A DNA stretch of 64,000 nt, taken from contig NZ_FNBO01000007.1 of assembly GCF_900102375.1 (NCBI RefSeq), positions 1-64,000 on the forward strand. The letters are read 5' to 3'. Position 1 is the stretch's first letter, and every line of letters begins with the position of its first letter. A program made the position numbers and the translations under genes. The notes beneath the pieces were generated by a model. That model was not told the origin of the DNA and did no database searches. It was given only the letters and a program-made list of their open reading frames with translations. Below are positions 1-64,000 of the stretch, in pieces. The DNA is from Halorubrum xinjiangense (GTDB lineage Archaea; Halobacteriota; Halobacteria; Halobacteriales; Haloferacaceae).

Positions 1-350
1 GCCGCTGACTCCCACCTGTTATTTTTGCCAGCAGGGAGTCGCCGACACTTCGACGGACTTGGAGGTATCTTTGGGCTTGCTCGACCAACAGGCACAGACG
101 AACGCTTCTGGCATTCGCGTTCACCGTGTTGGTGTTTCGGATATTGTCTCATTAGCGGCGGCGAGGCCGCCTCCGAAGGCCGTTCGGAATCGCTCCGTTC
201 CGACCTGACCTTACCCTCAGATACGAATTGACACCACTTGAAACTGCGGACTTTGGAAACTCGGGGATACCACCGGACAGTGGTTCGTGTAGAGTTCTGT
301 CGGATTCATCCTGCGGCTAAAGCCGCAGGTATTCTCCTCGAATCTGTATA
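1..350 (+). mobile_element. Right-end remnant of an IS200/IS605-type (TnpB) element
   Basis: No convincing gene is visible in the first 373 bases. At 310-329 there is a perfect 9-bp hairpin, CCTGCGGCT-AA-AGCCGCAGG, followed by TATTCTCC. From memory this is typical of the right ends of haloarchaeal IS200/IS605 and IS1341 elements. The sequence before it is open in short stretches only and contains no recognisable TnpB RuvC or zinc-finger motif, so either the tnpB gene lies outside the window or it has decayed. Hairpin seen directly; element type inferred. Confidence 0.5.
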
Positions 351-373
351 AATGACCGAAAACCGCGTTCCGC

Positions 374-574
374 TCAGCCTTCGAGCTCGAACGCGACCTC
401 GACTTCGGCCTGGTACTCGCGGTCGGCGTCCCCCTGAAGCTCGACTCCGAACTCCTCTACCTCCGCCCAGTAGACGTTCTCGAGGGTGTCCTCGGCGCGG
501 TCGAGGGCGTCGTCGGCCGCGGCGTCGAAGCTCTCCTCGCTCGTCCCGATCAGCGTGATTTTCTTGAACACCAT
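374..574 (-). CDS. Dodecin (flavin-binding protein)
   Basis: This 66-residue protein has the size and pattern of dodecin, a small protein that forms hollow dodecamers storing or buffering riboflavin and related flavins. The N-terminus [16 protein letters not shown] and the central motif [14 protein letters not shown] are family hallmarks; the tryptophan at residue 36 is the one that stacks on bound flavin in Halobacterium dodecin. A longer reading frame runs upstream, but it is the antisense shadow of the neighbouring exporter, so the ATG at 574 is chosen. A TTTTTAT-like TATA box at 602-608 (minus strand) lies about 27-34 nt upstream, which suggests a leaderless transcript. Confidence 0.93.
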
Positions 575-600
575 GTCAGGTGCTGGTAGGACACACGGGG

Positions 601-609
601 GGATAAAAA
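601..609 (-). promoter_or_regulatory. TATA-like box of the dodecin gene
   Basis: Read on the minus strand, ATTTTTATCC lies about 27-34 nt before the dodecin ATG, the usual spacing for a leaderless haloarchaeal promoter. Confidence 0.5.
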
Positions 610-702
610 TGGGCGTCCGCGGACGAGGATGAGAGACGGCGGCCCGAGCGCGACGCGATCCCGTCTCGCGGTCGATCTCGGGAGCCGAGGAGCCGAACGC
701 GC

Positions 703-1488
703 TCAGAGTTCCGGAACGGACGTGTACAGCAGGATGACGGCGTTCACGGTCAGGAGCGCCAGCACGACCCACTGGAAGATGCGCTCGGGGATGTGGTCGA
801 AGATGTACACGCCGATCCAGGCGCCGAGGAACACCATCGGCACGGCGACGAGGGCCTCGATCATCAGCGGCGCCGTCACGTCGCCGGTGTAGGTGAGACT
901 CCCGAGGCGGTACAGCATGAGCGTCCCGAAGAAGGCGGTGAACGTTGCCTTCATCTCCTCGTCGCTCCAGAACCCGCTCGCCGACATGAACGCCCCGTAG
1001 ACGATCATCGGCGGGCCGGGAACGGCGACGGCGCCGCCGAGGACCCCCGCGAGCAGCCCGGCCGTCGCGCCGATTACCTTCCCCGGTCGGTAGTCGTTCT
1101 CCTCGATCCAGTCCGTGACGACGTCGAGCTGCTGGGTCGCGCCGACGACGATGACCGCTAGCACCAGAACCCCGCCGATAGCGACGCGCATCTGTGCCGC
1201 GTCGAACCCGCTGAACACGACGATTCCGAGCGGCATCCCGACGAGGAGCCCGCCGACGGGGACGATCCATATCTCCCAGTCGAACGCGTCCCGGACGCTC
1301 CACCAGACGCGGCCGTTGGCTACCACCGCCGTCGCCGTGAAGATGATCGACGCGCTCGAGGGCGACCGAAACAGCGGCATCATGCCCATCGACACCTGCG
1401 CGAAGCCGAACCCGGCGATACCGTGAACGGCGGCCGCGACGAGGATGACGACCGCGGACAACCCCGTTGTCACCCAGTCGCCCGTCAC
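703..1488 (-). CDS. TSUP-family (TauE/SafE) membrane transporter, putative sulfite/organosulfonate exporter
   Basis: A 261-residue polytopic membrane protein with about eight hydrophobic segments. It shows the TauE/SafE (DUF81, TSUP) pattern: an N-terminal [18 protein letters not shown] segment, and in the second half an internal repeat with [17 protein letters not shown]. Family members move sulfite, sulfonates or other small anions across the membrane; the substrate cannot be read from the sequence. The start is GTG at 1488. It is divergent from the SoxB-like gene and shares a promoter region containing an inverted repeat, which fits a role in sulfur-compound handling. Confidence 0.88.
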
Positions 1489-1591
1489 CGAGACCGCCTC
1501 CGGTACTGCGGGAGCGTGTGCATCTGAACGGGAGAGACGTCGGCTACATCTGTTATTGTAATGTTCGACGCTAAAGCGGTAAGTGAATCAT

Positions 1592-1620
1592 ATCTCAGAG
1601 ATACGGTCTCTGTAATTATA
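1592..1620 (+). promoter_or_regulatory. Inverted repeats next to a TATA-like box in the TSUP/SoxB-like divergent region
   Basis: CAGAGA (1596-1601) and TCTCTG (1607-1612) form a 6-bp inverted repeat with a 5-nt spacer. It overlaps a second palindrome ATCTC-A-GAGAT (1592-1602). TAATTATA at 1613-1620 is the probable TATA box of the plus-strand gene, about 43-50 nt before its ATG. An operator abutting the BRE/TATA is a common archaeal repressor layout; no regulator is identified. Confidence 0.4.
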
Positions 1621-1662
1621 ACCAGACATTCCGAACAGCCGGTGTCGATAACGACACTCAGG

Positions 1663-3462
1663 ATGAACGTACACGAAACGGATATCGGCGACTGGCGGAC
1701 CCTCGACGGCGCCCCCGTCGACGGCGACCCTGTCGGCGGCGACACCGATGACGCCGACGCGGTCTTCGCTCACGTCAGCGACCTCCACGGGCAGCTAACG
1801 CCGCGCCACCAGGTCTACTACGACAACCCGACATCGGGGCCGGAGTTCGACTTCGGAGACGACGACCGCGTCATCGAGCGCGGCGGCGGGATCCCCCTGC
1901 TCGCCGCCAAACTCGACGAACTCCGCGAGGCGTACGACGCCTGTACGCTCATGAGCGGGGACACGTTCCACGGGTCCGCCGTGACCGCCTACACGGACGG
2001 GCGAGCGATGCTCGCCCCCGTCAACGGACACGTCGCGCCCGACGTCTACGTCCCGGGGAACTGGGACTACTCGAACGAGGCCGCCGAGGACGGCGCCTTC
2101 CTCGAACTGATGGACGACCTCGACGCCCCGATTCTCGCGAACAACCTCTACGACTGGGAGACCGAGGAGCGACTGTACGACGCCTACCGAGTTTTCGAGG
2201 TCGGTGGGCTCTCCGTGGGCGTCGTCGGGATGACGAACGTCTACGTCGACCGGATGGCGCCCGCGTTCTACGAGGGGAAGTACCGCTTCGGCAAGCATCC
2301 CGCGCTCCTCGAGGAGTCCGCACGGGCCGCCCGCGAGGACGGCGCCGACGTCGTGGTCGCGGTCACCGAAATCGGTCTCCCGTGGATGGTCCAAGCCGCC
2401 AAGGACTGTCCGAGCGTGGACGTGGCGTTCAGCGCGCACACCCACGAGTACACCTACGACCCGATCGTCGTCGAGGAGACCGAGACGGTCGTCGTCGAGT
2501 CCGGCATGGGGGATGCGCTCGGCCGGGTAGACCTCCGCGTTCGGGACGGGAAGGTTCAGTTCCGTCACCGCCTCTACTGTCTGACCGAGGACGGCGAGCA
2601 CACGCCGGAGCCGGACGCCGACGCGGCGGAGACGGTCGAAGCCGTGCGCGCGCCGTTCTTCGAGGAGACCCCGGGATTCGAGCGCGGGGCCGGCACGCTC
2701 GACCGCTCGCTGGAGACGGTCGTCGGTCGGACGGAAAAATCGCTCTCCCGCCAGTCGCTCCTCGAGAGCGCGTGGAACACGCTGTTCAACGACGCCCTCC
2801 GGGCGCACTTCGACACCGACCTCGCCGTCTCGCACGGGTTCCGGTACGGGACCGCCGTCCCGCCCGGCGACGTCACGCTCGGCGAGCTGTACACGTTCTT
2901 CCCGATGACGACGCCCGTCGCCCGCGGCGTCGCCTACGGCCAGCAGCTCACGACCCACATGGAGCGGTTCCTCGAGGACAGCTTCACGCCGTACCCCTAC
3001 GACCAGGAGGACGGCCGCGTCCGGAACTTCTCCTCGAACGTCGAGGTGACGATCGACCCGACCGCGAAGCGCGGTCGGCGCCTCGTCGAGCTGCGAGTCG
3101 ACGGCGAGACGGTCGACCCGGAGGAGACGTACTCGGTGGCGACGTTCCGCCGCCCCGGCGATCCGGAACGCGACCTCGGCAACTGCGGGTTCCCCTTCCG
3201 AGACGTCGAGGTCGACGACGGGACGATACCGGTCGACGTCATCGCCGAGTACCTCGACGAGCACTCGCCCGTCGACTACGAGGTGACGGGGCTCGTCGAG
3301 ACCGCCGAGGACGGCGGCCGAGCCCAGAACACGCCCGCGGACGGGCCGTACCCGTTCATCCAGCCCGGCGTCGACTACGCGTCCGGCGAGGCGTACTGCG
3401 AGACGGCCATGATTCCGCGCGGGAACGCGTTCCCCGAAGCGGGGCGTAATCGAACGCGCTAG
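1663..3462 (+). CDS. SoxB-like binuclear-metal phosphoesterase / 5'-nucleotidase family protein
   Basis: A 599-residue protein with an N-terminal calcineurin-like metallophosphoesterase domain and a C-terminal 5'-nucleotidase domain. Metal-site motifs are visible: DLHGQ near residue 44, SGDTFHGS, PGNWDYSNE and SAHTHEYTYD. In ordinary 5'-nucleotidases the third motif is GNHEFDYG; here histidine is replaced by tryptophan, and the context GDTxxGS...TxGxxM...NG is closer to what I recall of SoxB (GDTWQGS...GHWEFTYG). SoxB hydrolyses sulfate from SoxY-bound thiosulfate. No signal peptide is evident. The start at 1663 is preferred over an in-frame ATG at 1561 because a TATA box lies between them. 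Its neighbours, a TSUP exporter and a rhodanese/MBL fusion, support a sulfur role, but nucleotide hydrolysis remains possible. Confidence 0.75.
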   Translation: MNVHETDIGDWRTLDGAPVDGDPVGGDTDDADAVFAHVSDLHGQLTPRHQVYYDNPTSGPEFDFGDDDRVIERGGGIPLLAAKLDELREAYDACTLMSGDTFHGSAVTAYTDGRAMLAPVNGHVAPDVYVPGNWDYSNEAAEDGAFLELMDDLDAPILANNLYDWETEERLYDAYRVFEVGGLSVGVVGMTNVYVDRMAPAFYEGKYRFGKHPALLEESARAAREDGADVVVAVTEIGLPWMVQAAKDCPSVDVAFSAHTHEYTYDPIVVEETETVVVESGMGDALGRVDLRVRDGKVQFRHRLYCLTEDGEHTPEPDADAAETVEAVRAPFFEETPGFERGAGTLDRSLETVVGRTEKSLSRQSLLESAWNTLFNDALRAHFDTDLAVSHGFRYGTAVPPGDVTLGELYTFFPMTTPVARGVAYGQQLTTHMERFLEDSFTPYPYDQEDGRVRNFSSNVEVTIDPTAKRGRRLVELRVDGETVDPEETYSVATFRRPGDPERDLGNCGFPFRDVEVDDGTIPVDVIAEYLDEHSPVDYEVTGLVETAEDGGRAQNTPADGPYPFIQPGVDYASGEAYCETAMIPRGNAFPEAGRNRTR

Positions 3463-3470
3463 GCGGCGAC

Positions 3471-3524
3471 GGCGAACGCGACGGGCCCGGCGAACGCGAC
3501 GGGCCCGGCGAACGCGACAGACCC
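3471..3524 (+). repeat. Three tandem 18-bp repeats (GGCGAACGCGACGGGCCC)
   Basis: Units start at 3471, 3489 and 3507; the third differs at three positions. They fill much of the 84-nt gap between the SoxB-like and rhodanese genes. No TATA box is visible in this gap, so the two genes are probably co-transcribed across it. Confidence 0.85.
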
Positions 3525-3546
3525 GACGCGACACAGGCGAGAGACG

Positions 3547-4695
3547 ATGGTCAACAACATCACTGCGGAACGACTCGCGGAGGAGATCGGCGCCGACGAA
3601 CAGTTCACGCTCATCGACGTGCGCCCCGAGGAGAGCTTCGAGGCCTGGCACGTGCGCGACGCGGAGAACGTGCCGTACGACCCCGACAAGGGGTTGAGCG
3701 AGGACCGACTGAACGAGGTGGACGCGCTGGTCGACGACCGACCGGTCGTCGCTATCTGCGGGAAGGGCCTGACGTCGACGCCGTTCGCGTTCGAACTCGA
3801 CGAGCGCGGCTACGACGACGTCTCGGTCGTCACCGGCGGGATGGAGGCGTGGAGCAAGCTCTACGAGACCGTCCCCATCGAGACAGCCGACGACGACCTC
3901 GTCGTCCGGCAGGTCCAGCGCCGAGCGAAGGGCTGTCTCGGCTACGTCGTCGGCTCGAAGGAGGCGGCGGAGGCCGTCGTGGTCGACGCGACCAGACAGA
4001 CCGATCGGTTCAAAATCGCCGCACAGGACGCAGGGCTCTCCGTCGGGCGCGTGCTCGATACGCACGTCCACGCCGACCACGTCTCGGGCGGTTCGACGCT
4101 CGCCGACGAGGTCGGCGTGGCCTACCACCTCGGCGACGCGGCCAGCGAGCGCGGCGTCGAGTACGAGTACGACCCGCTCTCGGACGGCGACGTCATCGAG
4201 GTCGGCGACGTCGAGATCGAGGCGCTACACACGCCCGGCCACACCTCGGAGATGCTGAACTACCTCGTCGACGGGGACCTCCTGTTGACGGGCGACACGC
4301 TGTTCGTCGACTCCGTCGGGCGGACCGAGCTCCAGTTCGGCGAGGACGACGCCTCGCGCGGAGCGGAGCTGCTGTACGACTCGCTCCACGAGACGATCCT
4401 CGAGCTCCCGGACGACACGACGGTTCTGCCGGGCCATCTCGCCGTCACGAGCGACGGGCGCTACGAGAACGGCTCGCCGGGCGAACCCCTCGCGGCCCGG
4501 CTCGGAGACCTCCGCGACGAGCTCGACTTCCTCGGGTTGGATCGCGATGCGTTCGTCGAGCGACTAACCGAGGATACCCCGGAGAAGCCCGCGAACTACG
4601 AGCGAGTCATCGCCATCAACACCGGCAAAGACACCGTCGACGACGAGAAGGAGGCGACCGAACTCGAGCTGGGGCCGAACAACTGCGCCGCCTGA
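3547..4695 (+). CDS. Rhodanese / metallo-beta-lactamase-fold fusion (persulfide dioxygenase-like)
   Basis: A 382-residue two-domain protein. Residues about 1-110 form a rhodanese domain with IDVRPEESF and the active-site loop CGKGLTS (Cys71). Residues about 115-350 form a metallo-beta-lactamase fold with THVHADHVSGG (His173, His175, Asp177, His178), LHTPGHTSEM, TGDTLFVDSVGR and LPGH. The GDTLFVDSVGR segment resembles ETHE1-type persulfide dioxygenases, which oxidise glutathione or low-molecular-weight persulfides to sulfite. In most described fusions the rhodanese domain follows the dioxygenase; here it comes first. Together with the upstream SoxB-like gene and the TSUP exporter it could produce, shuttle and export sulfite or thiosulfate. 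The substrate is inferred. Confidence 0.85.
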   Translation: MVNNITAERLAEEIGADEQFTLIDVRPEESFEAWHVRDAENVPYDPDKGLSEDRLNEVDALVDDRPVVAICGKGLTSTPFAFELDERGYDDVSVVTGGMEAWSKLYETVPIETADDDLVVRQVQRRAKGCLGYVVGSKEAAEAVVVDATRQTDRFKIAAQDAGLSVGRVLDTHVHADHVSGGSTLADEVGVAYHLGDAASERGVEYEYDPLSDGDVIEVGDVEIEALHTPGHTSEMLNYLVDGDLLLTGDTLFVDSVGRTELQFGEDDASRGAELLYDSLHETILELPDDTTVLPGHLAVTSDGRYENGSPGEPLAARLGDLRDELDFLGLDRDAFVERLTEDTPEKPANYERVIAINTGKDTVDDEKEATELELGPNNCAA

Positions 4696-4828
4696 CCGCC
4701 ATCCTCGCGCTGAGCCACGGGGGTTCCAGCGTCGAGAGACGTGGTCGTTTGTCGCGCCGATACCGTCCGACATCCCGGAGGCGAACGCCGGATCGAAGGG
4801 CGCCCGCAGCGTTCGCCGTTGGAAGGCG

Positions 4829-5167
4829 TCAGGGACTGCCGGGCGCGCCTTCCATCACCGCGAAGTCCTCGCCGTCGCGGTCGATGCCGATGACCGCCCA
4901 GTCGTAGGGCGGTTTGGCGTCGACGAGCCGCTCTTGGAGGGCGGCCGCGCGGTCGCGCCACGTGACGAAACACCGGAGCCGGGCCGGGTCGCCCCCGTCT
5001 GCGAGATACGGGTCGAGCTCGTCGTCGTCCATACACAGCACCGTCACGAACACGCGCCGCCACTTGCGTTCCGCGACGAACTCGCGTCCGTCCTCGGAGA
5101 CGGTGTATCCCAGTTCGCGGAAGACGTCTCTGGCCTCGGTCGTCGGGGGGATGCTCGCAGTGGCCAT
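4829..5167 (-). CDS. Conserved haloarchaeal protein of unknown function
   Basis: A 112-residue soluble acidic protein. The N-terminal third (EARDVFRELGYTVSEDGREF) looks like a small alpha/beta domain, followed by WRRVFVTVL and VTWRDRAAALQERL. No catalytic motif or metal site is obvious. Single gene, starting 24 nt inside a gap before the next minus-strand gene. I recall a DUF7116-like haloarchaeal family with this look but am not certain of the number. Confidence 0.75.
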   Translation of the reverse strand: MATASIPPTTEARDVFRELGYTVSEDGREFVAERKWRRVFVTVLCMDDDELDPYLADGGDPARLRCFVTWRDRAAALQERLVDAKPPYDWAVIGIDRDGEDFAVMEGAPGSP

Positions 5168-5270
5168 CTACCTCGAAGTTCGGCACCATCCGTGATAAAC
5201 TTTCTCACGATTCCGACCGCGGAGAATCGGCGGCGCCGTCGGGAACCGTCCGGAGAGCAGCGAACGCGGC

Positions 5271-5516
5271 TTACTCGTGAGCCGCGTCCCACTCGTCCGG
5301 CTTCCGGAGGTTGCCGCACTCAGTACACTGGATCCGGCCCATCGTGTCCATCGCGGTGTCGAACGACCCGCAGTTGCCGCAGCGGAACCCCCAGCGGGAC
5401 TCGCCCGCCTCGTCCTCGAAGACGAGGTAGAAGGGGCCGTCCGCGCCGCGCTCGGTGCGCGACCGGTCGGTGTACACCCGCTCCCCGCTCGGCGTCGTCG
5501 ACGCTTCCAAGCTCAT
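5271..5516 (-). CDS. Small zinc-ribbon protein
   Basis: An 81-residue protein with a C-terminal zinc ribbon: Cys46-x2-Cys49 (CGNCG) and Cys64-x2-Cys67 (CTECG). The N-terminal half, containing FYLVFEDEAGESRWGF, is a conserved beta-rich stretch. It resembles a haloarchaea-specific family I recall as DUF5816. Zinc ribbons of this size often bind nucleic acid or protein, but no partner is implied by the neighbours, an Fe-S assembly gene and a hypothetical gene on the same strand. Confidence 0.8.
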   Translation of the reverse strand: MSLEASTTPSGERVYTDRSRTERGADGPFYLVFEDEAGESRWGFRCGNCGSFDTAMDTMGRIQCTECGNLRKPDEWDAAHE

Positions 5517-5606
5517 AGCGTCCCGTACCCTCCCGAGCGACTTAAGCGGCGGACTCGTGCGTCGGGAGAAAAGGGAACAAAAGCCCGAGAATCGGACCGC
5601 GACTCG

Positions 5607-5981
5607 CTACGTCCGGAACGACTCGCCGCAGCCGCACTCGGAGACGACGTTCGGGTTCTCGACCTCGAAGCCGGCCGCCTGAAGCCCGTGTTCGTAGTCG
5701 AGCGTGCTCCCGCCGATGTAGTTCTTGCTCGCAGGGTCGACGAACACGCGGAGTCCGTGGTGTTCCACGACGAGGTCGTCCGATTCCGGCTCGGTGTCGA
5801 AGCGCATCCCGTACGACAGCCCCGCGCAGCCGCCCTGCTGGACGAACAGCCGCAGTCCGGCGATGTCGGTGTCAAGCCCCTCGCCCTCCAAGAGCGAGAG
5901 CGCCTCCTCCGCGGCGTCCGGCGTTACCTCGATCGCCGGGTCGTTCCCCTCGGTCCCGGTGTCGGCCGGTTCGGTACTCAT
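5607..5981 (-). CDS. HesB/IscA-family iron-sulfur cluster assembly protein
   Basis: A 124-residue A-type Fe-S carrier. The three conserved cysteines are present: Cys52 in QQGGCAGLSYGM, and Cys116 and Cys118 in SECGCGESF at the C-terminus. The middle SKNYIGGSTLDYEH matches the IscA/ErpA core, which receives or transfers 2Fe-2S or 4Fe-4S clusters to apo-enzymes. The start is taken at the ATG at 5981; the in-frame extension upstream is Arg/Pro-rich and looks untranslated. The N-terminal 15 residues are acidic and not part of the fold. Monocistronic by appearance. Confidence 0.93.
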   Translation of the reverse strand: MSTEPADTGTEGNDPAIEVTPDAAEEALSLLEGEGLDTDIAGLRLFVQQGGCAGLSYGMRFDTEPESDDLVVEHHGLRVFVDPASKNYIGGSTLDYEHGLQAAGFEVENPNVVSECGCGESFRT

Positions 5982-6067
5982 GCGAACGGGTTCGGCACGG
6001 ACACTCAAAACCCTGCCGGCGGGAGCGATCCGGGCGACCGACGGTCTCGGGCGTAGCGGGGGCCCGC

Positions 6068-7267
6068 TCACGGCGTCTCCGCGCGGGAGTCGGGCGTCTC
6101 CGCGTCGGCGTCCGGTCTCGCCCCGGACGCCGCGTCGGCCGCCGGATCGCGGGGGGGTTCGGGGTCGGGAGCGGGGGATTCGGCGTCGAGAGACGAGGCG
6201 GCCGGGAATGACTTGCCGGCGCTCGTGACGGTCACGTCACGTTTCGGGTACGGGATCTCGATCCCGGCGTCGCCGAGCGCCACGTACAGCGCGCGGTTGA
6301 GTTCGTGTTGCGCGCGGCGGCGCCGAGTCGGGCCGTTGACCCAGCAGAGGAGCTCGTACTGGAGCGCGGAGTCGCCGAACGACCGGAAGCGGGCGCGGGG
6401 TTTCGGCGAGTCGAGGACGAGCGGCTCCGCGGCCAAGACCTCCATGGCGAGCGTCTCGAAGGCGTCGACGTCGGTGCCGTAGGCGACACCGATGGGAACC
6501 CGGATGCGCCGGCGGCGCTGCGGGGCGGACTCGTTCGTCACCTTGGCGGCGTTGAGCGCCGCGTTCGGCACCGTCACCAACACCTCGTCGCGGGTGAGCA
6601 GCGTCGTCGAGCGCACGCCGACCTTGATCACGGTCCCGGCCGTGCCGTCGTCCAAGACGATGTAGTCGCCGATCTTGTACGTGTCGTCGAAGTACAGCGC
6701 GATGCCGCCGAAGAAGTTCGCGACGGTGTCCTTCGCCGCGAAGCCGACCGCGATGCCCGCGACCCCCGCCGCGCCGAGCAGGGGCGTGATCTCGATGCCC
6801 CACAGCCACAGCAGGGTGCCGGCGCTCCCGACCAGCACCGCGAGCGTCCAGACGTTCGAGAAGACGGGCGCGAAGTCGAACCGGCCGCCCTCGGCGTTGA
6901 CCGCGGCCACGAGCCGGTTCACGACGGCGTTGGCCGCGTACGCCCAGACGAGGACGATCACCGACAGCGACGGCCGCCCGAACACCGCGTCGAGCAGCCG
7001 CGGCTCCACTATCACCGACGCCCGCACCGCGGGGACCTGCGTGAGGACGAAGACGCCGGCGAGCGCGGCGGTGACGACGAGCGGGGCGCGCAGCGAGGCG
7101 ATGACGATGTCGTCGTACGCGGAGTCGGTGGTCGAGACGATCCGACGGGCGACTCGCAGGACGACGAACTCCATCCCCACGGCGGCGACGATCGAAACCG
7201 CGAGGACCGCGAGGGTCGCCTCGACCGCCGAAAACCCCTCGAACAGCGCCGCGAGCGACGGTATCAT
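6068..7267 (-). CDS. MscS-family mechanosensitive ion channel
   Basis: A 399-residue membrane protein with about five hydrophobic segments in the N-terminal half and a soluble C-terminal domain. The pore-lining and beta-domain signature is clear: a Gly/Ala-rich helix LGAAGVAGIAVGFAAKDTV followed by NFFGGIALYFDDTYKIGDYI and VPNAALNAAKVTNES. Such channels open on membrane tension to release solutes after hypo-osmotic shock, relevant for a halophile. The last about 50 residues are a disordered Ala/Pro/Asp-rich tail. The start ATG at 7267 is chosen over an upstream frame that is Arg/Ser-rich and begins inside the spacer. Confidence 0.92.
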   Translation of the reverse strand: MIPSLAALFEGFSAVEATLAVLAVSIVAAVGMEFVVLRVARRIVSTTDSAYDDIVIASLRAPLVVTAALAGVFVLTQVPAVRASVIVEPRLLDAVFGRPSLSVIVLVWAYAANAVVNRLVAAVNAEGGRFDFAPVFSNVWTLAVLVGSAGTLLWLWGIEITPLLGAAGVAGIAVGFAAKDTVANFFGGIALYFDDTYKIGDYIVLDDGTAGTVIKVGVRSTTLLTRDEVLVTVPNAALNAAKVTNESAPQRRRRIRVPIGVAYGTDVDAFETLAMEVLAAEPLVLDSPKPRARFRSFGDSALQYELLCWVNGPTRRRRAQHELNRALYVALGDAGIEIPYPKRDVTVTSAGKSFPAASSLDAESPAPDPEPPRDPAADAASGARPDADAETPDSRAETP

Positions 7268-7319
7268 GCCTTCGAGACGCCGCTGTGCGAGATAACCGTT
7301 TCTGCGGAAGACGCGTCGC

Positions 7320-8012
7320 TCACCGGGTCGGTGTCGTCCCGACAAGATCGACGAGGTCGCGGAGGGTGTCGATCTCCGCGGTCGGCTCGACATCGAGGTC
7401 GAGCGCGGCGTTGTGCTCGCGCCTGAGGAACACGCCGTCGAGGCCGGCCCGCTCGGCGGCGATCACGTCGGTGGCGCGGTCGCCGACGTAGAGTCCCCCG
7501 GTCGCGTCGAGCGCGTCGAGCGCCTCGTTCAGGTAGTGCGGGTCCGGCTTGCGGCGGCGGAACCCGTCCGGACCGAGGTCGCGGCCGCGGACGAACGAGA
7601 ACGCGTCGAGCCGGAAGTGGTCGACGACGAACTCCACGGTCGGGTGGTAGTTGTTGCTCACGAGCCCGACGGGGACGCGCTCCGCGAGCTCGCCGATCGC
7701 GTCGACGTCCGGACAGAGCCGTCTCGTCCCGGCCGCGAGCCGGGCGACGGAGCGCTTCGCGCTGCGCTCCTCGCGGGCCCGGAACAGGGTCGCGGGATCG
7801 ACGCCGAGCTCCTCGCAGGCGCCTTGGAAGCCGTCGTCGTACTCGTACGTCTCCAGCGGGCGCCGGAGGTCGCCGGGAACCCGCAGGTCCCGTTCCTCGA
7901 GCACGTCGTCGAGCGCACGGCTGTGAACGGCGTCGTCGGTCCCCCAGCCGTCGAGGATCACGCCGTCCATGTCGAAGAGGACGACCCCCTCGCTCCGTCT
8001 CTCGGTCGCCAT
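7320..8012 (-). CDS. HAD-superfamily hydrolase, last gene of the phn operon
   Basis: A 230-residue haloacid dehalogenase-like phosphatase. Motif I is VLFDMDGVILD (nucleophile and acid aspartates), motif II VSNNY, motif III the lysine of RRKPDP, and motif IV GDRATDVIAAE; the segment between motifs I and II is a helical cap. Its ATG shares a base with the stop codon of the upstream phnE (TGATG), so the two are translationally coupled. Position downstream of phnDCEE suggests it acts on the imported compound, for example as a phosphonatase-type or phosphate-ester hydrolase, but the cap shows no diagnostic phosphonatase lysine that I can assign. Confidence 0.87.
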   Translation of the reverse strand: MATERRSEGVVLFDMDGVILDGWGTDDAVHSRALDDVLEERDLRVPGDLRRPLETYEYDDGFQGACEELGVDPATLFRAREERSAKRSVARLAAGTRRLCPDVDAIGELAERVPVGLVSNNYHPTVEFVVDHFRLDAFSFVRGRDLGPDGFRRRKPDPHYLNEALDALDATGGLYVGDRATDVIAAERAGLDGVFLRREHNAALDLDVEPTAEIDTLRDLVDLVGTTPTR

Positions 8013-8806
8013 CAGCGCACCTTCCGTCGGGCGTACGCCGACACGCCTTCGCTGACGAGCACGACGCCGAGGATGGCGACGAGGAGCGCCGACACCGTCC
8101 GCCACGCGAACGAGTCGATCGCCTCGAACAGCTGGACGCCGATCCCGCCGGCGCCGACGAACCCGAGGATCGTCGCCGCGCGGACGTTGATGTCCCAGCG
8201 GTACACGCTGAGCCCGACTAAGGCGGGCTTGATCTGCGGGACGATTCCGTAGACGAGCAGCTGAGCGGGGCTCGCGCCGGTCGCCCGGACCCCCTCCACC
8301 TGCCCGAAGTCGATCTCCTCGATCTCCTCGCCGAGGAGCTTCGCGAGGAACCCGATCGACCGGACCGCGGTCGCGACGGTGCCGGCGAGCGCGCCCGGCC
8401 CGAACATCACGACGAACAGCAGCGCCCAGACGATCGTGTGGACCGACCGCGAGACGGTGACGATGACCTTCCCGAGCGCGTACGTCGCCCGGTTCGGCGT
8501 CGTGTTCTCCGCGGCGATGTACGCGACCGGCGCCGCCATCGCCACCGCCGCGATCGTCCCGACGACGGCGATCTGTATCGTCTCGGCGAGCGGGCCGACC
8601 GCGTTCGGCAGGTACGCCCAGTCCGGGGGGTACATGCGTCCGATCAGGTCACCGACTTGTGTCGGAGCCGTAGTCACGTACCGGAGACTCATGTCGAGCC
8701 ACTGCCACGAGGCGATCACCACCGCGGCCGCGATGACGACGGACCCGATCCGGAAGAGACGCTCCCTCGCGTCGAACCGGCTCCAGTCGCGGGTGGCTCC
8801 CGCCAT
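8012..8806 (-). CDS. phnE: Phosphonate-type ABC transporter permease PhnE (second copy)
   Basis: A 264-residue inner-membrane permease with about six membrane segments. It has the binding-protein-dependent transport motif EGVRATGASPAQLLVYGIVPQIKP, the EAA loop that contacts the ATPase. It is clearly a paralogue of the upstream permease, sharing RWDINVRAATILGFVGAGGIG near the C-terminus, so the two probably form a heterodimeric channel. The ATG at 8806 shares one base with the stop of the upstream permease. The much longer upstream frame is Arg-rich shadow sequence and was discarded. Confidence 0.92.
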   Translation of the reverse strand: MAGATRDWSRFDARERLFRIGSVVIAAAVVIASWQWLDMSLRYVTTAPTQVGDLIGRMYPPDWAYLPNAVGPLAETIQIAVVGTIAAVAMAAPVAYIAAENTTPNRATYALGKVIVTVSRSVHTIVWALLFVVMFGPGALAGTVATAVRSIGFLAKLLGEEIEEIDFGQVEGVRATGASPAQLLVYGIVPQIKPALVGLSVYRWDINVRAATILGFVGAGGIGVQLFEAIDSFAWRTVSALLVAILGVVLVSEGVSAYARRKVR

Positions 8807-9642
8807 CACTGGACCCTCCGTCTGACGAGGGCGCTCACGAACTCGGCGACGAGGACCACCGCGATGATCGCGATGAGAATCGCCGCCACGTAGTCGTACT
8901 CGTACCGTTGGTAGGCCCGCTGGAGGAGGACGCCGATCCCGCCGGCGCCGACGATCCCGACGATCGTCGACGACCGGATGTTGATGTCCCACCGATACAC
9001 GGCGAGTCCGGCGAAGCGCGGAACGACCTGCGGGACGACCCCGTAGACGAGGCTCTGGAACCGGGAGGCGCCGGTCGCCCGGACTGCCTCGACACCTCCC
9101 ATGTCGATGTCCTCTAAGTCCTCGGCGAACAGCTTCGAGAAGAAGCCGATCGTCTTGAAACTGATCGCGACGATCCCGGCGAGCGGGCCGAACCCGAGCG
9201 CGATGACGGCGATGATCGCGACGATCAGCCCGTCGATGGCGCGCGTGGCGCTGATGATACCGCGACTGAGGTAGTAGGTCGGCTTCGGCGAGATGTTCTC
9301 GGCCGCCCCGAACGCCACCGGGAGGCTGATCGCGATCCCGGCGACGGTCGCGACCATCGCCATCGCGATCGTCTCGATCATGCGATCAAACAGTCTGAGC
9401 ATGTTTTCGTTGCCGGTCTCGGGCGGCAACATCGAGTCGATCAGCTCGTAGCCGTACCCGATCCCGGAGAGGAAGCGGGCGGGCGTGATCTGGAGGCTCG
9501 CGACCGACCACGCGATCAGCGCGAGGACGAGGCCGTACACCAGCCACTTGACTCGGCGGCTCCGGAACGCGGTCGGGCGCTGCCACGACCGTCGATTCGC
9601 CGCGCCCGTCGACCCGGCCGGCGAGGACGACTCGGTCGCCAC
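8806..9642 (-). CDS. phnE: Phosphonate-type ABC transporter permease PhnE (first copy)
   Basis: A 278-residue permease with an N-terminal cytosolic stretch of about 25 residues and around six membrane segments. The EAA-type loop reads GVEAVRATGASRFQSLVYG, and the C-terminal RWDINIRSSTIVGIVGAGG is the PhnE signature. The start is GTG at 9642, three bases after the phnC stop. It pairs with the second phnE and the PhnC ATPase in the membrane. Confidence 0.92.
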   Translation of the reverse strand: MATESSSPAGSTGAANRRSWQRPTAFRSRRVKWLVYGLVLALIAWSVASLQITPARFLSGIGYGYELIDSMLPPETGNENMLRLFDRMIETIAMAMVATVAGIAISLPVAFGAAENISPKPTYYLSRGIISATRAIDGLIVAIIAVIALGFGPLAGIVAISFKTIGFFSKLFAEDLEDIDMGGVEAVRATGASRFQSLVYGVVPQVVPRFAGLAVYRWDINIRSSTIVGIVGAGGIGVLLQRAYQRYEYDYVAAILIAIIAVVLVAEFVSALVRRRVQ

Positions 9643-9645
9643 GGG

Positions 9646-10494
9646 TCAGTCCTCCGCGGGCAGGCGGTCCGGGTCAACGTCCGAGCCGTTGCGGGCGCTC
9701 GATTCTTCGTCCGGACCCGACAGCCAGTCCGGGTCGGTGGCGGCCGACTCCGGCGCCTCCTCGCCGCGGTAGATGACGCCTTTCGACTCTCCGGTGAGAT
9801 CGCACGCCGGCCCGTCGAAGACGAGCTCGCCGGCGTGGAGCCCCAGGATTCGGTCCGCGTACGCCTCCGCGAGGTCGACCTCGTGGATGTTGATCAGCAC
9901 GGGCACGTCGCGGTCCTCGGCGATGTCGGTGAGCAGCTCCATCACGTCGCGGGAGGTCTCGGGGTCGAGGCTCGAGGTCGGCTCGTCGGCCAACAGGATC
10001 TTCGGCTCCTGAACGACCGCCCTCGCGATCCCGACGCGCTGGCGCTGCCCGCCGGAGAGCTCGTCGACCCGCTTGTCCTCCATGCCGTCGAGCCCGACGA
10101 GGTCCAGCAGCTCGTAGGCGCGCTCGACGTCCTCCGGCGGGAAGTTCCGCCGGAGCGCGGCCCAGTTCGAGACGTAGCCGAGGCGCCCGGAGAGCACGTT
10201 CTCCATCACGGTGAGCCGCTCGACGAGGTTGTACTCCTGGAACACCATCCCGATGTTCCGACGCGCGTCCCGCAGGTCGTCCTCGTTGAGCGACGTCAGC
10301 TCCTTCCCGTCGAGCCGAACGCTCCCGGCGGTCGGCTCAGTCAGCCGGTTGATACATCGGACGAACGTGCTCTTCCCGGCGCCGCTCGGACCGATCATCG
10401 CCACGAACTCGCGGCCGTCGATGGTCACGGAGACGTCCCGGAGCGCCTCGTCGCCGGTCGGGTACGTCTTGCCGAGGTTCTTCGTTTCCAGCAT
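9646..10494 (-). CDS. phnC: Phosphonate-type ABC transporter ATP-binding protein PhnC
   Basis: A 282-residue ABC ATPase. Walker A is GPSGAGKS, followed by the Q-loop region [23 protein letters not shown], the signature LSGGQRQR, Walker [15 protein letters not shown] and the H-loop [30 protein letters not shown] is characteristic of PhnC rather than of PstB or amino-acid transport ATPases. The acidic C-terminal 50 residues are a halophile-type extension. It powers uptake through the two PhnE permeases; phosphonate, phosphite or phosphate esters are all possible cargos. It starts 3 nt after phnD. Confidence 0.94.
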
Positions 10495-10497
10495 CGG

Positions 10498-11715
10498 TCA
10501 CAGGTTCCCGCTCTCGTACTCGACGCCGTTGTACCGCTGGATGATCAGGATGTCGTTGAAGACGTTCTTGTAGTCGATTTCGACGTACTCGGCCTCACCG
10601 GTGTTTTCGGCGTACTCGGTGTCCGTCCAGTCGGTCCCGATGGTCGCCTCCTTGATCCCTTCGACGATGTCCGGGTGGAGGTCGTATCGGTGGACCATCG
10701 GACCCGGCGGGAACGGGTTGCTCGCCCAGACCACTTTGAAGTCGTCGTAGTCGATGTCCTCTGTCGACCCGATGAGGTCATCGACGCAGGTGCTGCAGAT
10801 CGGACCGGCGTCGTAGTCGCCAACCGCGATGCCGCGGGCGGTCTGGTCGTGGCCGCCCGAGAATTCCCTCTCGTAGTCCTCGCCGGCCGTCACGTCGAAG
10901 AACTGGTCGAACAGCGCCGACGGCGCCTGGTTACCGGAGTTCGACGCAGGCTCGGAGTGCGTGACTGTGACATCGTCGCGCGCGAAGTCGTTGACGGACT
11001 GGATGTCGTGCTCGTCGTCGCGGGTGATCGCCAGCAGCCGGTAGCCGAACTGTCCAGAGGGACTTATCGGGACCGCGAACGGCACGATGCCGCCGAGGTT
11101 GACGCCGAACGCCGACGTCCCTGTCGAGATGTCGCCCAGGTGTCCGCGACCCGCCCGGAACGCCTCGACCGTCGCCGCGTTCGAGTCGACGGGCTGCCAC
11201 TCGACCGTCCGGCCCGTCGTCTCCTCGAGCCGATCCAGGAGCGGCTGGATGGTCTCCTGGTACTGCGCCTGGCCGGATTCGCCGGGCTTGTCCACGAAGA
11301 TGAGCGGGTCGGGGTCGACCCACTCGCTCTCGTCGTCGGGCAGATCCCGCGGCGGCTCGCCGTGAGCGATCTCGTCGACATCCTGGTTCCGCATGTTCTC
11401 CAGGTCCGTCTGACTCCCCTGGAAGTAGTCGTTCTCCGCGATCGCCGTCATCAGGTAGTTGTTCTCCTCCCAGTTGGGCTCGGCGGGATTGAACTCCGAA
11501 GCGTCCGCGAGCATCGGGTCGCCCGACCCGCCGTCGCCGCCGTCGCTTCCGTCACTGCCGTCTTCGCTGCTCGACTCTAGGCCCGCTCCGGCCTCGTTGC
11601 CGCCGCCGCTCCCGCCGGAACAGCCTGCCAAGCCGGCGATTCCGACCGCGCCGCCAGCGAGGATGAACTTCCGTCTGGAACTCGTCTCCGTCCGTTTGCC
11701 GGTGTCTTCCACCAT
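10498..11715 (-). CDS. phnD: Phosphonate-type ABC transporter substrate-binding lipoprotein PhnD
   Basis: A 405-residue secreted binding protein. The N-terminus has a twin-arginine motif SSRRKFI (Arg14-Arg15) and a lipobox LAGC with Cys32, so it is exported folded by Tat and lipid-anchored, as usual in haloarchaea. A Gly/Ser/Asp-rich linker of about 50 residues follows. The periplasmic-type domain carries IQPLLDRLEETTGRTVEWQ, FRAGRGHLGDISTG and VVWASNPFPPGPMVHR, the pattern of PhnD/SsuA/TauA-like phosphonate binders. It heads the operon and should set the substrate. Confidence 0.92.
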   Translation of the reverse strand: MVEDTGKRTETSSRRKFILAGGAVGIAGLAGCSGGSGGGNEAGAGLESSSEDGSDGSDGGDGGSGDPMLADASEFNPAEPNWEENNYLMTAIAENDYFQGSQTDLENMRNQDVDEIAHGEPPRDLPDDESEWVDPDPLIFVDKPGESGQAQYQETIQPLLDRLEETTGRTVEWQPVDSNAATVEAFRAGRGHLGDISTGTSAFGVNLGGIVPFAVPISPSGQFGYRLLAITRDDEHDIQSVNDFARDDVTVTHSEPASNSGNQAPSALFDQFFDVTAGEDYEREFSGGHDQTARGIAVGDYDAGPICSTCVDDLIGSTEDIDYDDFKVVWASNPFPPGPMVHRYDLHPDIVEGIKEATIGTDWTDTEYAENTGEAEYVEIDYKNVFNDILIIQRYNGVEYESGNL

Positions 11716-12046
11716 TACGACTCAAACTCCGCATTTCGGGGTAAGAAGGCTGCTATGAGCCGAACATGGCCGATCGTACCAGCACGTGGCCGTCCCGAGC
11801 GGAACGTACCGTTCGCACCGCTACGAGAGGAACTGTGACATATAAATCGGTACATATCGCTCCGGAGACAGATACCGGGCGGAGAAGAGGTCCGGGGTAC
11901 GGGGACGAGAGCGGGGGTACGGGGACGAGGACCGCCGGACGGGAGCGAGGACCGCCGGACGGGGACGAGGGCCGCCGGACGAGGACGAGGGCCGCCGGAC
12001 GAGGACCGCCGGGCCGCGTTTCCGCCCGGCGGAGCGGCCGCTCGGC
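11716..12046 (-). promoter_or_regulatory. phnD upstream region with TATA-like box
   Basis: This 331-bp gap between hisD and phnD holds no gene. CCGATTTATATG on the minus strand (about 11838-11850) is the best TATA candidate for the phn operon and lies about 125 nt before the phnD ATG, so a long leader is implied unless a weaker box is used. The rest is filled by the 20-bp tandem repeats listed separately. No Pho-box can be assigned by eye. Confidence 0.4.
11901..12012 (+). repeat. Tandem 20-bp repeats, about five and a half units
   Basis: Units begin at 11901, 11921, 11941, 11961 and 11981 with a partial unit at 12001. The consensus is GGGGACGAGGRCCGCCGGAC; the first unit is the most divergent. 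The array lies between the hisD stop and the phn promoter. Confidence 0.9.
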
Positions 12047-13324
12047 CTACTCGAACCGCTTCCGGACGCTCTCGGCGTGCGCCTCCAGTCCCTCCGCCTC
12101 GGCGAGCGTCGTGATCGGCTCCGAGAGGTCCGCGAGCGCGTCGCGGTCGAGCCGCTGGACCGTCGACGACCGGAGGAAGGTGTCCACGGAGAGCCCGCCG
12201 TACCGCTTCGCGCCGCCGTTCGTCGGCAGCACGTGGTTCGTCCCGGCCGCGTAATCGCCCGCGGCGACCGGGGAGTACGGCCCCAGGAACACCGAGCCGG
12301 CGTTGGTGATCCGGTCTAAGAGCGCCTCGTCGTCGTCGGCCACGATCGAGAGGTGTTCGGCCGCGTACTCCTCGGCGAACAGGACGGCCTCCGGCATCGA
12401 GCGCGCGTGGAGGACGCCGGAGGCGTCGTTGTCGAGGGCGGCCCGGATCGTCTCCCCGCGCTCGCGATCGGCGGCCTGCGCGTCGACCGCGTCGGCGACG
12501 GCGTCGGCGAGGGCGGCGTCGTCCATGACCGCGACCACCGAGGCGTTCGGGTCGTGTTCGGCCTGCGCGACGAGGTCGGCCGCGACGAGCTCGGGGTCGG
12601 CGGTCTCGTCGGCGAGGACGAGCACCTCGCTCGGGCCGGCGAGGAAGTCGATCTCGACGTCGCCCTGAACGATCGACTTGGCGGCCGTGACCCACTTGTT
12701 ACCCGGCCCGACCACCTTCTGGGTCCGCGTCACCGTCTCGGTCCCGTACGCGAGCGCGGAGATGGCCTGCGCGCCGCCGACCTGGTACACCGCGTCGGCG
12801 CCCGCCTCGTGGATCGCCGCGAGGGTGACCGGGTTGAGCTCCTCGGCTGGCGGGGTCGCGACCGCGACGTGGTCGACGCCGGCGACGACCGCGGGGACGA
12901 TCCCCATCAACGCGCTGGAGGGGTACGCGGCCGCGCCGCCGGGCACGTACACCCCGACGCGGTCGATGGGGCGGAAGCGGCGGCCGAGCTCGCGGCCGCC
13001 GAAGTCGTCGCGCCAGTCCTCGGGGCGCTGCCGCTCGTGGAACTCGCGGACGTTCGCGGCCGCCTCTTGGACCGCGTCGAGGACCGGGTCGTCCGCGTCC
13101 GCCAGCTCGTCGTGCGCGCGCGCCGCTTCGTCCGTCACGTCGATATTGCCGACGGCGACGCCGTCGAACTCCTCGGCGAACTCGCGGACCGCGACGTCGC
13201 CCTCCTCGCGGACCCGCTCGACGATCTCCCGCACGTCTTCGCGGACCCCCTCGACGCCGGCGTCGCGCTCGAAGAGGGCGCGCCGCTCGGCCGGCGAGAG
13301 GTCCGCGACGGTTCGTACGTCCAT
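12047..13324 (-). CDS. hisD: Histidinol dehydrogenase HisD
   Basis: A 425-residue enzyme that catalyses the last two steps of histidine synthesis, the NAD-dependent oxidation of L-histidinol to histidine. Typical motifs are RPIDRVGVYVPGGAAAYPSS, GGAQAISALAYGTETV, KVVGPGNKWV, DFLAGPSEVLVLAD, QAEHDPNASV, AAEHLSIV and GTNHVLPTNGGAKRYGGLSV. Zinc and substrate ligands in the EH and NH motifs are present and the length is normal. The frame remains open upstream, but that part is antisense of nothing conserved and Arg-rich, so the ATG at 13324 is used. No other his genes are adjacent. Confidence 0.96.
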   Translation of the reverse strand: MDVRTVADLSPAERRALFERDAGVEGVREDVREIVERVREEGDVAVREFAEEFDGVAVGNIDVTDEAARAHDELADADDPVLDAVQEAAANVREFHERQRPEDWRDDFGGRELGRRFRPIDRVGVYVPGGAAAYPSSALMGIVPAVVAGVDHVAVATPPAEELNPVTLAAIHEAGADAVYQVGGAQAISALAYGTETVTRTQKVVGPGNKWVTAAKSIVQGDVEIDFLAGPSEVLVLADETADPELVAADLVAQAEHDPNASVVAVMDDAALADAVADAVDAQAADRERGETIRAALDNDASGVLHARSMPEAVLFAEEYAAEHLSIVADDDEALLDRITNAGSVFLGPYSPVAAGDYAAGTNHVLPTNGGAKRYGGLSVDTFLRSSTVQRLDRDALADLSEPITTLAEAEGLEAHAESVRKRFE

Positions 13325-13389
13325 ACGCGTCGTCGGGGACGGCGGGGCAAGGGCGTTCCGACTCGGCCGAACGCGCCGACGGCGACGAC

Positions 13390-13599
13390 TCACCCGAGCC
13401 GACGGATCCCGGTCACGTCGAGGAGGGCGAGGACGAAGAGGCCGATCAAAAGCGCCGCCGCCATGAAGAAGACGGGGGCCGACGCCGCGACGGCGACCCC
13501 GTAGGGCGCCACCAGTCGCGTCGTGCCGCGGATCAGGAAAGAAACGAACACGAGGCCGAACGCGGCGAACGCGAGGGCGACGAACCGGGAGCGGTCCAT
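13390..13599 (-). CDS. Small two-helix membrane protein
   Basis: A 69-residue protein made mostly of two hydrophobic helices (FVALAFAAFGLVFVSFLI and a second run centred on PVFFMAAALLIGLFVLALL), with a short basic C-terminus. It begins 6 nt after the phytoene synthase stop and is probably co-transcribed. The function is unknown; the position suggests a role at the membrane linked to carotenoid synthesis, but nothing in the sequence tests this. Confidence 0.72.
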   Translation of the reverse strand: MDRSRFVALAFAAFGLVFVSFLIRGTTRLVAPYGVAVAASAPVFFMAAALLIGLFVLALLDVTGIRRLG

Positions 13600-13605
13600 C
13601 CAGGC

Positions 13606-14571
13606 TCAGTCCGTCTGCGGGACGCCCGTTCCGTGCGGGCCGTGACCGTGGCGCTCGCGGCTGGGGTCGAAGTCGGTACACATGTCGTAGAACACCGCCT
13701 CGGGGTCGCGGTTCCACTGCCACTTCCAACGGGTGCGGACGAGCAGCGACAGCTTCCGGGTGAGCGACAGCTCCGGGGTCGCCGAGACGGTGTCGTAGCC
13801 GCGGTTTCGGATGAGTCGGTGGTGGTCGACGTACAGGACCGCCGCGAGCAGCACCGCGAGCTGGCAGTCCTCGGGGAGGTACTTGATCCCCGCGACGCCC
13901 TCCTCGTAGAGGCGCTCGGTGCGGGCCATCTCCTCGCGGATCGCGGCCGCGACGTTCTCGTCGAACTCCAAGTCGAGGATCTGTTGCTCGCTCACGCCGT
14001 GGCGACGGAGCGTCTCCAGCGGGAGGTAGATCCGGTCGCGCTCGACGGCGTCCTCGCGGACGTCGCGGAGGAAGTTCGTCATCTGGAACGCCTCGCCGAG
14101 CTTCGTGGCGTGCGGGAGCGCCTCGGCCTCTTCCTCCGGGTCGAGGTCCATGATCGCCGTCATCATCCGCCCGACGGCGGCCGCGGAGCCGTCCATGTAC
14201 GCCTCCAACTCCGCGTAGGTCTCGTAGCGGTCGGTGTCGATGTCGCTCTCCATGGCGTCCACGAACGAGTGGACGTCCTCGTCCGGGATGTCGTTGCGGT
14301 CGACCACCTCCGCAAACGCCTCTAACACCGGGTCGTCGGTCGGCTCCTCGCCGAGCGCGGCGGCCCGGAGCCGGTCGAGCTCGGCCCGCTGTTCGGCGGG
14401 CGTTCCGGTGTCCTCCGCGTCGACGACCTCGTCGGCGATGCGGAAGAACCCGTACAGCACGTACGTCGGGTGGCGGATCCGCTGCGGCAGCAGCCGGGTG
14501 GCGACGTGGAACGTCTTCCCGGTGCGGCGCTGGATCCGCTTGCTCCGGGCAACCTGCTTTTGCTCTACCAT
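13606..14571 (-). CDS. crtB: Phytoene/squalene synthase family protein (phytoene synthase CrtB)
   Basis: A 321-residue head-to-head prenyltransferase. The first Asp-rich motif is RIADEVVDAEDT and the second lies in NFLRDVREDAVERDRIYLP; both bind Mg-diphosphate. YVLYGFFRIADE and MDGSAAAVGRMM are also typical. Phytoene synthase joins two geranylgeranyl diphosphates to phytoene, the first step to the bacterioruberin pigments of haloarchaea. A squalene synthase is less likely because of the short length and the DREDAVERDRIYLP form. Other carotenoid genes are not adjacent. Confidence 0.9.
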   Translation of the reverse strand: MVEQKQVARSKRIQRRTGKTFHVATRLLPQRIRHPTYVLYGFFRIADEVVDAEDTGTPAEQRAELDRLRAAALGEEPTDDPVLEAFAEVVDRNDIPDEDVHSFVDAMESDIDTDRYETYAELEAYMDGSAAAVGRMMTAIMDLDPEEEAEALPHATKLGEAFQMTNFLRDVREDAVERDRIYLPLETLRRHGVSEQQILDLEFDENVAAAIREEMARTERLYEEGVAGIKYLPEDCQLAVLLAAVLYVDHHRLIRNRGYDTVSATPELSLTRKLSLLVRTRWKWQWNRDPEAVFYDMCTDFDPSRERHGHGPHGTGVPQTD

Positions 14572-14730
14572 GCTGACCTCGGAAGGCCGGCGTGGAGGAT
14601 CACGTACGGGTCGCCCATCATGGAAGAAAGGTCGGCCTCCAAGAACATAACAGTTCGCACGACCTAGTCTGGTCCTCGGTCCCTCCTGTTAATTCCCGCG
14701 GATCCCGGAGGGCGCACAGCGGAGCCGACA

Positions 14731-14862
14731 TTAATAGAACGTGTCGCTACAGTCGTAGACGACGCCGTGCGCCGGGCAGACGTACTTACAGTGCCGGTGG
14801 TACATCGGTGTTTCACAGACCGGACACGGGCGACCACCGTCGTTCCCCGGCTCCTCGTTCAC
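14731..14862 (-). CDS. 43-residue zinc-finger mini-protein
   Basis: A very short gene with a GTG start at 14862 and a TAA stop at 14731. The protein has CPVC at residues 13-16, HCKYVCP with Cys25 and Cys29, and a late Cys38 in YDCSD. This fits one compact zinc finger, and the C-terminus YDCSDTFY looks like the small zinc-finger proteins known from haloarchaea. No ATG precedes the motif in frame, so GTG is inferred. The role is unknown; related mini-proteins have been linked to swarming and biofilm formation in Haloferax (from memory). Confidence 0.7.
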   Translation of the reverse strand: MNEEPGNDGGRPCPVCETPMYHRHCKYVCPAHGVVYDCSDTFY

Positions 14863-14990
14863 GCTCGTGATACGCGGCCGACCATCAAAACGCTGTCCAC
14901 CGATAGAGCAGCCGCGACACCTATTCTCCGATAGAGCGGCCGCGACACCTGACCAGTTAGCCGTCCGGAACCGGTGGCCCGCGAGCCCGG

Positions 14991-15539
14991 TTAGCTGTCG
15001 GCCAGCCGGTCGTAGACGGACCGGGCCACCGACGCCTCGCCGAACGGGAGCGTCAACACGCCCTCCCACTCGGAGCCGGTGAGCGCGTCGACCGTCTCCC
15101 GGTCGAGTTCGACGCGCCGCACCTCGGTCCCGTCGAGCGTCATCGACACCACGAACGCCGCCGGGTCGTCGGTCGCGCCGGCCTCGTCGAGGCGGGTCCG
15201 GAACGACTCGACGCCGACGTCGGGGAGCACGACCTGAACGAGGTACTCGCCCTCCTCGGAGAAGACGCCCTTGACGCGGTCGAGGTCGCTCGCGTCGAAC
15301 AGGGGCGCGTCGGTGCCGTCGGCGGCGGTCAGCCGCGCCTCAAACGGCGCGTCCGGGTCGACGGCGGCCGACTCGGGGCCGTCGTCGCCCGCGTCCGACT
15401 CACCTGCCGGGCCCGGTCCGCCGCCGACACCGCCGATCGCCTCGCCGTCAGTCACCGTCGCCGCGCCCGCGAAGCCGACGGCGCCAACCGCGCCGACCGC
15501 GCCGAGGCCGCCGAGTACGCCCCGTCGAGAGATGTCCAT
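14991..15539 (-). CDS. Tat-exported protein of unknown function
   Basis: A 182-residue protein whose first 30 residues are a twin-arginine signal (DISRRGVLGGLGAVGAVG). There is no lipobox cysteine, so the mature protein is probably released or held by other contacts. A Gly/Asp-rich linker follows. The C-terminal 110 residues form a compact domain with YLVQVVLPDVGVESFRTRLDE and FVVSMTLDGTEVRRVELDR, faintly like the beta-rich P1 region of SecD. I do not recognise the family. Confidence 0.78.
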   Translation of the reverse strand: MDISRRGVLGGLGAVGAVGAVGFAGAATVTDGEAIGGVGGGPGPAGESDAGDDGPESAAVDPDAPFEARLTAADGTDAPLFDASDLDRVKGVFSEEGEYLVQVVLPDVGVESFRTRLDEAGATDDPAAFVVSMTLDGTEVRRVELDRETVDALTGSEWEGVLTLPFGEASVARSVYDRLADS

Positions 15540-15688
15540 ACCCCGGAGTCCCGGCGAGCCGTAAAAAGGGTTACACGCCGATTTCCGCGCGCGATAATTG
15601 CGGAAATCCGGAACGTTCGCGGCCGCCGGTCGACGGCGGCCGATGCGGACGCGAGCGCGAGCGACGCGGACGCGAACGACGAGGGCGG

Positions 15689-16267
15689 CTACGTCGACTC
15701 GAATGCGACTTCGTCCCGGGTCGCCGTCTCGCCGAACAGCCAGTCGGCGTGGTCGACGGCGTACTCGCGGTGTTCCTCGGTGATGTAGCCGAGCGCGTCC
15801 TCGACGACGACGGGGCGGTAGTCGCGGAGGCCCGCGCTGCCGGCGGTGTGGAGGACGCAGACGTTCGCGAGCGTGCCGCAGATCAGCAGGTCAGCGATTC
15901 CGTGCGCGTCGAGGTATCCCTCCAGATCGGTCCGATAGAAGGCGTCGTACGTGTGTTTCTCGACGACGTGGTCTTCCTCACGCACGTCGAGGTCGGCGAG
16001 GAGCTCCGCGTCCCACGACCCCTCGACGACGTGTTCGCCCCACCGGTCGAACTCGTCGTAGTAGTGGGTCTCGTCGAACTGCTCGGGCGGGTGGACGTCG
16101 CGGGTGTAGACCACGCTCGCGCCGGCGTCGCGGGCGCGGTCGACGAGCGCCGTTACGGGCTCGACCGCCGCCTCGCTCGGCTCGGCGTAGAGGCTCCCGT
16201 TCGGGTGACAGAACCCGTTTTGCATGTCGACGACGACCACCGCGGTTGCTGTGGGATCGAACGCCAT
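15689..16267 (-). CDS. Isochorismatase-family cysteine hydrolase, probable nicotinamidase
   Basis: A 192-residue hydrolase with the full catalytic triad of the family: Asp14 (VVVDMQNGF), Lys104 (VEKHTYDAF) and Cys137 (GTLANVCVLHTA). HPPEQFDETHYYDEF contains the His/Asp metal-binding pattern, as in PncA nicotinamidases, which deamidate nicotinamide to nicotinate. A plus-strand nicotinate phosphoribosyltransferase lies 2 kb away, which supports NAD salvage. Other amide hydrolases of this superfamily cannot be excluded. Confidence 0.85.
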   Translation of the reverse strand: MAFDPTATAVVVVDMQNGFCHPNGSLYAEPSEAAVEPVTALVDRARDAGASVVYTRDVHPPEQFDETHYYDEFDRWGEHVVEGSWDAELLADLDVREEDHVVEKHTYDAFYRTDLEGYLDAHGIADLLICGTLANVCVLHTAGSAGLRDYRPVVVEDALGYITEEHREYAVDHADWLFGETATRDEVAFEST

Positions 16268-16447
16268 ACCGAGGGTTGGGGCGGGCGCCTCAAAAACCGT
16301 CGTCCCGGTGGAGCGGCGCGGACCGCCGTCTCCGCGAGGCCGCTGAGCGCCCGGCGCCGCGCACCGCCGGCCCGCGCCGAAAAATCCGCCGGCTGCGGCG
16401 CCGAAGGAACCGACAAACTACTTACCGGAGCGTCCGATACGATTCGT

Positions 16448-18196
16448 ATGCGACGGGTTCTCACCCTCTCGACCGCGGCCGCGGCCGTCGCCGCGGTCGC
16501 CGTCATGTGTGTCGCCTTCACCGCCGGCGCCGGTGCCGCCGCTGCCCCCGACGCCGGCGCGGTCTCCGCCGCGTCCGGGAGCGGGCCGACCGCTCCGGGC
16601 GCGGCGCCCTCCGCGTCGGCCGACGAGTGCGACCCCGGCGACGGCACCGAACTGGTGGGGTGCTGGAACGGGATCCACTACGAGGAGTCGGTCGACTTCG
16701 AGGAGACGGACGGGCTCAACGAGACGCAGTTGGAGGCCCTGACGGACCTGACGATGGCGCGCGTCGAACACGTCCGGCAGCGACCGTTCAAGGAGGACGT
16801 GCCGGTCGAGACGGTCACCCGGAGCGAGTACGCCAACGACACCGCGGGCGGCAACAGCTCGGAGGCGTTCCGGCGCTGGAACGACCAGGTGTGGGAGGCG
16901 CTGTTCGTCGTCGGCGACGACGCGGACGCCAACGACGAGATCGACTCGGTGTTCGGCGGCGCGGTCTCCGGCTTCTACTCGCCGTCGGACGACCGGATCG
17001 TCATCGTCGTCCCCGACGGCGAGTCCCCCGACATCGACCCCTCGACGCTCGCGCACGAGCTGCTCCACGGGATGCAAGACCAGTACCACGACCTCACTGA
17101 CCCGCGCTACGTCGGCGCGACGCAGGACGGCGACCTCGCGGTCAACGGGATAGTCGAGGGGGAGGCCGTCCACGTCGAGGAGCGGTACGCGGCCCGCTGC
17201 GCGGACAACTGGACCTGCGCCGAGGCGCCCGAGGGCGACGGTGGCGGCGGCGACGGCCCGGACTTCAACTTCGGCATTCTCCAGACCGTGCTCCAGCCGT
17301 ACGGCGACGGCGCGCTGTACGTCCGCGAGCTCCGCGACGAGGGGGGGTGGGCCGCCGTCAACGCGACGATGAACGATCCGCCGGAGTCCACCGCGGAGGT
17401 CATCCACCGGAACCCCGACTACGAGGAGGGGAACGTCACGTTCGAGGACGCCGCGACCGGCGGGTGGGAGACGTACGAGGACCAGGGCGTCGCGGGCGCG
17501 GAGACCGCCGGCGAGGCGTCGATGTTCGTGATGTTCTGGTACCAGAGCTTAGAGTACCGGCACGCCGTGTTGGAGCCCGACGCGACCGTCCAGCAGAACG
17601 TCCAGATCCACCTCGACGCGGAGGCCGAACTCGAGACCCGGGCGGCGTATAACTACGCGCACCCCGTCACCGACGGGTGGGCCGGCGACGAGCTGTACCC
17701 CTACCGGAACGGCGACCGCGACGGCTACGTCTGGGCGACCGAGTGGCAGACCGAGGCGGACGCCGCGGCGTTCCGCGACGCCTACGTGCGGATGCTGACC
17801 GCGCACGGCGAAGGCGACTACAACGACGGGACGGTGTACACGATAGACGACGGCGACGACGCCGACTTCCCCGGCGCGTACGGCGTCGAGCGAGACGGCA
17901 CGAGCGTGACGGTGACCCACGCGCCCTCCCCGGAGGGCGTCCTCGATCTCCGCCCGGACACCGACCTCGCGCTCCCGGACGCAGACGGCGAGGACGGGAG
18001 CGACGGCGGCGACGACGGCGAAAACACGAGCGACGGCGACGACGGTACCGACGGGAACGGAAGCGACGGCGACAACGGCACCGACGACGAGAACGGGAGC
18101 GGCGAGACGGACGACAGCACGCCCGGGTTCGGCGTCGCGGCGGCGCTTGTCGCGCTCGCGGCCGCCCTCGGGCTGTTCGCGCGACGGTCGGCGTAG
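16448..18196 (+). CDS. PGF-CTERM surface protein with zinc-protease motif (Hvo_1808-like family)
   Basis: A 582-residue secreted protein. It has an N-terminal signal peptide of about 30 residues (MRRVLTLSTAAAAVAAVAVM), a large extracellular domain, a Gly/Asp/Asn-rich linker (about residues 520-555) and a C-terminal PGFGVAAALVALAAALGLF followed by ARRSA. The last part is a PGF-CTERM signal, processed by archaeosortase A with lipid attachment. AHELLHGMQDQYH (His203, Glu204, His207) is a zincin-like motif, and VNGIVEGEAVHVEERYA supplies a candidate third ligand glutamate. It fits the family annotated Hvo_1808 surface protein; proteolytic activity is inferred only. The start ATG at 16448 is the first in frame before the signal peptide. 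Confidence 0.87.
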   Translation: MRRVLTLSTAAAAVAAVAVMCVAFTAGAGAAAAPDAGAVSAASGSGPTAPGAAPSASADECDPGDGTELVGCWNGIHYEESVDFEETDGLNETQLEALTDLTMARVEHVRQRPFKEDVPVETVTRSEYANDTAGGNSSEAFRRWNDQVWEALFVVGDDADANDEIDSVFGGAVSGFYSPSDDRIVIVVPDGESPDIDPSTLAHELLHGMQDQYHDLTDPRYVGATQDGDLAVNGIVEGEAVHVEERYAARCADNWTCAEAPEGDGGGGDGPDFNFGILQTVLQPYGDGALYVRELRDEGGWAAVNATMNDPPESTAEVIHRNPDYEEGNVTFEDAATGGWETYEDQGVAGAETAGEASMFVMFWYQSLEYRHAVLEPDATVQQNVQIHLDAEAELETRAAYNYAHPVTDGWAGDELYPYRNGDRDGYVWATEWQTEADAAAFRDAYVRMLTAHGEGDYNDGTVYTIDDGDDADFPGAYGVERDGTSVTVTHAPSPEGVLDLRPDTDLALPDADGEDGSDGGDDGENTSDGDDGTDGNGSDGDNGTDDENGSGETDDSTPGFGVAAALVALAAALGLFARRSA

Positions 18197-18290
18197 CGCG
18201 GCGCTCGCTCGGCCGGGACTCTCGGACGCTCGCTCCCGGCGGCCGCCGCGACACGGGTGGCTTTTCGTCCCCGCGGCCGAATCACCGGGC

Positions 18291-19451
18291 ATGAGCGAGT
18301 TCGACATCGTCGACGCGGCCGCGGTCCGGGAGGGACGCGCGACCGACGCGTACTTCGAGCGGACCGAGGCGGCGCTGGAGGCGGTCGGGAGGAACCCCCG
18401 CGTGGTCGCCGAGGTGACGGCGGACCAGTTCCCGGACGGGGAGTTCGAGCTGTTCGCCGGCCTCGGAAACGCCGTCGAGCTGCTCGCCGGCCGCGACGTC
18501 GACGTGGACGCGATCCCGGAGGGGCGGCTGTTCGACGGCGGCCCGGTGATGCGGATCGAGGGACCGTACCTCGCGTTCGCGCGGCTGGAGACGTCGCTTC
18601 TGGGCTTCCTCTCGCACGCGTCCGGGATGGCGACGGCGGCGCTCGACTGCCGGGTCGCCGCGCCGGACGCGTCGGTGCTCTCCTTCGGCGCGCGCCACGT
18701 CCACCCCGCGATGACCGCGGCGGTCGAGCGCTCCGCGCTGGTGGGCGGGTTCGACGGCTTCTCGCACGTCGCCGCCGGCGACCTGATCGGGCGGGAGGCG
18801 TCCGGGACGATGCCCCACGCGCTCGCCATCTGCTTCGGTCGGGGCGAACAGGAGGCGGCCTGGCGCGCCTACGACGAGGGCGTCCCCGCGGACGCGCCCC
18901 GGATCGCGCTGTGTGACACCTACTCCGACGAGGTCGACGAGGTGCTCCGCGCGGTCGAAACGCTCGGGGACGACCTCGACGGCGTCCGCCTCGACACGAC
19001 CGGCTCCCGGCGCGGCGACTTCCGGCACATAATCCGCGAGGTACAGTGGGAACTCGACGCGCGGGGGCACGAGGACGTCGACGTGTACGTCTCCGGCGGG
19101 CTCGGCCCGGCGGACCTCCGCGAGCTGCGCGACGTCGTCGACGGGTTCGGCGTCGGCGGCTACGTCTCCAACGCGGACCCGGTCGACTTCGCGCTCGACC
19201 TCGTCGCCGTCGGCGGCGAGCCGGCGGCCAAGCGGGGGAAGCTCTCCGGCGCGAAAGACGTCTACCGCACCGCGGACGGCGCCCACGCGGTCGGGCTCGC
19301 GGAGCGCTCGGGGCCCGAGGGCGCCGAGTCGCTCATGCAGCCCGTGATTCGCGACGGGGAGGTCGTCGTCGAGGACGCGTTCGAGCTGTCGGCGGCGACG
19401 GAGCGAGCGCTCGCGGACGCGGAGGCGGTGGGGTACGGGACGGACAGCTGA
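18291..19451 (+). CDS. Nicotinate phosphoribosyltransferase
   Basis: A 386-residue enzyme of the archaeal nicotinate phosphoribosyltransferase type. It shows LETSLLGFLSHASGMATAA near residue 100, SFGARHVHPAMT (catalytic His region), GTMPHALAICF, CDTYSDEVDE and GVRLDTTGSRRGDF, and the phosphate-binding VYVSGGLGP. It makes nicotinate mononucleotide from nicotinate and PRPP for NAD salvage. The C-terminal 60 residues, containing KRGKLSGAKDVYRT, are usual for this branch. The ATG at 18291 directly precedes the conserved FDIVDAAAVREGRATDAYF. Confidence 0.93.
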   Translation: MSEFDIVDAAAVREGRATDAYFERTEAALEAVGRNPRVVAEVTADQFPDGEFELFAGLGNAVELLAGRDVDVDAIPEGRLFDGGPVMRIEGPYLAFARLETSLLGFLSHASGMATAALDCRVAAPDASVLSFGARHVHPAMTAAVERSALVGGFDGFSHVAAGDLIGREASGTMPHALAICFGRGEQEAAWRAYDEGVPADAPRIALCDTYSDEVDEVLRAVETLGDDLDGVRLDTTGSRRGDFRHIIREVQWELDARGHEDVDVYVSGGLGPADLRELRDVVDGFGVGGYVSNADPVDFALDLVAVGGEPAAKRGKLSGAKDVYRTADGAHAVGLAERSGPEGAESLMQPVIRDGEVVVEDAFELSAATERALADAEAVGYGTDS

Positions 19452-19475
19452 GAAGAAACGGAACGGGACGGCAGT

Positions 19476-20078
19476 CTACAGCTCTTCGACGGCGCCGCCG
19501 TCGGCGCGCTCTCGGAACACTTGGCCCTCGATGAGCGTCACCATGGTGTCCTCCTCCTGCCACGCGGTGGGCGAGAGCTTCGCCTTCCGGCAGGTGCGCG
19601 AGAGGAACTCCGCGGCCGACCAGCCGTTCTCGACGGGGACCGTCGGGTAGAGCCAGCCGTGGGCGTTGCCGCTGTCGACGGCGACGCCGTGGGTGCCGAT
19701 CTGGAGTTCCTCGGCCGGGTCGTTCGTGAGGACGGTGTTCGAGACGACGAACACCGAGACGGTGATGTTGTCGAGCTCCTTCGGCTCCACCTCGGAGCCG
19801 CAGGAGTCGCCCGAGGCAGCCTTGATCGCGGCCTCGACGATGGCGTGGCCGAGTTGGTCGGAAGTGTCCCACGCGCCGGCGCAGCCGCGGAGGCGACCGC
19901 GTCCTCGAGTCGACTGGAGCCGGACGAACGCGCCCGTGCGGGCGTAGAACGCCTCTCGCATGCTGCCGGGCTGTTCGCGTTGCCCGTGTCGAACGAACGA
20001 CTCGACCGCCTCCCTCGCGAGTTCGACCGCTCGTGCACCGTCGTCGTACGACAGCTGAACGGTCTGAGCCTCGGACAT
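19476..20078 (-). CDS. AMMECR1-domain protein
   Basis: A 200-residue protein covering a complete AMMECR1 domain. The diagnostic LRGCAG sequence (residues about 63-68, with a conserved Cys) is present, and the C-terminal half has VSVFVVSN, GTHGVAVD, GWLYPTVPVENGWSAAEF and CRKAKLSPTAW. AMMECR1-like proteins are widespread in archaea; the biochemical function is not settled. Convergent with the nicotinate phosphoribosyltransferase (24-nt gap). Confidence 0.93.
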   Translation of the reverse strand: MSEAQTVQLSYDDGARAVELAREAVESFVRHGQREQPGSMREAFYARTGAFVRLQSTRGRGRLRGCAGAWDTSDQLGHAIVEAAIKAASGDSCGSEVEPKELDNITVSVFVVSNTVLTNDPAEELQIGTHGVAVDSGNAHGWLYPTVPVENGWSAAEFLSRTCRKAKLSPTAWQEEDTMVTLIEGQVFRERADGGAVEEL

Positions 20079-20240
20079 GAGAGTCCATTACAGTGCTGAC
20101 GACTTGAACGCTTCCCTTGTTCACCGCTCGCACGGCGCTCGCGGCGTCTCGCTCGAAAGCCGTCGTTCTCGGCGTGACGATCCGACCGAAGACAAACCCG
20201 AAGACGCGCCCGACCGAACCGCTTATTCGCCGGCGGGCGA

Positions 20241-20668
20241 TAGGACAGTCCGGACAGAGGGAGCCCGACTCCCGTGCCTCTGGCATGAGGAAAGTCCCCC
20301 CACCGGCCGGACAGGCGACCGGGCACACGCCCGGAGTCGGAGACGGCTGGCTCTGGAACAGCAACGACACCCCCCGCCCCGACCGATGAGTCGCGTGCGG
20401 TCGCCTCGGCGACCGACGGCGTTCGCGGGGTCACCCGCGAACGCGCGAACCGACCCGCGAGGGAAGGGAGTTAACCCGATGAGGGCAGCGTGGCTTTGCC
20501 ACGTTATAGACGGGCGGGAACGGATGGAACGGCGAATCCTCGCCGGTGCAAGTCCGCGCCACAAGGTAGTCCGGCCACGGCGCGGACGCTCAGCCGAATG
20601 TCGGGACGAACCGAAGGGGGCTTACTCCCCTCAGTCCGCTCGCACCGACCAGCGGAGCGACTGTCCCG
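20241..20668 (+). ncRNA. rnpB: RNase P RNA
   Basis: The archaeal type A RNase P RNA pattern is visible: GAGGAAAGTCCCCCCACC near 20285 (CR-I), GGCGAATCCTCGCCGGTGC near 20532, and the 3' end AGGGGGCTTACTCCCC at 20615-20630. GGACAGTC (20243-20250) pairs with GACTGTCC (20659-20666), which matches helix P1 and sets the ends to within a few bases. A TATA-like GCTTATTCG at 20221-20229 lies about 20 nt upstream. The length, about 425 nt, is normal for haloarchaea. Any reading frames across it are incidental. Confidence 0.87.
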
Positions 20669-21222
20669 CGGCTATTTATAAATCGAAGATGCGGCGGCGC
20701 GTGCCGACGAGCGCCCGAAAGGCGCGAAGTCGCACGCGCGAGGGACGCCGCGAACGCCCGAAGGGCGTGAGCGGCGAGGCTGGGGAGGTGTGAGGTGCTG
20801 TGCGGTGCGGGGCGGGACTCGAAGGGGCAGTCGCGAGGGCAGCGCAGGCGACGTAAGCACCGCAGGAACGAGCGGAGCGAGTGACGAGGAGCGCAGCGAG
20901 CGTGCGCCGCCCTCGCGGCTGGGGCTTCGGATGTGTTCGCCGTCAATTCGGCCTCGACGATTTATAAGCGAGCGGCTGGGGCTTCGGATGAGTTCGCCGT
21001 CAATTCGGCCTCGACGATTTATAAGCGAGCGGCTGGGGCCTCGGATGAGTTCGCCGTCAATTCGGCCTCGACGATTTATAAGCGAGCGGCTGGGGCCTCG
21101 GCGGTGTGCGTCACCGATCCGCTCTCAACGATTTATAAATGAACTGCTAGGGCTTCGACGGCGTTCGTCGCCGATCTGCCCGCACTAGTTTATAAACGAT
21201 CGACTGGAAACTCCGACTCAGA
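20667..21222 (+). repeat. Structured non-coding repeat element, copy 1 (putative RNA core plus 57-bp tail modules)
   Basis: Fills the gap between RNase P RNA and htpX. TATA-like TTTATAAA lies at 20675-20682. Core 20691-20930: stem I GCGCGTGC (20697-20704) with GCACGCGC (20732-20739), enclosing a GCGCC-CGAAA-GGCGC hairpin; stem II CGCCGC (20746-20751) with GCGGCG (20771-20776); linker AGGCTGGGGAGGTGTGAGG (20777-20795); linker GGGACTCGAAGGGGCAG; stem III TCGCGAGGGC (20831-20840) with GCCCTCGCGG (20909-20918). Tail: modules starting GCGGCTGGGG at 20915, 20972, 21029 and 21086, then two diverged ones; TTTATAA at 20961, 21018, 21075, 21132 and 21189, exactly 57 bp apart. A short frame through the tail exists only because 57 is a multiple of three. 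Confidence 0.85.
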
Positions 21223-21228
21223 TCCGTC

Positions 21229-22098
21229 TCAAGCCGTCTCCATCTCCCGCTCCAGCTCGCGGAGCTTCTCGATGCGGTTCTCCGTCGAGGGGTGCGTTGA
21301 GGCGATCTTGCCGACGAAGCCGGCCTTGATCGGGATGATGAAGAACGCGTTCATCTCAGCCTCCTCGCGGAGGTCCTCCTTGGGCACCTTGTCCATCCGG
21401 CCGTCGATCGTCATCAGCGCGGAAGCGAGCGCGCCGGGCTTCCCGGTGATGAGCGCCGCGCCGCGGTCCGCGGAGTACTCGCGGTAGCGCGAGAGCGCGC
21501 GGATGAGCAGGAACGAGACGACCCACACGACGAGCGACACGAGGATCGCCACGATGACGGGCGCGCCCTGGCGGTTGTCGCCGCCGAGCAGCCAGCCCCA
21601 GCGCACGATGAAGAAGGCGATGGTCGAGAGGAACGAGGCGATGGTCATCACCATCACGTCGCGGTTCTTGACGTGGGCGAGCTCGTGGGCTAAGACGCCG
21701 TCGAGCTCGTCCTCGTCGAGGCTCTGTAGGAGGCCGGTCGTCACCGCGACGGTGGCGTTCTTCTTGTTCCGGCCGGTGGCGAATGCGTTGGGAACCTGCG
21801 TGTTCGCGACCGCAACGGTCGGCTTCGGCAGGTCGGCCTGCTGGCTCAGCCGCTCGACGCGGCGGTGGAGGTCGGGATACTCGTCCGGGCTCACCTCGCG
21901 GGCGCCCATGCTCCGCAGCGCCAGCTTGTCGCTGAAGAAGTACTGGGCGATCGAGAACCCGCCGAGCATGATCAGCGGGAAGAGGAAGTCGCCGAAGTAC
22001 ACCGTCAGGGCTCCGACGAACACGACGTAGAGGGCGAACAGGAGGAACATCGTGAACGCCATCCGTCCACGCAACCCCCAGTCTGTCTTCCAGTCCAT
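21229..22098 (-). CDS. htpX: HtpX-type membrane zinc protease
   Basis: A 289-residue M48 metalloprotease. Two hydrophobic segments occur at residues 12-50, then the catalytic HELAH motif at 138-142 (His138, Glu139, His142), then two more membrane segments (about 153-175 and 185-205), with the third ligand Glu in YREYSADRGAAL. ANTQVPNAFATGRN is another family mark. HtpX removes damaged membrane proteins on the cytoplasmic side. Length and topology are normal. Its 3' end faces repeat element copy 1. Confidence 0.95.
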   Translation of the reverse strand: MDWKTDWGLRGRMAFTMFLLFALYVVFVGALTVYFGDFLFPLIMLGGFSIAQYFFSDKLALRSMGAREVSPDEYPDLHRRVERLSQQADLPKPTVAVANTQVPNAFATGRNKKNATVAVTTGLLQSLDEDELDGVLAHELAHVKNRDVMVMTIASFLSTIAFFIVRWGWLLGGDNRQGAPVIVAILVSLVVWVVSFLLIRALSRYREYSADRGAALITGKPGALASALMTIDGRMDKVPKEDLREEAEMNAFFIIPIKAGFVGKIASTHPSTENRIEKLRELEREMETA

Positions 22099-22237
22099 AC
22101 GCCTAAATTACCGTTCGGCGCGTTAAAGCCTGCCGGAGCGGGAAGGCGTGGTCGCCGAACGACGCCGCGAATCGGAACGCTCCTGCGGGGACCTCGGCGA
22201 GCAACGCCCTTTTTCGGGCGCTCCCCGAGGGACAGAT

Positions 22238-23176
22238 ATGGAAACCGTCCTCGTCACCGGCGGCCGCGGCGCCTCCGGCCGCTGGGTCGTCGACCGCCTC
22301 GCCGGCGACTACGACGTCGTCGTCGTCGACTACGACCACCCCGGACTCGGCGTCGACCCGGCCCCGAACGTCTCGTTCCGCGCGGCCGACCTCGCCGAGC
22401 GCGACCAGGCCCTCGACGTCGTCGCCGCCGTCGACCCCGACGCGGTCGTCCACTGGGCGGCAATCCCCGTCGCCGGCACCCACCCCGAGGGCCGGGTGTT
22501 CGAGACGAACGCGCTCGCCGCGAAGCACGTCCTCGACGCGGCCGGCCGGGCCGACACCCCGATCGTCCAGGCCTCGAGCGACGGCGCCTACGGCTTCTTC
22601 TTCGCCGACCCGACGCCGTTCCCGGACGAGCTACCGGTCACCGAGGAACACCCGCTCCGCCCGGAGGACCCGTACGGGCTCTCGAAGGTGACCGCGGAGG
22701 CGGCGGCGGGCGCGGTCGCGCGCCGCCACGACGTGCCAGCGGTCTCGATCCGGCCGTCGTGGATCCAGTTCCCCGGCGCGTACGCCTGCCGCGACGACGG
22801 CTACGTGAGCGACCTCGACGCGGGCGCCGGAAACTTCTGGTCGTACGTCGACGTCCGCGACGTCGCCGACCTCGTCGCGGCCGCGCTCGCGGACCTTCTC
22901 GGCGACGACCCCGCCGTGGCCCCCGGCGCCCACGAGGCGGTCAACTGCGTCGCGGCCGACAACGCCCTCGGTCGCCCCCTCCTCGACCTGTTGCGCGAAT
23001 CGTACGGCGAGATTCCCGAGGACTGCGCGGTCGACGAGACCGAACTCGCCGAGGGCGACGACCGCGGTGCCTACGCGATCGCAAAGGCGGAGGAGCTGTT
23101 CGGGTGGACGCCGTCGCGCTCGTGGCGCGATGCGGCCGACGAGGCGATCGAGGAGCCGACGCTGTTCGAGGCGTAG
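22238..23176 (+). CDS. NAD-dependent epimerase/dehydratase family protein
   Basis: A 312-residue extended short-chain dehydrogenase. The N-terminal Rossmann motif is VLVTGGRGASGRWV, with an Asp after the second strand (VVVDYDHP) that favours NAD over NADP. The catalytic YxxxK is in DPYGLSKVTAEA, with a Ser in VQASSDGAYG. Members act on nucleotide sugars, but the substrate cannot be read and the neighbours (htpX, OsmC) do not help. The ATG at 22238 sits at the start of the first beta strand. Confidence 0.9.
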   Translation: METVLVTGGRGASGRWVVDRLAGDYDVVVVDYDHPGLGVDPAPNVSFRAADLAERDQALDVVAAVDPDAVVHWAAIPVAGTHPEGRVFETNALAAKHVLDAAGRADTPIVQASSDGAYGFFFADPTPFPDELPVTEEHPLRPEDPYGLSKVTAEAAAGAVARRHDVPAVSIRPSWIQFPGAYACRDDGYVSDLDAGAGNFWSYVDVRDVADLVAAALADLLGDDPAVAPGAHEAVNCVAADNALGRPLLDLLRESYGEIPEDCAVDETELAEGDDRGAYAIAKAEELFGWTPSRSWRDAADEAIEEPTLFEA

Positions 23177-23366
23177 CCCGCAGCGAACGCTCGCTGTCGA
23201 TTCAATACTTGCCGCGACGAACGATCTCCCTCAGCCCCCCGTCTGCGACGCTCCGGGGGTCTGCGTCGCTTTCGACGGCGAATCGGCCGACGGAGACCGT
23301 CACGGACGTCAGCGGTTCTGCCCACTGCCGGTCGCTTGATGCGGCGATGTCTCGTCGGATGGAAAC

Positions 23367-23819
23367 ATGAGCGAGGCAGATCACACCGAACGGTTCGCGG
23401 TATCGGCGGAAAGCGAGAGCGAGACCAAGACGGTCGTCGAGGCGCGCGACTTCGAATTCGTCGTCGACGAGCCGTCGTCGCTCGGGGGGACGGACGACGG
23501 ACCGAATCCCGTCGAATACCTCATCGGCGCGTGGGCCGGTTGTCTCAACGTCGTGGTACACACCGTCGGCGAAGAGCGCGGGATCGACCTCGAACGCGTC
23601 GCGATAGACATCGAGGGCGACCTCGATCCCCGGAAATTCATGGGTATCGACGAGGATCCCCGAGCGGGATACCGAGAGATCAACGCGCGAATCGAAGTCG
23701 AGTCCGACGCCGACGAGGAGGCGCTGGAAGCGTTAGCCGCGGAAGTCGAGGAGCGGTGTCCGGTCGGCGACAACATCGAGAATTCGACGCCGACAGACGT
23801 GGTCATCGACGCGGCCTGA
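23367..23819 (+). CDS. OsmC-family peroxiredoxin-like protein
   Basis: A 150-residue OsmC/Ohr-fold protein. Both redox cysteines are present: Cys59 in AWAGCLNVVVH and Cys131 in RCPVGDNIEN. OsmC-type proteins reduce organic hydroperoxides or persulfides using the two cysteines. The DPRKFMGIDEDPRAGY insert is common in the OsmC (YhfA-like) branch. Monocistronic; the 190-bp region upstream holds no gene. Confidence 0.92.
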   Translation: MSEADHTERFAVSAESESETKTVVEARDFEFVVDEPSSLGGTDDGPNPVEYLIGAWAGCLNVVVHTVGEERGIDLERVAIDIEGDLDPRKFMGIDEDPRAGYREINARIEVESDADEEALEALAAEVEERCPVGDNIENSTPTDVVIDAA

Positions 23820-23874
23820 GACGTGGCTATCGACGCGACCCGATCAGTTTCGCGACATAAACGGCCAACTGACC

Positions 23875-25611
23875 TCAAATCGACAAGATTGCGTTGACGA
23901 GCGTCCGCGTCGCGATGGCGGTGACCGCGCCGAGCCACGTGAGGAGGACGAAGTGGATGTAGCCGTTCGCGGGGTTCCCGCCGTCGATGCGGCGGATCAT
24001 CTGTGAGGAGAGCGCCGCGTTGAACAGCACGACGGTAAGGAGGAGGTACTCGATGAGCGGGATGTCGTAGGCGCCGGGGTAGACGATCTGGCCGATGTCC
24101 ATCTCTTCGAGCCCGAAGTCGGCGGTCAGATCGGCGAGGATCGCGACGATCTCCAGCCCGATGAAGAAGGCGAACGTCGCGGCCGCGGTGATCCCGTACA
24201 GCAGGCCGATGAACGTCATCGCCGCCTGCCGCCGCTGCTCGCGCAGCTGGTTGACGGCGTTCATGTTCTTCGAGATCAGCTCGCCGAGCATCTTCGGGTC
24301 CCCGCCCATCCGCCGCCCGACGAGGTACATCTCGGAGAACTTCTGAATGAGGTACGACCGCGTGTCACGTGTGAACGCGCGCCACGCGCCCTCGGTACTG
24401 ATCCGCATGTTGAGCCGGCGGTAAAGCCGCTCGATGGCCTCTGAAAGCTCGCCGAAGTTCTTGTCGCGCAGCGTCGTCAGCACGTCGGTCGTCGTCGACT
24501 GCTTCGCGCTCTCGGTCGCGCCTAGCGCGCGCACGAACGACGGAAACTCCCCGTCGCGGGCGGAGATCGCCTGCTCCTCGTTCCGGAGGACCACCCCGGT
24601 GACGATGAGCGGGGAGATGGGGACCGCGAGGTACAGCGGTAGCTGGACGTCGTCGAGGAAGAAGAGGAGGCCGGGGAGCCCGGGACCGTAGCCGAACATC
24701 CCGGCGGCCGTGATCCCGATGAGGACGAACGTGAGCGCGCCGCCGCCGATCAGAGAGCCCCACAGCCTGAGGTCGCCGGGCGCCCGCTCGTCGGGGTGGT
24801 ACCAAATCGGGTCGTACGGCGACGTCGCGCGGATCATCGCGTAGAAGCCGAGCTGGACGAAGACGAAGAGGACGATGACGGCCGCCACCGTCGCGGTCGG
24901 GTCGTTGCCGGTGAGGATCGGGAGGACGACGGCGAACACCAACGCGAACGTCATCGAGAGGATCATCGACATGTACAGATCCTTCATCACCTCCAGGTTC
25001 GAGAGCGCGGACTCGTAGCGTGTCTCGTACTGCGCTAACATCACGTCCTGCTCGGAGACGAGGAACTCCTCGAGCGACTGCCCCGCGCCCATCGTGTAGC
25101 CGAGGCGGTCGAAGAAGTCGGCCATCGCGTCGGAGGGGACTTCCTGCGCGCGGCGGCGACACGCGTCGTCGAGGCTCTGGTTCCACGTGTCGACGAGGTG
25201 GACGACGCGACCGATCTCCTCGGCGGCGACGCCGTACTCCTCCTCTTTCGCCAGCGTCCGGAACACCTCCATCCGGTCGATGTTCGTCGTCGACAGCACC
25301 GTCATGTGCGTCATCACGAGGTGTAGCTGGTTGTCGATCTTCGTCTCTAAACTGGAGAGGTAGATCTTCGGGTAGATGACGGCCGCGAACAGGATGAGCC
25401 CGCCGAACATCGGGATCGGGACCCGGGCGGCGAAGGGGAGCGGGAGCGCGACCAGGCCGACGACGCTGCCGAGGAACACGAACACGGCCGGCAGCAACAC
25501 GAGGCCGACGTACTTCCCCTTGGAGATGTCGAGCTGCTCGTACGACTCCATCACCTCGGAGGTGAGCTTGGCGGCCATCGCGAGCCCGTCGCCCATCTGT
25601 TTCACGGCCAT
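23875..25611 (-). CDS. arlJ: Archaellum assembly membrane protein ArlJ (FlaJ)
   Basis: A 578-residue polytopic membrane protein with two T2SSF/TadC-like cytoplasmic domains separated by membrane segments. Marks include FRTLAKEEEYG, FFDRLGYTMGAGQSLEEFLV and, in the second half, FPSFVRALGATESAK and RRMGGDPKMLGELI. ArlJ is the membrane platform that the ArlI motor ATPase docks on. It lies 58 nt downstream of arlI and is the last gene of the arl operon. Length is normal for haloarchaea. Confidence 0.95.
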   Translation of the reverse strand: MAVKQMGDGLAMAAKLTSEVMESYEQLDISKGKYVGLVLLPAVFVFLGSVVGLVALPLPFAARVPIPMFGGLILFAAVIYPKIYLSSLETKIDNQLHLVMTHMTVLSTTNIDRMEVFRTLAKEEEYGVAAEEIGRVVHLVDTWNQSLDDACRRRAQEVPSDAMADFFDRLGYTMGAGQSLEEFLVSEQDVMLAQYETRYESALSNLEVMKDLYMSMILSMTFALVFAVVLPILTGNDPTATVAAVIVLFVFVQLGFYAMIRATSPYDPIWYHPDERAPGDLRLWGSLIGGGALTFVLIGITAAGMFGYGPGLPGLLFFLDDVQLPLYLAVPISPLIVTGVVLRNEEQAISARDGEFPSFVRALGATESAKQSTTTDVLTTLRDKNFGELSEAIERLYRRLNMRISTEGAWRAFTRDTRSYLIQKFSEMYLVGRRMGGDPKMLGELISKNMNAVNQLREQRRQAAMTFIGLLYGITAAATFAFFIGLEIVAILADLTADFGLEEMDIGQIVYPGAYDIPLIEYLLLTVVLFNAALSSQMIRRIDGGNPANGYIHFVLLTWLGAVTAIATRTLVNAILSI

Positions 25612-25669
25612 CGCTAGCTCGCCTCCGTCGTCGGCTCGCCGGCCGCCGTCAGTGCGCCCTGCATCGTCG

Positions 25670-27343
25670 CTACCTCGTGTTCCGATGCATGTCGAAGGGG
25701 AGCCCCTCGACGCCGTCGCGCTGGAAGGCGTTTATCGCGTCGTTCACCTCGTGGTAGCCTAAGATACCCTCCTGGATCATCCGCTCGATCAGCTCGGCGC
25801 GGAAGTCGAGGTCGTCGTAGATGTCGCGGGTGTCGGCGTACCCGAGCAGGGTCGCGATCTGCTCTTCTAACACGTAGGAGTTGTTCATCCCCTGGAAGAC
25901 GATCTCGTCTTCGACGGGGTCCCAGCTGAACACCTCGCGGGTGACGACCCCCTCCATCTCCTTGGAGTACCCCTCGATCTCTTGGACGCTCGTCACGCGG
26001 CGCAGGACCTGGTCGCCCTGTTTCACGCGGTTCTGGAACAGCGCCACGTCGGCGTTGTCCATGAACGTCTCGGGGACGTTGATCGGCTCGGAGGTGAACC
26101 GCTGGATCATCGAGACGATGTCGGACGCGTGGAAGGTCAGCATAACCGGGTGACCGGTCTGGGCCGCCTGGAACGCCATGCGCCCCTCCGCGCCCCGGAC
26201 CTCGCCCACGATGATGTAGTCGGGGCGCGACCGCAGCGCGGCGGCGACTAAGTCGAACATGTCGACGTCGGAGCTCCCCTCGCCGCCCCCCTCGCGGGTC
26301 AGCAGCTGCTGCCAGGTGCTGTGGGGCGGGATGACCTCCGCGGTGTCCTCCGCGGTGTATATCTTCGAGTCGTCCGGGATGTACGAGAGGATGGCGTTCA
26401 GCGTCGTCGTCTTCCCGGACGCCGTCTCCCCGACGACGAACACCGTCTGCTCGTTCTCTAAGCAGAGCCAGAGGTACGCCGCCAGCTCGGGCGAGAGCGT
26501 CCCCCAGTTGGTGATCTGGTTGATCGACAGCGGCACCTCTTCGCCCTGCCGGATCGTGAGCGAGGAGCCCTTCAGCGAGACGTCGTCGGAGTAGATGATG
26601 TTGATACGCGACCCGTCCGGCAGCGTGGAGTCGACGATGGGGTCGGAGTCGGAGAGGGGGTCGCCGATCCGCTCGCCCATGTTGCGCAGCCAGTTGTCGA
26701 ACTCCTGGGGCGTCCCGAAGTCGACGGTCGTCTCCAGCATCCCGAACGTGCCGTGGTCGACGTGGCACTCCTTGGGACCGATAACGTGGATGTCCTCGTT
26801 GGCCGGGTCGCGCATCACCGGTTCGAGCGGGCCGAGACCGACGATGTCGCGGTTGAGCCGGTAGCGGATGTTCTCGTAGGTCTCCTCGGTGACCGACAGC
26901 TTCCCGAAGTTGCGGAGCTTCGAGAGCCCGCGGCGCCAGCCCGTGGCGGTGTCGTCGACGTGGGTCACCTCCTCTAACAGCTCCTCGATGAGGTCGTCGT
27001 ACTCCGCCTCGTTCTCCGGCGCGCTGTGCTGGCCGCTCACGGTGAGCAGCCGGTTTTTCACCTTGTTGAGGATCTCCGCCTGGGGGCCGGACACCTCCGG
27101 CTCGATGGCGTAGTACTTCGTGTCCTGCCCGAGGTCGCCGTAGATGTGGCTGTAGATGGGGCCGCCGACCGGGTAGATGACGTTCGGTCGGGCCGACTCG
27201 TACTCGTCTTTCGGCTCCTCGATGAACTGCGGGAACTCCCCGGTGATCTGTTTGAACTCGCGGAGGTGTTCCCGGAGGTGCGGCCGCCGCATGGCCGCCT
27301 TTCGGAGCTCTTCAGACGGTTTCGCGGTGCCGTGTTCGGTCAT
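25670..27343 (-). CDS. arlI: Archaellum motor ATPase ArlI (FlaI)
   Basis: A 557-residue type II/IV secretion-type ATPase that drives archaellum assembly and rotation. Walker A GETASGKT is near residue 300, followed by YTAEDTAEVIPP (Asp box), Walker B-type RPDYIIVGEVRGAEG and the His box TGHPVMLTFHASD. The N-terminal domain contains VGLGPLEPVMRDP and the DGSRINIIYS loop. The start ATG at 27343 precedes a conserved MTEHGTAKPSEELRKAA; the frame upstream is Arg-rich and not part of the family. Confidence 0.96.
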   Translation of the reverse strand: MTEHGTAKPSEELRKAAMRRPHLREHLREFKQITGEFPQFIEEPKDEYESARPNVIYPVGGPIYSHIYGDLGQDTKYYAIEPEVSGPQAEILNKVKNRLLTVSGQHSAPENEAEYDDLIEELLEEVTHVDDTATGWRRGLSKLRNFGKLSVTEETYENIRYRLNRDIVGLGPLEPVMRDPANEDIHVIGPKECHVDHGTFGMLETTVDFGTPQEFDNWLRNMGERIGDPLSDSDPIVDSTLPDGSRINIIYSDDVSLKGSSLTIRQGEEVPLSINQITNWGTLSPELAAYLWLCLENEQTVFVVGETASGKTTTLNAILSYIPDDSKIYTAEDTAEVIPPHSTWQQLLTREGGGEGSSDVDMFDLVAAALRSRPDYIIVGEVRGAEGRMAFQAAQTGHPVMLTFHASDIVSMIQRFTSEPINVPETFMDNADVALFQNRVKQGDQVLRRVTSVQEIEGYSKEMEGVVTREVFSWDPVEDEIVFQGMNNSYVLEEQIATLLGYADTRDIYDDLDFRAELIERMIQEGILGYHEVNDAINAFQRDGVEGLPFDMHRNTR

Positions 27344-27414
27344 GTCCTCACCCCGGTCGCCGTAGTGGTCGCGGTCCGCGCGCGCGGACCGGCTGTGCGT
27401 CTGCTGGTCATGTG

Positions 27415-28164
27415 TCAGGCGACGCTGCGGCTCTCGATGACGATTCCGGTTCCGGAACGGACCGAGAACCCGATCGTGTCGCCGACCTGTTCGCCCATGC
27501 CCGCGAACCGCTTCACGTTGATCTGCCGGCGGATATCGTTGCCGACCTCGATCATCTCCAGTTCGAGGAACACGTCGGCGATGGAGCGGAAGGGCCCGAT
27601 CGCGTCGTCGTCGACCGCAGAGGGGTCGACGGTGAGCACGACGACCTTCCCCTGCGAGATGATCTCGCGGAAGAAGGAGATGATCTCCAGAGCGGCCTGC
27701 CGCTCCTCGTTCTTCCGGACGAGCGCCTCGAAGGTGGGGTCGTTCCGGAAGATGGCGTCGAACGTGTCGAGGAAGACGACGTCGGAGTTCCACATCGCCT
27801 CGGCGTTCATCAACCGCTTGAGCAGCTCCTTGCGCTCGCCGTCGCCGTCAGAGAAGGCGCCGCCGGAGTCGAAGTCGGCATGGAGGAAGAGCAGCTCCTC
27901 CTGCAAGAGCGGCTTCACCATGTCGTACTCCAGCGAGTGCATCTGGTCGATGAACCCGCGGACGGTGAGCTCCGTCGACATCATCGTCACGGAGGCGCCC
28001 TCCTGGACGAGCCCGTAGGCGAACCGCTGGGAGATGGCGCTCTTGCCCGCCCCGTAGTCGCCCTCCATGAGGACGATACTGCCGCGAGGGATACCGCCGC
28101 CGAGCTCCTTGTTGAGCCGGTCGCGGTCGCCGAGGCCGAGCGAGAGGAGGTTGTCGTGGGGCAT
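27415..28164 (-). CDS. arlH: Archaellum ATP-binding protein ArlH (FlaH)
   Basis: A 249-residue RecA/KaiC-like protein. Walker A is EGDYGAGKSAI (about residues 33-43) and Walker B VVFLDTFDAIF; as in other ArlH proteins the fold is complete but ATP hydrolysis is thought to be weak and regulatory. It forms a ring under the ArlI motor. It starts 1 nt after the arlG stop. Confidence 0.95.
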   Translation of the reverse strand: MPHDNLLSLGLGDRDRLNKELGGGIPRGSIVLMEGDYGAGKSAISQRFAYGLVQEGASVTMMSTELTVRGFIDQMHSLEYDMVKPLLQEELLFLHADFDSGGAFSDGDGERKELLKRLMNAEAMWNSDVVFLDTFDAIFRNDPTFEALVRKNEERQAALEIISFFREIISQGKVVVLTVDPSAVDDDAIGPFRSIADVFLELEMIEVGNDIRRQINVKRFAGMGEQVGDTIGFSVRSGTGIVIESRSVA

Positions 28165-28165
28165 C

Positions 28166-28660
28166 TCAGTTACCCCCCTCCACGCGGAACTGGAACAGCT
28201 CCTCGTCGCCGTTCACCGAGAGGAACACCCGGTGGTCGCCGTCGGCGAGGCCGCCGTTCCGTCCCTCGATAGCGTCCACGTCGATTGTGAGCCGCAACAC
28301 GTCGCCGCGGCCCCACGCGTTCCCGCCGTCCGCGGAGACCAGCTCTCCGGAGGTCGCGCCCGGCCGGACGTACTCGCCGTCGAGGACGACGTCGAGGTCA
28401 GAGCCGTCCGGCGCCAACCGATACGTGCCGGTGTTCTTTATCAACAGCGTGACGTTCTCCTCGCTCGCGTTGTACACCCCCGCGCTGGAGTCCGAGATGA
28501 TCGTCACGTCGGTGCGGAGCTGCTCGGTCGCGTCGAGGCCGGCGTCGTCGACGGCCGCGCTCACGCGGTCGACCCCGGTCGTGATCGTGCCGACGACGCC
28601 GGCGGCGATCACCAGGCTCGCGATGAACAGGATGAGGTGCGAGACGGGGACGCTGGCCAT
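28166..28660 (-). CDS. arlG: Archaellum stator protein ArlG (FlaG)
   Basis: A 164-residue protein with one N-terminal membrane helix (HLILFIASLVIAAGVVGTI) followed by an outside beta-sandwich domain. With ArlF it forms the S-layer-anchored stator complex. ENVTLLIKNTGTYRL matches the conserved core strand region. It is adjacent to arlF with no gap (arlF stop at 28661). Confidence 0.93.
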   Translation of the reverse strand: MASVPVSHLILFIASLVIAAGVVGTITTGVDRVSAAVDDAGLDATEQLRTDVTIISDSSAGVYNASEENVTLLIKNTGTYRLAPDGSDLDVVLDGEYVRPGATSGELVSADGGNAWGRGDVLRLTIDVDAIEGRNGGLADGDHRVFLSVNGDEELFQFRVEGGN

Positions 28661-29134
28661 TTACGCGGCCACCTCCGTCACGGTCGCGGCGTCGCGGACG
28701 CCGGACTCGACGACGAGGACGACGCGCGTCCCCTCGCCGATATCCGTCGTCGTGTCGCCCTGTCCGACCCGCACGGTGAGCGTCTCGTCGCCGAGCCAGA
28801 GTTCGGTGTCGCCGTCGCCGTCGACGGTCGTATTCGCGTTCGCCCCGCCCACGTCGACGTACTCGTTACCGACGACGAGCGTCGCGTCGCCGGCGACGAG
28901 GCCGACGGAGCCCTCGTTGGTGGCGTTGACGGTGAGCGTCTCGGTGCCGGCGTCGAAGGTCGCGTTCGTCACCGAAAAGTCGGTGTTTTGCCGTTCGAGC
29001 GCGCGCTCGTTGACGCCGTGCTGGGCGTCGGAGACGCGGTCGAGCCCGTTGGCCGCCACGGGGTAGAACGTCGTGAACGCGAAGAACAGCCCCGCGACGA
29101 TGATGGCCGTGGACGCGGAGACGCTAACGCCCAT
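28661..29134 (-). CDS. arlF: Archaellum stator protein ArlF (FlaF)
   Basis: A 157-residue protein with an N-terminal membrane helix (STAIIVAGLFFAFTTFYPVA) and an extracellular immunoglobulin-like domain with TLTVNATNEGSVGLVAGD. ArlF binds the S-layer and holds the motor in place. It overlaps the 3' end of arlCE by 11 nt, which implies coupled translation. Confidence 0.93.
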   Translation of the reverse strand: MGVSVSASTAIIVAGLFFAFTTFYPVAANGLDRVSDAQHGVNERALERQNTDFSVTNATFDAGTETLTVNATNEGSVGLVAGDATLVVGNEYVDVGGANANTTVDGDGDTELWLGDETLTVRVGQGDTTTDIGEGTRVVLVVESGVRDAATVTEVAA

Positions 29135-31052
29135 CTCCCCACCCTCCGTCGGCCGGATCGGCGCGGTCGGAACGGGGATTCGGGTCGTTCATCGGTCGCG
29201 TGGAGCCGTTCCGGTCGCGCCCGTCGTCGCGGTGCCCGTCGCGTCGGTCCGCGTCCGCCTCGCGCGTCGCGCCGCCGTGGTTCGCGCCGTTCGTACGTCG
29301 CTCGCGTTCGTCGGGCGCGTCCCGCCGGCCGGGTTCGTCGTGGCCGTTCCGCTTCGATCCCGGCCGATCGCTGCGGTCGTTGCGGCCGTTGCGACCGCTG
29401 CGACCTGACTCGACGCGACCGCCGCGGCGGCCGCCCCGAGGCCCGCCGACCGGGCCGCCGCCGACGAGCGAGCCGCCGGCGAGGTCGTCCCAGCGGTCTA
29501 AGAGGACGGTGTGGCTGCTGGTGCCGTTGAGCTGGGTCACGTACCGGAGGCTGCGGGTGTGGTGTTCGCGGACGAGCCGGTCGGTGCCCGGCCGGTCGAC
29601 GAGGTTGCGGTCGATCGTCCCGAACCCGGAGAGGAAATCCCGGAGTCGCGCCGCGGCGTCGGGACCGATCCACTCGATCCGCTCGTAGTAGTTTATTGCG
29701 CGCACCGCGTCGGTGACGTCGCTCTCGGAGACGAGAAACTCCAGCCACTCCATCACGAGGAGGTCGCCGACGTAGTCGCCGGGGAGCTCGGTGAGGTACG
29801 GCTTGCCGCGGCCGTTCCCTCCCGAGAGGTCGTCTTTCCCGACGTACTCGAAGCCGCCGGAGGCCTCGGCGGGGTCGCCGCCGGGCCGGCGGTCGGGCGC
29901 CGGCTCCGGATCGGCACCGCCGGCCGGTTCGGGGTCGGCCGCGCCGCCCACCGGCTCGGGGTCCGCCGGCTCGTCGAAGTCGTCGAGGCCGTCGTCCCCG
30001 GCGCCGCCGAGGTCGTCGTCGCCGAAGCCGTCGTCCGCGTCGTCGAACGAGTCGGTTTCGTCGCCGGGGTCGGCGAACGAGTCGTCCCCGTCCTCGAACG
30101 GGTCGTCGTCCGCGGCGTCGTCGCCCTCCTCGGCCCAGTCGGCCTCCCCGGAGTCGTACTCCTCTTTCAGTTCGCTGAAGCTCTTTCCGTCGTCGTTCAT
30201 GTCGTCTCCCTCGTCCGCCGTTTCGGTCTCGGACGCGGCGTCGTCCGTGCTGTCGTCGTCCAGTTCGTCGAACTCCTCGTCGAGGTCGTCGAACCCGTCG
30301 TCGCCGTCGAGGTCGTCGAACCCGTCGTCGCCGTCGATGTCGTCCAAGTCGTCGTCGCCCGCGTCGTCGTCCAAGTCGTCGAACCCGTCGTCTTCCGCGT
30401 CCTCGTCGAGGAGGTCGTCGTCGAAGAAGCCGTCCGCGTCGGCGTTCGCGACGTCCTCATCGAGGTCCTCCTCCTCGCCGCCGTCCTCGTCGTCGAAGAT
30501 GCCGAACGACCCCTCGCCGCCGCCGGCGACGCTGTCGAAGCCGCCGGAGTCGTCGACAAACGGGTTGATGCCGCGGGTGACCATCTCGTAGATGTCGAGG
30601 AGGTTGCGAACGTCCTCCTCGATGTCGTCGACGGCGTTCGAGATCTCCTCGTTCTCCGAGCGGACCGTCGAGACGGTCGAGGAGAGCGACGCGACCTCGT
30701 TTTCGAGCTCGTCGAGCCGGTTCTCGAGCTCGTCGGTGGCCGCGCCGCCGCCGCCGCCTCCGTCGTCGAACTCGTCGTCCCACTCGTCCATTCCGTCGAA
30801 GTCGTCGAAGCCGTCGCCGCCGCCGCCGCCACCGCCACCGCCCATGCCGCCGTCCATCCCGCCGCCGCCCATCCCTCCGCCGCCCATGTCGCCGCCGAAG
30901 GGATCGTCGTCGCCGTCCATACCTCCGGAACCGTCGTCGTCGGATCCGTCGTCGTCGAGGAACCTGTCGAGGACGCTCGCACCGACGAGCCCCAGCGTGG
31001 CGACTGCCCAGGCGGCGGTTGGAGCTCCCCACACCGGTAGTTCGAGGCCCAT
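29124..31052 (-). CDS. arlCE: Archaellum switch protein ArlCE/ArlD fusion (FlaCE) with long acidic linker and RG-rich tail
   Basis: A 642-residue fusion. N-terminal membrane segment (TAAWAVATLGLVGASVLDRF), a Gly/Met/Asp-rich stretch, an FlaC-like coiled coil (about residues 110-165, LENRLDELENEVASLSSTVS), a very acidic linker (about 170-420) and the FlaD/E domain (about 425-540, YLTELPGDYVGDLLVMEWL, IEWIGPDAAARLRDFL). The tail (about 555-642) is Arg/Gly/Asp-rich and low in complexity. ArlCDE links the motor to chemotaxis proteins CheF/CheY. A TATA-like ATATTTT about 40 nt before the start (31090-31098, minus strand) probably heads the arl operon. Confidence 0.93.
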   Translation of the reverse strand: MGLELPVWGAPTAAWAVATLGLVGASVLDRFLDDDGSDDDGSGGMDGDDDPFGGDMGGGGMGGGGMDGGMGGGGGGGGGDGFDDFDGMDEWDDEFDDGGGGGGAATDELENRLDELENEVASLSSTVSTVRSENEEISNAVDDIEEDVRNLLDIYEMVTRGINPFVDDSGGFDSVAGGGEGSFGIFDDEDGGEEEDLDEDVANADADGFFDDDLLDEDAEDDGFDDLDDDAGDDDLDDIDGDDGFDDLDGDDGFDDLDEEFDELDDDSTDDAASETETADEGDDMNDDGKSFSELKEEYDSGEADWAEEGDDAADDDPFEDGDDSFADPGDETDSFDDADDGFGDDDLGGAGDDGLDDFDEPADPEPVGGAADPEPAGGADPEPAPDRRPGGDPAEASGGFEYVGKDDLSGGNGRGKPYLTELPGDYVGDLLVMEWLEFLVSESDVTDAVRAINYYERIEWIGPDAAARLRDFLSGFGTIDRNLVDRPGTDRLVREHHTRSLRYVTQLNGTSSHTVLLDRWDDLAGGSLVGGGPVGGPRGGRRGGRVESGRSGRNGRNDRSDRPGSKRNGHDEPGRRDAPDERERRTNGANHGGATREADADRRDGHRDDGRDRNGSTRPMNDPNPRSDRADPADGGWGDGR

Positions 31053-31203
31053 TACCGTGTACGACCCGCAGAACGCACTTCAATTCACCCCTCAAAATAT
31101 CAGCCGTGAGAAAGCACGGCACGAGGCGATATTCGGCCGCTCTCAGGTTCGAAACGCGGGACCCGCGACGCTGAAAGGTGCGAGACCGGCGACGGATCGC
31201 GCC

Positions 31204-31791
31204 TCAGATCGCCCGTTCGAAGCCGTCCGCGGCGCGGACGACGAGCCGGCCGTCCGGACCGAACCGGACGGTCCGACCCACTCCGTCGCCGACGTCGCTG
31301 GCGACGACGGGGACATCCGCGGCGTCGAGCACCTCGCCGACCCGCTCGACGTTCCGCGGGCCGACCGCGTCGGTGAGGTCGAGCATCTCGGCGCCGCCGG
31401 CGACCCGCGCCTTCAGGCGGCGGGGGTCGGCGCCGGCGTCGTCGAGCGCCCCGATCAGCGAGTCGATCCCGGTGTCGACGTACTTCGCTGGCCGCGAAGC
31501 GGCCGTCGTCCGCCCCTCGCCCGCGGGCAACATGGCGTGGAGGAGTCCGCGGACGCCGGCCCGCTCGTCGACGAGCGCGACCGCGACGCAGGACCCGAGC
31601 CCGCTGGTTGTCAGGACGGCGTCCTCGGTGGTGACCGCGAGTTCGCCCACGCCGACCCTGATCCGGCCGGAGCCATTGGGGACCGCGCCGCCGGTGACGG
31701 CGTCGGGCTCCGCGTCGGTGACCGCGCTCCCGTCGCTCTCCGACCGGTCCGGCGAGTCGTCCGGCTGATCGTCGGAGAGCGAGCGGGTCAC
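31204..31791 (-). CDS. cheD: Chemotaxis protein CheD (receptor deamidase)
   Basis: A 195-residue protein. The catalytic Cys lies in SGLGSCVAVAL and the His in GLLHAMLPAG, the CheD pair that deamidates glutamines in chemoreceptors. AGGAEMLDL, VGPRNVERV and ASDVGDGVGRTVRF complete the fold. The first about 45 residues are acidic and non-conserved. GTG at 31791 overlaps the cheC stop (GTGA), so it is used as start and is coupled to cheC; a longer frame upstream is the cheC shadow. Confidence 0.9.
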   Translation of the reverse strand: MTRSLSDDQPDDSPDRSESDGSAVTDAEPDAVTGGAVPNGSGRIRVGVGELAVTTEDAVLTTSGLGSCVAVALVDERAGVRGLLHAMLPAGEGRTTAASRPAKYVDTGIDSLIGALDDAGADPRRLKARVAGGAEMLDLTDAVGPRNVERVGEVLDAADVPVVASDVGDGVGRTVRFGPDGRLVVRAADGFERAI

Positions 31792-32978
31792 GACTCGGAG
31801 AGTCGGTCGAGCGCCCGAGCCAGTTCGCGCTCGTCGGGGAGGGCGTACACGTCGCAGCGCGCCTGGATGCCCTCCGTCCGGATCGCGGTGTCGATCACGA
31901 ACCCGTAGTCCTGTCGCTCGCTCAGCTTCGCGACGAGCGGGCTGATCGTCGACGCGCCGATGTCGTGGACGAACTCCGGCGGCGAGTGGGTGATCGACGT
32001 GCCGAGCACGTTCGCCCACCCGTCGATGAACCCGCTCGTCATCACGTTCCCGAGCTCGCAGAGCGCGTTCTGGGCCATGTCCCCAAGGGGCTCGTCGGGG
32101 TCCATCGGCAGCATCGCGTCCGCGACCGCCGCCGCCGAGGACTCCTCGAAGAGGATCGCGAGGTAGCCGCTCGGCTCTCCCTGAAGCTCGAACACCGTGC
32201 CCGCGTGCGGATCGGTGCCGACCTCCGCGGGCACGTCCGCGAGCGGGACGAACCGGAGCCGGCTCACGTCGACGCTCGTCTCTAATCCGGTCATCATCGC
32301 GATGTTGTCGGCGGCGTTCGCCGACCCCTGCTTCGCCAGCGACGAGAACGTCGACAGCGACTCGTACGGTACCGCCGTGCTCGTCGTGCCGCCGTCCGCC
32401 GCGCCGCCGGCCGCCGCCGCGGGCGCCGTCTTCCCGACGATGAGGTCGCGGAACGGGCCGGAGTCGGGCAGCATGTAGATGGAGAAGTCGAGGTCGGTCG
32501 TCGTCGCGTCCAAGCGGCTCTCGAAGAGGAACACGCCGTCGCCCGCGAGCGCGCCGTCCGGCAGTACCGCCGCGCCGTCGGCCTCGAAGTAGCGCGGCGG
32601 CGACATGTCGATCGCCTTCCCGAGGTAGTTCGCCCAGCCGTCGAGGAAGCCGCCGAGCGCGATGTTGCCGACCTCCGTCACCGCGCTCCGCTCCATCGAC
32701 TGCCCGCCGGGTAAAAGCGAGAGCAGGGCGTCCGCGTTGACGGCGTCGAACGCGAGGACCGCCTCGCCGTCCAGCCCGCCCCGAAGGCCGACGCTCACGC
32801 CGATGGACTCCCGGCCCGCGAACAACTCCGCGAGGTCCTCACCGCTGGCGACGCTCGCGCCCGTCACCTCCACGGCGAGGTCGGTCCCGGTGAGATCCGA
32901 GAGCGCGCCGGCGGCCTGTTTCGCCCCCCGCTCCGCGAGGCGGTTACAGGCGCCGAGCGCGCGGACGTCGACGCGCAT
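31788..32978 (-). CDS. cheC: Two-domain chemotaxis protein CheC
   Basis: A 396-residue protein with two CheC-type repeats. The phosphatase pattern appears as ERSAVTEVGNIALGGFLDGWANYLG in repeat 1 and MAQNALCELGNVMTSGFIDGWANVLG in repeat 2 (both E...N pairs kept). CheC removes phosphate from CheY and binds CheD. The linker around residues 190-215 is Ala/Gly-rich. The start ATG at 32978 shares one base with the cheY stop (TAATG). Tandem CheC domains are common in haloarchaea. Confidence 0.9.
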   Translation of the reverse strand: MRVDVRALGACNRLAERGAKQAAGALSDLTGTDLAVEVTGASVASGEDLAELFAGRESIGVSVGLRGGLDGEAVLAFDAVNADALLSLLPGGQSMERSAVTEVGNIALGGFLDGWANYLGKAIDMSPPRYFEADGAAVLPDGALAGDGVFLFESRLDATTTDLDFSIYMLPDSGPFRDLIVGKTAPAAAAGGAADGGTTSTAVPYESLSTFSSLAKQGSANAADNIAMMTGLETSVDVSRLRFVPLADVPAEVGTDPHAGTVFELQGEPSGYLAILFEESSAAAVADAMLPMDPDEPLGDMAQNALCELGNVMTSGFIDGWANVLGTSITHSPPEFVHDIGASTISPLVAKLSERQDYGFVIDTAIRTEGIQARCDVYALPDERELARALDRLSES

Positions 32979-33334
32979 TATACCGCCGAGCCGATGGCGT
33001 CGAGCACGTTCGGCTTCTGGAACGGCTTCGTGATGTACCCCTCCGCACCGGCCTTGATCGCCGCCTTCATCTTCTCCTCCTGCCCGACGCTGGTACACAT
33101 GATCACCGTCGCGTCGGGGTTCTCGTCTAAGATCTCCGTCGTCGCCTCGATCCCGTCGCGGATCGGCATCACGATGTCCATCATCACGAGGTCCGGCCCG
33201 TGTTCCTCGTACATGTTCACCGCCTCCACGCCGTTCTCCGCCTCCCCGACGATCTCGAACTCGCCTTCGAGGATCTCCCGGAGGAGGTTCCGCATGAACT
33301 CCGAGTCGTCGGCGATGAGTACCCGCGTAGCCAT
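32978..33334 (-). CDS. cheY: Chemotaxis response regulator CheY
   Basis: A 118-residue stand-alone receiver domain. Acidic pocket Asp9/Asp10, phospho-acceptor Asp53 in VMMDIVMP, Thr81 in MCTSVG and Lys103 in YITKPFQ are all in place. Phospho-CheY signals to the archaellum via CheF-type adaptors. It heads the cheY-cheC-cheD group. A TATA-like CGATTAAGTG at 33361-33370 (minus strand) is 27-36 nt before the ATG, so the transcript is probably leaderless. Confidence 0.95.
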   Translation of the reverse strand: MATRVLIADDSEFMRNLLREILEGEFEIVGEAENGVEAVNMYEEHGPDLVMMDIVMPIRDGIEATTEILDENPDATVIMCTSVGQEEKMKAAIKAGAEGYITKPFQKPNVLDAIGSAV

Positions 33335-33360
33335 TGTTGTCTGGATCGGGGCACAGCGAT

Positions 33361-33370
33361 CACTTAATCG
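33361..33370 (-). promoter_or_regulatory. TATA-like box of cheY-cheC-cheD
   Basis: CGATTAAGTG on the minus strand, 27-36 nt before the cheY ATG, the spacing expected of a leaderless haloarchaeal promoter. Confidence 0.45.
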
Positions 33371-33426
33371 CTCCCCCGCGGTTCTCAGCGATGAGAACAG
33401 AGCGGGACGCCGGAGGAGACCGAGCC

Positions 33427-35832
33427 TTACACCCAGTGTCCGAGGATGTGGATCGCGCCGACGACGACCGTGCCGACGAGCGTCTCCCGGGTGCCGATCC
33501 CGAAGGGGAGGAAGGTCGTCGGTTCGTCGGTGGGTGGGGTCTGCGAGGGCGGGTTGTTCTCGGAGCCGTTTCCGGACCCGGCGTCGTCAACCGATTCCGT
33601 CCCGTCGGTCGCGTTCGTTTCGGCCGGTTCGGTTCCGTTGTTCGGGCCGTCGCTCGTCGTGGAACTCGTGGAGTTCTCCGCGGAATCGGAGCCGTTGTCG
33701 GTCGTCGACTCTTCCCCTCCGGGGTTCGAATCGGAGACTGAACCGTTCCCGTCGGGCTCGCTCGCTTCCGACGTGCCGTTCCCGTCCGAGTCGATGCGCG
33801 TCACCGCCGGATCGTCCTCGACTATCACGGTCCCGTTGATCCGGTCCCCGTCGATCGCGAGCGTGTACGGATACGTCCCCGGTTCGAGGTCGGCGTCGAC
33901 GCCGTCGAAGGTCTCGTTGCGCGGCGCGTCCGGCCCCACCGTCACATAGCGCTCCTCGACGATCTCGCCGTCGGCGACGTCGAGTGACAGCTTTCGGCGA
34001 TCTTCCACCGCGCCGACGTTTCGGATCGTCGTCGACAGGGAAGACAACGACTCCTCGCGGGTCACCGTGAAGTTCGTCGTCGTGTTCGTCAGGCGCAGGC
34101 GGTGCGGGTCCGCGGCGTCGGCGGTGATGATGACCGTCCGGCTGTCGCGCAGCCCGGAGTCGTCGCGGAGCTCAAACAGGACACGGTCCCCGGGCGGTGC
34201 GCCAGAGAGACCGAGGTCGGCGCTGAAGTTGCCGTCGTCGTCGATTGAGACCGTCGATTCGGACAGCTGCGGTCTATCGCCCCCGTCGTACGTGAACTCG
34301 GCGTTCAGTTCGGTCGCCGGTAGCAGGGTCGTGGTCCCGGTGATCTCGCCGCCGTCGGCGAATAGTTCGCCGTCATCGGTGTGGTGATCGTACTCGATAT
34401 ACCGCTCTTGGATCGAGAACGTCGTCTCGACCGAGACGCCGGCCTCATCTGTGGCGAAGTACGGGAACTGTTCCGGTGTCGAGTCGTCCTCGACCGAGGC
34501 GGCGTCGAACGGCCCGTCGGGGTCGTCCGCGAACCGGTACCGCTCGCCCCGTTCGCCGGCCAGTTCAAACGTGACGCGGTACTCCTCGCCGGGGTCGAGC
34601 CGCTCGCCGATCGCGTTGTCGTCGCTCGTGTCGATCACGAGGTAGAACCGGCCGGCGCTCGGGTCGGCCGACGCGGCCTCGATCTCCTCGGGCGACTCGA
34701 ACAGCACCGTGGCGTCTTCGAGCACCGACGCGTCGATCCGGGTCGGCTCGCGGTTTCGACCGGGGTTAGTGTGTTCGATCCGTAGGTCGATTCCCTCTTC
34801 CTCTGCGAGGAGGTCCCGCAGAACCTCGCCGCTCGCGTTCCCGCCCGCGGTGACGGGTCCGCCGCCGTCGTTCGCGACGTGCGACAGCGCTCCCCAGATC
34901 CCGGCCGCCTCGAAGCCGATCACGAGGCGGTCGCCCTTCGTGACGGCCGAGCGTTCGAGGCTGTCGCTCCGAAGCGAGCTGACGGAGTCGATCGACCCAC
35001 CCGGCATCGTGGTGAACAGGTCGACCTCCTCGCCGAGGTACCGCTCCGACTCGACCACGAGGACGTTCGACCGCGCCGCAGAGGCCGCCGGGGAGACGAC
35101 CCCGTCGCCCGTGACGGTGAAGGTCGGGTCCTCGACGGCCGCGAGCCGGTACCGTTCCGGGGCAAGCGGTCGGGACAGCCCCCCGGCACCGGTCGCGGTA
35201 GAGAGGTCCGAGAGGCCGCCGAAGTTGTCGCCGTTCTCGTCGTTGAAGCTGAGACCCGGGCAGGAGCTGACCGAACAGCTGGTCGCCTCCCCATCGCCCG
35301 AGACGGAGACGTACTCCGCTCCCGTCCCCGCGACGCGGGTGTTGAGCGTCACGTCCATCCGGCTACCGCCGGCAGGATTCAGTCTGATCACGTCGGTGAA
35401 CCCTACCGACGTCCCGGAGTCGCTCAGGCGGTTCCCGCCGACGAGGAGGTAGGTCTCCCCCTCGACGAGGACGGTGAACTCGACGGGGGCGCCGGCGGTC
35501 GTCTCGTATATTTCCCGGCTGAAGGAGGCGTTCGCCTGCGCCGGCGCACCCCCGAGGGCGTCCGCGTCGATCGCCGCCGAAGTCGCGCCGCGATCGAGGC
35601 CCGACGCGTCGCTCGCGGTCGCTCCGTCCGCCGGCACGGCGCCGACCGAGGGAGCGCCAGCAACGAGCAGCGACGCGACGAGCGCGGTACAGAGAACCCA
35701 TGCGACTCGGCGCGCGATTCGACGAGCTTGGCGGCGTCGGTCAGGCTGACCGGGAGCGGTCGCCGTCTCGGTCAACGGCTCGGCGGAGGGCGAGCGGGCG
35801 TTCGTCGGGGATCGCGAGAGTGTCCGTGACAT
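33427..35832 (-). CDS. Large S-layer-like surface glycoprotein
   Basis: An 801-residue protein. After a basic N-terminal region (residues 1-45) comes a signal segment VAWVLCTALVASLLVAGAP, then an N-terminal surface domain beginning ASFSREIYETTAGAPVEF, as in haloarchaeal BGTF/S-layer-like proteins. There are many N-glycosylation sequons (NAS, NTT, NFT, NGT, NSS), a Ser/Thr/Asn/Glu-rich low-complexity region (about residues 690-765) and a hydrophobic C-terminal segment ETLVGTVVVGAIHILG. Two cysteines at about residues 200-206 (SCSVSSC) could form a disulfide. It sits between che and archaellin genes and may be a cell-surface factor, but no function is shown. Confidence 0.83.
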   Translation of the reverse strand: MSRTLSRSPTNARSPSAEPLTETATAPGQPDRRRQARRIARRVAWVLCTALVASLLVAGAPSVGAVPADGATASDASGLDRGATSAAIDADALGGAPAQANASFSREIYETTAGAPVEFTVLVEGETYLLVGGNRLSDSGTSVGFTDVIRLNPAGGSRMDVTLNTRVAGTGAEYVSVSGDGEATSCSVSSCPGLSFNDENGDNFGGLSDLSTATGAGGLSRPLAPERYRLAAVEDPTFTVTGDGVVSPAASAARSNVLVVESERYLGEEVDLFTTMPGGSIDSVSSLRSDSLERSAVTKGDRLVIGFEAAGIWGALSHVANDGGGPVTAGGNASGEVLRDLLAEEEGIDLRIEHTNPGRNREPTRIDASVLEDATVLFESPEEIEAASADPSAGRFYLVIDTSDDNAIGERLDPGEEYRVTFELAGERGERYRFADDPDGPFDAASVEDDSTPEQFPYFATDEAGVSVETTFSIQERYIEYDHHTDDGELFADGGEITGTTTLLPATELNAEFTYDGGDRPQLSESTVSIDDDGNFSADLGLSGAPPGDRVLFELRDDSGLRDSRTVIITADAADPHRLRLTNTTTNFTVTREESLSSLSTTIRNVGAVEDRRKLSLDVADGEIVEERYVTVGPDAPRNETFDGVDADLEPGTYPYTLAIDGDRINGTVIVEDDPAVTRIDSDGNGTSEASEPDGNGSVSDSNPGGEESTTDNGSDSAENSTSSTTSDGPNNGTEPAETNATDGTESVDDAGSGNGSENNPPSQTPPTDEPTTFLPFGIGTRETLVGTVVVGAIHILGHWV

Positions 35833-36048
35833 CGTATGGTCAGCGCGTGGGCCGCCGGTCGGCGGCCCGCGTCGTTCGTCCTCGGCTCCGCGGGTCGACG
35901 ACTAAAGCGTACTCCCCGGATTATCAACGAGGAGAAACGCAGCGCGCGCCGAACCCCCTTGGAGACGTAAATCGGAAGACTCGGGCGGGGTCACCGCCGA
36001 CCCATCTCCCGAAGAATTAAGCCCGACCGGCGTACGCTTTCGATCAGA

Positions 36049-36489
36049 ATGGCATCGTGTCCCCGCTGTGAGGCGTCGATAGACGACGAGGCCCGATACT
36101 GCGCGCAGTGTGGCGCCCCGCAGACGGAGGACGCGGCCCAGGAGTTAGACGAGTACGTCCAGCGACAGGCGGAACAGGTCGCGGGCAGTGGAGGCGGCGG
36201 CAGCGACGGGGGCGGGCCCGACGGGTTCGCGGACATGGCCGATCTCAGCGACCGCGAGCAGCTCTGGCGGCGCGGCTGTTACGTCGTCGGGTACGGAACG
36301 GTCGTCGTCGCGCTCACCCTCGTCCCGGCGGTCGGCGCCTTCCCGCTGATTCTGGCCGGAATCGCGATCCTCCCGCCGATCCGGCGGCTCACCGCCGAGC
36401 CGCTCGGGAGCTCGCTGAAACGTGAAGTGATGGTGGGGCTGTACGCGGTATTCGCGCTGATCGGCGTCGCGCTGCTGTTCCTGTTATAA
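36049..36489 (+). CDS. Zinc-ribbon membrane protein
   Basis: A 146-residue protein with an N-terminal zinc ribbon (CPRC at residues 4-7 and CAQC at 18-21), a Gly/Ser-rich linker and two membrane helices (YVVGYGTVVVALTLVPAVG region, and AVFALIGVALLFLL at the end). The only plus-strand gene in the motility island, flanked by minus-strand genes. Function unknown. An AATTAA-like TATA box lies about 31-40 nt upstream. Confidence 0.8.
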   Translation: MASCPRCEASIDDEARYCAQCGAPQTEDAAQELDEYVQRQAEQVAGSGGGGSDGGGPDGFADMADLSDREQLWRRGCYVVGYGTVVVALTLVPAVGAFPLILAGIAILPPIRRLTAEPLGSSLKREVMVGLYAVFALIGVALLFLL

Positions 36490-36500
36490 TTCTCCTCGGG

Positions 36501-37259
36501 TCAGTCGATCCGGAACCCGCCCGCGTCCTCGGCGGCGCGCACCAAGTCGCCAATGCTATCGCTCGCGGAGAGTCCCTGACTCGCCGCGAACCGTTTTATC
36601 ATCACCGGCGGAATATCCACCGTCGTCTCGGAGGCCGCGAGCAGCAGGCCGATCGCCTCCGGCGTCGGCGAACTCGGGCCGGCGTTCGACGCGAACCAGG
36701 ATATCAGCGTGTCGAACGTCGCCGTCACGTCGTTCGACACCATCCGCTGGCGGGTGGTGTCGCCGTTCGCGTGGAGCGTCGCGTCGATGCCGTAGTCGAA
36801 GCCGTCGCCGTCGAAGGAGGTCGCCAGCCACCGGCTCACCGCCTGCCGGTCGACCGCGTCCGCGCCGGTCGGCGGCTGGCGTCCTCCCGGACTCGATCCG
36901 GCGTCTCCCTGCCCGGCTCCGCGGGCCTGTCCTCGTCCGCCGGCACCGCCTTGCCGGTCGGTTTGTCGCCGATCGCGGTCGCCGACGCCGGGACCGGCCG
37001 CGCTCGCTCGAGGATCGTCGCCCGCGGGTCGGCGCTCGTCCGCGTTCGCTGGCTCCGCGGCGGTGAACCCGGAGGCGTCGTCCGGCGGCCGCTCCCGTCC
37101 GCCGCCTCGCGATCGACCGACATTGGGCCGGCCGTTCGTCCCGACGACGTACCGGCCCTCCTCGATCTCGACGACGTTCTCGTCGTCGGTGAAGTCGAGT
37201 TCGTCGGGGTCGGCCGGCGGCGCGTCGGGGTCGGCGGCCGGTGCGTCGCGGTCGCTCAT
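36501..37259 (-). CDS. Haloarchaeal conserved protein (DUF7500-like), motility-linked by position
   Basis: A 252-residue soluble protein. The N-terminus (ELDFTDDENVVEIEEGRYVVG) is a conserved motif, followed by a long Gly/Arg/Asp-rich disordered region (about residues 50-130) and a C-terminal helical domain with FDTLISWFASN and VMIKRFAASQGLS. I recall a DUF7500-type family with this N-terminus. It lies between the surface glycoprotein and the archaellins on the same strand. Role unknown. Confidence 0.75.
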   Translation of the reverse strand: MSDRDAPAADPDAPPADPDELDFTDDENVVEIEEGRYVVGTNGRPNVGRSRGGGRERPPDDASGFTAAEPANADERRPAGDDPRASAAGPGVGDRDRRQTDRQGGAGGRGQARGAGQGDAGSSPGGRQPPTGADAVDRQAVSRWLATSFDGDGFDYGIDATLHANGDTTRQRMVSNDVTATFDTLISWFASNAGPSSPTPEAIGLLLAASETTVDIPPVMIKRFAASQGLSASDSIGDLVRAAEDAGGFRID

Positions 37260-37342
37260 GGTAACGCCGTGAACGCGCGAGAAAATAGGTGTTCCGGGCG
37301 GATCGGTTCCGCCGAAGCGGTTAGCGGGTGATTCGAGGCTCG

Positions 37343-38326
37343 TTAGAGCCGGACCGCTTCGCCGTCCTTGTTGAACAGGTCAGGTGCGCGGAGTTCGACG
37401 CTCGTCGTCGCACCGGCGGGCGAGACGATGTCGAGCGTGGCACTCTGTCCTTCCCCGAAGGGCCCCGTGTCTGCGAACGCCCCAGCGTCAGGGTTGATCA
37501 GGATCGTGTAGTCGTTCTCTTCATCAAGCACCGGTGTCGACTCGAAACTACCATCAGAGCCAACAGCGAACTCGTTGGCACCGAGTCCGTCAATACTGGC
37601 TACCTCGTTGACTATCTCAAAACTCGATCCACTACCAGAAGCCGCAACTGTCTCGGTGTCCTGAATGAGAGTGTTACCCGAGCCATCCTCGAGAGTGATC
37701 GTGACCTCCTCGCCTTCGGTCAACTGGTCATTGCTGGCTTGTAAGGTGGCGTCACCAGCTGTACCATCGAGGCCGAACTCCGTCCCACCGAGGTTTTCGA
37801 CGCTATCAGTAACTTCCGCAGACTCACCTTCGGTTTCAAATCGAAGGGTTGCGGAGTCACCACTACTGATGTCGTCAATTTCAGTTTCATCAACCGTATC
37901 AACCGTGACAGAAGGAGTAATACCGTCCTCAATGGATTCACTAGTACTCAGTTGCGTGTTTCCACTTCCAGTACTGGAAACGAACACGAGATTCTCTTGC
38001 CCACCAGGACCAACAGCTTGGATCGTCGTTTCGCTCAGATCGATTTGATCGGCACCGGGTGCGCCCGAGACACTCAGACGAATCTCGCTCAGTTCGCCGT
38101 TTGCCTCACTACCAACGATACCGACCTCGCTCGTCACGTCGATCCGTTCGGAGACGAGGTCAGTACTCTCTTCGCCCGTTGCCTCCGCTTGCGTCTGGAG
38201 GAACCCGGCCGTGTTGATCAGGACGCCGGCGGCGATCGCCGCCACCAGCACCATCGCGATGAACACGATGAGCGTCCCGATCCCCACCTGACCGCGCTCC
38301 TCGGGGTTAGTGATGAATTCGAACAT
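37343..38326 (-). CDS. arlA: Archaellin (second, longer copy)
   Basis: A 327-residue archaellin, about 120 residues longer than the upstream one. The N-terminus keeps the class III signal: EERGQ is cut by the prepilin-type peptidase before [20 protein letters not shown], which becomes the filament core helix. The outer part is Thr/Ser/Asp/Glu-rich with an inserted segment (about residues 110-230). Base composition drops in GC beyond the conserved 5' part. The ATG at 38326 is 3 nt after the upstream archaellin stop, so the two are one transcript. Confidence 0.94.
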
Positions 38327-38328
38327 TG

Positions 38329-38940
38329 TTACAGCCTCACTGAGTCGCTAACGACGGTGCTTGGCACGCGGATCTCGGTGGTTGTCGTCGCACCGCTCGC
38401 GGTGGTGAACGTTATCGTCATCGAGTCGCCTTCCTCGAGAACGTAGGCGCTGTCACCGGCGTTGTTATCGACATCTGAACTAGTGTCGTCAAGCCCGAGC
38501 GTTACCTGCGCTCGATCACTAGTATCGGTGAAGACGACATTGTTGTCTCCTTTGAACATGTCAATACCAGTTCCATCAGAGTCTGTACTGAGCGTGAACG
38601 TTTCCTGTCCACTTTCCCCGATGAGTTCGACCGAGGTTTCACTCAAGTCGATATTGGACGCACCCGGCGACTGAGCGAGCACGAAGTCCAGTTCAACGAT
38701 CTGACCGTTATCACCTACACTATCGTCGAACGTCCCGGACTGGCTCACGACTTGGAGCCGGTCGCTGACCTGCTGTGTACTCTCTTCGCCCGTTGCTTCC
38801 GCTTGCGTCTGGAGGAACCCGGCCGTGTTGATCAGGACGCCGGCGGCGATCGCCGCCACCAGCACCATCGCGATGAACACGATGAGCGTCCCGATCCCCA
38901 CCTGACCGCGCTCTTCCTCGTCCAGTATGGTTTCGAACAT
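38329..38940 (-). CDS. arlA: Archaellin (first, shorter copy)
   Basis: A 203-residue archaellin with the same N-terminal helix as the downstream copy and the same EERGQVGIG processing site. The outer domain (residues about 55-200) diverges and is Ser/Thr/Asp-rich with SGASN- and TSS-type glycosylation sequons. The longer in-frame extension upstream is AT-rich and not archaellin-like, so the ATG at 38940 is used. It heads the archaellin transcript. Confidence 0.95.
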
Positions 38941-39296
38941 TGGTTGTTTGCGTCGGCCCCCGGCCTGCCCGGCGGGCGTTATCGATAGCGTTGGGGATTT
39001 CCTACTTAAGATCACGTTCCCGGTTATCCGAGTTGATAAACATCTCACGTCGTGCGGTTTTCGTGTTTGTTTTAGATATATAATTACAGAATGTATCAAC
39101 TATTCCGGCGTAGCGATATCAGTTCTGGATCTGGCGCGTAACGAGGCGTGCGTTCCTGACGCGGCCGAGCGTCGGGAGCCCGACGACCGAGGTGGCGGTC
39201 AGACAGTCGAGACCAACCGAAGTACCAGCGGTCAGTGGTACCGACACGTTGGAGGGTGACTTCGAAACGAGGACAATCGGGGCCGGAGGAACGGTC
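38941..39296 (-). promoter_or_regulatory. Archaellin upstream region
   Basis: A 356-bp gap with no gene, much more AT-rich than the rest of the window around 39050-39110. GATCTTAAGTAGG on the minus strand (39003-39015) is the best TATA candidate and gives a leader of about 40 nt to the first archaellin. GATATATAATTA at about 39072-39083 is another possible box or an upstream activation element. Confidence 0.45.
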
Positions 39297-39893
39297 TCAG
39301 CGCTCGCGTTCGCGTTCGCGCGCCAGCGAGTCGGTAGATTCGGGCCGAGACCGCGATTCGGCGCGGTCCCCCTGACGGTCGGCCGCAAGGAGTCGGTCGA
39401 GGCGGCGCTCGAACTCCGCGTCGGAGAGTTCTCCCTCGACGTAGCGGTGTTTGAGTCGCTGGATCGGAGTCTGGGGCACCTCGCGGTCGGCACGTTCGTT
39501 CGGCGCGTCGCGCTCCGCGGCGATCCGGTCAGCGAGGTACCCGCCGAGCGCGCCGCTGCCGACGACGTACGCCGCGCTGAACAGCGTGAGCGCGAGGACC
39601 CCGACGGTCGCCGCGGGCGACACCGCGGCGGCGACCCAGACTGCGAAGAGGGTCACCGGCAGCGAGAGCAGCGCGACCAACGCGCCCGTCGCGGCGCCGA
39701 TCTGCGGGCCGCGGGGCGTCTCCGACTCGTCGGTCCAACTCGCCACGCCGGCGCCGACCGCGGGCGCAAGCAGGCCGACGACCGGCAGGACGCTCACGAG
39801 CACCGTGACCCCGGCTCCGACGCCGGCGCGCGCGGCGAGGTCGGAGAGGCGAGCGACCGACGAGGGGCCGCCGCGGCCGTCCGCAGTCGTCAT
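39297..39893 (-). CDS. Membrane protein with C-terminal SHOCT domain
   Basis: About 198 residues with four hydrophobic stretches (LVSVLPVVGLLAPAVGAG, ALVALLSLPVTLFAVWVAA, and two more) and a C-terminal SHOCT motif TPIQRLKHRYVEGELSDAEFERRLD. SHOCT modules mediate oligomerisation and are common on short membrane proteins. The tail is Arg/Glu/Ser-rich. The ATG at 39893 is chosen; an earlier ATG 16 codons upstream cannot be excluded. Confidence 0.77.
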   Translation of the reverse strand: MTTADGRGGPSSVARLSDLAARAGVGAGVTVLVSVLPVVGLLAPAVGAGVASWTDESETPRGPQIGAATGALVALLSLPVTLFAVWVAAAVSPAATVGVLALTLFSAAYVVGSGALGGYLADRIAAERDAPNERADREVPQTPIQRLKHRYVEGELSDAEFERRLDRLLAADRQGDRAESRSRPESTDSLARERERER

Positions 39894-40114
39894 CGTCGGC
39901 GCTCCGAGCGTCGCGGCGGGTCGGTTGGTCGGCGCCGCCACGGGGCCGCCGGCGCGTTCGAACTCACGCCCTCGTCTCGACAGCCGTCTGTCATCGAGAT
40001 CAATATGGGTCGAGAAATCAAAAGTGCGTCGGGGGGGACGTACGCTCAGAGGAATCGGGGTCGGCAGAGTCGACTCAAGGGCGGCTCGGGACGGTCGACT
40101 GGCCGTGATCGGCG

Positions 40115-40453
40115 CTACCGTTCGCGCAGGCGGGACAGCTCCGACTCGGGGATCACGAACTCCCGGGTGCCCGGCTCGTAGACGGCGAGGCTCCCGGCGA
40201 CGAGCGCCATCGACGCCGCCAGCAGCCCGGTGTTGACCAAGAGCAGTGCCTCAGCGTTCCCGAATCCCGTCCGAAAGGCGGCCGCGGGCGTTCCGACCGC
40301 CGCGACGACGACGAGTCCGAAGCCGACCGCCAGGAATGCCATCGCCGTGCGGCCGGACGACCGATACGCCGCGACGGCGAACGCGACGAGCGTCGCGCTC
40401 GCGACGGCCAGCACGGTGGTCGTCATCAGGTACAACCCCTCGATGAGCTCCAT
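40115..40453 (-). CDS. Four-helix membrane protein (DUF7521-like)
   Basis: A 112-residue protein with four hydrophobic segments and a conserved arginine-rich turn (YRSSGRTAMAFLAVGFGL). The C-terminus YEPGTREFVIPESELSR is cytosolic. Divergent from a winged-helix regulator across 186 bp, a pairing I recall as frequent in haloarchaea. Function unknown, perhaps a stress sensor. Confidence 0.78.
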   Translation of the reverse strand: MELIEGLYLMTTTVLAVASATLVAFAVAAYRSSGRTAMAFLAVGFGLVVVAAVGTPAAAFRTGFGNAEALLLVNTGLLAASMALVAGSLAVYEPGTREFVIPESELSRLRER

Positions 40454-40604
40454 ACCCTCCTTGCTCGAACGCCGGTGATAAACCCACGGTGGCGGGTATC
40501 AGCGGCGATAACACGGTGTTCGGGAACGAGGACAGATATCCCGCCGTGATCCCGTCCCGCACGCCGAATCGGACCGTTTGCCGATCGGGACAATCACCGG
40601 TATT

Positions 40605-40612
40605 CTTATAAG
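40605..40612 (+). promoter_or_regulatory. TATA box of the winged-helix regulator gene
   Basis: CTTATAAG lies 28-35 nt before the ATG at 40640, which fits a leaderless transcript. Confidence 0.55.
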
Positions 40613-40639
40613 CCATAAAAATCAATCTCGATAACGTGA

Positions 40640-40978
40640 ATGGTGGGGGACGATCTGATCACCGTACTCGGTAACAAATACAACACGGACATCCTGACGG
40701 CGACGGGCGAGGCGAAGTCGGCGCAGGACCTCAGCGACCAGCTGGACGTCCCGATAGCGACGTGTTACCGGCGGATAAACGAGCTGGAGGAGGCGGACCT
40801 CCTCGAGCTACACGACCGACCGCTCTCGGACGAGCACCGGCGCGTGAAGGTGTACCGCCGGAAGGTCGACGGGGTCGAGGTCGACTTCCGCGACGGACTC
40901 ACGGTCGAGGTCGAGGAGCGGTCGGCGGTGAAGAACCGCCTCGACGACGTCTGGCGCGACCTCTCCTCGCGCGAGTAG
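40640..40978 (+). CDS. Winged helix-turn-helix transcriptional regulator
   Basis: A 112-residue ArsR-like DNA-binding protein. The HTH core is SAQDLSDQLDVPIATCYRRI, with a wing around LSDEHRRVKVYRR. No metal-binding cysteine cluster or sensor domain is visible. Divergent from the four-helix membrane protein, which it may regulate, and itself preceded by a clear TATA box. Convergent with the KaiC-like gene. Confidence 0.87.
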   Translation: MVGDDLITVLGNKYNTDILTATGEAKSAQDLSDQLDVPIATCYRRINELEEADLLELHDRPLSDEHRRVKVYRRKVDGVEVDFRDGLTVEVEERSAVKNRLDDVWRDLSSRE

Positions 40979-40996
40979 TCCGGCGCCCCGTCGACG

Positions 40997-41728
40997 TCAG
41001 AACGACGGCTGGTCGTCGGAGCCGCCCATCATCGAGAAGCCGCCCGCGCGCTCGTGGACGGTGATCCCGCCCTGCCCGATCTCCATCGGGAAGATGTCGG
41101 TGTCGATGTCCTGTTTCCGCATCTTCGCCACCCAGACGTAGCGGTTGACGCCGGAGTCGGTCGGCGTCTGGATGAAGTAGATGTTCCCGTCCGTGAGGAA
41201 GTTCTCCAAGCCGACCTCGGTGTCGGGGAAGACGGCGCCCTGCTCGTTGATGAGCAGGGAGGTGAGCCCGTTCGCCTTGAGGATGTCCGAGAACTTCAGC
41301 AGGTACGTGCGCTTCTCCTGTTCGGCGTCGAAGAAGAGCTGGAACATCGACAGCGAGTCGAGAACGAGGCGGTCGAACTCGCCGTCCTCGACGGTGTCGA
41401 GCAGGCGGTCGACCGCGGTCGAGAAGTCGGTCTCCCGCAGCATCTCGCGTTTGTCCAAGATGACGATGTCGCCGTCGTCGACCATCTCGTCGAACCCCTC
41501 GAAGCCGACGGACTCGGCCGCGCCGCGGATGTCGGCCTCGTCCTCCTCGAAGGAGACGTAGACGCCGCGCTCGCCGTGTTCGGAGACGCCGTGATGGAGG
41601 TACTGGATCCCGAAGATGCTCTTGCCGGTGCCCGGGTTGCCGGAGACGAGGACCGTCGACCGCTGGGTGATCCCGCCGGTGAGGATCGAGTCGAGCCCCT
41701 CGACCCCGGTGGAGACGAGTTCTGACAT
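40997..41728 (-). CDS. KaiC-like RecA-superfamily ATPase
   Basis: A 243-residue single-domain KaiC-type ATPase. Walker A is GNPGTGKS (about residues 30-37), followed by VYVSFEEDEADIR and Walker B DRLVLDSLSMF. Single-domain archaeal KaiC homologues take part in signalling and are not clock proteins by default. A TATATAAAA box at 41753-41761 (read on the minus strand) is about 25-33 nt before the ATG, suggesting a leaderless transcript. The HalX regulator gene is divergent upstream. Confidence 0.88.
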   Translation of the reverse strand: MSELVSTGVEGLDSILTGGITQRSTVLVSGNPGTGKSIFGIQYLHHGVSEHGERGVYVSFEEDEADIRGAAESVGFEGFDEMVDDGDIVILDKREMLRETDFSTAVDRLLDTVEDGEFDRLVLDSLSMFQLFFDAEQEKRTYLLKFSDILKANGLTSLLINEQGAVFPDTEVGLENFLTDGNIYFIQTPTDSGVNRYVWVAKMRKQDIDTDIFPMEIGQGGITVHERAGGFSMMGGSDDQPSF

Positions 41729-41752
41729 TCGTCTCCCCTTTGGCGACCGGAG

Positions 41753-41761
41753 TATATAAAA
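41753..41761 (-). promoter_or_regulatory. TATA box of the KaiC-like gene
   Basis: TTTTATATA on the minus strand lies 25-33 nt before the start codon at 41728. Confidence 0.55.
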
Positions 41762-41872
41762 GACGGTTCAGTACATCGCGCGAACGGACGGCGACAGTTT
41801 TATCTCTCGACACGCCGCCCGTTCGTGTATGCCCGGTGAAGCGTGTCCGGTCGCTCCCGGCGGTGATCGACG

Positions 41873-42436
41873 GTGAGCGACCCGTCGATACTCGTCGTGG
41901 AGGACGAGCCAGACATCGCGGCGCTGTACGCCGGCTTCTTAGAGGAGCGGTACGCGGTCGACGTCGCCGAGACCGCGGCCGAGGCGATCGGCCGGGTCGA
42001 CGCCGCCGTCGACGTGGTGCTCCTCGACCGTCGACTCCCGGACGGGAGCGGCGACGACGTCTTAGAGCACATCCGCGAGGAGGGGTACGACTGCCGCGTG
42101 GCGATGGTCACTGCGGTCGAGCCAGACTTCGACATCATCGATATGGGGTTCGACCTCTACCTCACCAAGCCGGTGAGCCGCACGAAGCTCCTCGCCGCCA
42201 TCGACACCCTCCTGACCCGCAACGAGTACGACGACCTCGTCCAAGAGGCCGCCGCGCTCGCCAGCAAACGCGCCGTGTTGAGCTCCCAGAAGCCGGCCGC
42301 GCAGCGCGAGGGGAACGACGCATATGCCGAGCTGGTCGACCGGCTGGAGGAGTTAGACGCCGACATCGACGATCTCGGCGAGTCGCTGTCGACCGACGAC
42401 TACCGCGCGATGTTCCGCGACCTCGGCGAGGCCTGA
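41873..42436 (+). CDS. HalX-domain response regulator
   Basis: A 187-residue regulator with an N-terminal receiver (Asp10-Asp12 pocket, phospho-acceptor Asp52 in VVLLDRRLPDG, Thr80, Lys99 in YLTKPVS) and a C-terminal HalX helical domain (about residues 115-185, EYDDLVQEAAALASKRAVL and VDRLEELDADIDDLG). HalX is a haloarchaea-specific output module of unknown target. The start is GTG at 41873. Confidence 0.92.
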   Translation: MSDPSILVVEDEPDIAALYAGFLEERYAVDVAETAAEAIGRVDAAVDVVLLDRRLPDGSGDDVLEHIREEGYDCRVAMVTAVEPDFDIIDMGFDLYLTKPVSRTKLLAAIDTLLTRNEYDDLVQEAAALASKRAVLSSQKPAAQREGNDAYAELVDRLEELDADIDDLGESLSTDDYRAMFRDLGEA

Positions 42437-42535
42437 TTCGAGGCCGGCCGCTCGCTGAGGCCGCTCGTAACGCTTGCTCCGGATCCCTTTTGACGCCGCC
42501 ACCGCGGTGAGTGCTCCGTTGACATCGACAACGGT

Positions 42536-42610
42536 GGAGTATCGCCGGGTCGACGACGGCGGAGTATCGCCGGGTCGACGACGGCGGAGTGTCGCTGGGT
42601 TGAGGACGCA
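42536..42610 (+). repeat. Three tandem 25-bp repeats
   Basis: GGAGTATCGCCGGGTCGACG begins units at 42536 and 42561, and a third, diverged unit begins at 42586. The array ends 6 nt before the sulfite-oxidase-like start codon, so it occupies that gene's promoter or leader region. Confidence 0.85.
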
Positions 42611-42616
42611 GTTCAA

Positions 42617-44161
42617 GTGACTGTGGCCTCAACGCTAATCGTGATCAACGTTACCGAGCGGCGAGAAGCGCTCCTCGCCGCGGCGGCCGGCGCGGCCGCG
42701 ATCGCCGGCTCGTACCTCGTCGCGGGGTGGACCCCATCGTTCGTCGTCAGGCCGGTCGACCAGACCGTCGTCAACCTGACGCCCGGACCGATCGTGACGG
42801 CGACGATCGAGACCCTCGGCGGCGCGGGCCACCTGATCCACATCGCGCTGGCGTTCGCGATCGTCGTCGGGCTATTCGGTGCGGTCGCGTTCGCGGGACT
42901 TCGGCTCGCCACGCGCACGGATCGGCGAGCGGTCGGCGCCGCGGTCGCGGGAGGGGGGTCCTGGCTGCTCGCCGCCGGCCTGACGGGCGTCTCGACGGGG
43001 GCGCTGGGCGCGGCGCTCCCCGCGGCGGCCGTCGTCGGGATCGGGTGGCTCCCCGCGTCCGCAACCCCGTCCGGAGGCGACACCCCCGCGGTGAGGGACG
43101 CACCGGCCGTCGTCGACGCGGTGCGCCGCCGGACCCTCGGCGTCGTCGCCGGGTCGCTCGGGTTCGTCGCCGCGACCGCGGTGGGGCGGCGCGCGCTCGC
43201 GTCGGACGACGAGCCCCTTCCCGACGCCCCGCGGTCGGAGGGCGCGGCCGCGCGGCTCGAGGAGCTCGACTCGTCCGCGCTGGCGTTCGAGAGCGCCGAC
43301 CTCCGGGGCATGGTGACGCCGATCGGCGAGTTCTACAACGTCGACATCGCGGAGTTCGACCCGGAGGTCACCGCGGACGAGTGGTCGCTGACGTTCACCG
43401 GCGAGACCGGCGGCGAGCGGACGATCGACTTCGACGAGCTGATCGATCGGCCCGTCGAGAACCGGGCGGTGACGCTGCGGTGCGTCGGGGAGGACCAGAA
43501 CGGACGCCGCATCGGCAACGCCGTCTGGACGGGGACGCCGATCCGCCCGCTGCTGGAGTCCGTGGACCCGCGGGGCGACTGCAACTGCGCCATGCTGCGC
43601 GGCGAGGACGGCTACTACGTCCAGTTCCCGGTCGACGTCCTCGCGGACGGGTTCCTCGCGTGGGGGATGAACGGGCGGGAGCTCCCGACCAGCCACGGCC
43701 ACCCGGTCCGGGTGCTGATCCCGGGCCACTGGGGCGAGACGAACGTGAAGTGGCTCTCGGAGATCGAGCTGCTGAACGTCGAGGAGGACGGCTACTGGGA
43801 GGAACGCGGCTGGGAGGGGACCGGCGAGGTGACGACAACCGCCAAGCTCTGGGACGAGGGGGTCACGGAGCTCGGCGACGGCCGGATCGAGCTCGCCGGC
43901 CACGCCTACGCCGGGACTCCCGGCGTCGAGCGCGTCGAGGTGTCGACCGACGGCGGGGACTCGTGGACCGACGCCGAACTCTCCGACCCGCTGCCCGACG
44001 CCGACGTCTGGCGGCAGTGGCGCCACGTCTTCGAGTCCGACGGGGAACACGAGGTCGTCGTCCGCGCGGTCGACGGCGCGGGGACGCTCCAGACCAGCGA
44101 GGAGTCGGGACCCGTCCCGACCGGCGCGTCGGGGTGGGTACGGCGGACGGTCGGGGAGTGA
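42617..44161 (+). CDS. Sulfite-oxidase-like molybdopterin oxidoreductase with N-terminal membrane domain
   Basis: A 514-residue protein. The first about 190 residues contain four to five membrane segments. The rest is a sulfite-oxidase-fold molybdenum domain: Cys289 in TLRCVGEDQNG is the molybdenum ligand, with HGHPVRVLIPGHWGETNVKWL, and a C-terminal dimerisation-type Ig domain (AYAGTPGVERVEVSTDGGDS). Natural substrates for this branch are not known; sulfite, sulfoxides or other oxo-transfer substrates are possible. The start is GTG at 42617, directly after tandem repeats. Confidence 0.87.
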   Translation: MTVASTLIVINVTERREALLAAAAGAAAIAGSYLVAGWTPSFVVRPVDQTVVNLTPGPIVTATIETLGGAGHLIHIALAFAIVVGLFGAVAFAGLRLATRTDRRAVGAAVAGGGSWLLAAGLTGVSTGALGAALPAAAVVGIGWLPASATPSGGDTPAVRDAPAVVDAVRRRTLGVVAGSLGFVAATAVGRRALASDDEPLPDAPRSEGAAARLEELDSSALAFESADLRGMVTPIGEFYNVDIAEFDPEVTADEWSLTFTGETGGERTIDFDELIDRPVENRAVTLRCVGEDQNGRRIGNAVWTGTPIRPLLESVDPRGDCNCAMLRGEDGYYVQFPVDVLADGFLAWGMNGRELPTSHGHPVRVLIPGHWGETNVKWLSEIELLNVEEDGYWEERGWEGTGEVTTTAKLWDEGVTELGDGRIELAGHAYAGTPGVERVEVSTDGGDSWTDAELSDPLPDADVWRQWRHVFESDGEHEVVVRAVDGAGTLQTSEESGPVPTGASGWVRRTVGE

Positions 44162-44183
44162 GCGGTCGGCGCGGCGACGGCGT

Positions 44184-45602
44184 TCAAGAGAGCTGATCGC
44201 CGACGACCCGGTCCGCCTCGGCGAGGAACGCGTCGCGCTGGTCGATCGGAATGGTCGCGCCGGCGGCCACGTCGTGCCCGCCGCCGTCGCCCCCGACGGC
44301 CTGGCTCGCTTCGCGCATCGCCGTCGAGAGGTCGAGCCCCCGTCGGACGAGGGCGTGCGAGCCGCGCGAGGACACCTTCAGCTCCTCGGCGTTCTCCTCC
44401 GCGAACGCGATCACCGGCTTCGAGCGGTCGACGGCCGGGGATCCGATCGCCATGCCGGCGACGATGCCGACGATGGTCTCGCGGATGCGCGACCCCGCGT
44501 CGAACCACTGGAGGTGGTCCTCGTGGGTGACGCCCTCGTTTTTGACCCACTGGAGCCCCTCGGAGAGGTTTCGGCGGTGGGTGCGGAGCAGCCGGCGCGC
44601 CTCCGCGAGCGCGTCGCCGCGGTCGCCGAGACACACCGCGAGGCCGACGTCGCCGCGCTCGTAGCGCGCGGTCGCGTTGAGCAGCGTGGAGAACTCGCTG
44701 ACGTCGCGCAGTTCGGTTCCGGGCTCCTCGTCGACGAGCGTGTAGGAGGTGCCGGCGAGCGCCTCGATCCGTTCCGACGGGACGCCCGAGGCAACCGCGC
44801 GGCGCATCAGCGCCGACGCCAGGGTCTGCCGCTCCTCAGCGTCGAGGTCGACCCAGCGCCGCCACTCCCCGTCGCGTTTCACGTCGACGTCGAGCTCGGT
44901 GAGGAAGGATATTGCCCCCGCCTCGTCGTTCGAGATCCCCGGGATCTTCACGTCGGAGGCGTACTCCAAGAGCTTCGGGAGCGGGCGGGTTTGTCTGCCG
45001 TACAGGTCGAGGTCGGTCCGGGCCTCGAGGACGCCGGCGTCGACGCCGTCGGCGACGATCGACTCGTTGGCGCCGACGAGGCCGCCGTCGGAGTTCTGCA
45101 TGTCGCCGACCGCGCCGACGACCGCCAGCGCGGCGAGGTCGCGGTTGTCGCCGTCGGGGCCCTCCAGCGCGCGGGCGAGGAGGTAGCTCGTCCCGGCGCC
45201 GGAGAGTTCGCTCGCGCCGTCGATCCCCTCCAGCAGGGGGTTGAGGTGGTACCGCGTGTCGCGGTCGGCGGGCTGGTGGTGGTCGGCGATGACGGGGACG
45301 AAGTCGCCGCGGTCCTCGTGGTCGGCGATGACGTCGAGCTGGCCGGAGCCGAAGTCGGTAAAGAGCGCGACGTCGAACTCGCGGGCGGCGAGGCCGGCGA
45401 TCGAGTCGGCGTCCAGCTGCTTCTCGAAGACGACCTCGTGGTCGATCCCGGCCCGGGCGAGCGCGGTGGACGCGATCGCGGCGCTCGTGATCCCGTCGGC
45501 GTCGATATGCGAGGCGAGCAGCACCCGACCGGCCTCGCGTAGACGGTCGGCGCAGTCAGTCGCGCGGTCGGCGAGGTCGGGAACTGGGGCGGCGACTGCC
45601 AT
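44184..45602 (-). CDS. recJ: RecJ-like DHH-family single-strand exonuclease/phosphoesterase
   Basis: A 472-residue DHH-DHHA1 protein. The DHH-domain metal motifs are LLASHIDADGITSAAI (about residues 33-48), ALFTDFGSGQ and VIADHHQPADRDT; the DHHA1 domain ends with AVGGDGGGHDVAAGATI. In archaea such proteins act as RecJ-type exonucleases, some tied to GINS in the replisome (GAN), and are not easily separated by eye. The ATG at 45602 is preferred to a GTG two codons upstream. Confidence 0.87.
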   Translation of the reverse strand: MAVAAPVPDLADRATDCADRLREAGRVLLASHIDADGITSAAIASTALARAGIDHEVVFEKQLDADSIAGLAAREFDVALFTDFGSGQLDVIADHEDRGDFVPVIADHHQPADRDTRYHLNPLLEGIDGASELSGAGTSYLLARALEGPDGDNRDLAALAVVGAVGDMQNSDGGLVGANESIVADGVDAGVLEARTDLDLYGRQTRPLPKLLEYASDVKIPGISNDEAGAISFLTELDVDVKRDGEWRRWVDLDAEERQTLASALMRRAVASGVPSERIEALAGTSYTLVDEEPGTELRDVSEFSTLLNATARYERGDVGLAVCLGDRGDALAEARRLLRTHRRNLSEGLQWVKNEGVTHEDHLQWFDAGSRIRETIVGIVAGMAIGSPAVDRSKPVIAFAEENAEELKVSSRGSHALVRRGLDLSTAMREASQAVGGDGGGHDVAAGATIPIDQRDAFLAEADRVVGDQLS

Positions 45603-45747
45603 TACCACCGGTTGGCGCCCGATCGGTCATAAACGCACGCTTCGGCAGGACGGGCGCGGACCGGCGCGGCGGCGGCGACTCCGGAGCGCCGCCGGCCCAG
45701 CGCGTCCGCGGCGCCGCCGAAGGGGCATCAATTGCCGTAACTGACAG

Positions 45748-45754
45748 TTATAGA
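45748..45754 (+). promoter_or_regulatory. TATA-like box of metY-metX
   Basis: GTTATAG lies 27-33 nt before the metY ATG. Confidence 0.4.
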
Positions 45755-45780
45755 AGTACGGAGTCGTATGAGCAACAAAC

Positions 45781-47079
45781 ATGACACGTGGGTTCACCAC
45801 CCGGAGTCTCCACGCCGGCACCGAGCCCGATTCGGCCACCGGCGCCCGCGCCACGCCGATCCACCAGACCACGTCGTACGTCTTCGACGACGCGGACACG
45901 GCGGCGGAGCTGTACGCGCTCCGGGCGGAGGGGCACATCTACTCCCGGCTGTCGAACCCGACGGTGAACGTCTTGGAGGACCGGATCGCCGACCTCTCCG
46001 GCGGGTCGGACGCGGTCGCGACCGGATCGGGGATGGCCGCGTTCGACGCGATCACGACCGTCCTGGCGAGCGCGGGCGACAACGTTGTCGCCAGCTCGGA
46101 GATGTACGGCGGCACGGCCGCGTACCTCACCAGCATCGCGGACCGCCGCGGGATCGAGGCGCGGCTGGTCGACACGCTCGATTACGAGGCGTACGCGGAC
46201 GCGGTCGACGACGACACCGCGTTCGTCCACGTCGAGACGATCGCGAACCCCTCGCTCGTCACGCCCGACTTCGAGCGGCTCGCCGAGATCGCCCACGAGC
46301 ACGCGGTCCCCCTCGTGGTCGACAACACGTTCGCGACGCCGTACTGCTGTCGCCCGTTCGAACACGGCGCGGACGTCGTCTGGGAGTCGACGACGAAGTG
46401 GATCACGGGCAACGGCACCACCGTCGGCGGAGTGGTTATCGACGGCGGGCAGTTCCCGTGGGACCACCCCGACGCCGACTACGACGAGCTCGACGGCGAG
46501 TCGCCGGCCTATCCCATCGACTTCGTCGAGCAGTTCGGCGACGCCGCGTTCGCCAACGTCGTTCGCCAGCGCGGCGTGCGCCCGACCGGCGGCCAGCAGT
46601 CGCCCTTCGACGCGTGGCAGACGATCCAGGGGCTCAACACGCTCCCGCTGCGGATGGAGCGCCACTGCGAGAACGCGCGGCGAGTGGCCGAGTTCCTCCG
46701 CGAGGACGACCGCGTCGACTGGGTGAGCTACCCCGGGTTCGATGACCACCGGAGTCACGACAACGCCGCGGAGTACCTCGACGGCTTCGGCGGGATGGTC
46801 ACCTTCGGCGTCGACGGCGGGTACGAGGCGGCGAAGGCGTTCTGCGAGTCGGTCGAGCTGACGAGCTTCCTCGCGAACATCGGCGACGCGAAGACGCTCG
46901 TCATCCACCCGGCCTCCACGACGCACGCGCAGATGGACGAGGAGCAACAGCGGCTCGCCGGCGTCTACCCGGAGATGCTCCGGCTCTCGGTGGGGATCGA
47001 GGACGACGACGACGTGATCGCCGACCTCGACGCGGGGCTGGCCGCGGGTGAGCGCGCCGCGGGGGGAGGGGAGGTGTGA
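45781..47079 (+). CDS. metY: O-acetylhomoserine sulfhydrylase (MetY)
   Basis: A 432-residue PLP enzyme of the Cys/Met metabolism family. The PLP lysine is Lys206 in [13 protein letters not shown], with [17 protein letters not shown] and [10 protein letters not shown] around the cofactor. It makes homocysteine from O-acetylhomoserine and sulfide. It is longer than cystathionine gamma-lyases and includes the insert ([16 protein letters not shown]) typical of O-acetylhomoserine sulfhydrylases. The next gene, 4 nt downstream, is metX, which provides its substrate. Confidence 0.93.
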
Positions 47080-47083
47080 ACCG

Positions 47084-48382
47084 ATGAGCGCCGTCCCGAC
47101 CGATCACGGCGTCGCCTCGCTCGGCGAGTTCACCTTCGAGTGCGGGCAGTCGGTCCCCGACTTCGAGGTCGCCTACGAGACCCACGGCGAGTTCGACGGC
47201 GACAACGTCGTGCTGGTCTGTCACGCGCTCACCGGCAGTCAGAACGTCGCGCGGTCGCCAGAGCCGGAACGCGACGCCGAGACCACCGGGGCCGGGCAGG
47301 CGGGGCAGGCCCGCGCGTGGTGGGACGACGTCGTCGGCCCGGGGAAGGCGATCGACACGACCGAGTACTACGTCGTCTGCGCGAACGTCCCCGGCTCCTG
47401 TTACGGGACGACGGGCCCGGCCAGCGAGCGGCCCGCGGACCTGGACCTGCGCGAGGAGCCGGACCACGACCGCTGGGGCACCGCGTTCCCGCCGGTCCAG
47501 GTCGAGGACTGGGCGCGCGCGCAGCGGCGCCTGCTCGACCACCTCGGCGTGGGGCGACTTCGAGCGGTCGTCGGCGGGAGCGTCGGCGGGATGAACGCCT
47601 TAGAGTGGGCGAAGCGGTACCCGGACGACGTCGACCGCGTGGTCGCCATCGCGACCGCCGGGCGCCTCGACGCGCAGTGCCTCGCGCTCGACGCGGTCGC
47701 GCGCCGCGCCATCCGCGCCGACGCGGATTGGAACAGGGGGAACTACTACGGCGACGACCGGCCCGACCCGACAGAGGGGCTCGCCATCGCCCGCCAGATC
47801 GGGCACATCATGTACCTCTCGAAGGCGTCGATGGAGCGGAAGTTCGGGCGGCGGTCGGCCGGCCGCGACTCCCTGACGCGAGAGGACGGTGACCTGGGCC
47901 TGCCGCCGGAGCCGACGGCCGGCTTCTTCCCGTACCGCGAGGTGGAGTCGTACCTCGACTACCAGGCAGAGGGGTTCGGCGACCGCTTCGACGCGAACAG
48001 CTACCTCTACCTCACGCGCGCGATGGACGAGTACGACCTCGCCGCGGGCCACGGAAACGACGCCGACGCGCTCGCCGCCTTCGAGGGCGAGACCCTCCTC
48101 GTGAGCTTCACCGCCGACTGGCACTTCACCGTCGAGCAGTCCGCCTCCCTCGCGGACGCTTTCCGCGAGGTCGACGTGCCGGTCGCGCACCACGTGGTCG
48201 ACTCCGACCACGGCCACGACGCGTTCCTCGTCGAGCCGGAACACGTTGGCCCACCGGTCCGCGACTTCCTCGCGGACGGCGTCGACGGCCGCGCCGTCTC
48301 CGACGAGGGCGGCGACGACGGCGACGACCCCCGACCGGATTCCGACCACGCGCCCGTCCACGCGAGCCTGTTTCGGGGGTAG
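47084..48382 (+). CDS. metX: Homoserine O-acetyltransferase MetX
   Basis: A 432-residue alpha/beta hydrolase-fold enzyme. The nucleophile is Ser166 in [13 protein letters not shown], and the catalytic His is in [10 protein letters not shown], with an Asp at [20 protein letters not shown] supplies the oxyanion region and the [11 protein letters not shown]-like [13 protein letters not shown] is typical. It transfers acetyl from acetyl-CoA to homoserine. The C-terminal about 40 residues are an acidic extension. Four nt after metY, so the two form an operon. Confidence 0.94.
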
Positions 48383-48390
48383 GAAGCACC

Positions 48391-48790
48391 CTTTTAAATA
48401 GCATCTGTGCGGTGGCGCGTGCCGATGAGCGCCGCACCGCGGCGCGAATCGCACGCGCGAGGGAGTCGGTGGTCCGGAGCGAAGCGGAGGACCACCGACG
48501 AGGCTGGGGAGGCGTGAGGCTGCGGTGCTGTGCGGTGCGGGGCGGGACTCGAAGGGGCAGCCGCGAGGCGGTGTTCTCCGCGGTAGCAGCTACGTATTGC
48601 CGAGCGGCTGGGGCTTCGGCGGTGTTCGTGTCGATCTGCTGTTTATAAGAACCACCTTCGTACGGCCGAGCGGCTGGGGCTTCGGTGGCGTTCGACATCG
48701 ATCCACCAGCAGCAGTTTATAAGCGATCAGCTGAGACTTCGACGGCGTTCGCCGGCCACCCACAGTCGCCCATTTATAAACGATCGGTCG
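48391..48790 (+). repeat. Structured non-coding repeat element, copy 2
   Basis: Begins with TTTTAAATA at 48392-48400, 9 nt after the metX stop. Stem I: GCGCGTGC (48415-48422) with GCACGCGC (48451-48458). Stem II: GTCGGTGGTCC (48464-48474) with GGACCACCGAC (48489-48499), perfect over 11 bp. Linker AGGCTGGGGAGGCGTGAGG at 48501-48519 and CGGGACTCGAAGGGGCAGCC near 48543. The third hairpin is shortened: CCGCG and CGCGG enclose only about 13 nt, instead of the long arm of the other copies. Tail modules GCGGCTGGGGCTTCGG at 48604 and 48670, a diverged one at 48725; TTTATAA at 48642, 48716 and 48773. Confidence 0.83.
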
Positions 48791-48810
48791 AGGCGGGACA
48801 CGCGTTCCCC

Positions 48811-48860
48811 AATTATTCGTGAAGATTCACGATCAATCATGAGAACGTTCATAATTCTCG
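48811..48860 (+). promoter_or_regulatory. Palindromic operator-like sites upstream of the acyl-CoA synthetase
   Basis: CGTGAA-GA-TTCACG (48818-48831) is an inverted repeat with 6-bp arms, and GAACGTTC (48843-48850) is an 8-bp palindrome inside GAGAA-N9-TTCTC (48841-48859). They lie 30-60 nt before the ATG at 48880, where a repressor would overlap the promoter. Unlike the GC-rich neighbourhood, this stretch is AT-rich. Confidence 0.45.
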
Positions 48861-48879
48861 CCCACGTGGTGTGTGAGGT

Positions 48880-50532
48880 ATGCCAGGCGGACACGCTCAG
48901 ACCCTGCGACCGTTCATGTGGCGTGCGGAACGACTGTACCCGGACACGGAGATCGTCTCGCGCACCCACGAGGGGCGCACCCGGCACACGTACGCCGAGT
49001 ACGCCGGCCGGACCGCACAGCTGGCGAACGCCTTAGACGACTACGGGATCGAGCGCGGCGACCGCGTCGCGACGTTCTGCTGGAACCACACGCGGCACTT
49101 TGAGACGTACTTCGGCGTCCCGAACACGGGCGCGCAGCTCCACACGATCAACCCGCTGCTGCCCGACGAACACATCCAGTACATCGTCGACGACGCCGAC
49201 GACGAGATCATCTTCGTCGACCCGTCGCTTGCCGAGAAGATCGCGGGCGCCGCGGAGAGCGCCGAAGAGTTCGAGGACGTCGACTTCGTCGCCATGGGCT
49301 CGGACGGGATCGACGCGCTCGACGCGCCCGCCTACGAGGAGTTCATCGCGGACCACTCGACGGAGTACGACTGGCCCGACCTCGACGGGGACCAGCCCGC
49401 CGGCCTCTGTTACACCTCCGGCACGACGGGGAAGCCGAAGGGCGTCGAGTACACCCAGTCGATGCTGTGGAGCCACACGATGGCCTCCCAGACGCCGCAG
49501 GGGATTCCGATGGAGGACTCCGACGTCGTCATGCCGGTCGTTCCCATGTTCCACGTGAACGCGTGGGGGATGCCGTTCACCGCGGCCGCCGCTGGCGCGA
49601 AGCACGTCTACCCCGGCCCCTCGCCCGATCCCGCGGACCTCGCAGCGCTGATCGAAGAGGAGGGCGTGACGATCTCGGCGGGCGTCCCGACGGTGTGGCT
49701 CGGGCTCCGCGAGTACATCGATGCCGGGAACGACGTCGACCTCTCGACGCTCGACACCGTGATCATCGGCGGCGCGGCCGCGCCGCAGGCGCTGATCGAG
49801 TGGTACGACGAGCGCGACGTCGAGGTGCTCCACGCGTGGGGGATGACCGAGCTCTCGCCGATCGGCACCGTCTCGCACCTCAAAGACGACCTGCGCGACG
49901 CGGACTACGACACGCAGGTGAACAAGCGCGCGAAGCAGGGGCTCGTCGCCCCCGGCTTAGAGTTCGAGGTCATCGACGAGGACGGCGAGGAGGTGCCGTG
50001 GAACGGCGAGGACTTCGGCGAACTCCGGGTCCGCGGCCCGTGGGTGACGAAGGAGTACTTCAAGCGCCCGGAGGCCAACGAGGCGGAGTTCGTCGACGGC
50101 TGGCTGAAGACCGGCGACGTGGTCACCGTCGACGAGGACGGCTACATGCAACTCGTCGACCGGACGAAAGACGTGATCAAGTCCGGCGGCGAGTGGATCT
50201 CCAGCGTCGAGTTAGAGAACGCGATCATGGCCTACGACGGCGTCAGCGAGGCGGCCGTCGTCGGCGTGCCCCACGAGCGCTGGCAGGAGCGCCCCGTCGC
50301 GTTCGTCGTCGTGGCGGACGGCGTCGACCGCGAGGAGATCGTCGAGCGGATCGAGACCGGCCTCCGCGAGGAGTACCCCAAGTGGTGGGTGCCGGACGCG
50401 GTGGAGTTCATCGACGAGGTGCCCAAGACCGCTACCGGGAAGTTCTCGAAGAAGGACCTCCGCGAGCAGTACGGCGACCAGTCGCTCGTCGACGGGGCAG
50501 TACCGGAAGACGACGCGCCCGAAGAGGAGTAA
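48880..50532 (+). CDS. AMP-forming acyl-CoA synthetase (long/medium-chain type)
   Basis: A 550-residue ANL-superfamily ligase. The P-loop-like motif is CYTSGTTGKPKGVEYT, followed by the adenylation motif HAWGMTELSPIGTVS, then GWLKTGDVVTVDEDGYM, the hinge VDRTKDVIKSGGEWIS and the C-terminal lysine motif KTATGKFSKKDL. It activates a carboxylic acid with ATP and CoA, probably a fatty or branched acid. It is preceded by palindromic sites that suggest regulation by acyl-CoA or nutrient state. The ATG at 48880 begins the conserved TLRPFMWRAERLYP segment. Confidence 0.93.
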   Translation: MPGGHAQTLRPFMWRAERLYPDTEIVSRTHEGRTRHTYAEYAGRTAQLANALDDYGIERGDRVATFCWNHTRHFETYFGVPNTGAQLHTINPLLPDEHIQYIVDDADDEIIFVDPSLAEKIAGAAESAEEFEDVDFVAMGSDGIDALDAPAYEEFIADHSTEYDWPDLDGDQPAGLCYTSGTTGKPKGVEYTQSMLWSHTMASQTPQGIPMEDSDVVMPVVPMFHVNAWGMPFTAAAAGAKHVYPGPSPDPADLAALIEEEGVTISAGVPTVWLGLREYIDAGNDVDLSTLDTVIIGGAAAPQALIEWYDERDVEVLHAWGMTELSPIGTVSHLKDDLRDADYDTQVNKRAKQGLVAPGLEFEVIDEDGEEVPWNGEDFGELRVRGPWVTKEYFKRPEANEAEFVDGWLKTGDVVTVDEDGYMQLVDRTKDVIKSGGEWISSVELENAIMAYDGVSEAAVVGVPHERWQERPVAFVVVADGVDREEIVERIETGLREEYPKWWVPDAVEFIDEVPKTATGKFSKKDLREQYGDQSLVDGAVPEDDAPEEE

Positions 50533-50572
50533 CGCGGACGCGAACGCCGCCGTCGGTCGTCAGGCCGTTTTT

Positions 50573-51040
50573 TCAGTCGTCGCGGTCGCCGATGACCCAC
50601 TTGTGCGAGTAGCTCTCGCCGCACGTACAGTGGGCGTACGCGTGGACCACGTCGCCCTCGGCGTAGAGGCCGCCGACCTCCTCGTTTTGCGCCTCCGCGA
50701 ACGCGAAGACGAACCGGATGTCGTGGTCGTTGTCGGGACCCTCATCTGTGTCCTCCCCGTCGTCCGCGTCGGCCGCGAACGGGCACGCCCCGTCGTCGAG
50801 GGTGCGCGCGATCTCGCCTTCGGCCCCCATCGCGGTCTTCGCGAACTCCATCGCGCCCATCCCGGTGCCGGCCTGGAACGCGGACCGCCCGGTCTCGCCG
50901 TCGAGGATCAGCCGAACGCCGCCGTCGGTCTCGGTGCCGACCTCGCGCAGCCGGGAGTCGTCGTCGAGGTACGCGTCGCTCACGTAGAAGACCACGTCGT
51001 CGAGCCGCTCGCCCGCGAGGAACTCGTCGAGGTTGCTCAT
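50573..51040 (-). CDS. Haloarchaeal conserved protein (DUF5807-like) with C-terminal CTCGES motif
   Basis: A 155-residue acidic protein beginning MSNLDEFLAGERLDDVVFYV, the pattern I recall for DUF5807. A conserved AHAHCTC-type ending (YAHCTCGESYSHKWVIG) holds a His/Cys cluster that could bind metal. The middle (residues 95-115) is very acidic. Convergent with the acyl-CoA synthetase. Function unknown. The long frame upstream is a shadow of Hef. Confidence 0.78.
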   Translation of the reverse strand: MSNLDEFLAGERLDDVVFYVSDAYLDDDSRLREVGTETDGGVRLILDGETGRSAFQAGTGMGAMEFAKTAMGAEGEIARTLDDGACPFAADADDGEDTDEGPDNDHDIRFVFAFAEAQNEEVGGLYAEGDVVHAYAHCTCGESYSHKWVIGDRDD

Positions 51041-51167
51041 GCCGGCCGGAGGCGCGTGAGCGGTAAAAGGCGTGCGTGTCGGGCCGAGCGGATCCGATCC
51101 GTTCCGCGGCCGATCGAGGACGCCGCGCGCCCGAGTCGATGGTAAATCATGTAGAATTGGGGTAACT

Positions 51168-51174
51168 GTTAATA
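51168..51174 (+). promoter_or_regulatory. TATA-like box of the 34-residue gene
   Basis: GTTAATA lies 25-31 nt before the ATG at 51199. Confidence 0.4.
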
Positions 51175-51198
51175 CGCACCACGGAGATCCGTCGCGTG

Positions 51199-51303
51199 AT
51201 GAGCACGCAGACCAGATCCGGCGACCGGCTCGCGGAGTGGGCGCAGCTGGTCGACGAGGACGTCCCGGAGGAGCTCCGAGAGGAGCGCTCGACCGACGGA
51301 TAA
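51199..51303 (+). CDS. 34-residue small protein upstream of hef
   Basis: A short gene, ATG at 51199 to TAA at 51301-51303, encoding a 34-residue acidic, probably helical peptide (DRLAEWAQLVDEDVPEEL within it). A TATA-like box 25-31 nt upstream gives a leaderless transcript, and the next gene, hef, starts 52 nt after. Its codon positions look typical of the genome. No family is recognised. Expression is inferred, not shown. Confidence 0.5.
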   Translation: MSTQTRSGDRLAEWAQLVDEDVPEELREERSTDG

Positions 51304-51355
51304 CTTTCACCCCGCTTCGGGAAGGCTTTAGGCCGAAGGCGGCGAAGCACCGCCG

Positions 51356-53839
51356 ATGGCGACCGAGGCCGCCGGGATCGACCGACACCTGCTCGTCGAC
51401 GACTTCCTCCAGCGACGCCGCTACCAGCTCCAGCTGGCGGACGCCGCCGCCGACGAACACACGCTGGTCTGCCTCCCGACCGGCCTCGGCAAGACGACGG
51501 TCAGCCTGCTCGTCACGGCCGAGCGCCTCCACGAGGCGGGCGGGAAGGCGCTCTTCTTGGCCCCCACCAAACCCCTCGTCCAGCAGCACGCCGACTTCTA
51601 CCGCGAGGCGCTCTCGGTTCCGGACGACGAGATCGTCGTGTTCACCGGCGACGTGAAGCCCGACGACCGCGCCGCGCTCTGGGACGACGCCCGGATCGTG
51701 ATCGCGACGCCGCAGGTCGTCGAGAACGACCTGGTCGGCAACCGGATCTCGCTTCGCGACGTGACCCACCTCACCTTCGACGAGTGCCACCGCGCCACCG
51801 GCGACTACGCGTACGTCTACATCGCGGAGCGCTACCACGCCGACGCGGCCGCCCCGCTCGTCACCGGGATGTCGGCCTCGCCCGGCGGCGACACCGAGGA
51901 GATCGAGACGGTCTGTGAGAACCTCGGGCTCGTCAACGTCGAGGTGATGACCGAGGAGGACGCCGACGTCGACGAGTACACCCACGACACCGACGTCCAG
52001 TGGGAGCAGGTGACGCTCCCCGACGAGGTCCTCGCGATCCGCGACGCGCTCAACGAGGTGATCACGGACCGGTTAGAGAAGCTGAAGCAGCTGGGCGTGA
52101 CGAACACGACGAACCCCGACCTCTCGCAGAAGGACCTCAACAAGATGCGGGGGCAGCTGAAACAGATGATGGATAACGACCAGTCGGACGGGTACAAGGG
52201 GATGAGCACCCACGCTGAGGTGATGAAGCTCCGGCGCGCGACGGAGCTGGTCGAGACCCAGTCGGTCGAGTCCGTCCGGCGCTACTTCGAGCGCCAGCGC
52301 GAGGCCGCCCGCTCGTCGGGCGCGTCGAAGGCGAGCCAGCGCATGGTCGCGGACCCGAAGGTTCGGGAGGCGATGCGGAAGGCGGAGTCGTTCGACGGGC
52401 TCCACCCGAAGTTCTCGAAGGCCCGGATCCTGCTGGCGGAAACCCTCGGCATAAACGGCGGCGAGCGCGCCATCCTCTTCACCGAGTCGCGCGACACCGC
52501 CGAGGCGCTCGTGGAGTTCCTCTCTGCCAGCTTCGACGTGCGGAAGTTCGTCGGGCAGGGCGACAAGGAGGGCTCCGACGGGATGAGCCAGAAGCAACAG
52601 CAGGAGACGCTCGACGAGTTCAAGGCGGGCGAGTTCGAGGTGCTCGTCTCCACGAGCGTCGCGGAGGAGGGTCTCGACGTGCCCGAGGTCGACCTCGTCT
52701 GCTTCTACGAGCCGGTCCCCACCGCGATCCGCTCGATCCAGCGCAAGGGCCGGACCGGCCGGCAGGCCGAGGGGAAGGTGGTCGTCCTGATGGCCGAAGA
52801 CACCCGCGACGAGGCGTTCTTCTGGATCTCACGCCGCCGCGAGAAGAAGATGGCCAGCCAGCTCGCCGAGCTGAAGGCGGCCACCGACGACATCGAGGAC
52901 TCCGTCGGCGACGACGGGCAGGCCGGCCTCGACGCGTTCGGCGGGGGGTCCGGTGGCGAGGGTGGCGACGGGGACGCCGAAGTCGACGCCGACGCCGACG
53001 CGGAGGCGGTCGACGAGGACGCCGACGACAGCGAAGACGGCGACGCCGGCCTCACCGACTTCGCGGCGGAGGCGCGGGAGGGCGAAGACGAGGAGGACGA
53101 CGAGAGCGGGGAAAGCGACGAGGCCGACGCGACCGACGAGGGCGCCGACAGAGACGAAGACGGCGTTGTCGCGACCGCCGGCGTCGAAGACGGCGTCGAG
53201 GTCGTCGTCGACCAGCGCGAGCTGGACTCCTCCATCGCGAAGGACCTCTCGACGCGCGACGGGCTCGTCACCCGGCTGGAGACGCTCGCGGTCGGCGACT
53301 ACGTGCTCTCCGACCGCGTCGCCGTCGAGCGCAAGTCGGCGGCCGACTTCGTCGACTCGATGCTCGACTCCGACCGCTCGATGTTCGAGCAGGTGGGCGA
53401 GCTCTCGCGGGCGTACGCCCGCCCCGTGATGGTCGTCGAGGGGACGAACCTCTACGGCCAGCGCGACATCGACCCCAACGCGATCCGCGGCGCGCTCGCG
53501 TCGCTCGCGGTCGACTTCGACGTGAGCGTCCTCCGCACCGAGGGCGAGGAGGACACTACCGAACTGCTCGCGACCATCGCCAAGCGGGAGCAGGAGACGC
53601 GCGACCGGGAGGTGAGCGTCCACGGCGAGAAGACGACGAAGACCCGCGCGGAACAGCAGGAGTACGTCGTCTCCTCCATCGCGGACATCGGCCCGGTCAC
53701 GGCGCGCACGCTGCTCGAACACTTCGGCACCGTCGAGGCCGTGATGACCGCGCCCGAGGACGACTTACTGGAGGTCGACGGCGTGGGACCGGTGACCGCC
53801 GAGCGCATCCGCGAGGTCGTCGGGAGCGAGTACGAGTAA
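51356..53839 (+). CDS. hef: Hef: XPF/Mus81-type helicase-nuclease
   Basis: An 827-residue fusion. The SF2 helicase half has Walker A PTGLGKT (41-47), DECH box, a thumb insert around residues 200-300 and motif VI QRKGRTGRQAEG. A long acidic linker (about residues 510-620) separates it from an ERCC4 nuclease with VAVERKSAADF (Glu-Arg-Lys core near residue 658), followed by two helix-hairpin-helix motifs (GPVTARTLLEHFG and VDGVGPVTAERIREV). Hef processes stalled replication forks. The linker is far longer than in non-halophiles. Confidence 0.95.
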   Translation: MATEAAGIDRHLLVDDFLQRRRYQLQLADAAADEHTLVCLPTGLGKTTVSLLVTAERLHEAGGKALFLAPTKPLVQQHADFYREALSVPDDEIVVFTGDVKPDDRAALWDDARIVIATPQVVENDLVGNRISLRDVTHLTFDECHRATGDYAYVYIAERYHADAAAPLVTGMSASPGGDTEEIETVCENLGLVNVEVMTEEDADVDEYTHDTDVQWEQVTLPDEVLAIRDALNEVITDRLEKLKQLGVTNTTNPDLSQKDLNKMRGQLKQMMDNDQSDGYKGMSTHAEVMKLRRATELVETQSVESVRRYFERQREAARSSGASKASQRMVADPKVREAMRKAESFDGLHPKFSKARILLAETLGINGGERAILFTESRDTAEALVEFLSASFDVRKFVGQGDKEGSDGMSQKQQQETLDEFKAGEFEVLVSTSVAEEGLDVPEVDLVCFYEPVPTAIRSIQRKGRTGRQAEGKVVVLMAEDTRDEAFFWISRRREKKMASQLAELKAATDDIEDSVGDDGQAGLDAFGGGSGGEGGDGDAEVDADADAEAVDEDADDSEDGDAGLTDFAAEAREGEDEEDDESGESDEADATDEGADRDEDGVVATAGVEDGVEVVVDQRELDSSIAKDLSTRDGLVTRLETLAVGDYVLSDRVAVERKSAADFVDSMLDSDRSMFEQVGELSRAYARPVMVVEGTNLYGQRDIDPNAIRGALASLAVDFDVSVLRTEGEEDTTELLATIAKREQETRDREVSVHGEKTTKTRAEQQEYVVSSIADIGPVTARTLLEHFGTVEAVMTAPEDDLLEVDGVGPVTAERIREVVGSEYE

Positions 53840-53885
53840 GCGTGGTCGGCAAAACGATATTGGAATCGAGTCGTAACGCGTTCAC

Positions 53886-54110
53886 ATGGCGAAGCGTATC
53901 GGCGTCGGCGAAGAGACGTACGACGCGCTCGCGTCACTGAAACGCGACGACGAGACCTTCGACGACCTGCTGACGCGGTTGCTTCGCGAGCGCCGCGAGG
54001 ATAGCCGCTCCGGGGCTAGTTTTTGGAAAGGAAGCGACGCACCCGAGCACGCTCGGGAGACGCGTCAGGAACTGAAATCCGGATCCGATACACGGGGATC
54101 GGAGCCCTGA
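53886..54110 (+). CDS. VapB-family antitoxin without an adjacent toxin
   Basis: A 74-residue protein. Its first 40 residues (KRIGVGEETYDALASLKRDD, then ETFDDLLTRLLRERRED) match the archaeal VapB (DUF217-like) antitoxins. The C-terminal about 35 residues are Ser/Gly/Glu-rich and look like the toxin-wrapping tail. A PIN-domain VapC normally follows directly, but the next gene, 8 nt away and on the opposite strand, is a molybdoprotein. So it is an orphan, a relic or a stand-alone regulator. Confidence 0.77.
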   Translation: MAKRIGVGEETYDALASLKRDDETFDDLLTRLLRERREDSRSGASFWKGSDAPEHARETRQELKSGSDTRGSEP

Positions 54111-54118
54111 CTCCGGGT

Positions 54119-55237
54119 TCACTCGAACCCGCTCACCAGGGTCACCACCCACTGTCCGAGGTCGTACTCCGCCCGGACCTCCACGCGCGTCACCCACTTC
54201 ACCCACTGGAACCCCCGCCGGTCGGGCGCGACCAACCGCGCGGGCGCCCCGTGGCCGTGGCTCAGTCGCTCGCCGCCGACGTGCGTCGCGAGCAGCGCGT
54301 CTTCCGCCTCCTCGAGCGGGAGGCTCCAGCGGTATCCCGTGACGGACGTGAACCGGACGTACGCAGGCTCACGATCGGGGTTCGCGGCGTCGTCGCTCGC
54401 GGCCGCGACCCCGCCCGCCGCCTCTAGCAGGTCGCCGACCCGGATCCCGCCCCACTCCTGGACCGTGTACCAGCCGCTGGTACAGTCGAGGAGCGCCTCC
54501 GTCTCATGGCCCGCCGCCAGCTCGTCCGCCGTCAGTTCGACGGGGTCGCTCACGAGGCCGTCCACCCGGAGCCGGTAGTCGTCGCGGTCGATCGGGTCGG
54601 GATCGTCCGCGACCCACGAGGTGATCGGGAACGCGGCGTTGCCCGCGCCCTCGCGGGGCTGCGAGCCGGTGAAGCGGCGGTCGGCGCCGGCGGTGTCGAG
54701 CGCGTCGTTGACGCCCTGCTGGAGCCGGTAGGTCGCGCCGCCGGCCGCCAGCAGCGCGAAGTAGCGCACCGCGGTCCGCCGGCGCTCGAAGTCGACGCGG
54801 CGCGGGAGCCGGAAGCGGGTCGCAGCGTGCGCGGCCACGAGCGGAACCAGGGCGAGGCCGAACCCGACGTGGACGGACAGCAGGGTCCAGTACGAGAGGC
54901 GCACGTCGAGGCCGAACACCCACGCGACGCCGGTCGCGAGCGCGCCGACCGCGGCGACGAGCGTCAGGACGGAGAGCGCGGTCGACCGCCGCCACAGGCC
55001 GGGATCGGTGAGCCGGCGGCGAACGCGCGCGAGCTTCCACGCGAGCAGCGCGACGATCCCGACCCCGAGCGCGCGGTGGAGCCAGAAGAGCGGCCACCCC
55101 TTGGGGACGCCGACGGTAAAGGAGACCAGCCCGGTGACGGCCTCGGCGACGACGAACGTGAACAGCGACCAGTCGACCGCGCGCGGCGGCGGCTCCAGAC
55201 GGTCGAGCGCGCTTCGAAGTCGGTCCCTCGTGACCAT
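54119..55237 (-). CDS. Molybdopterin oxidoreductase with N-terminal b561-like membrane domain
   Basis: A 372-residue protein. Residues about 20-160 hold four hydrophobic segments with histidines (LHRALGVG, SVHVGFG, AAHAATRF) suggesting a heme-b membrane domain, followed by a sulfite-oxidase-type molybdenum domain with the ligand Cys252 in LLDCTSGWYTVQEWGG and SHGHGAPARLVAPDRRGFQWVKW. The layout resembles a fused MsrP/MsrQ methionine-sulfoxide reductase. Partner and substrate are inferred. It is unrelated in architecture to the other molybdoenzyme at 42617. Confidence 0.83.
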   Translation of the reverse strand: MVTRDRLRSALDRLEPPPRAVDWSLFTFVVAEAVTGLVSFTVGVPKGWPLFWLHRALGVGIVALLAWKLARVRRRLTDPGLWRRSTALSVLTLVAAVGALATGVAWVFGLDVRLSYWTLLSVHVGFGLALVPLVAAHAATRFRLPRRVDFERRRTAVRYFALLAAGGATYRLQQGVNDALDTAGADRRFTGSQPREGAGNAAFPITSWVADDPDPIDRDDYRLRVDGLVSDPVELTADELAAGHETEALLDCTSGWYTVQEWGGIRVGDLLEAAGGVAAASDDAANPDREPAYVRFTSVTGYRWSLPLEEAEDALLATHVGGERLSHGHGAPARLVAPDRRGFQWVKWVTRVEVRAEYDLGQWVVTLVSGFE

Positions 55238-55298
55238 CTATGCGTGGTACGTGCTACCGAGTCAAAAGGATACAGCCCGCGGACGGTCGCCGCGCTCG

Positions 55299-56126
55299 CT
55301 ACAGGTCGTAGACCTCGCCGTCGACCGCCAGCGGCTCTTCGAACGCCTCGTCGGCGGGGTAGTAGTGCGCGAGGTGGACGAGCCGCGTCCGGTCGGCGTC
55401 GAGGTCGTCGGCGAGCGCGAGCGCGCCCTCCCGAGTCATGTGCTTTGTCCCGAAGGTGCGCGGGACGCCGTCTGGCCCCTCGTGACGGCCGCCGATCGGG
55501 TGGTGTTCACAGAGCGAGGCCGGGACGATGGCGTCGGCGAGCAGGAGGTCCGGGTCGGCGAGCGCCTCGCGGGAGCGCTCGGGGACGTCGTAGCTGGTGT
55601 CGCCGGTGAGCGAGAGCGTCGCGCCCGTCTCGGGGTCCTCGATGGCGACGCCGTAACAGAGGAGCGGCGGGTGGTCGACGGGGACGAACCGCACCTCGAA
55701 CCCACAGGTCTCGAACGGCTCGAAGGGGTCGCGGGCGTGGACGCCGATCCGGTCTTCGAGGTAGTCGTACTTGCGCCGGATCGTCTCCGCGACGCTCTCG
55801 TCGGTCGCGGGGTCGGTCTCGTTGGGCGCGTGGACCGGGAGCCCGTCGACGAGCCGGTAGACGTTCCCCAGCCCGTCGAGGTGGTCGAAGTGGATGTGCG
55901 TCACCAGCCCGGCGTCCGGCAGCGGGACGTCGGCGGCGAGGAACTGCTGTCGGAAGTCGGGACTGAAGTCGACGAGCAGCGACTCGCCGGTACGCTCGTT
56001 GGTCACGTGGACGGAGAAGCGCGACCGCGACACCCCGCGCTCGCGGGCCGTTCGGCAGGTCTCGCAGTCGCAGCCGACGGTCGGCGTCCCCGTCGTGTCG
56101 CCCGTCCCGAGGAGGGTGACCCGCAT
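55299..56126 (-). CDS. PhnP-like metallo-beta-lactamase-fold phosphodiesterase
   Basis: A 275-residue protein. It has the PhnP-type N-terminus MRVTLLGTGDTTGTPTVGC and a zinc-finger loop CDCETC (residues about 20-25), then LVTHIHFDHLDGLG, FVPVDHPP, TGDTSY and FGTKHM. PhnP hydrolyses 5-phosphoribosyl 1,2-cyclic phosphate, the product of C-P lyase, but related enzymes act on other cyclic phosphates or have roles like lipoate hydrolysis. No C-P lyase genes are in this window, and the phnDCE operon is 44 kb away. Confidence 0.83.
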   Translation of the reverse strand: MRVTLLGTGDTTGTPTVGCDCETCRTARERGVSRSRFSVHVTNERTGESLLVDFSPDFRQQFLAADVPLPDAGLVTHIHFDHLDGLGNVYRLVDGLPVHAPNETDPATDESVAETIRRKYDYLEDRIGVHARDPFEPFETCGFEVRFVPVDHPPLLCYGVAIEDPETGATLSLTGDTSYDVPERSREALADPDLLLADAIVPASLCEHHPIGGRHEGPDGVPRTFGTKHMTREGALALADDLDADRTRLVHLAHYYPADEAFEEPLAVDGEVYDL

Positions 56127-56248
56127 GGAACGTGGTGTGCGGGCCACGGCCTTAGCGTCCGCGGTCGCGGCGGGCGAGCGAGGGGGCGACGCGAGGTCGC
56201 CGCGTCGCCACCCCGGAGGTATAACTCCGGGCCGCCCCGATCCGGACC

Positions 56249-57310
56249 ATGCACACCAGTCGCAGCCTCACCCTCGCGCGGCTCCCCTCGGGCGTGCCGG
56301 TCCGGACGACGGTCCACGCGTACGGCGAGGGCGAACTCGTCGACGGCGACGACGGCCCCGAACTCGACGCGCCCGGCGACGTCCCCGTGGTGTACGCGCA
56401 GGCCGCACAGCACGGCCGAGAGGTGAACGGTACCGCAGTCCTCCGGCGCCTCCACGACCGGCTCGTCGGGGACGCGACGGAAGCCGGCGACGGAGCCGAG
56501 TCCGGGGACGAAGCCGGCCCGACGGCCGCCGAACTCGCCGGCACGCTCGTGACGGTCCCGGTTGCGGACCCGCTCACCTTCGATCACGTCTCGTACACGA
56601 CGCCGGAGTCGCTCGACTCGCGGCAGCCGAACATGAACCGCTGCTGGCCCGGCGATCGGGAGGGCTCGCTCCACGAGCGGATGGCGGCCCGGCTCTGGGC
56701 GTTCGCGGGGGAGGCGGACGCGATCGTCGATCTCCACACCGGCTCGCCGTCGATGGCGACGCACACGGTGTACATGCGCGGCGACGACGACTGCCGCGGG
56801 CTCGCGGAGGCGTTCGGCACCGACCTCCTGCTCGCGGAGGCCGCCGGGGACGACGCCGACACGGAGTGGGACGAGCGGGGCTTCGCCGGGAAGCTCCGCG
56901 TCGCCGCCACCCGCGAGGGGATCCCGACGATCACGCCCGAGCTCGCTCACAGCCGGGAGATCGTTCCGGAAGCGGTCGAGACCGGCGTGCGGGGGATGCT
57001 CGGCGCGTTGCGACAGCGGGGACTGCTCTCCGGCGACCCCGACCCGTGGGACGGGGTCGTCGCGCGCAACCACCTCGGACGGGTGATCGCCGACGAGGCC
57101 GGGCTGTTCGTTCCCGAACCCGATCTCGCCGTCGGCGACCGGGTCGCGGAGGGCGAGCGCGTCGGGGAGGTGTTCGACCCGACGACGTTCGAGACGCTCC
57201 AGGTCGCGCGCGCCGACCGCGACGGGATCGCGTACTCGGTCGCTCGGGAGGCGACCGTCACCGCGGGCGCGACGCTGGTCGGCGTCGCGGAGCGGATCGA
57301 CAGAGAGTGA
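56249..57310 (+). CDS. Succinylglutamate desuccinylase/aspartoacylase family protein
   Basis: A 353-residue M14-like zinc hydrolase. Zinc ligands fit AAQHGREVNG (His, Glu) and IVDLHTGSPSMATH (His); a catalytic glutamate is in TPELAHS. An acidic insert (residues about 72-95) is halophile-type. The C-terminal barrel-sandwich-like domain has GLFVPEPDLAVGDRVAEG. Members remove acyl groups from amino acids or small amides; the substrate is unknown. Confidence 0.86.
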   Translation: MHTSRSLTLARLPSGVPVRTTVHAYGEGELVDGDDGPELDAPGDVPVVYAQAAQHGREVNGTAVLRRLHDRLVGDATEAGDGAESGDEAGPTAAELAGTLVTVPVADPLTFDHVSYTTPESLDSRQPNMNRCWPGDREGSLHERMAARLWAFAGEADAIVDLHTGSPSMATHTVYMRGDDDCRGLAEAFGTDLLLAEAAGDDADTEWDERGFAGKLRVAATREGIPTITPELAHSREIVPEAVETGVRGMLGALRQRGLLSGDPDPWDGVVARNHLGRVIADEAGLFVPEPDLAVGDRVAEGERVGEVFDPTTFETLQVARADRDGIAYSVAREATVTAGATLVGVAERIDRE

Positions 57311-57340
57311 GAGCGAGTCGAGCCGATCAGACGTCCGGTG

Positions 57341-57826
57341 CTACGGCCGCCGAACGCGGATCTGTCCGTCTGCGGCGACCGTGACGAACAGCCGGCTGCG
57401 GACCTCGCGGCCGCGGACCGCGTCGCCGGCGCGGTCGCCGATCGTTTTCATCAGCTCGGGCGCGGTCTGGTTCACCTTGACGCCCGCCTCGTCGCAGGCG
57501 TCGTACACACGCTTGGGCGCGTCGTAGAGGTCGGTCCCATCCTCGATCTCGACGCGGACCGGCGCCGACAGCGCCTCCGCGAACGCGACCGTCTCGCGGG
57601 CGCGCTCGACGTTGTCGCGGGCGCTCGCCTCGACGCTGGAGACGTTCGCGCGCGAGGTTCCGAGCCGGTCGGCGATGTCCGACTGCCGGAGCCCGCGCTC
57701 GCGGAGCGCCAACACCTCCGCCTGTCGGCGGGTGAGCACGCTCTCGTCGGCGTCGAAGCCGGCTCGCTCCAGGATCGAGTCGGCGTCGACGTCCGCTGGG
57801 TCCGGCCGCCCGTCGTCTGCCACCAT
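57341..57826 (-). CDS. Tfx-family DNA-binding protein
   Basis: A 161-residue regulator. The HTH is LTRRQAEVLALRERGLRQSD followed by IADRLGTSRANVSSVE, the sigma4-like Tfx motif known from archaeal molybdenum-responsive repressors. The C-terminal half (VRVEIEDGTDLYDAPKRVYD) is the Tfx-specific domain. A molybdoenzyme lies 2.1 kb away, a possible target. The ATG at 57826 is preferred to one 9 codons upstream. Confidence 0.87.
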   Translation of the reverse strand: MVADDGRPDPADVDADSILERAGFDADESVLTRRQAEVLALRERGLRQSDIADRLGTSRANVSSVEASARDNVERARETVAFAEALSAPVRVEIEDGTDLYDAPKRVYDACDEAGVKVNQTAPELMKTIGDRAGDAVRGREVRSRLFVTVAADGQIRVRRP

Positions 57827-57952
57827 GTGGTCACCGATGAGCCGGCCGCTCAAAAAACGGCGGTTTCGCGCGGGGTCGAGAACGGGCGCGGGTCGCCCGA
57901 GAAATTGACGGCGTCCGGACTGTCCGTGGGGTGGGGCTCCCCCGAGACGCCG

Positions 57953-58420
57953 TCACTTGCCCCAGAAGTTCTCGCGGCTGCCGAGCCGCTCGCGGTCCGT
58001 GCGGTCCGGGCGACCGCGCTCGTCGTCCTCGTCGTCGTCCGCGGCCTCGTCGGTCGCCGCTCCCTCCTCGTCTTCCTCCGGGTCGTCGGGGAGGCGCTCG
58101 ACCACTTCCTGCGCCGTCGCGTGACTGGACTTCACGCGGTGGATCTTGACCTCGGCGCGCGCCGGGGGCAGGAGGCCGTCGACGAGGACGATGAACCCGT
58201 CGTCGGTACGGCCGACGCCGGCCCCGCTCTCGTGGATGTCGTCGACCTCGACGACGACCGCCTCGCCGGGCTGGACCGGCTGCTGTTTCAGCTCGTAGAT
58301 CGGCATGTCGTAGTGGTTACACCACTCCGCGCCGCCTTTGTTGCCGTAGTGTTGACACCCCATCCCCTGGATCCGTTCGTCGAAGCTGGGGCAGTCGTCG
58401 GCGAGTGGACAGTCCGCCAT
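57953..58420 (-). CDS. TRAM-domain protein with N-terminal Cys cluster
   Basis: A 155-residue protein. The N-terminus (CPLADDCPSF, GCQHYGNKGG, EWCNHYD) holds a Cys/His cluster likely to bind zinc or Fe-S. Residues about 45-105 are a TRAM domain, GEAVVVEVDDIHESGAGVGR, a small RNA-binding beta barrel common as a single-domain protein in archaea. The C-terminus is an acidic tail. A role in RNA structure or tRNA modification is inferred. TATA-like TTCATAAATTT at about 58471-58481 (minus strand). Confidence 0.85.
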   Translation of the reverse strand: MADCPLADDCPSFDERIQGMGCQHYGNKGGAEWCNHYDMPIYELKQQPVQPGEAVVVEVDDIHESGAGVGRTDDGFIVLVDGLLPPARAEVKIHRVKSSHATAQEVVERLPDDPEEDEEGAATDEAADDDEDDERGRPDRTDRERLGSRENFWGK

Positions 58421-58574
58421 ACCCTAGGGGAGACCGGCCGCGGTTGTAAACGTTTTCGACTCTCAGACCGAAATTTATGAAAACGGCCGATTCACGCGGT
58501 CGAGCGGCGGCTACTTCGAGAGGAGAACGAACGGAGAGGGCGGCGCACGGACCGAGGCACGGACCGCGTCGGAA

Positions 58575-58922
58575 TCAAAGGAACTCGCGGACCTCGGAGT
58601 ACCACATGTCGTGGTGGTCGACGGCGCCGAGCGCGTCGGCGACGTCGACCGCGATGGCGTGCCAGCAGCGCTGGTCGGGGTCGTCGGCGTCGAGGTTGTA
58701 CGTCGCGTCCGCGCAGTTGCACTCCCCGTCTTCGACCACGTACTCGTCCTCGTGACCGACGACGACGGTGAAGTCGCGGTAGCGCTTCACGCGCCCCTCG
58801 CCGACGGCCTCGATGGCGCGCTGGCCGCGGTCCCCGTGAGCCTCGACGATGGCCGCGGCGATCGGGCCGGTCAGCTCCCCGGCATCGTCGATCGCCGACC
58901 GCCAGTCGTCGACCGGCTCCAT
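58575..58922 (-). CDS. SWIM-type zinc-finger protein
   Basis: A 115-residue protein whose second half has the CxC...CxH SWIM arrangement: CNCADATYNLDADDPDQRCW followed by His. SWIM domains bind DNA or proteins through one zinc. The first half has VKRYRDFTVVVGHEDEYVVE. Single gene; the function is unknown. Confidence 0.82.
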   Translation of the reverse strand: MEPVDDWRSAIDDAGELTGPIAAAIVEAHGDRGQRAIEAVGEGRVKRYRDFTVVVGHEDEYVVEDGECNCADATYNLDADDPDQRCWHAIAVDVADALGAVDHHDMWYSEVREFL

Positions 58923-59036
58923 GCCAACCCGTTCTCGGGCGTTCGGTTAAACAGCGTCGGTCAGATCGAGGTAGGTCGGGTCGAACCGGAGCGGGGGTCC
59001 CGACGCGTGGTTTCAACTGAAGCGGTAGCGCGGAGT

Positions 59037-59075
59037 CCCCTTCCTCAAGGAGCGACCGGAGGGAGCGAGTAGGGA
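59037..59075 (+). repeat. Relic of a TnpB-element right end (ωRNA-like hairpin)
   Basis: CCTTCCT (59040-59046) can pair with AGGGAGG (59071-59077, by wobble), with AGGAGCGACCGGAGGGAGCG between. The sequence aligns with the right end of the TnpB element downstream (CCTCAA-GAGCG ... GAGCGA-GTAGGG). It sits before the intact tnpB, where a right end is not expected, so it may be a solo end of another element. Confidence 0.4.
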
Positions 59076-59111
59076 GGCGAGGAGCGCGTTTGTGTTGGTC
59101 GCAAACACCAA

Positions 59112-59118
59112 TCTATAA
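59112..59118 (+). promoter_or_regulatory. TATA-like box of tnpB
   Basis: CTATAAG lies 26-32 nt before the GTG start of tnpB, as for a leaderless gene. Confidence 0.5.
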
Positions 59119-59143
59119 GTAGCCTATTGATCACATTGAAACT

Positions 59144-60400
59144 GTGGCAGACGACTACGTGCGTCGGACGGCAATCACTCGTCTCTCGGTAGACGATGAG
59201 CAACGCGAGTTGCTTGAGGAAACCATCTCCGAGTGGAAGCGTGGATGCCAACTCGCCACGGACATGGCGTGGGGCAAATACAACGCGAAAAGCGACGTAC
59301 AGCCCCTCGCATACGACGACGTGCGCGAACACACCGACCTCGGGAGTCAGCACGCGATTCTCGCCACCCACCAAGCCGCACAAGCCATCACCGGCTGTAT
59401 CGAACGGAAGGCGAAGGACAAGAAGGTGAGTAAGCCCACCTTCACCGCACCCACGGTGAAATACGACACCCGGACCATGACGGTATTTGATGATGATACG
59501 GTGTCACTCTCCACCACAGAGAGTCGCGTACGGTGCGACCTAGCCCTCTCTGACGCCGACGATGGCTACCAACGGCAATACCTCGACTCTGACAACTGGA
59601 GCGTCACGGAAAGCACGCTCACCGTCCGTGACGGCGACTATTTTTTACACATCGGCTTCCGCCGACCCAAGACCGACACCGAACGGAACACCGCCGAGGA
59701 CGGGACGGTCCTCGGGGTTGACCTCGGTATCGAAAACCTCGCCGTCACAAGCACCGCCTCCTTCTTCAGCGGGCGGGAGTTAACCCACGATCTCCGCGAG
59801 TTCGAGAAGGTACGCGCCGGACTCCAACAGACTGGGACGAGGAGTGCCCATCGGACGCTCGAACGATCGAGCGGCCGTGAACTTCGCTACGTTCGGGATG
59901 TACTCCACCGAGCATCCAACGCTATCGTCTCGGAAGCGCTCCGGTACGAGTGCGACGTGATCGCGTTCGAGGACCTAACCAATATCCGCGACCGTACGGG
60001 AGCGTCGTGGGGACACAAGTGGGCGTTCCGAACGCTGTACGAACAGGTGGAATATAAAGCCGAAGCGGAAGGTATCACGGTGAAGCAAGTTGGATCGGCA
60101 TACACATCCCAACGGTGCGCCGAGTGTGGATTCACGGCAGACGAGAATCGCCGAACTCGCAACGACTTTCGATGTGTGAAGTGTGAGTCGGAAGCGAACG
60201 CGGATTACAATGCGGCGAAGAACATCGGGATGCGGTATGTCCGTCGAGGCCAACAGTCGTCTCGGCGGACGGGCGACAGTCAACTCGCCCTGAAGTCTGG
60301 AACTGTGACACCGAGTGGCGGATTCACCGCCTACCCGGACGGGTTTGAGGCCGAGTTCATGGACAAGCCCCACCCTCAACGAGCGAACCCATCAGGGTGA
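59144..60400 (+). CDS. tnpB: TnpB RNA-guided nuclease of an IS200/IS605-type element
   Basis: A 418-residue TnpB with an intact RuvC nuclease: Asp193 in GVDLGIENLAV, Glu276 in IAFEDLTN and Asp354 in NADYNAAKN. The zinc finger Cys325-x2-Cys328 (CAEC) and Cys344-x2-Cys347 (CVKC) is complete. TnpB uses an ωRNA from the element right end to cut matching DNA next to a short motif and so helps keep the element. No tnpA is adjacent, so the element is of IS1341 type and needs a helper transposase. GTG at 59144; a TATA-like box lies about 26-32 nt before. Codon use looks slightly less GC-rich than flanking genes, as for a transferred element. Confidence 0.95.
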   Translation: MADDYVRRTAITRLSVDDEQRELLEETISEWKRGCQLATDMAWGKYNAKSDVQPLAYDDVREHTDLGSQHAILATHQAAQAITGCIERKAKDKKVSKPTFTAPTVKYDTRTMTVFDDDTVSLSTTESRVRCDLALSDADDGYQRQYLDSDNWSVTESTLTVRDGDYFLHIGFRRPKTDTERNTAEDGTVLGVDLGIENLAVTSTASFFSGRELTHDLREFEKVRAGLQQTGTRSAHRTLERSSGRELRYVRDVLHRASNAIVSEALRYECDVIAFEDLTNIRDRTGASWGHKWAFRTLYEQVEYKAEAEGITVKQVGSAYTSQRCAECGFTADENRRTRNDFRCVKCESEANADYNAAKNIGMRYVRRGQQSSRRTGDSQLALKSGTVTPSGGFTAYPDGFEAEFMDKPHPQRANPSG

Positions 60401-60416
60401 GCGAAGTAGGGTGGGG
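60368..60416 (+). ncRNA. 3' hairpin of the TnpB ωRNA / element right end
   Basis: CCCCACCCT (60368-60376) pairs with AGGGTGGGG (60408-60416) across the tnpB stop, with a competing inner AGGGT. In TnpB elements the 3' part of the tnpB transcript is processed to the ωRNA; the guide follows right after the right end, here starting near 60417. The 5' boundary of the RNA cannot be seen. Confidence 0.65.
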
Positions 60417-60448
60417 TAGTTGACGCCGCTCCCCCGCTTCCGGCCGCC

Positions 60449-60664
60449 ATGGACGAGACGTGCCAGCACTTGGCGTACCGCGAGGAGGGCGACGGGCAGT
60501 CGTTCGAGACCGCCCGCGCGTTCTGTACCGTGACGGGGTCGTTCGTCCAGCCCATGCGCGCGGACGTCTGTAACGCGCGGTACGGGCTCGACCCCGAGAC
60601 GGACTGCGAGTTCTACGCGGAGGCGGAGCCGGCGACGGCCGACGGCTCGGACGCCGACCGATGA
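60449..60664 (+). CDS. Cysteine-containing small protein, in operon with BKACE
   Basis: A 71-residue acidic protein with four cysteines (ETCQHL, AFCTVTG, ADVCNARYG, TDCEFY), spaced to bind one metal. Its stop overlaps the start of the BKACE gene (ATGA), so the two are coupled. I recall similar haloarchaeal proteins but no function. Its ATG is about 32 nt after the TnpB element. Confidence 0.72.
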   Translation: MDETCQHLAYREEGDGQSFETARAFCTVTGSFVQPMRADVCNARYGLDPETDCEFYAEAEPATADGSDADR

Positions 60665-61503
60665 CCTACGACGACTACCTCGACGGGAAGCCGGCGGTCA
60701 TCACCGCGGCGCTCACCGGCGGCGTCCACGGAAAAGAGGCGCACCCGGCCCTCCCGGAGACGCCCGCGGAGATCGCGGCGGCCGCGGCCGCCTGCGAGGA
60801 CGCGGGCGCCAGCGTGCTCCACCTCCACGCGCGCCGCGAGAACGGCGAGCGCGCCTTCTCGACCGAGCGGTTTCAGGAAGTCGCGGACGCGGTCCGCGAG
60901 GCCACCGACGACGCCGTCCTCCAGCACTCCACCGGCGGGACCGCTGCCCCCGATGCGCTCCGGCACGAGCCCCTGCGGACCGACCCGGCCCCCGAGATGG
61001 CGTCGCTCGACATGGGGCCGCTCAACCGCTACGACCGGCTCACCTCGGAGAACACGCGCGATCTGGTGGCGTCGCTTCACGCGGAGATGAAAGAGCGCGG
61101 AATCAAGCCCGAACTGGAGGTGTTCAACGACGGCCATCTCAACGAGTCGCTGGCGATTCTCGACGACCTCGACGACCCGCCGTACCTCAACTTCCTGTTC
61201 GGCGGCGGGACCACGTCGCCGCCGCACCCCCGGAACCTGGTGAACCGGGTCGAGGCGCTGCCGGAGGGTGTCGAGTTCAACGTGATCGGGTTCGGCCCGC
61301 ACCAGCTTCCCATGACGACCCAGTCGCTGCTGCTCGGGGGGCACGTCCGCGTCGGTCTGGAGGACAACCGGTACTACGAGCGCGGCGAACTCGCGACGAA
61401 CGAGCAGCTCGTGGCGCGGGCGGCGCGGATCGCGGAGGAGCTCGGTCGGCCCGTGGCGACACCGGAGCAGACGCGGGAGCTACTGGGGCTGCGAGGGCGG
61501 TAA
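60661..61503 (+). CDS. BKACE-family beta-keto acid cleavage enzyme
   Basis: A 280-residue TIM-barrel enzyme of the DUF849/BKACE family, whose founder condenses acetyl-CoA with 3-keto-5-aminohexanoate in lysine fermentation. Zinc-binding HLHAR and the late VGLEDNRYYERGELATN are conserved. Substrates in the family vary (beta-keto acids); the haloarchaeal one is unknown. It overlaps the upstream small gene by 4 nt. The element copy 3 follows. Confidence 0.9.
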   Translation: MTYDDYLDGKPAVITAALTGGVHGKEAHPALPETPAEIAAAAAACEDAGASVLHLHARRENGERAFSTERFQEVADAVREATDDAVLQHSTGGTAAPDALRHEPLRTDPAPEMASLDMGPLNRYDRLTSENTRDLVASLHAEMKERGIKPELEVFNDGHLNESLAILDDLDDPPYLNFLFGGGTTSPPHPRNLVNRVEALPEGVEFNVIGFGPHQLPMTTQSLLLGGHVRVGLEDNRYYERGELATNEQLVARAARIAEELGRPVATPEQTRELLGLRGR

Positions 61504-61570
61504 CGGGAGTATGCGTTGCGAACTCCAATATCGACGCGGTATTTAAACGAAGCGGGAGGTGGCGACGGTT

Positions 61571-61975
61571 ACTTATAAATGAACGACGCGGTGGCGCGTG
61601 CCTGCGAGGCCGCTCCGCGGCCGAGCAGCACGCGCGAGGGAGTCGGCCGACCGGAGGGAGGCCGACGAGGCTGGGGAGGCGTGAGGTGCGGTGCGGAGCG
61701 GTGCGGGGTGGGACTCAAAGGGGCAGCCGCAAGGCCACAGTAGGCGACGTAAGCACCGCAGCGAGCAACACGAGCGAGGAGCGCAACGAGCGTACTGTGG
61801 CCTCGCGGCTGGGGCTCTGGAGGTCTCCGCCGCAGATTTGTTCTCGACCATTTATAAACGAGCGGCTGGGGCTTTGGCGGTGGTCGTCGCCGATCCGCTG
61901 ACGACTATTTATAAATAAGCGACTGAGAATTCGGAACGACTCTCCGCAGAGCCGCCGATTATTTATAAACAACCA
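61571..61975 (+). repeat. Structured non-coding repeat element, copy 3
   Basis: The 492-bp gap between BKACE and the biotin carboxylase holds no gene. CTTATAAAT at 61572-61580 precedes the core; another TATTTAAA lies at 61540-61547. Stem I: GCGCGTGC (61594-61601) with GCACGCGC (61628-61635). Stem II: GTCGGCC (61642-61648) with GGCCGAC (61660-61666). Linker AGGCTGGGGAGGCGTGAGG at 61668-61686 and GGGACTCAAAGGGGCAGCC near 61710. Stem III: GGCCACAGTA (61733-61742) with TACTGTGGCC (61793-61802). Tail modules at 61805 and 61862, then a diverged one at 61919; TTTATAA at 61851, 61908 and 61962. Confidence 0.84.
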
Positions 61976-61995
61976 CGCTCGGAGAACGCTCGATC

Positions 61996-63894
61996 CTACT
62001 CCAGTACGATCAGCACGTCGCCCATGTCGACGCTGTCGCCCTCGCCGACGTGGACGCTCGCGACGGTGCCGCCGCGCTCGGCGACCACGTCGTTCTCCAT
62101 CTTCATCGCCTCGAGGACGCAGACCACGTCGCCGGCGGCGACCTCGTCGCCCTCGTCGACGTCGACCGAGAGGATCGTCCCCTGCATCTCCGCGTCGATG
62201 GCCTCGCCGCCCTCGGCCACGTCGACGCCGCCCTCGTCACCGCCGTCATCGGACGTCGCCTGGGGCGGGCGCTGAGCGCCGCCCGCACCGCCCCCGCCCG
62301 AGCCGCCCTCGGGTACCGGGATCGCGGGCGCGCCGCGCTCCTCTAACTCGACGTCGAAGCGCTTGCCGTTCACCTCGACGGTGAACTCGCGTTCGGTGAC
62401 CTCCTCGTCGTCGCCCCCGCTCGACGACGATTCGGTCCCCCACTTCTCTTGCGCCTCGGCGACCAGCTCGCGGTCGAGCTCCTCGTCGAGGTACTTCGTC
62501 GTGTGCGTCCCGTCGACGAACCGCTCGTCGTCGAGCATGAGCCGGTGGAAGGGGACGATGGTGACGACGCCCTCCAAGTCGTACTCCGCGAGCGCGCGCT
62601 TCGAGCGGGCGAGACACTCCTCGCGGTCCGAGCCCCACACGATCAGCTTCGCGATCATCGAGTCGTAGTCGGTGACGAGCTCGTCGCCCTGCCGGAGCGC
62701 GTCGTCGACGCGGACGCCGATCCCGCCCGGCGGGTCGTACGTCTCCAGCGATCCCTCGTTGGCGGGCTGGAAGTCGTCGGCGGCGTTCTCGGCGTTGATC
62801 CGGAACTCGATCGCGTGCCCCTCCAACTCGACGTCGCCCTGCGAGACGGAGAGGCCCTCGCCGCTGGCGACCCGGAGCTGCTCTTTGACGATGTCGATCC
62901 CCGTCAGCTCCTCCGTGACGGTGTGTTCGACCTGGATCCGCGTGTTCACTTCGAGGAAGTAGAACGGCGTGTCGGGGCCGAGCGGCTCGGACGGGTCGCG
63001 GTCGGGGTCCTCCTCGACGAGGAACTCGACCGTCCCGGCGTTGGTGTAGTCGGCGGCGGCGACGCCGCGGCGGGCCGCCTCGCCGATCTTCTCGCGCAGC
63101 TCGTCGGAGAGCGCGGGGGAGGGCCCCTCCTCGATCACCTTCTGGTGGCGGCGCTGGAGCGAGCAGTCGCGCTCGCCGAGGTGGACCACGTCGCTCTCGG
63201 TCACCGGGGCGTCGGCGCCCGCGTCGTCCGACGCCGCCGGGTCGTCCGCGACGATCTGGACCTCCACATGGCGGGGGGTCTGGAGGTAGCGTTCGAGGTA
63301 CACCGAGTCGTTCGAGAAGTACGCCTCGCCCTCGCGTTTGGCGGATTCGAGCGCCTCCTCGGCCGCCGCGGCGCTCTCGACGACCTTCATCCCGCGGCCG
63401 CCGCCGCCGCCCTCCGCCTTGATCGCGACGGGGTAGCCGTACTCGTCGCCGAACTCCGTGACGGCGTCGACCTCGGTCACGGGCTCCGTCGTCCCGGGGA
63501 CGATCGGCACGTCGGCGTCGTCCATCACGCGGCGCGCGTGCGTCTTCTCGCCGAGCCGTTCCATCGCGTCGCTTTCGGGGCCGATCCACGTGATCCCGTC
63601 GGCGGCCTCGACGCGGGCCGCGAAGTCGGCGTTCTCCGCGAGGAAGCCGTAGCCGGGGTGGATCGCGTCGGCGCCGGCCGACCGCGCCGCCTCGACGACG
63701 GCCTCGCCGTCGAGGTACGAGTCGGCCGCGCGGGCGGGCCCGACGTTGTACGCCTCGTCCGCGTACCGGACGTGGCCGCCGTGCTTGTCGGCGTCGCTGT
63801 AGACGGCGACGGTGTCGACGCCCAGCTCCGCGCAGGCGCGCATCACCCGGACCGCGATCTCGCCGCGGTTCGCCACGAGAACCTTATCGAACAT
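61996..63894 (-). CDS. Acyl-CoA carboxylase biotin carboxylase subunit with fused BCCP domain
   Basis: A 632-residue protein. It begins [23 protein letters not shown]-grasp motifs include [32 protein letters not shown] and [17 protein letters not shown]. The C-terminal 80 residues are a biotinyl domain with the target lysine in EAMKMENDV. It is the alpha subunit of acetyl/propionyl-CoA carboxylase, which makes malonyl- or methylmalonyl-CoA. An Asp/Glu/Gly linker separates the domains. The beta subunit lies outside the window. The ATG at 63894 is used; a frame 6 codons longer is possible. Confidence 0.94.
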
Positions 63895-63931
63895 TCCTGT
63901 CGGTTCTTCCACGAACTGCTACCAAACTCTG

Positions 63932-64000
63932 TCGGTCCGTGCCGAAACGAACAGTCGGTCCGTGCCGGGACGAATGATCGATCCGTGCCGGGACGGTTAA
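63932..64000 (+). repeat. Three tandem 23-bp repeats
   Basis: Units TCGGTCCGTGCCGRRACGAA-type begin at 63932, 63955 and 63978. The array lies upstream of the biotin carboxylase gene, in its promoter region, and runs to the window edge. Confidence 0.85.

Follow-up and report, generated by a model that had tools for sequence, protein, structure and literature searches.

Genes of the locus

What might a SoxB-like hydrolase do in haloarchaea, given that we found neither SoxY nor SoxZ in 47 genomes that carry it? We addressed this question at a locus near the start of a 64,000-nucleotide stretch of the Halorubrum xinjiangense genome (here called the window). An initial annotation had placed genes for a TSUP exporter, a SoxB-like enzyme, and a rhodanese/metallo-beta-lactamase (MBL) fusion together at positions 703 to 4695, and matches to Pfam and other protein models located all three. 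The first gene (703 to 1488, minus strand) encodes a TSUP (TauE/SafE) anion exporter (PF01925, 75 bits; cut-off, 32.6) and is divergent from the second (1663 to 3462, plus strand), which encodes a SoxB-like two-metal hydrolase of 599 residues, assigned from its match to the SoxB model TIGR04486, its position in a tree, and its fold. The longest open reading frame for this gene runs from 1561 to 3462 (plus strand); we placed the start at 1663 using a codon model and orthologues. The protein contains PF02872 (68.4 bits; cut-off, 23.6) and PF00149 (31.7 bits) domains. The motifs that had been picked out by the initial annotation are present, with GDTFHGS at residue 99 and GNWDYSN as part of PGNWDYSNE at residue 131, and the SoxB motif given for comparison, GHWEFTYG, can be read directly in Methylosinus SoxB. 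Base 1 of the window is the first base of contig C7, and the locus is readable only rightward of that base.

The third gene (3547 to 4695, plus strand) encodes an N-terminal rhodanese domain (PF00581) and a C-terminal MBL domain (PF00753), a combination of the persulfide-dioxygenase kind. Among the solved relatives of this protein are ETHE1 and BpPRF as well as further MBL/rhodanese proteins; the matched structures were 3tp9, 4ysb, 5ve3, and 4chl. It keeps the rhodanese Cys71 and the metal motif H173xH175xD177H178 (HVHADH), and it scored 58 bits on the Blh model NF040641 (bifunctional sulfur transferase/dioxygenase), below the cut-off of 625. Judged by these sequence features, the rhodanese-MBL protein resembles persulfide dioxygenases.

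Comparison with 5′-nucleotidases

Public plasmid records label the haloarchaeal SoxB-like protein a 5′-nucleotidase. Its PF02872 match agrees with that label; the domain is also common to SoxB-type proteins. The window protein scored 204.2 bits on the SoxB model TIGR04486 versus 57 bits on the UshA model. For comparison, Escherichia coli UshA scored 950 on the UshA model and 101 on the SoxB model, and two true SoxB proteins scored 861 and 726 bits on the SoxB model. SoxB was also the best solved structure by sequence. An AlphaFold2 model of the window protein (mean pLDDT, 81.3) gave SoxB as its best match with both Foldseek and VIA (Z, 35.7; rmsd, 2.3; 491 residues aligned); the best nucleotidase match reached a Z of 33.4, within 2.4 Z units of SoxB.

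The catalytic and base-binding residues of UshA were compared individually. We take H117 and D120 of UshA to be its catalytic His-Asp pair, F429 and F498 to be the Phe pair that stacks on the base, and D504 to lie in the GGDG loop. In the SoxB-like protein, H117, D120, F429, N431, F498, and D504 are replaced by W (W134), S (S137), M (M415), T, R (R497), and R (R503), respectively. A haloarchaeal 5′-nucleotidase (L074) retains the UshA residue at each of these six sites. A tree of 42 rows separated SoxB, together with every SoxB-like row, from nine nucleotidases with support of 100/97, and an earlier tree of the same size supported this group at 99/98. The placement among 5′-nucleotidases that the initial annotation had set against its own reading was not seen. 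Thus, despite the plasmid records and the PF02872 score, it is very unlikely that the protein acts as a 5′-nucleotidase or UDP-sugar hydrolase: six UshA residues are replaced, the protein falls outside all nine nucleotidases, and no signal peptide is visible. We rejected nucleotidase identity on residues, tree, and fold, and we conclude that assignment of the protein as SoxB-like rather than UshA-like is supported.

Comparison with SoxB

The initial annotation had likened the protein to SoxB. As far as model score, residues, tree, and fold are concerned, this likeness stands, but the protein is not SoxB itself. Its score of 204.2 bits falls below the curated equivalog cut-off of 550 bits for TIGR04486. 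In the tree, five SoxB rows formed a clade of their own (100/100), with the haloarchaeal rows outside it. The nine haloarchaeal rows formed a separate clade (100/100) on a long stem branch (1.73 changes per column) and joined the bacterial SoxB-like rows (98/93). Two His residues of SoxB are replaced by Asn and Glu, as described below. SoxB proteins, that of Paracoccus among them, carry a twin-arginine signal for export to the periplasm, but inspection by eye revealed no RR and no hydrophobic start in the window protein. Paracoccus SoxB has an RR start and the Runella SoxB-like row has a twin-arginine start; most of the bacterial SoxB-like relatives examined, like the window protein, have no visible signal peptide.

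SoxB acts together with SoxYZ as its carrier. Searches for SoxY and SoxZ (PF13501 and PF08770) found neither in any of 47 carrier genomes. Since the 14 controls of that search also gave no match, we ran a further control with seven plasmids. All three Sox plasmids were positive for each family, and none of the four SoxB-like plasmids was. In addition, neither SoxY nor SoxZ was found at any of the 78 SoxB-like loci listed in the family scan described below, whereas both were present at four of four SoxB control loci. These data agree with the earlier statement that haloarchaea are not known for a Sox pathway with SoxYZ. We rejected true SoxB identity because of the model cut-off, the separate clade, the changed motif, the absence of a visible signal peptide, and the SoxYZ searches. 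We conclude that the protein is not SoxB proper and that it represents the haloarchaeal branch within a SoxB-like family of wide distribution.

Insertion and spread in haloarchaea

We compared window positions 1 to 12000 by blastn with stretches from six relatives of the same genus, picked among the closest matches, in each of which both genes flanking the cassette are present. The left flank is a dodecin-like gene (374 to 574, minus strand), named by eye, with a tblastn match in all six relatives. The right flank is a DUF7116 gene (4829 to 5167, minus strand; PF23429), which all 39 genomes from the genus contain. Both genes lie outside the cassette. They are ~4.2 kb apart in the window, and the extra DNA consists of the TSUP, SoxB-like, and rhodanese-MBL genes. 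Their spacing in the relatives is 31, 33, and 46 bp (L216, L212, and L214, respectively) or 608, 679, and 1,031 bp (L213, L211, and L215, respectively). Because the flanking genes are 31 to 46 bp apart in three of the six close relatives, we conclude that the three genes form a discrete insertion of ~4.2 kb (624 to 4832). We rejected a mobile-element signature at the cassette ends, having found no clear flanking repeat there (weak matches only), no tRNA in window positions 1 to 9000, and no predicted gene for a transposase within the inserted stretch. There is also no regulator gene inside the window cassette.

Of the 391 genomes of class Halobacteria, 46 contain full-length SoxB-like homologues, at 49 places in all and with 62 to 100% identity. 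Two such places each were found in three genomes (G163, G292, and G350), and many further homologues are carried on haloarchaeal plasmids. The distribution of the SoxB-like gene is a patchy, mobile pattern. At 30 of the 49 places, a close rhodanese-MBL gene lies 61 to 145 bp from the SoxB-like gene, and a TSUP homologue is present at 27 of 41 haloarchaeal SoxB-like loci. The spread of the homologues, their recurrent rhodanese-MBL neighbor, and the insertion in the window show that the grouping is no chance occurrence. Seen from the rhodanese-MBL side, 24 of the 29 closest copies (≥79% identity) adjoin a full SoxB-like gene, 3 adjoin a SoxB-like C-terminal fragment, and 2 adjoin neither. The 19 of 49 places that have no close rhodanese-MBL neighbor count against the function proposed below. 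Elsewhere in the genome that carries the window, TusA (three places) and DsrE (two places) sit on contigs other than that of the cassette.

Proposed function of the cassette

We propose that the cassette is a mobile three-gene module that oxidizes and disposes of cytoplasmic sulfane sulfur and in which the SoxB-like hydrolase would free sulfate from a thiosulfonate or a polythionate in the cytoplasm. We regard this reading, which is drawn from gene content and sequence comparison, as evenly poised between right and wrong. In this scheme, the rhodanese-MBL enzyme would form sulfite by oxidizing a persulfide of low molecular weight; through its rhodanese domain, it would also move sulfane sulfur and could join it to sulfite to yield thiosulfate. 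The two-metal site of the SoxB-like enzyme would cleave the terminal sulfonate of a thiosulfonate (R-S-S-SO3-) or polythionate as sulfate and would hand the persulfide back to the rhodanese-MBL step. The TSUP protein would export sulfite or a like anion. In favor of the scheme are the SoxB-side ancestry and fold of the hydrolase, its replaced UshA residues, its linkage to the rhodanese-MBL and TSUP genes, the searches that found no SoxY or SoxZ in 47 carrier genomes, and, as described below, the sulfur genes near its relatives, the hydrolysis of trithionate by SoxB, and the E. flavus precedent.

The same genes may instead serve sulfide/persulfide detoxification of the Cst/Blh kind, in which case the SoxB-like protein would drain or repair S-sulfonated thiols (e.g., S-sulfo-gamma-glutamylcysteine) rather than participate in the oxidation of thiosulfate. 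A persulfide-dioxygenase-type enzyme and a TauE-type exporter form the core of known detoxification operons; Cst operons, for example, detoxify sulfide with a persulfide dioxygenase and a TauE exporter. The SoxB-like genes of other haloarchaea have a P-type ATPase cluster (copper-type by eye) and DUF302 and SHOCT proteins as neighbors, which gives these loci the look of a stress island. However, to our knowledge, neither Cst nor Blh/BigR operons include a SoxB-like gene. Moreover, in one study of Sox, SoxY-S-sulfonate, unlike the thiosulfonate, supported no Sox activity and did not reach the metals of SoxB (PMC5336275). We consider detoxification of this kind rather unlikely.

The wider family and its gene neighbors

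To survey the wider family, we aligned the window protein with seven relatives from bacteria and used the alignment as the query of a scan. At least 595 places matched, and at least 523 of them encode a relative. Among the matches, 78 loci were listed, 47 of which are non-haloarchaeal and come from Bacteroidota, Alphaproteobacteria, Bacillota, Chloroflexi, Nitrospirae, Methanoculleus, and others. Within flanks of up to 8 kb, 26 of the 47 listed non-haloarchaeal loci carry at least one of the sulfur families searched for. These families are the persulfide-dioxygenase type (18 loci), YeeE (14 loci), DsrE (12 loci), rhodanese (12 loci), and TusA (10 loci), in a tally in which one gene may count several times. 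Named sulfur gene clusters also lie beside SoxB-like genes on plasmids of Sporosarcina, Runella, Cohnella, Novosphingobium, and Hymenobacter. Close to the relatives L062 and L063 lies a gene for a molybdopterin reductase whose highest score was on the model of the thiosulfate reductase PhsA, although it stayed under the cut-off of that model. At other nucleotidase loci, the searched sulfur families were found in 0 of 14 cases, six of which had short flanks and one of which has an annotated DsrE that the scan missed. We conclude that the sulfur-gene neighborhood noted by the initial annotation is borne out by the neighboring gene families at haloarchaeal and other loci.

Other observations count against the sulfane sulfur reading. 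Of the listed non-haloarchaeal loci, 21 of 47 have none of the searched families, although some of these loci are short; one Hymenobacter SoxB-like copy lies among purine genes; and SoxB-like relatives occur in methanogens, in which an O2-dependent partner would be useless. Bosea and Bradyrhizobium copies adjoin Dsb, cytochrome, or regulator genes.

The copy among purine genes also favors an alternative in which the protein hydrolyzes some other phosphate or sulfate ester and travels with sulfur genes, not acting on sulfane compounds. So does membership in the phosphatase fold superfamily, with nucleotidases so close to SoxB in Z score. The conservation of sulfur-gene linkage across archaea and bacteria and the SoxB-side ancestry of the protein make this alternative improbable.

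A large SoxB-like family that is filed as 5′-nucleotidase and has no SoxYZ nearby spans bacteria, methanogens, and haloarchaea (at least 523 candidate places). If its members release sulfate from thiosulfonates or polythionates in the cell, surveys of the sulfur cycle that rely on the Sox set miss the family, and haloarchaea gain a sulfate-forming route.

Metal site and loop cysteine

The codons at 2059 to 2064 (plus strand) specify N133-W134, which align with N116/H117 of UshA and with the HW of SoxB. In all 66 haloarchaeal rows, W134 replaces the catalytic His of UshA and N133 replaces the His of SoxB; UshA also has Asn at the position equivalent to 133. The codon at 2368 to 2370 (plus strand) specifies E236, which replaces the His of SoxB SHNG in 66 of 66 rows. 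UshA (H217) likewise carries His there. In one alignment (A3), both positions 133 and 236 are His in 22 of 22 other relatives; this alignment leaves out Sporosarcina and Cohnella, both of which have Asn at position 133. Since two His residues of SoxB are Asn and Glu in the haloarchaeal protein, its catalysis may differ.

Such changes raise the alternative that the metal site has decayed, leaving a relative that no longer catalyzes a reaction or that has a solely regulatory role. Glu at 236 and, relative to SoxB, Asn at 133 in every haloarchaeal row, together with the long stem branch, are consistent with decay. However, D40, H42, D100, H259, H261, and R394 are retained in every row that covers them, either Asn or Glu can serve as a metal ligand, and position 133 is Asn in UshA as well. 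We consider loss of activity quite improbable.

The only invariant cysteine among the 66 haloarchaeal rows is C508 (3184 to 3186, plus strand), which lies in the loop PGDPxRDLGNCGFPF. Its motif reads GNCGF or GGCGF; the arm of SoxY is GGCGG. The C508 loop has a pLDDT under 50 and follows the stretch aligned to F498-D504 of UshA, residues that hold the substrate in that enzyme. Exported SoxB-like proteins of Runella and Pontibacter likewise combine a VDY tail with a Cys-containing loop that can be aligned. A common origin of these loops with the haloarchaeal Cys loop is unsupported: the tree groups Runella and Pontibacter with other bacterial rows (90/73) and places haloarchaea outside (98/93). 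We raise as a doubtful speculation that C508 acts as a built-in SoxY. Loaded with thiosulfate or sulfane sulfur, it would move on its flexible loop to the metal site with the Asn and Glu changes and release sulfate there, and its persulfide would then go to the rhodanese-dioxygenase encoded by the neighboring gene. This would amount to a one-protein, cytoplasmic, carrier-free Sox reaction.

Among the papers listed by literature searches that covered mainly non-subscription journals, none dealt with a SoxB-like protein from haloarchaea, judging by titles and the openings of abstracts. New here are the haloarchaeal clade, its replacement of His by Glu at the position of a metal ligand, and its invariant loop cysteine. 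With its Glu and its cysteine, the haloarchaeal clade makes SoxB chemistry without SoxYZ testable on one protein.

Relation to known systems

The window protein and SoxB (TIGR04486; PDB 2wdc and 4uwq) have a common fold and form a joint clade relative to the nucleotidases; both also have Trp at the position of the catalytic His, contain the R394-[YW]-G stretch, and have lost base-binding residues. The window protein differs in having Asn and Glu for two His residues, a clade of its own, a score below the cut-off, and no visible signal peptide, and SoxYZ were not found. True SoxB hydrolyzes trithionate (PMC5336275). The “SoxB” described in PMC3512248 is a cytochrome oxidase subunit and is irrelevant here.

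The nearest relatives are the bacterial and archaeal SoxB-like proteins, such as those of Sporosarcina (WP_338657090), Novosphingobium (WP_069710271), and Methanoculleus. Like the window protein, they occur in sulfur-gene clusters and mostly have no signal peptide. In another alignment (A2), six of seven bacterial rows are 29 to 31% identical to the window protein and one is 26% identical. These relatives differ in having mostly HW and SH motifs and in having neither the haloarchaeal Cys loop nor the C-terminal tail.

The sulfide detoxification operons (Blh/BigR and Cst) resemble the cassette in their MBL-rhodanese dioxygenase and TauE/SafE-type exporter. For the Blh/BigR operon, a persulfide dioxygenase and a TauE-type exporter are reported as the core (PMC5823870). 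The cassette differs in its SoxB-like gene, which these operons are not known to include, and in having no regulator gene within it.

The initial annotation had considered that a SoxB-like hydrolase acting on another sulfur carrier would be new. That part is overstated, because SoxB-type action without SoxYZ has a precedent, the closest one backed by experiment, in Erythrobacter flavus 21-3; the haloarchaeal clade and its Glu and Cys features are new. That strain has no genes for the Sox complex, yet it requires tsdA and soxB to form sulfur globules when given thiosulfate, and tetrathionate is the substrate suggested for its SoxB by the authors (PMC7608252). That pathway (TsdA, SoxB, and SdoA/SdoB) resembles the cassette in its SoxB-type protein annotated as a metallophosphatase/5′-nucleotidase, its MBL/rhodanese dioxygenase, and its lack of a Sox complex. 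It differs in being bacterial and in including TsdA, and the likeness is drawn from the published description of the pathway. We conclude from the sequence comparisons that the cassette is real and discrete, that it is of a kind with known precedent, in which a predicted SoxB-like hydrolase stands beside a persulfide-dioxygenase-type enzyme and an exporter, and that the functional prediction for the haloarchaeal variant is clear.

Neighbors of SoxB-like genes

At four loci (L161, L168, L176, and L139), hosted by Methanoculleus and by two MAGs, one likewise euryarchaeal and one from the Thermoplasmatota, the SoxB-like gene was directly adjoined by a DsrE-type ORF. Methanogens are strict anaerobes; hence, an O2-using dioxygenase is excluded there as the partner of the SoxB-like protein. 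A DsrE neighbor was also annotated for a UshA-like protein of Salinibacter (locus L096), which falls outside the SoxB side. One SoxB-like copy of Hymenobacter (L190) is an exception to the sulfur neighborhood of these genes, being surrounded by genes of purine catabolism (nucleoside deaminase and hydroxyisourate hydrolase).

Gene remnants and extra copies in other genomes, and two features of the window

At three places (G310:C10:177876, G012:C1:1916207, and G161:C2:49441), the SoxB-like gene is represented by a C-terminal fragment, adjoining an apparently intact gene for the rhodanese-metallo-beta-lactamase (rhodanese-MBL) protein. The partner gene thus seems to persist at these places while the SoxB-like gene decays. 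Genome G350 (loci L065 and L081), which is Natrialba-like by comparison with loci L124, L132, and L134, carries two full SoxB-like copies on a single contig and a third, divergent copy elsewhere.

Within the window, the SoxB-like and rhodanese-MBL genes are separated by three tandem 18-nt repeats of the CGGCGAACGCGACGGGCC type (positions 3470 to 3528). An adjacent gene pair at positions 45781 to 48382, named by eye as a putative O-acetylhomoserine sulfhydrylase and a homoserine acetyltransferase, may be a second sulfur-related spot.

Association with a molybdopterin oxidoreductase

At Natribaculum-like and Natrinema loci (L062, L063, and L103), the SoxB-like, rhodanese-MBL, and TSUP exporter genes are adjoined by genes for a molybdopterin oxidoreductase and a 4Fe-4S protein (4Fe-4S/NrfD in L063). 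With a score below the model's cutoff, the top model for this reductase was the thiosulfate reductase PhsA.

Follow-up and report, generated by a model that had tools for sequence, protein, structure and literature searches.

Our analysis reveals that three loci in the window (the whole 64,000-nt stretch of Halorubrum xinjiangense DNA analysed here) are copies of a modular haloarchaeal repeat family that is intergenic, high in copy number, and persistent at orthologous sites, and whose fold covaries and shows a strand preference. The best reading is that these are slowly spreading, BOX/ERIC-like repeats; the fuller account, of a non-autonomous family whose + strand works in folded, single-stranded form, most probably as RNA, has in our judgment about an even chance of being right.

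The element comprises three hairpins in ~250 nt, plus tandem units, in the order P1, linker GCGAGGGA, P2, linker CGAGGCTGGGGAGGYGTGAGG, linker GGGACTCRAAGGGGC, P3, and one to six tandem units (linker sequence of the element, CGAGGCTGGGGAGG). Linker 1 is GAGGGA in each window copy, and a variable G-rich stretch separates CGAGGCTGGGGAGGYGTGAGG and GGGACTCRAAGGGGC. In the family alignment, a GA/GA internal loop in P1 and a GGA/GGA loop in P2 are near invariant, and the G tracts are retained (103/103, 96/103, and 99/103), the fourth tract being present through selection of the set. The tandem array lies 3' of each window copy and consists mostly of 57-bp units; the 3' arm of P3 (GCGGCTGGGGCTTTGG) opens each unit and TTTATAA closes it, and the unit length is 57 bp in 76 of ~100 measured steps, the rest being mostly 66, 51, or 56. 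Linker 2 of all copies contains GGAGGTG, which is similar to the archaeal Shine-Dalgarno sequence, and pairing of this motif with the ribosome is possible on that likeness. Paired mini-hairpins (e.g. GTTCACGAGAGC...GCTCTCGTGAGCCAATCAGAACGC...GCGTTCTGATGAC), apparently separate modules, sit inside element hairpins: in P3 in L004, L016, and L037, also in L020, and in P2 or a linker in L061 and L141.

Re-reading of the sequence places the window copies at 20674-21222, 48391-48790, and 61571-61975, as originally predicted (Table 1). Stem II (P2) changes in sequence between copies with pairing intact in all three, again as predicted; two further expectations hold in part. Specifically, the linkers, described as fixed, are so overall, the departures being linker 2 in copy 1 (GGTGTGAGG) and linker 3 in copy 3 (CTCAAAG), while stem III (P3), described as differing yet paired, has this property at its base, copy 2 having no upper part and retaining the base CGAAG/CTTCG and CAGCCGC/GCGGCTG. 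Copy 1 lies directly downstream of the archaeal RNase P RNA gene (RF00373; 20253-20636), which is a neighbor only: the element gives no match to the RF00373 model. Elsewhere in the window, the segment 58980-60424, which holds a TnpB gene (59144-60400; PF07282/PF01385), appears to have been inserted in the window's genome, as judged from the relatives G153 and G126, which are contiguous across it with ~48 nt in place. Phosphonate-type ABC transporter genes (substrate-binding, ATPase, and permease) at ~7300-12030 are not present in the syntenic region of G153, G126, or G114.

Table 1. Parts of the three window copies; CGAGGCTGGGGAGGYGTGAGG and GGGACTCRAAGGGGC begin at the first positions of linkers 2 and 3, respectively, in each copy.
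Copy	Feature	Positions	Strand	Details
1	Upstream box	20675-20681	+	TTTATAA
1	Hairpin P1	20696-20739	+	GGCGCGTGCC ... CGCACGCGC; tip GAC/GTC
1	Linker 1	20740-20745	+	GAGGGA
1	Hairpin P2	20746-20776	+	CGCCGC ... GCGGCG
1	Linker 2	20775-20795	+	CGAGGCTGGGGAGGTGTGAGG; holds first GGGG tract
1	Linker 3	20814-20828	+	GGGACTCGAAGGGGC
1	Hairpin P3	20820-20929	+	Base helix CGAAG/CTTCG; internal loop GGGC/GGGG
1	Tandem 57-bp units	20921-21200	+	TTTATAA at 20961, 21018, 21075, 21132, 21189
2	Upstream box	48393-48399	+	TTTAAAT; missing from G129 ortholog
2	Hairpin P1	48414-48458	+	Tip GAT/ATC
2	Hairpin P2	48465-48500	+	GTCGGTGGTCC...GGACCACCGAC; loop GCGAAGC
2	Linker 2	48499-48519	+	
2	Linker 3	48544-48558	+	
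2	Hairpin P3	48550-48618	+	Shortened; base helices only
2	Tandem units	48610-48779	+	TTTATAA at 48642, 48716, 48773
3	Upstream box	61573-61579	+	TTATAAA
3	Hairpin P1	61593-61635	+	Tip TGC/GCA
3	Hairpin P2	61642-61667	+	GTCGGCC...GGCCGAC
3	Linker 2	61666-61686	+	
3	Linker 3	61710-61724	+	GGGACTCAAAGGGGC
3	Hairpin P3	61716-61819	+	GGCCACAGTA/TACTGTGGCC
3	Tandem units	61811-61968	+	TTTATAA at 61851, 61908, 61962

The fold is conserved by covariation on the + strand and no protein gene is present, in agreement with the predicted selection on RNA structure. In particular, P1 and P2 in 42 own-genome copies (collected by plain blastn, with a bias toward copy 2, and aligned with MAFFT, structure-free) have 139 double-change cells versus 37 ± 5 in shuffles, with 95.6% of cells paired, and P3 in 44 own-genome copies obtained in the same way has 94 double changes versus 29 ± 4, with 93.0% paired; the shuffles leave relatedness in place, so that the counts are not probabilities, and what matters is how large the excess is and that it recurs across three sets. 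Shifting the stem positions by 1-3 columns abolished the covariation signal. At the base of P3, 70 copies have the helix CAAAG/CTTTG and 25 have CGAAG/CTTCG, with one further such copy differing in a flanking base; a single copy is a hybrid. Ten species share an orthologous copy 3' of the RNase P RNA gene, with different P1 and P2 sequences, and the alignment (12 sequences: the 10 orthologs and 2 non-orthologous copies) is 95.5% paired, with 52 double changes versus 14.6 ± 3. Copies of other genera give 194 double changes versus 62 ± 5, with both sides changed in 29 of 30 pairs, in an alignment fitted to the covariance model, sets found with the model being biased toward it. Short pieces folded singly gave z of -4.0 and -3.5. 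On the + strand, G-U exceeds A-C by ~2-3:1 (31:11, p 0.003; 36:17, p 0.013), indicating that the + strand is the folded strand; such an excess would also be expected from single-stranded DNA. The same ratio disfavors a minus-strand RNA, for which the unit boxes would be better spaced.

The original prediction counted three copies; a covariance model of the element core (R1) finds at least 150 in the window's own genome and at least 150 in the closed genome of a relative, G126. Running the core model on Halorubrum and other genomes returned many copies, with covariation and shared linkers. By blastn with copy 2, 40 full copies were scored in the own genome. The family is carried by 52/52 genomes of the genus; in a class sample, matches are present in 112 of 391 genomes and 28 of 86 haloarchaeal genera, with up to 78 copies in genera other than Halorubrum, and in a phylum sample (n = 295) all 15 genomes with a match belong to the order, and none was seen beyond it. 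The P3-linker pattern occurs, among the matches listed, in haloarchaea only, including Haloarcula, Halobaculum, Haladaptatus, Natrinema, and Halorussus. Two plasmid records match, the only near-full plasmid match being Halorubrum salinarum, and no phage record has a family match. Copy spacing and strand are random along G126, and the positions there reveal no replication-linked spacing or strand bias.

The three window loci are largely conserved in five relatives, with the same orientation and flanks ~90% identical. Between orthologs, the linkers are nearly unchanged and the hairpins are exchanged blockwise, P1 and P2 being swapped as blocks in the five relatives with pairing retained. Two losses were identified: locus 3 of G129 has no copy, the entire intergenic region being gone, and locus 2 of G153 is a remnant left by another insertion. 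Across the three loci in the five relatives, we saw no cleanly vacant site bearing a target duplication. P1 and P2 types also reassort, with 28 combinations in 42 own-genome copies. From these sequence patterns, we read the block exchange as recombination between copies together with selection for folding, with a possible contribution from hairpin-templated repair.

It is conceivable, although we think it unlikely, that the element is instead a DNA-level palindromic repeat with no RNA function, its hairpins acting as single-stranded DNA or its arms being kept by hairpin-templated repair. Such a repeat could be recognized by a single-strand transposase, as REP/PATE elements are, and several features would suit it: by loop counts, the P2 loop is mostly GCGNAGC, which as DNA forms a very stable mini-hairpin; L006 has its P2 loop block in inverted orientation; and paired mini-hairpins are inserted in P1-P3. 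Repair alone, however, leaves unexplained the conservation of the unpaired linkers across haloarchaeal genera; moreover, G119, a genome with many copies, has no IS200-type Y1 transposase, R1 matches near 30 TnpB loci are about as frequent as genome-wide, with no visible enrichment, and no terminal inverted repeats were recognized in aligned genus-type copies. A Y1 transposase as the necessary mobilizer was rejected on the evidence of G119, and derivation from IS605/TnpB is not supported, given the lack of enrichment near TnpB and TnpB right-end hairpins that are unlike the element. Hairpins of this right-end type (TTGACATCCTCCTCCGC...) lie immediately 3' of the tandem units in L006 and L032. 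No partner protein was found. The element termini are undefined: hairpins are present, and a tandem array, itself variable, forms the 3' end.

Genera outside Halorubrum have a P1-P2 core without P3 and a P3 module without the core, and the family is modular because the two occur separately. Isolated P3 modules often come as two inverted copies whose outer ends are complementary. In other haloarchaea, P3 modules (GGGYGGGACTGAAAGGGGC ... GGGGCTTTCTGG) form inverted pairs ~24 nt apart (L188:3600-4250, L190, L201, L211, L225, L227, and L229), with complementary outer ends that vary by copy (AACAGCCA/TGGCTGTT, AACAGCAA/TTGCTGTT, ACAGCGT/ACGCTGT); in this the pairs resemble a small mobile repeat. 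The tandem array behind the core copy in L119 is of another kind (GACACCGAACTCCGCGGTCAG), which means that the 3' module has been swapped between genera.

The TATA-like boxes had been proposed as promoters, with transcripts from about 20691, 48405, and 61590, a proposal left weak by the box spacing and by the general absence of the box outside the genus. A strict TATA-like 6-mer is located upstream in 63/107 copies (~40% are without one), 16-24 nt before P1 with one outlier at -38, and the box is generally absent from copies seen in other genera. In haloarchaeal promoters, the start is expected ~27 nt from the box center; because the box is 16-24 nt before P1, the predicted start lies within the 5' arm of P1. 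We therefore do not regard the upstream box as promoting the complete fold: a start there would cut P1, and the box is variably present. The lack of a properly spaced promoter is a further point for a DNA-level repeat. It also bears on an account that we consider improbable, in which the copies are genes for a beneficial trans-acting host RNA with their own promoters. That account draws on the retention of the fold at orthologous loci between species and on the boxes upstream of the copies and within the units, but it must contend with a predicted start within P1, with boxes that many copies lack, as do those of other genera generally, with the loss of whole loci, and with at least 150 diverging copies, far more than an RNA gene usually has. 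That copies persist for long at orthologous sites is equally compatible with host function and a quiet mobile repeat.

The copies are intergenic (gene context from a simple ORF caller), depleted between divergent gene pairs (5/53 copies versus 60/206) and enriched between convergent pairs (14/53 versus 20/206); the 34/53 copies between tandem genes are indifferent to orientation (14 co-oriented, 20 anti). Insertions that are tolerated away from promoters leave such a pattern; a gene-end role is possible, and unneeded. We give very little credence to a cis-acting gene-end element, whether bidirectional terminator, insulator, or chromatin anchor: the bias toward convergent and away from divergent pairs and the even chromosomal spread would suit it, but most copies lie between tandem genes in both orientations, promoter avoidance alone is sufficient for the pattern, and no T run follows the stems. 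A cis-regulatory leader or trailer was rejected on the mixed orientation of neighbors. Close pairs tend to be tail-to-tail (7 of 9 among those listed, two being the same locus), and close pairs in G126 are of mixed orientation; a composite transposon built from convergent pairs was rejected, the tail-to-tail pairs flanking ordinary genes.

Under the preferred reading of a slowly spreading, folded repeat, P1, P2, and the long P3 would be held by near-invariant purine-rich linkers with four G tracts, and the fold, made by transcription of the + strand, would serve as a scaffold recognized by a host or mobile-element protein. Copies would arise by rare insertion in trans, their stems would be rewritten as blocks through inter-copy exchange, possibly with hairpin-templated repair, and selection would remove copies unable to fold; the tandem units would derive from local duplication of the P3 3' arm with its flank. 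The RNA of a mobile element, a role suggested in the original prediction, is a live option. A bolder version, which we regard as quite doubtful, would have a large structured RNA of a new, haloarchaea-specific class made from many copies, an RNA-protein particle, a long-range four-tract G-quadruplex that ties the hairpins together and is stable in molar intracellular KCl, and SINE-like, RNA-dependent spread, a mode of spread that, to our knowledge, is not known in archaea.

A structured intergenic repeat is, as a kind, already known: BOX of Streptococcus and ERIC of Enterobacteria are intergenic, modular, RNA-foldable, and non-coding, with ~100 or more copies and a tandem module. The element, itself intergenic, high in copy number, modular, stably folded, and non-coding, is likened to them as a kind, not by sequence; BOX and ERIC are bacterial, whereas the element has three hairpins whose blocks undergo fast compensatory change, 57-bp units that bear a TATA box, and a class-wide archaeal spread. 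The SMR, PATE, and MITE repeats of Haloquadratum walsbyi are transposase-free and high in copy number, the PATEs being palindrome-bearing and heterogeneous (PMC3119063). Genus-type copies of the element differ from these in having no recognized IS605-type ends or terminal inverted repeats and in their larger conserved fold, although in other genera some inverted P3 pairs have complementary ends and resemble SMRs. E. coli REPs are short single hairpins of 14-40 nt (PMC12306157); the element shares the dispersed, palindromic, intergenic nature of REP/BIME and differs in its ~250 nt, three hairpins, and units. As had been expected, no RNA family could be assigned, Rfam 15 giving none at gathering or relaxed thresholds for any copy tested. 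The copies do trace to a repeat family, and no described repeat or IS matched it; open-licence papers yielded no description by topic or by sequence. The family, its size, its depth, and its degree of covariation in archaea thus appear to be undescribed within what was searchable.

If these conclusions are correct, more than 1% of these genomes is probably unannotated structured repeat (estimated from at least 150 copies of 250-370 nt), and the family would explain a noticeable part of the conserved-looking intergenic DNA in the genus. Haloarchaea would then carry a fold-selected repeat that offers at least a hundred natural compensatory variants in each species, which would provide a model and test case for the persistence, spread, and evolution of structured repeats in archaea.
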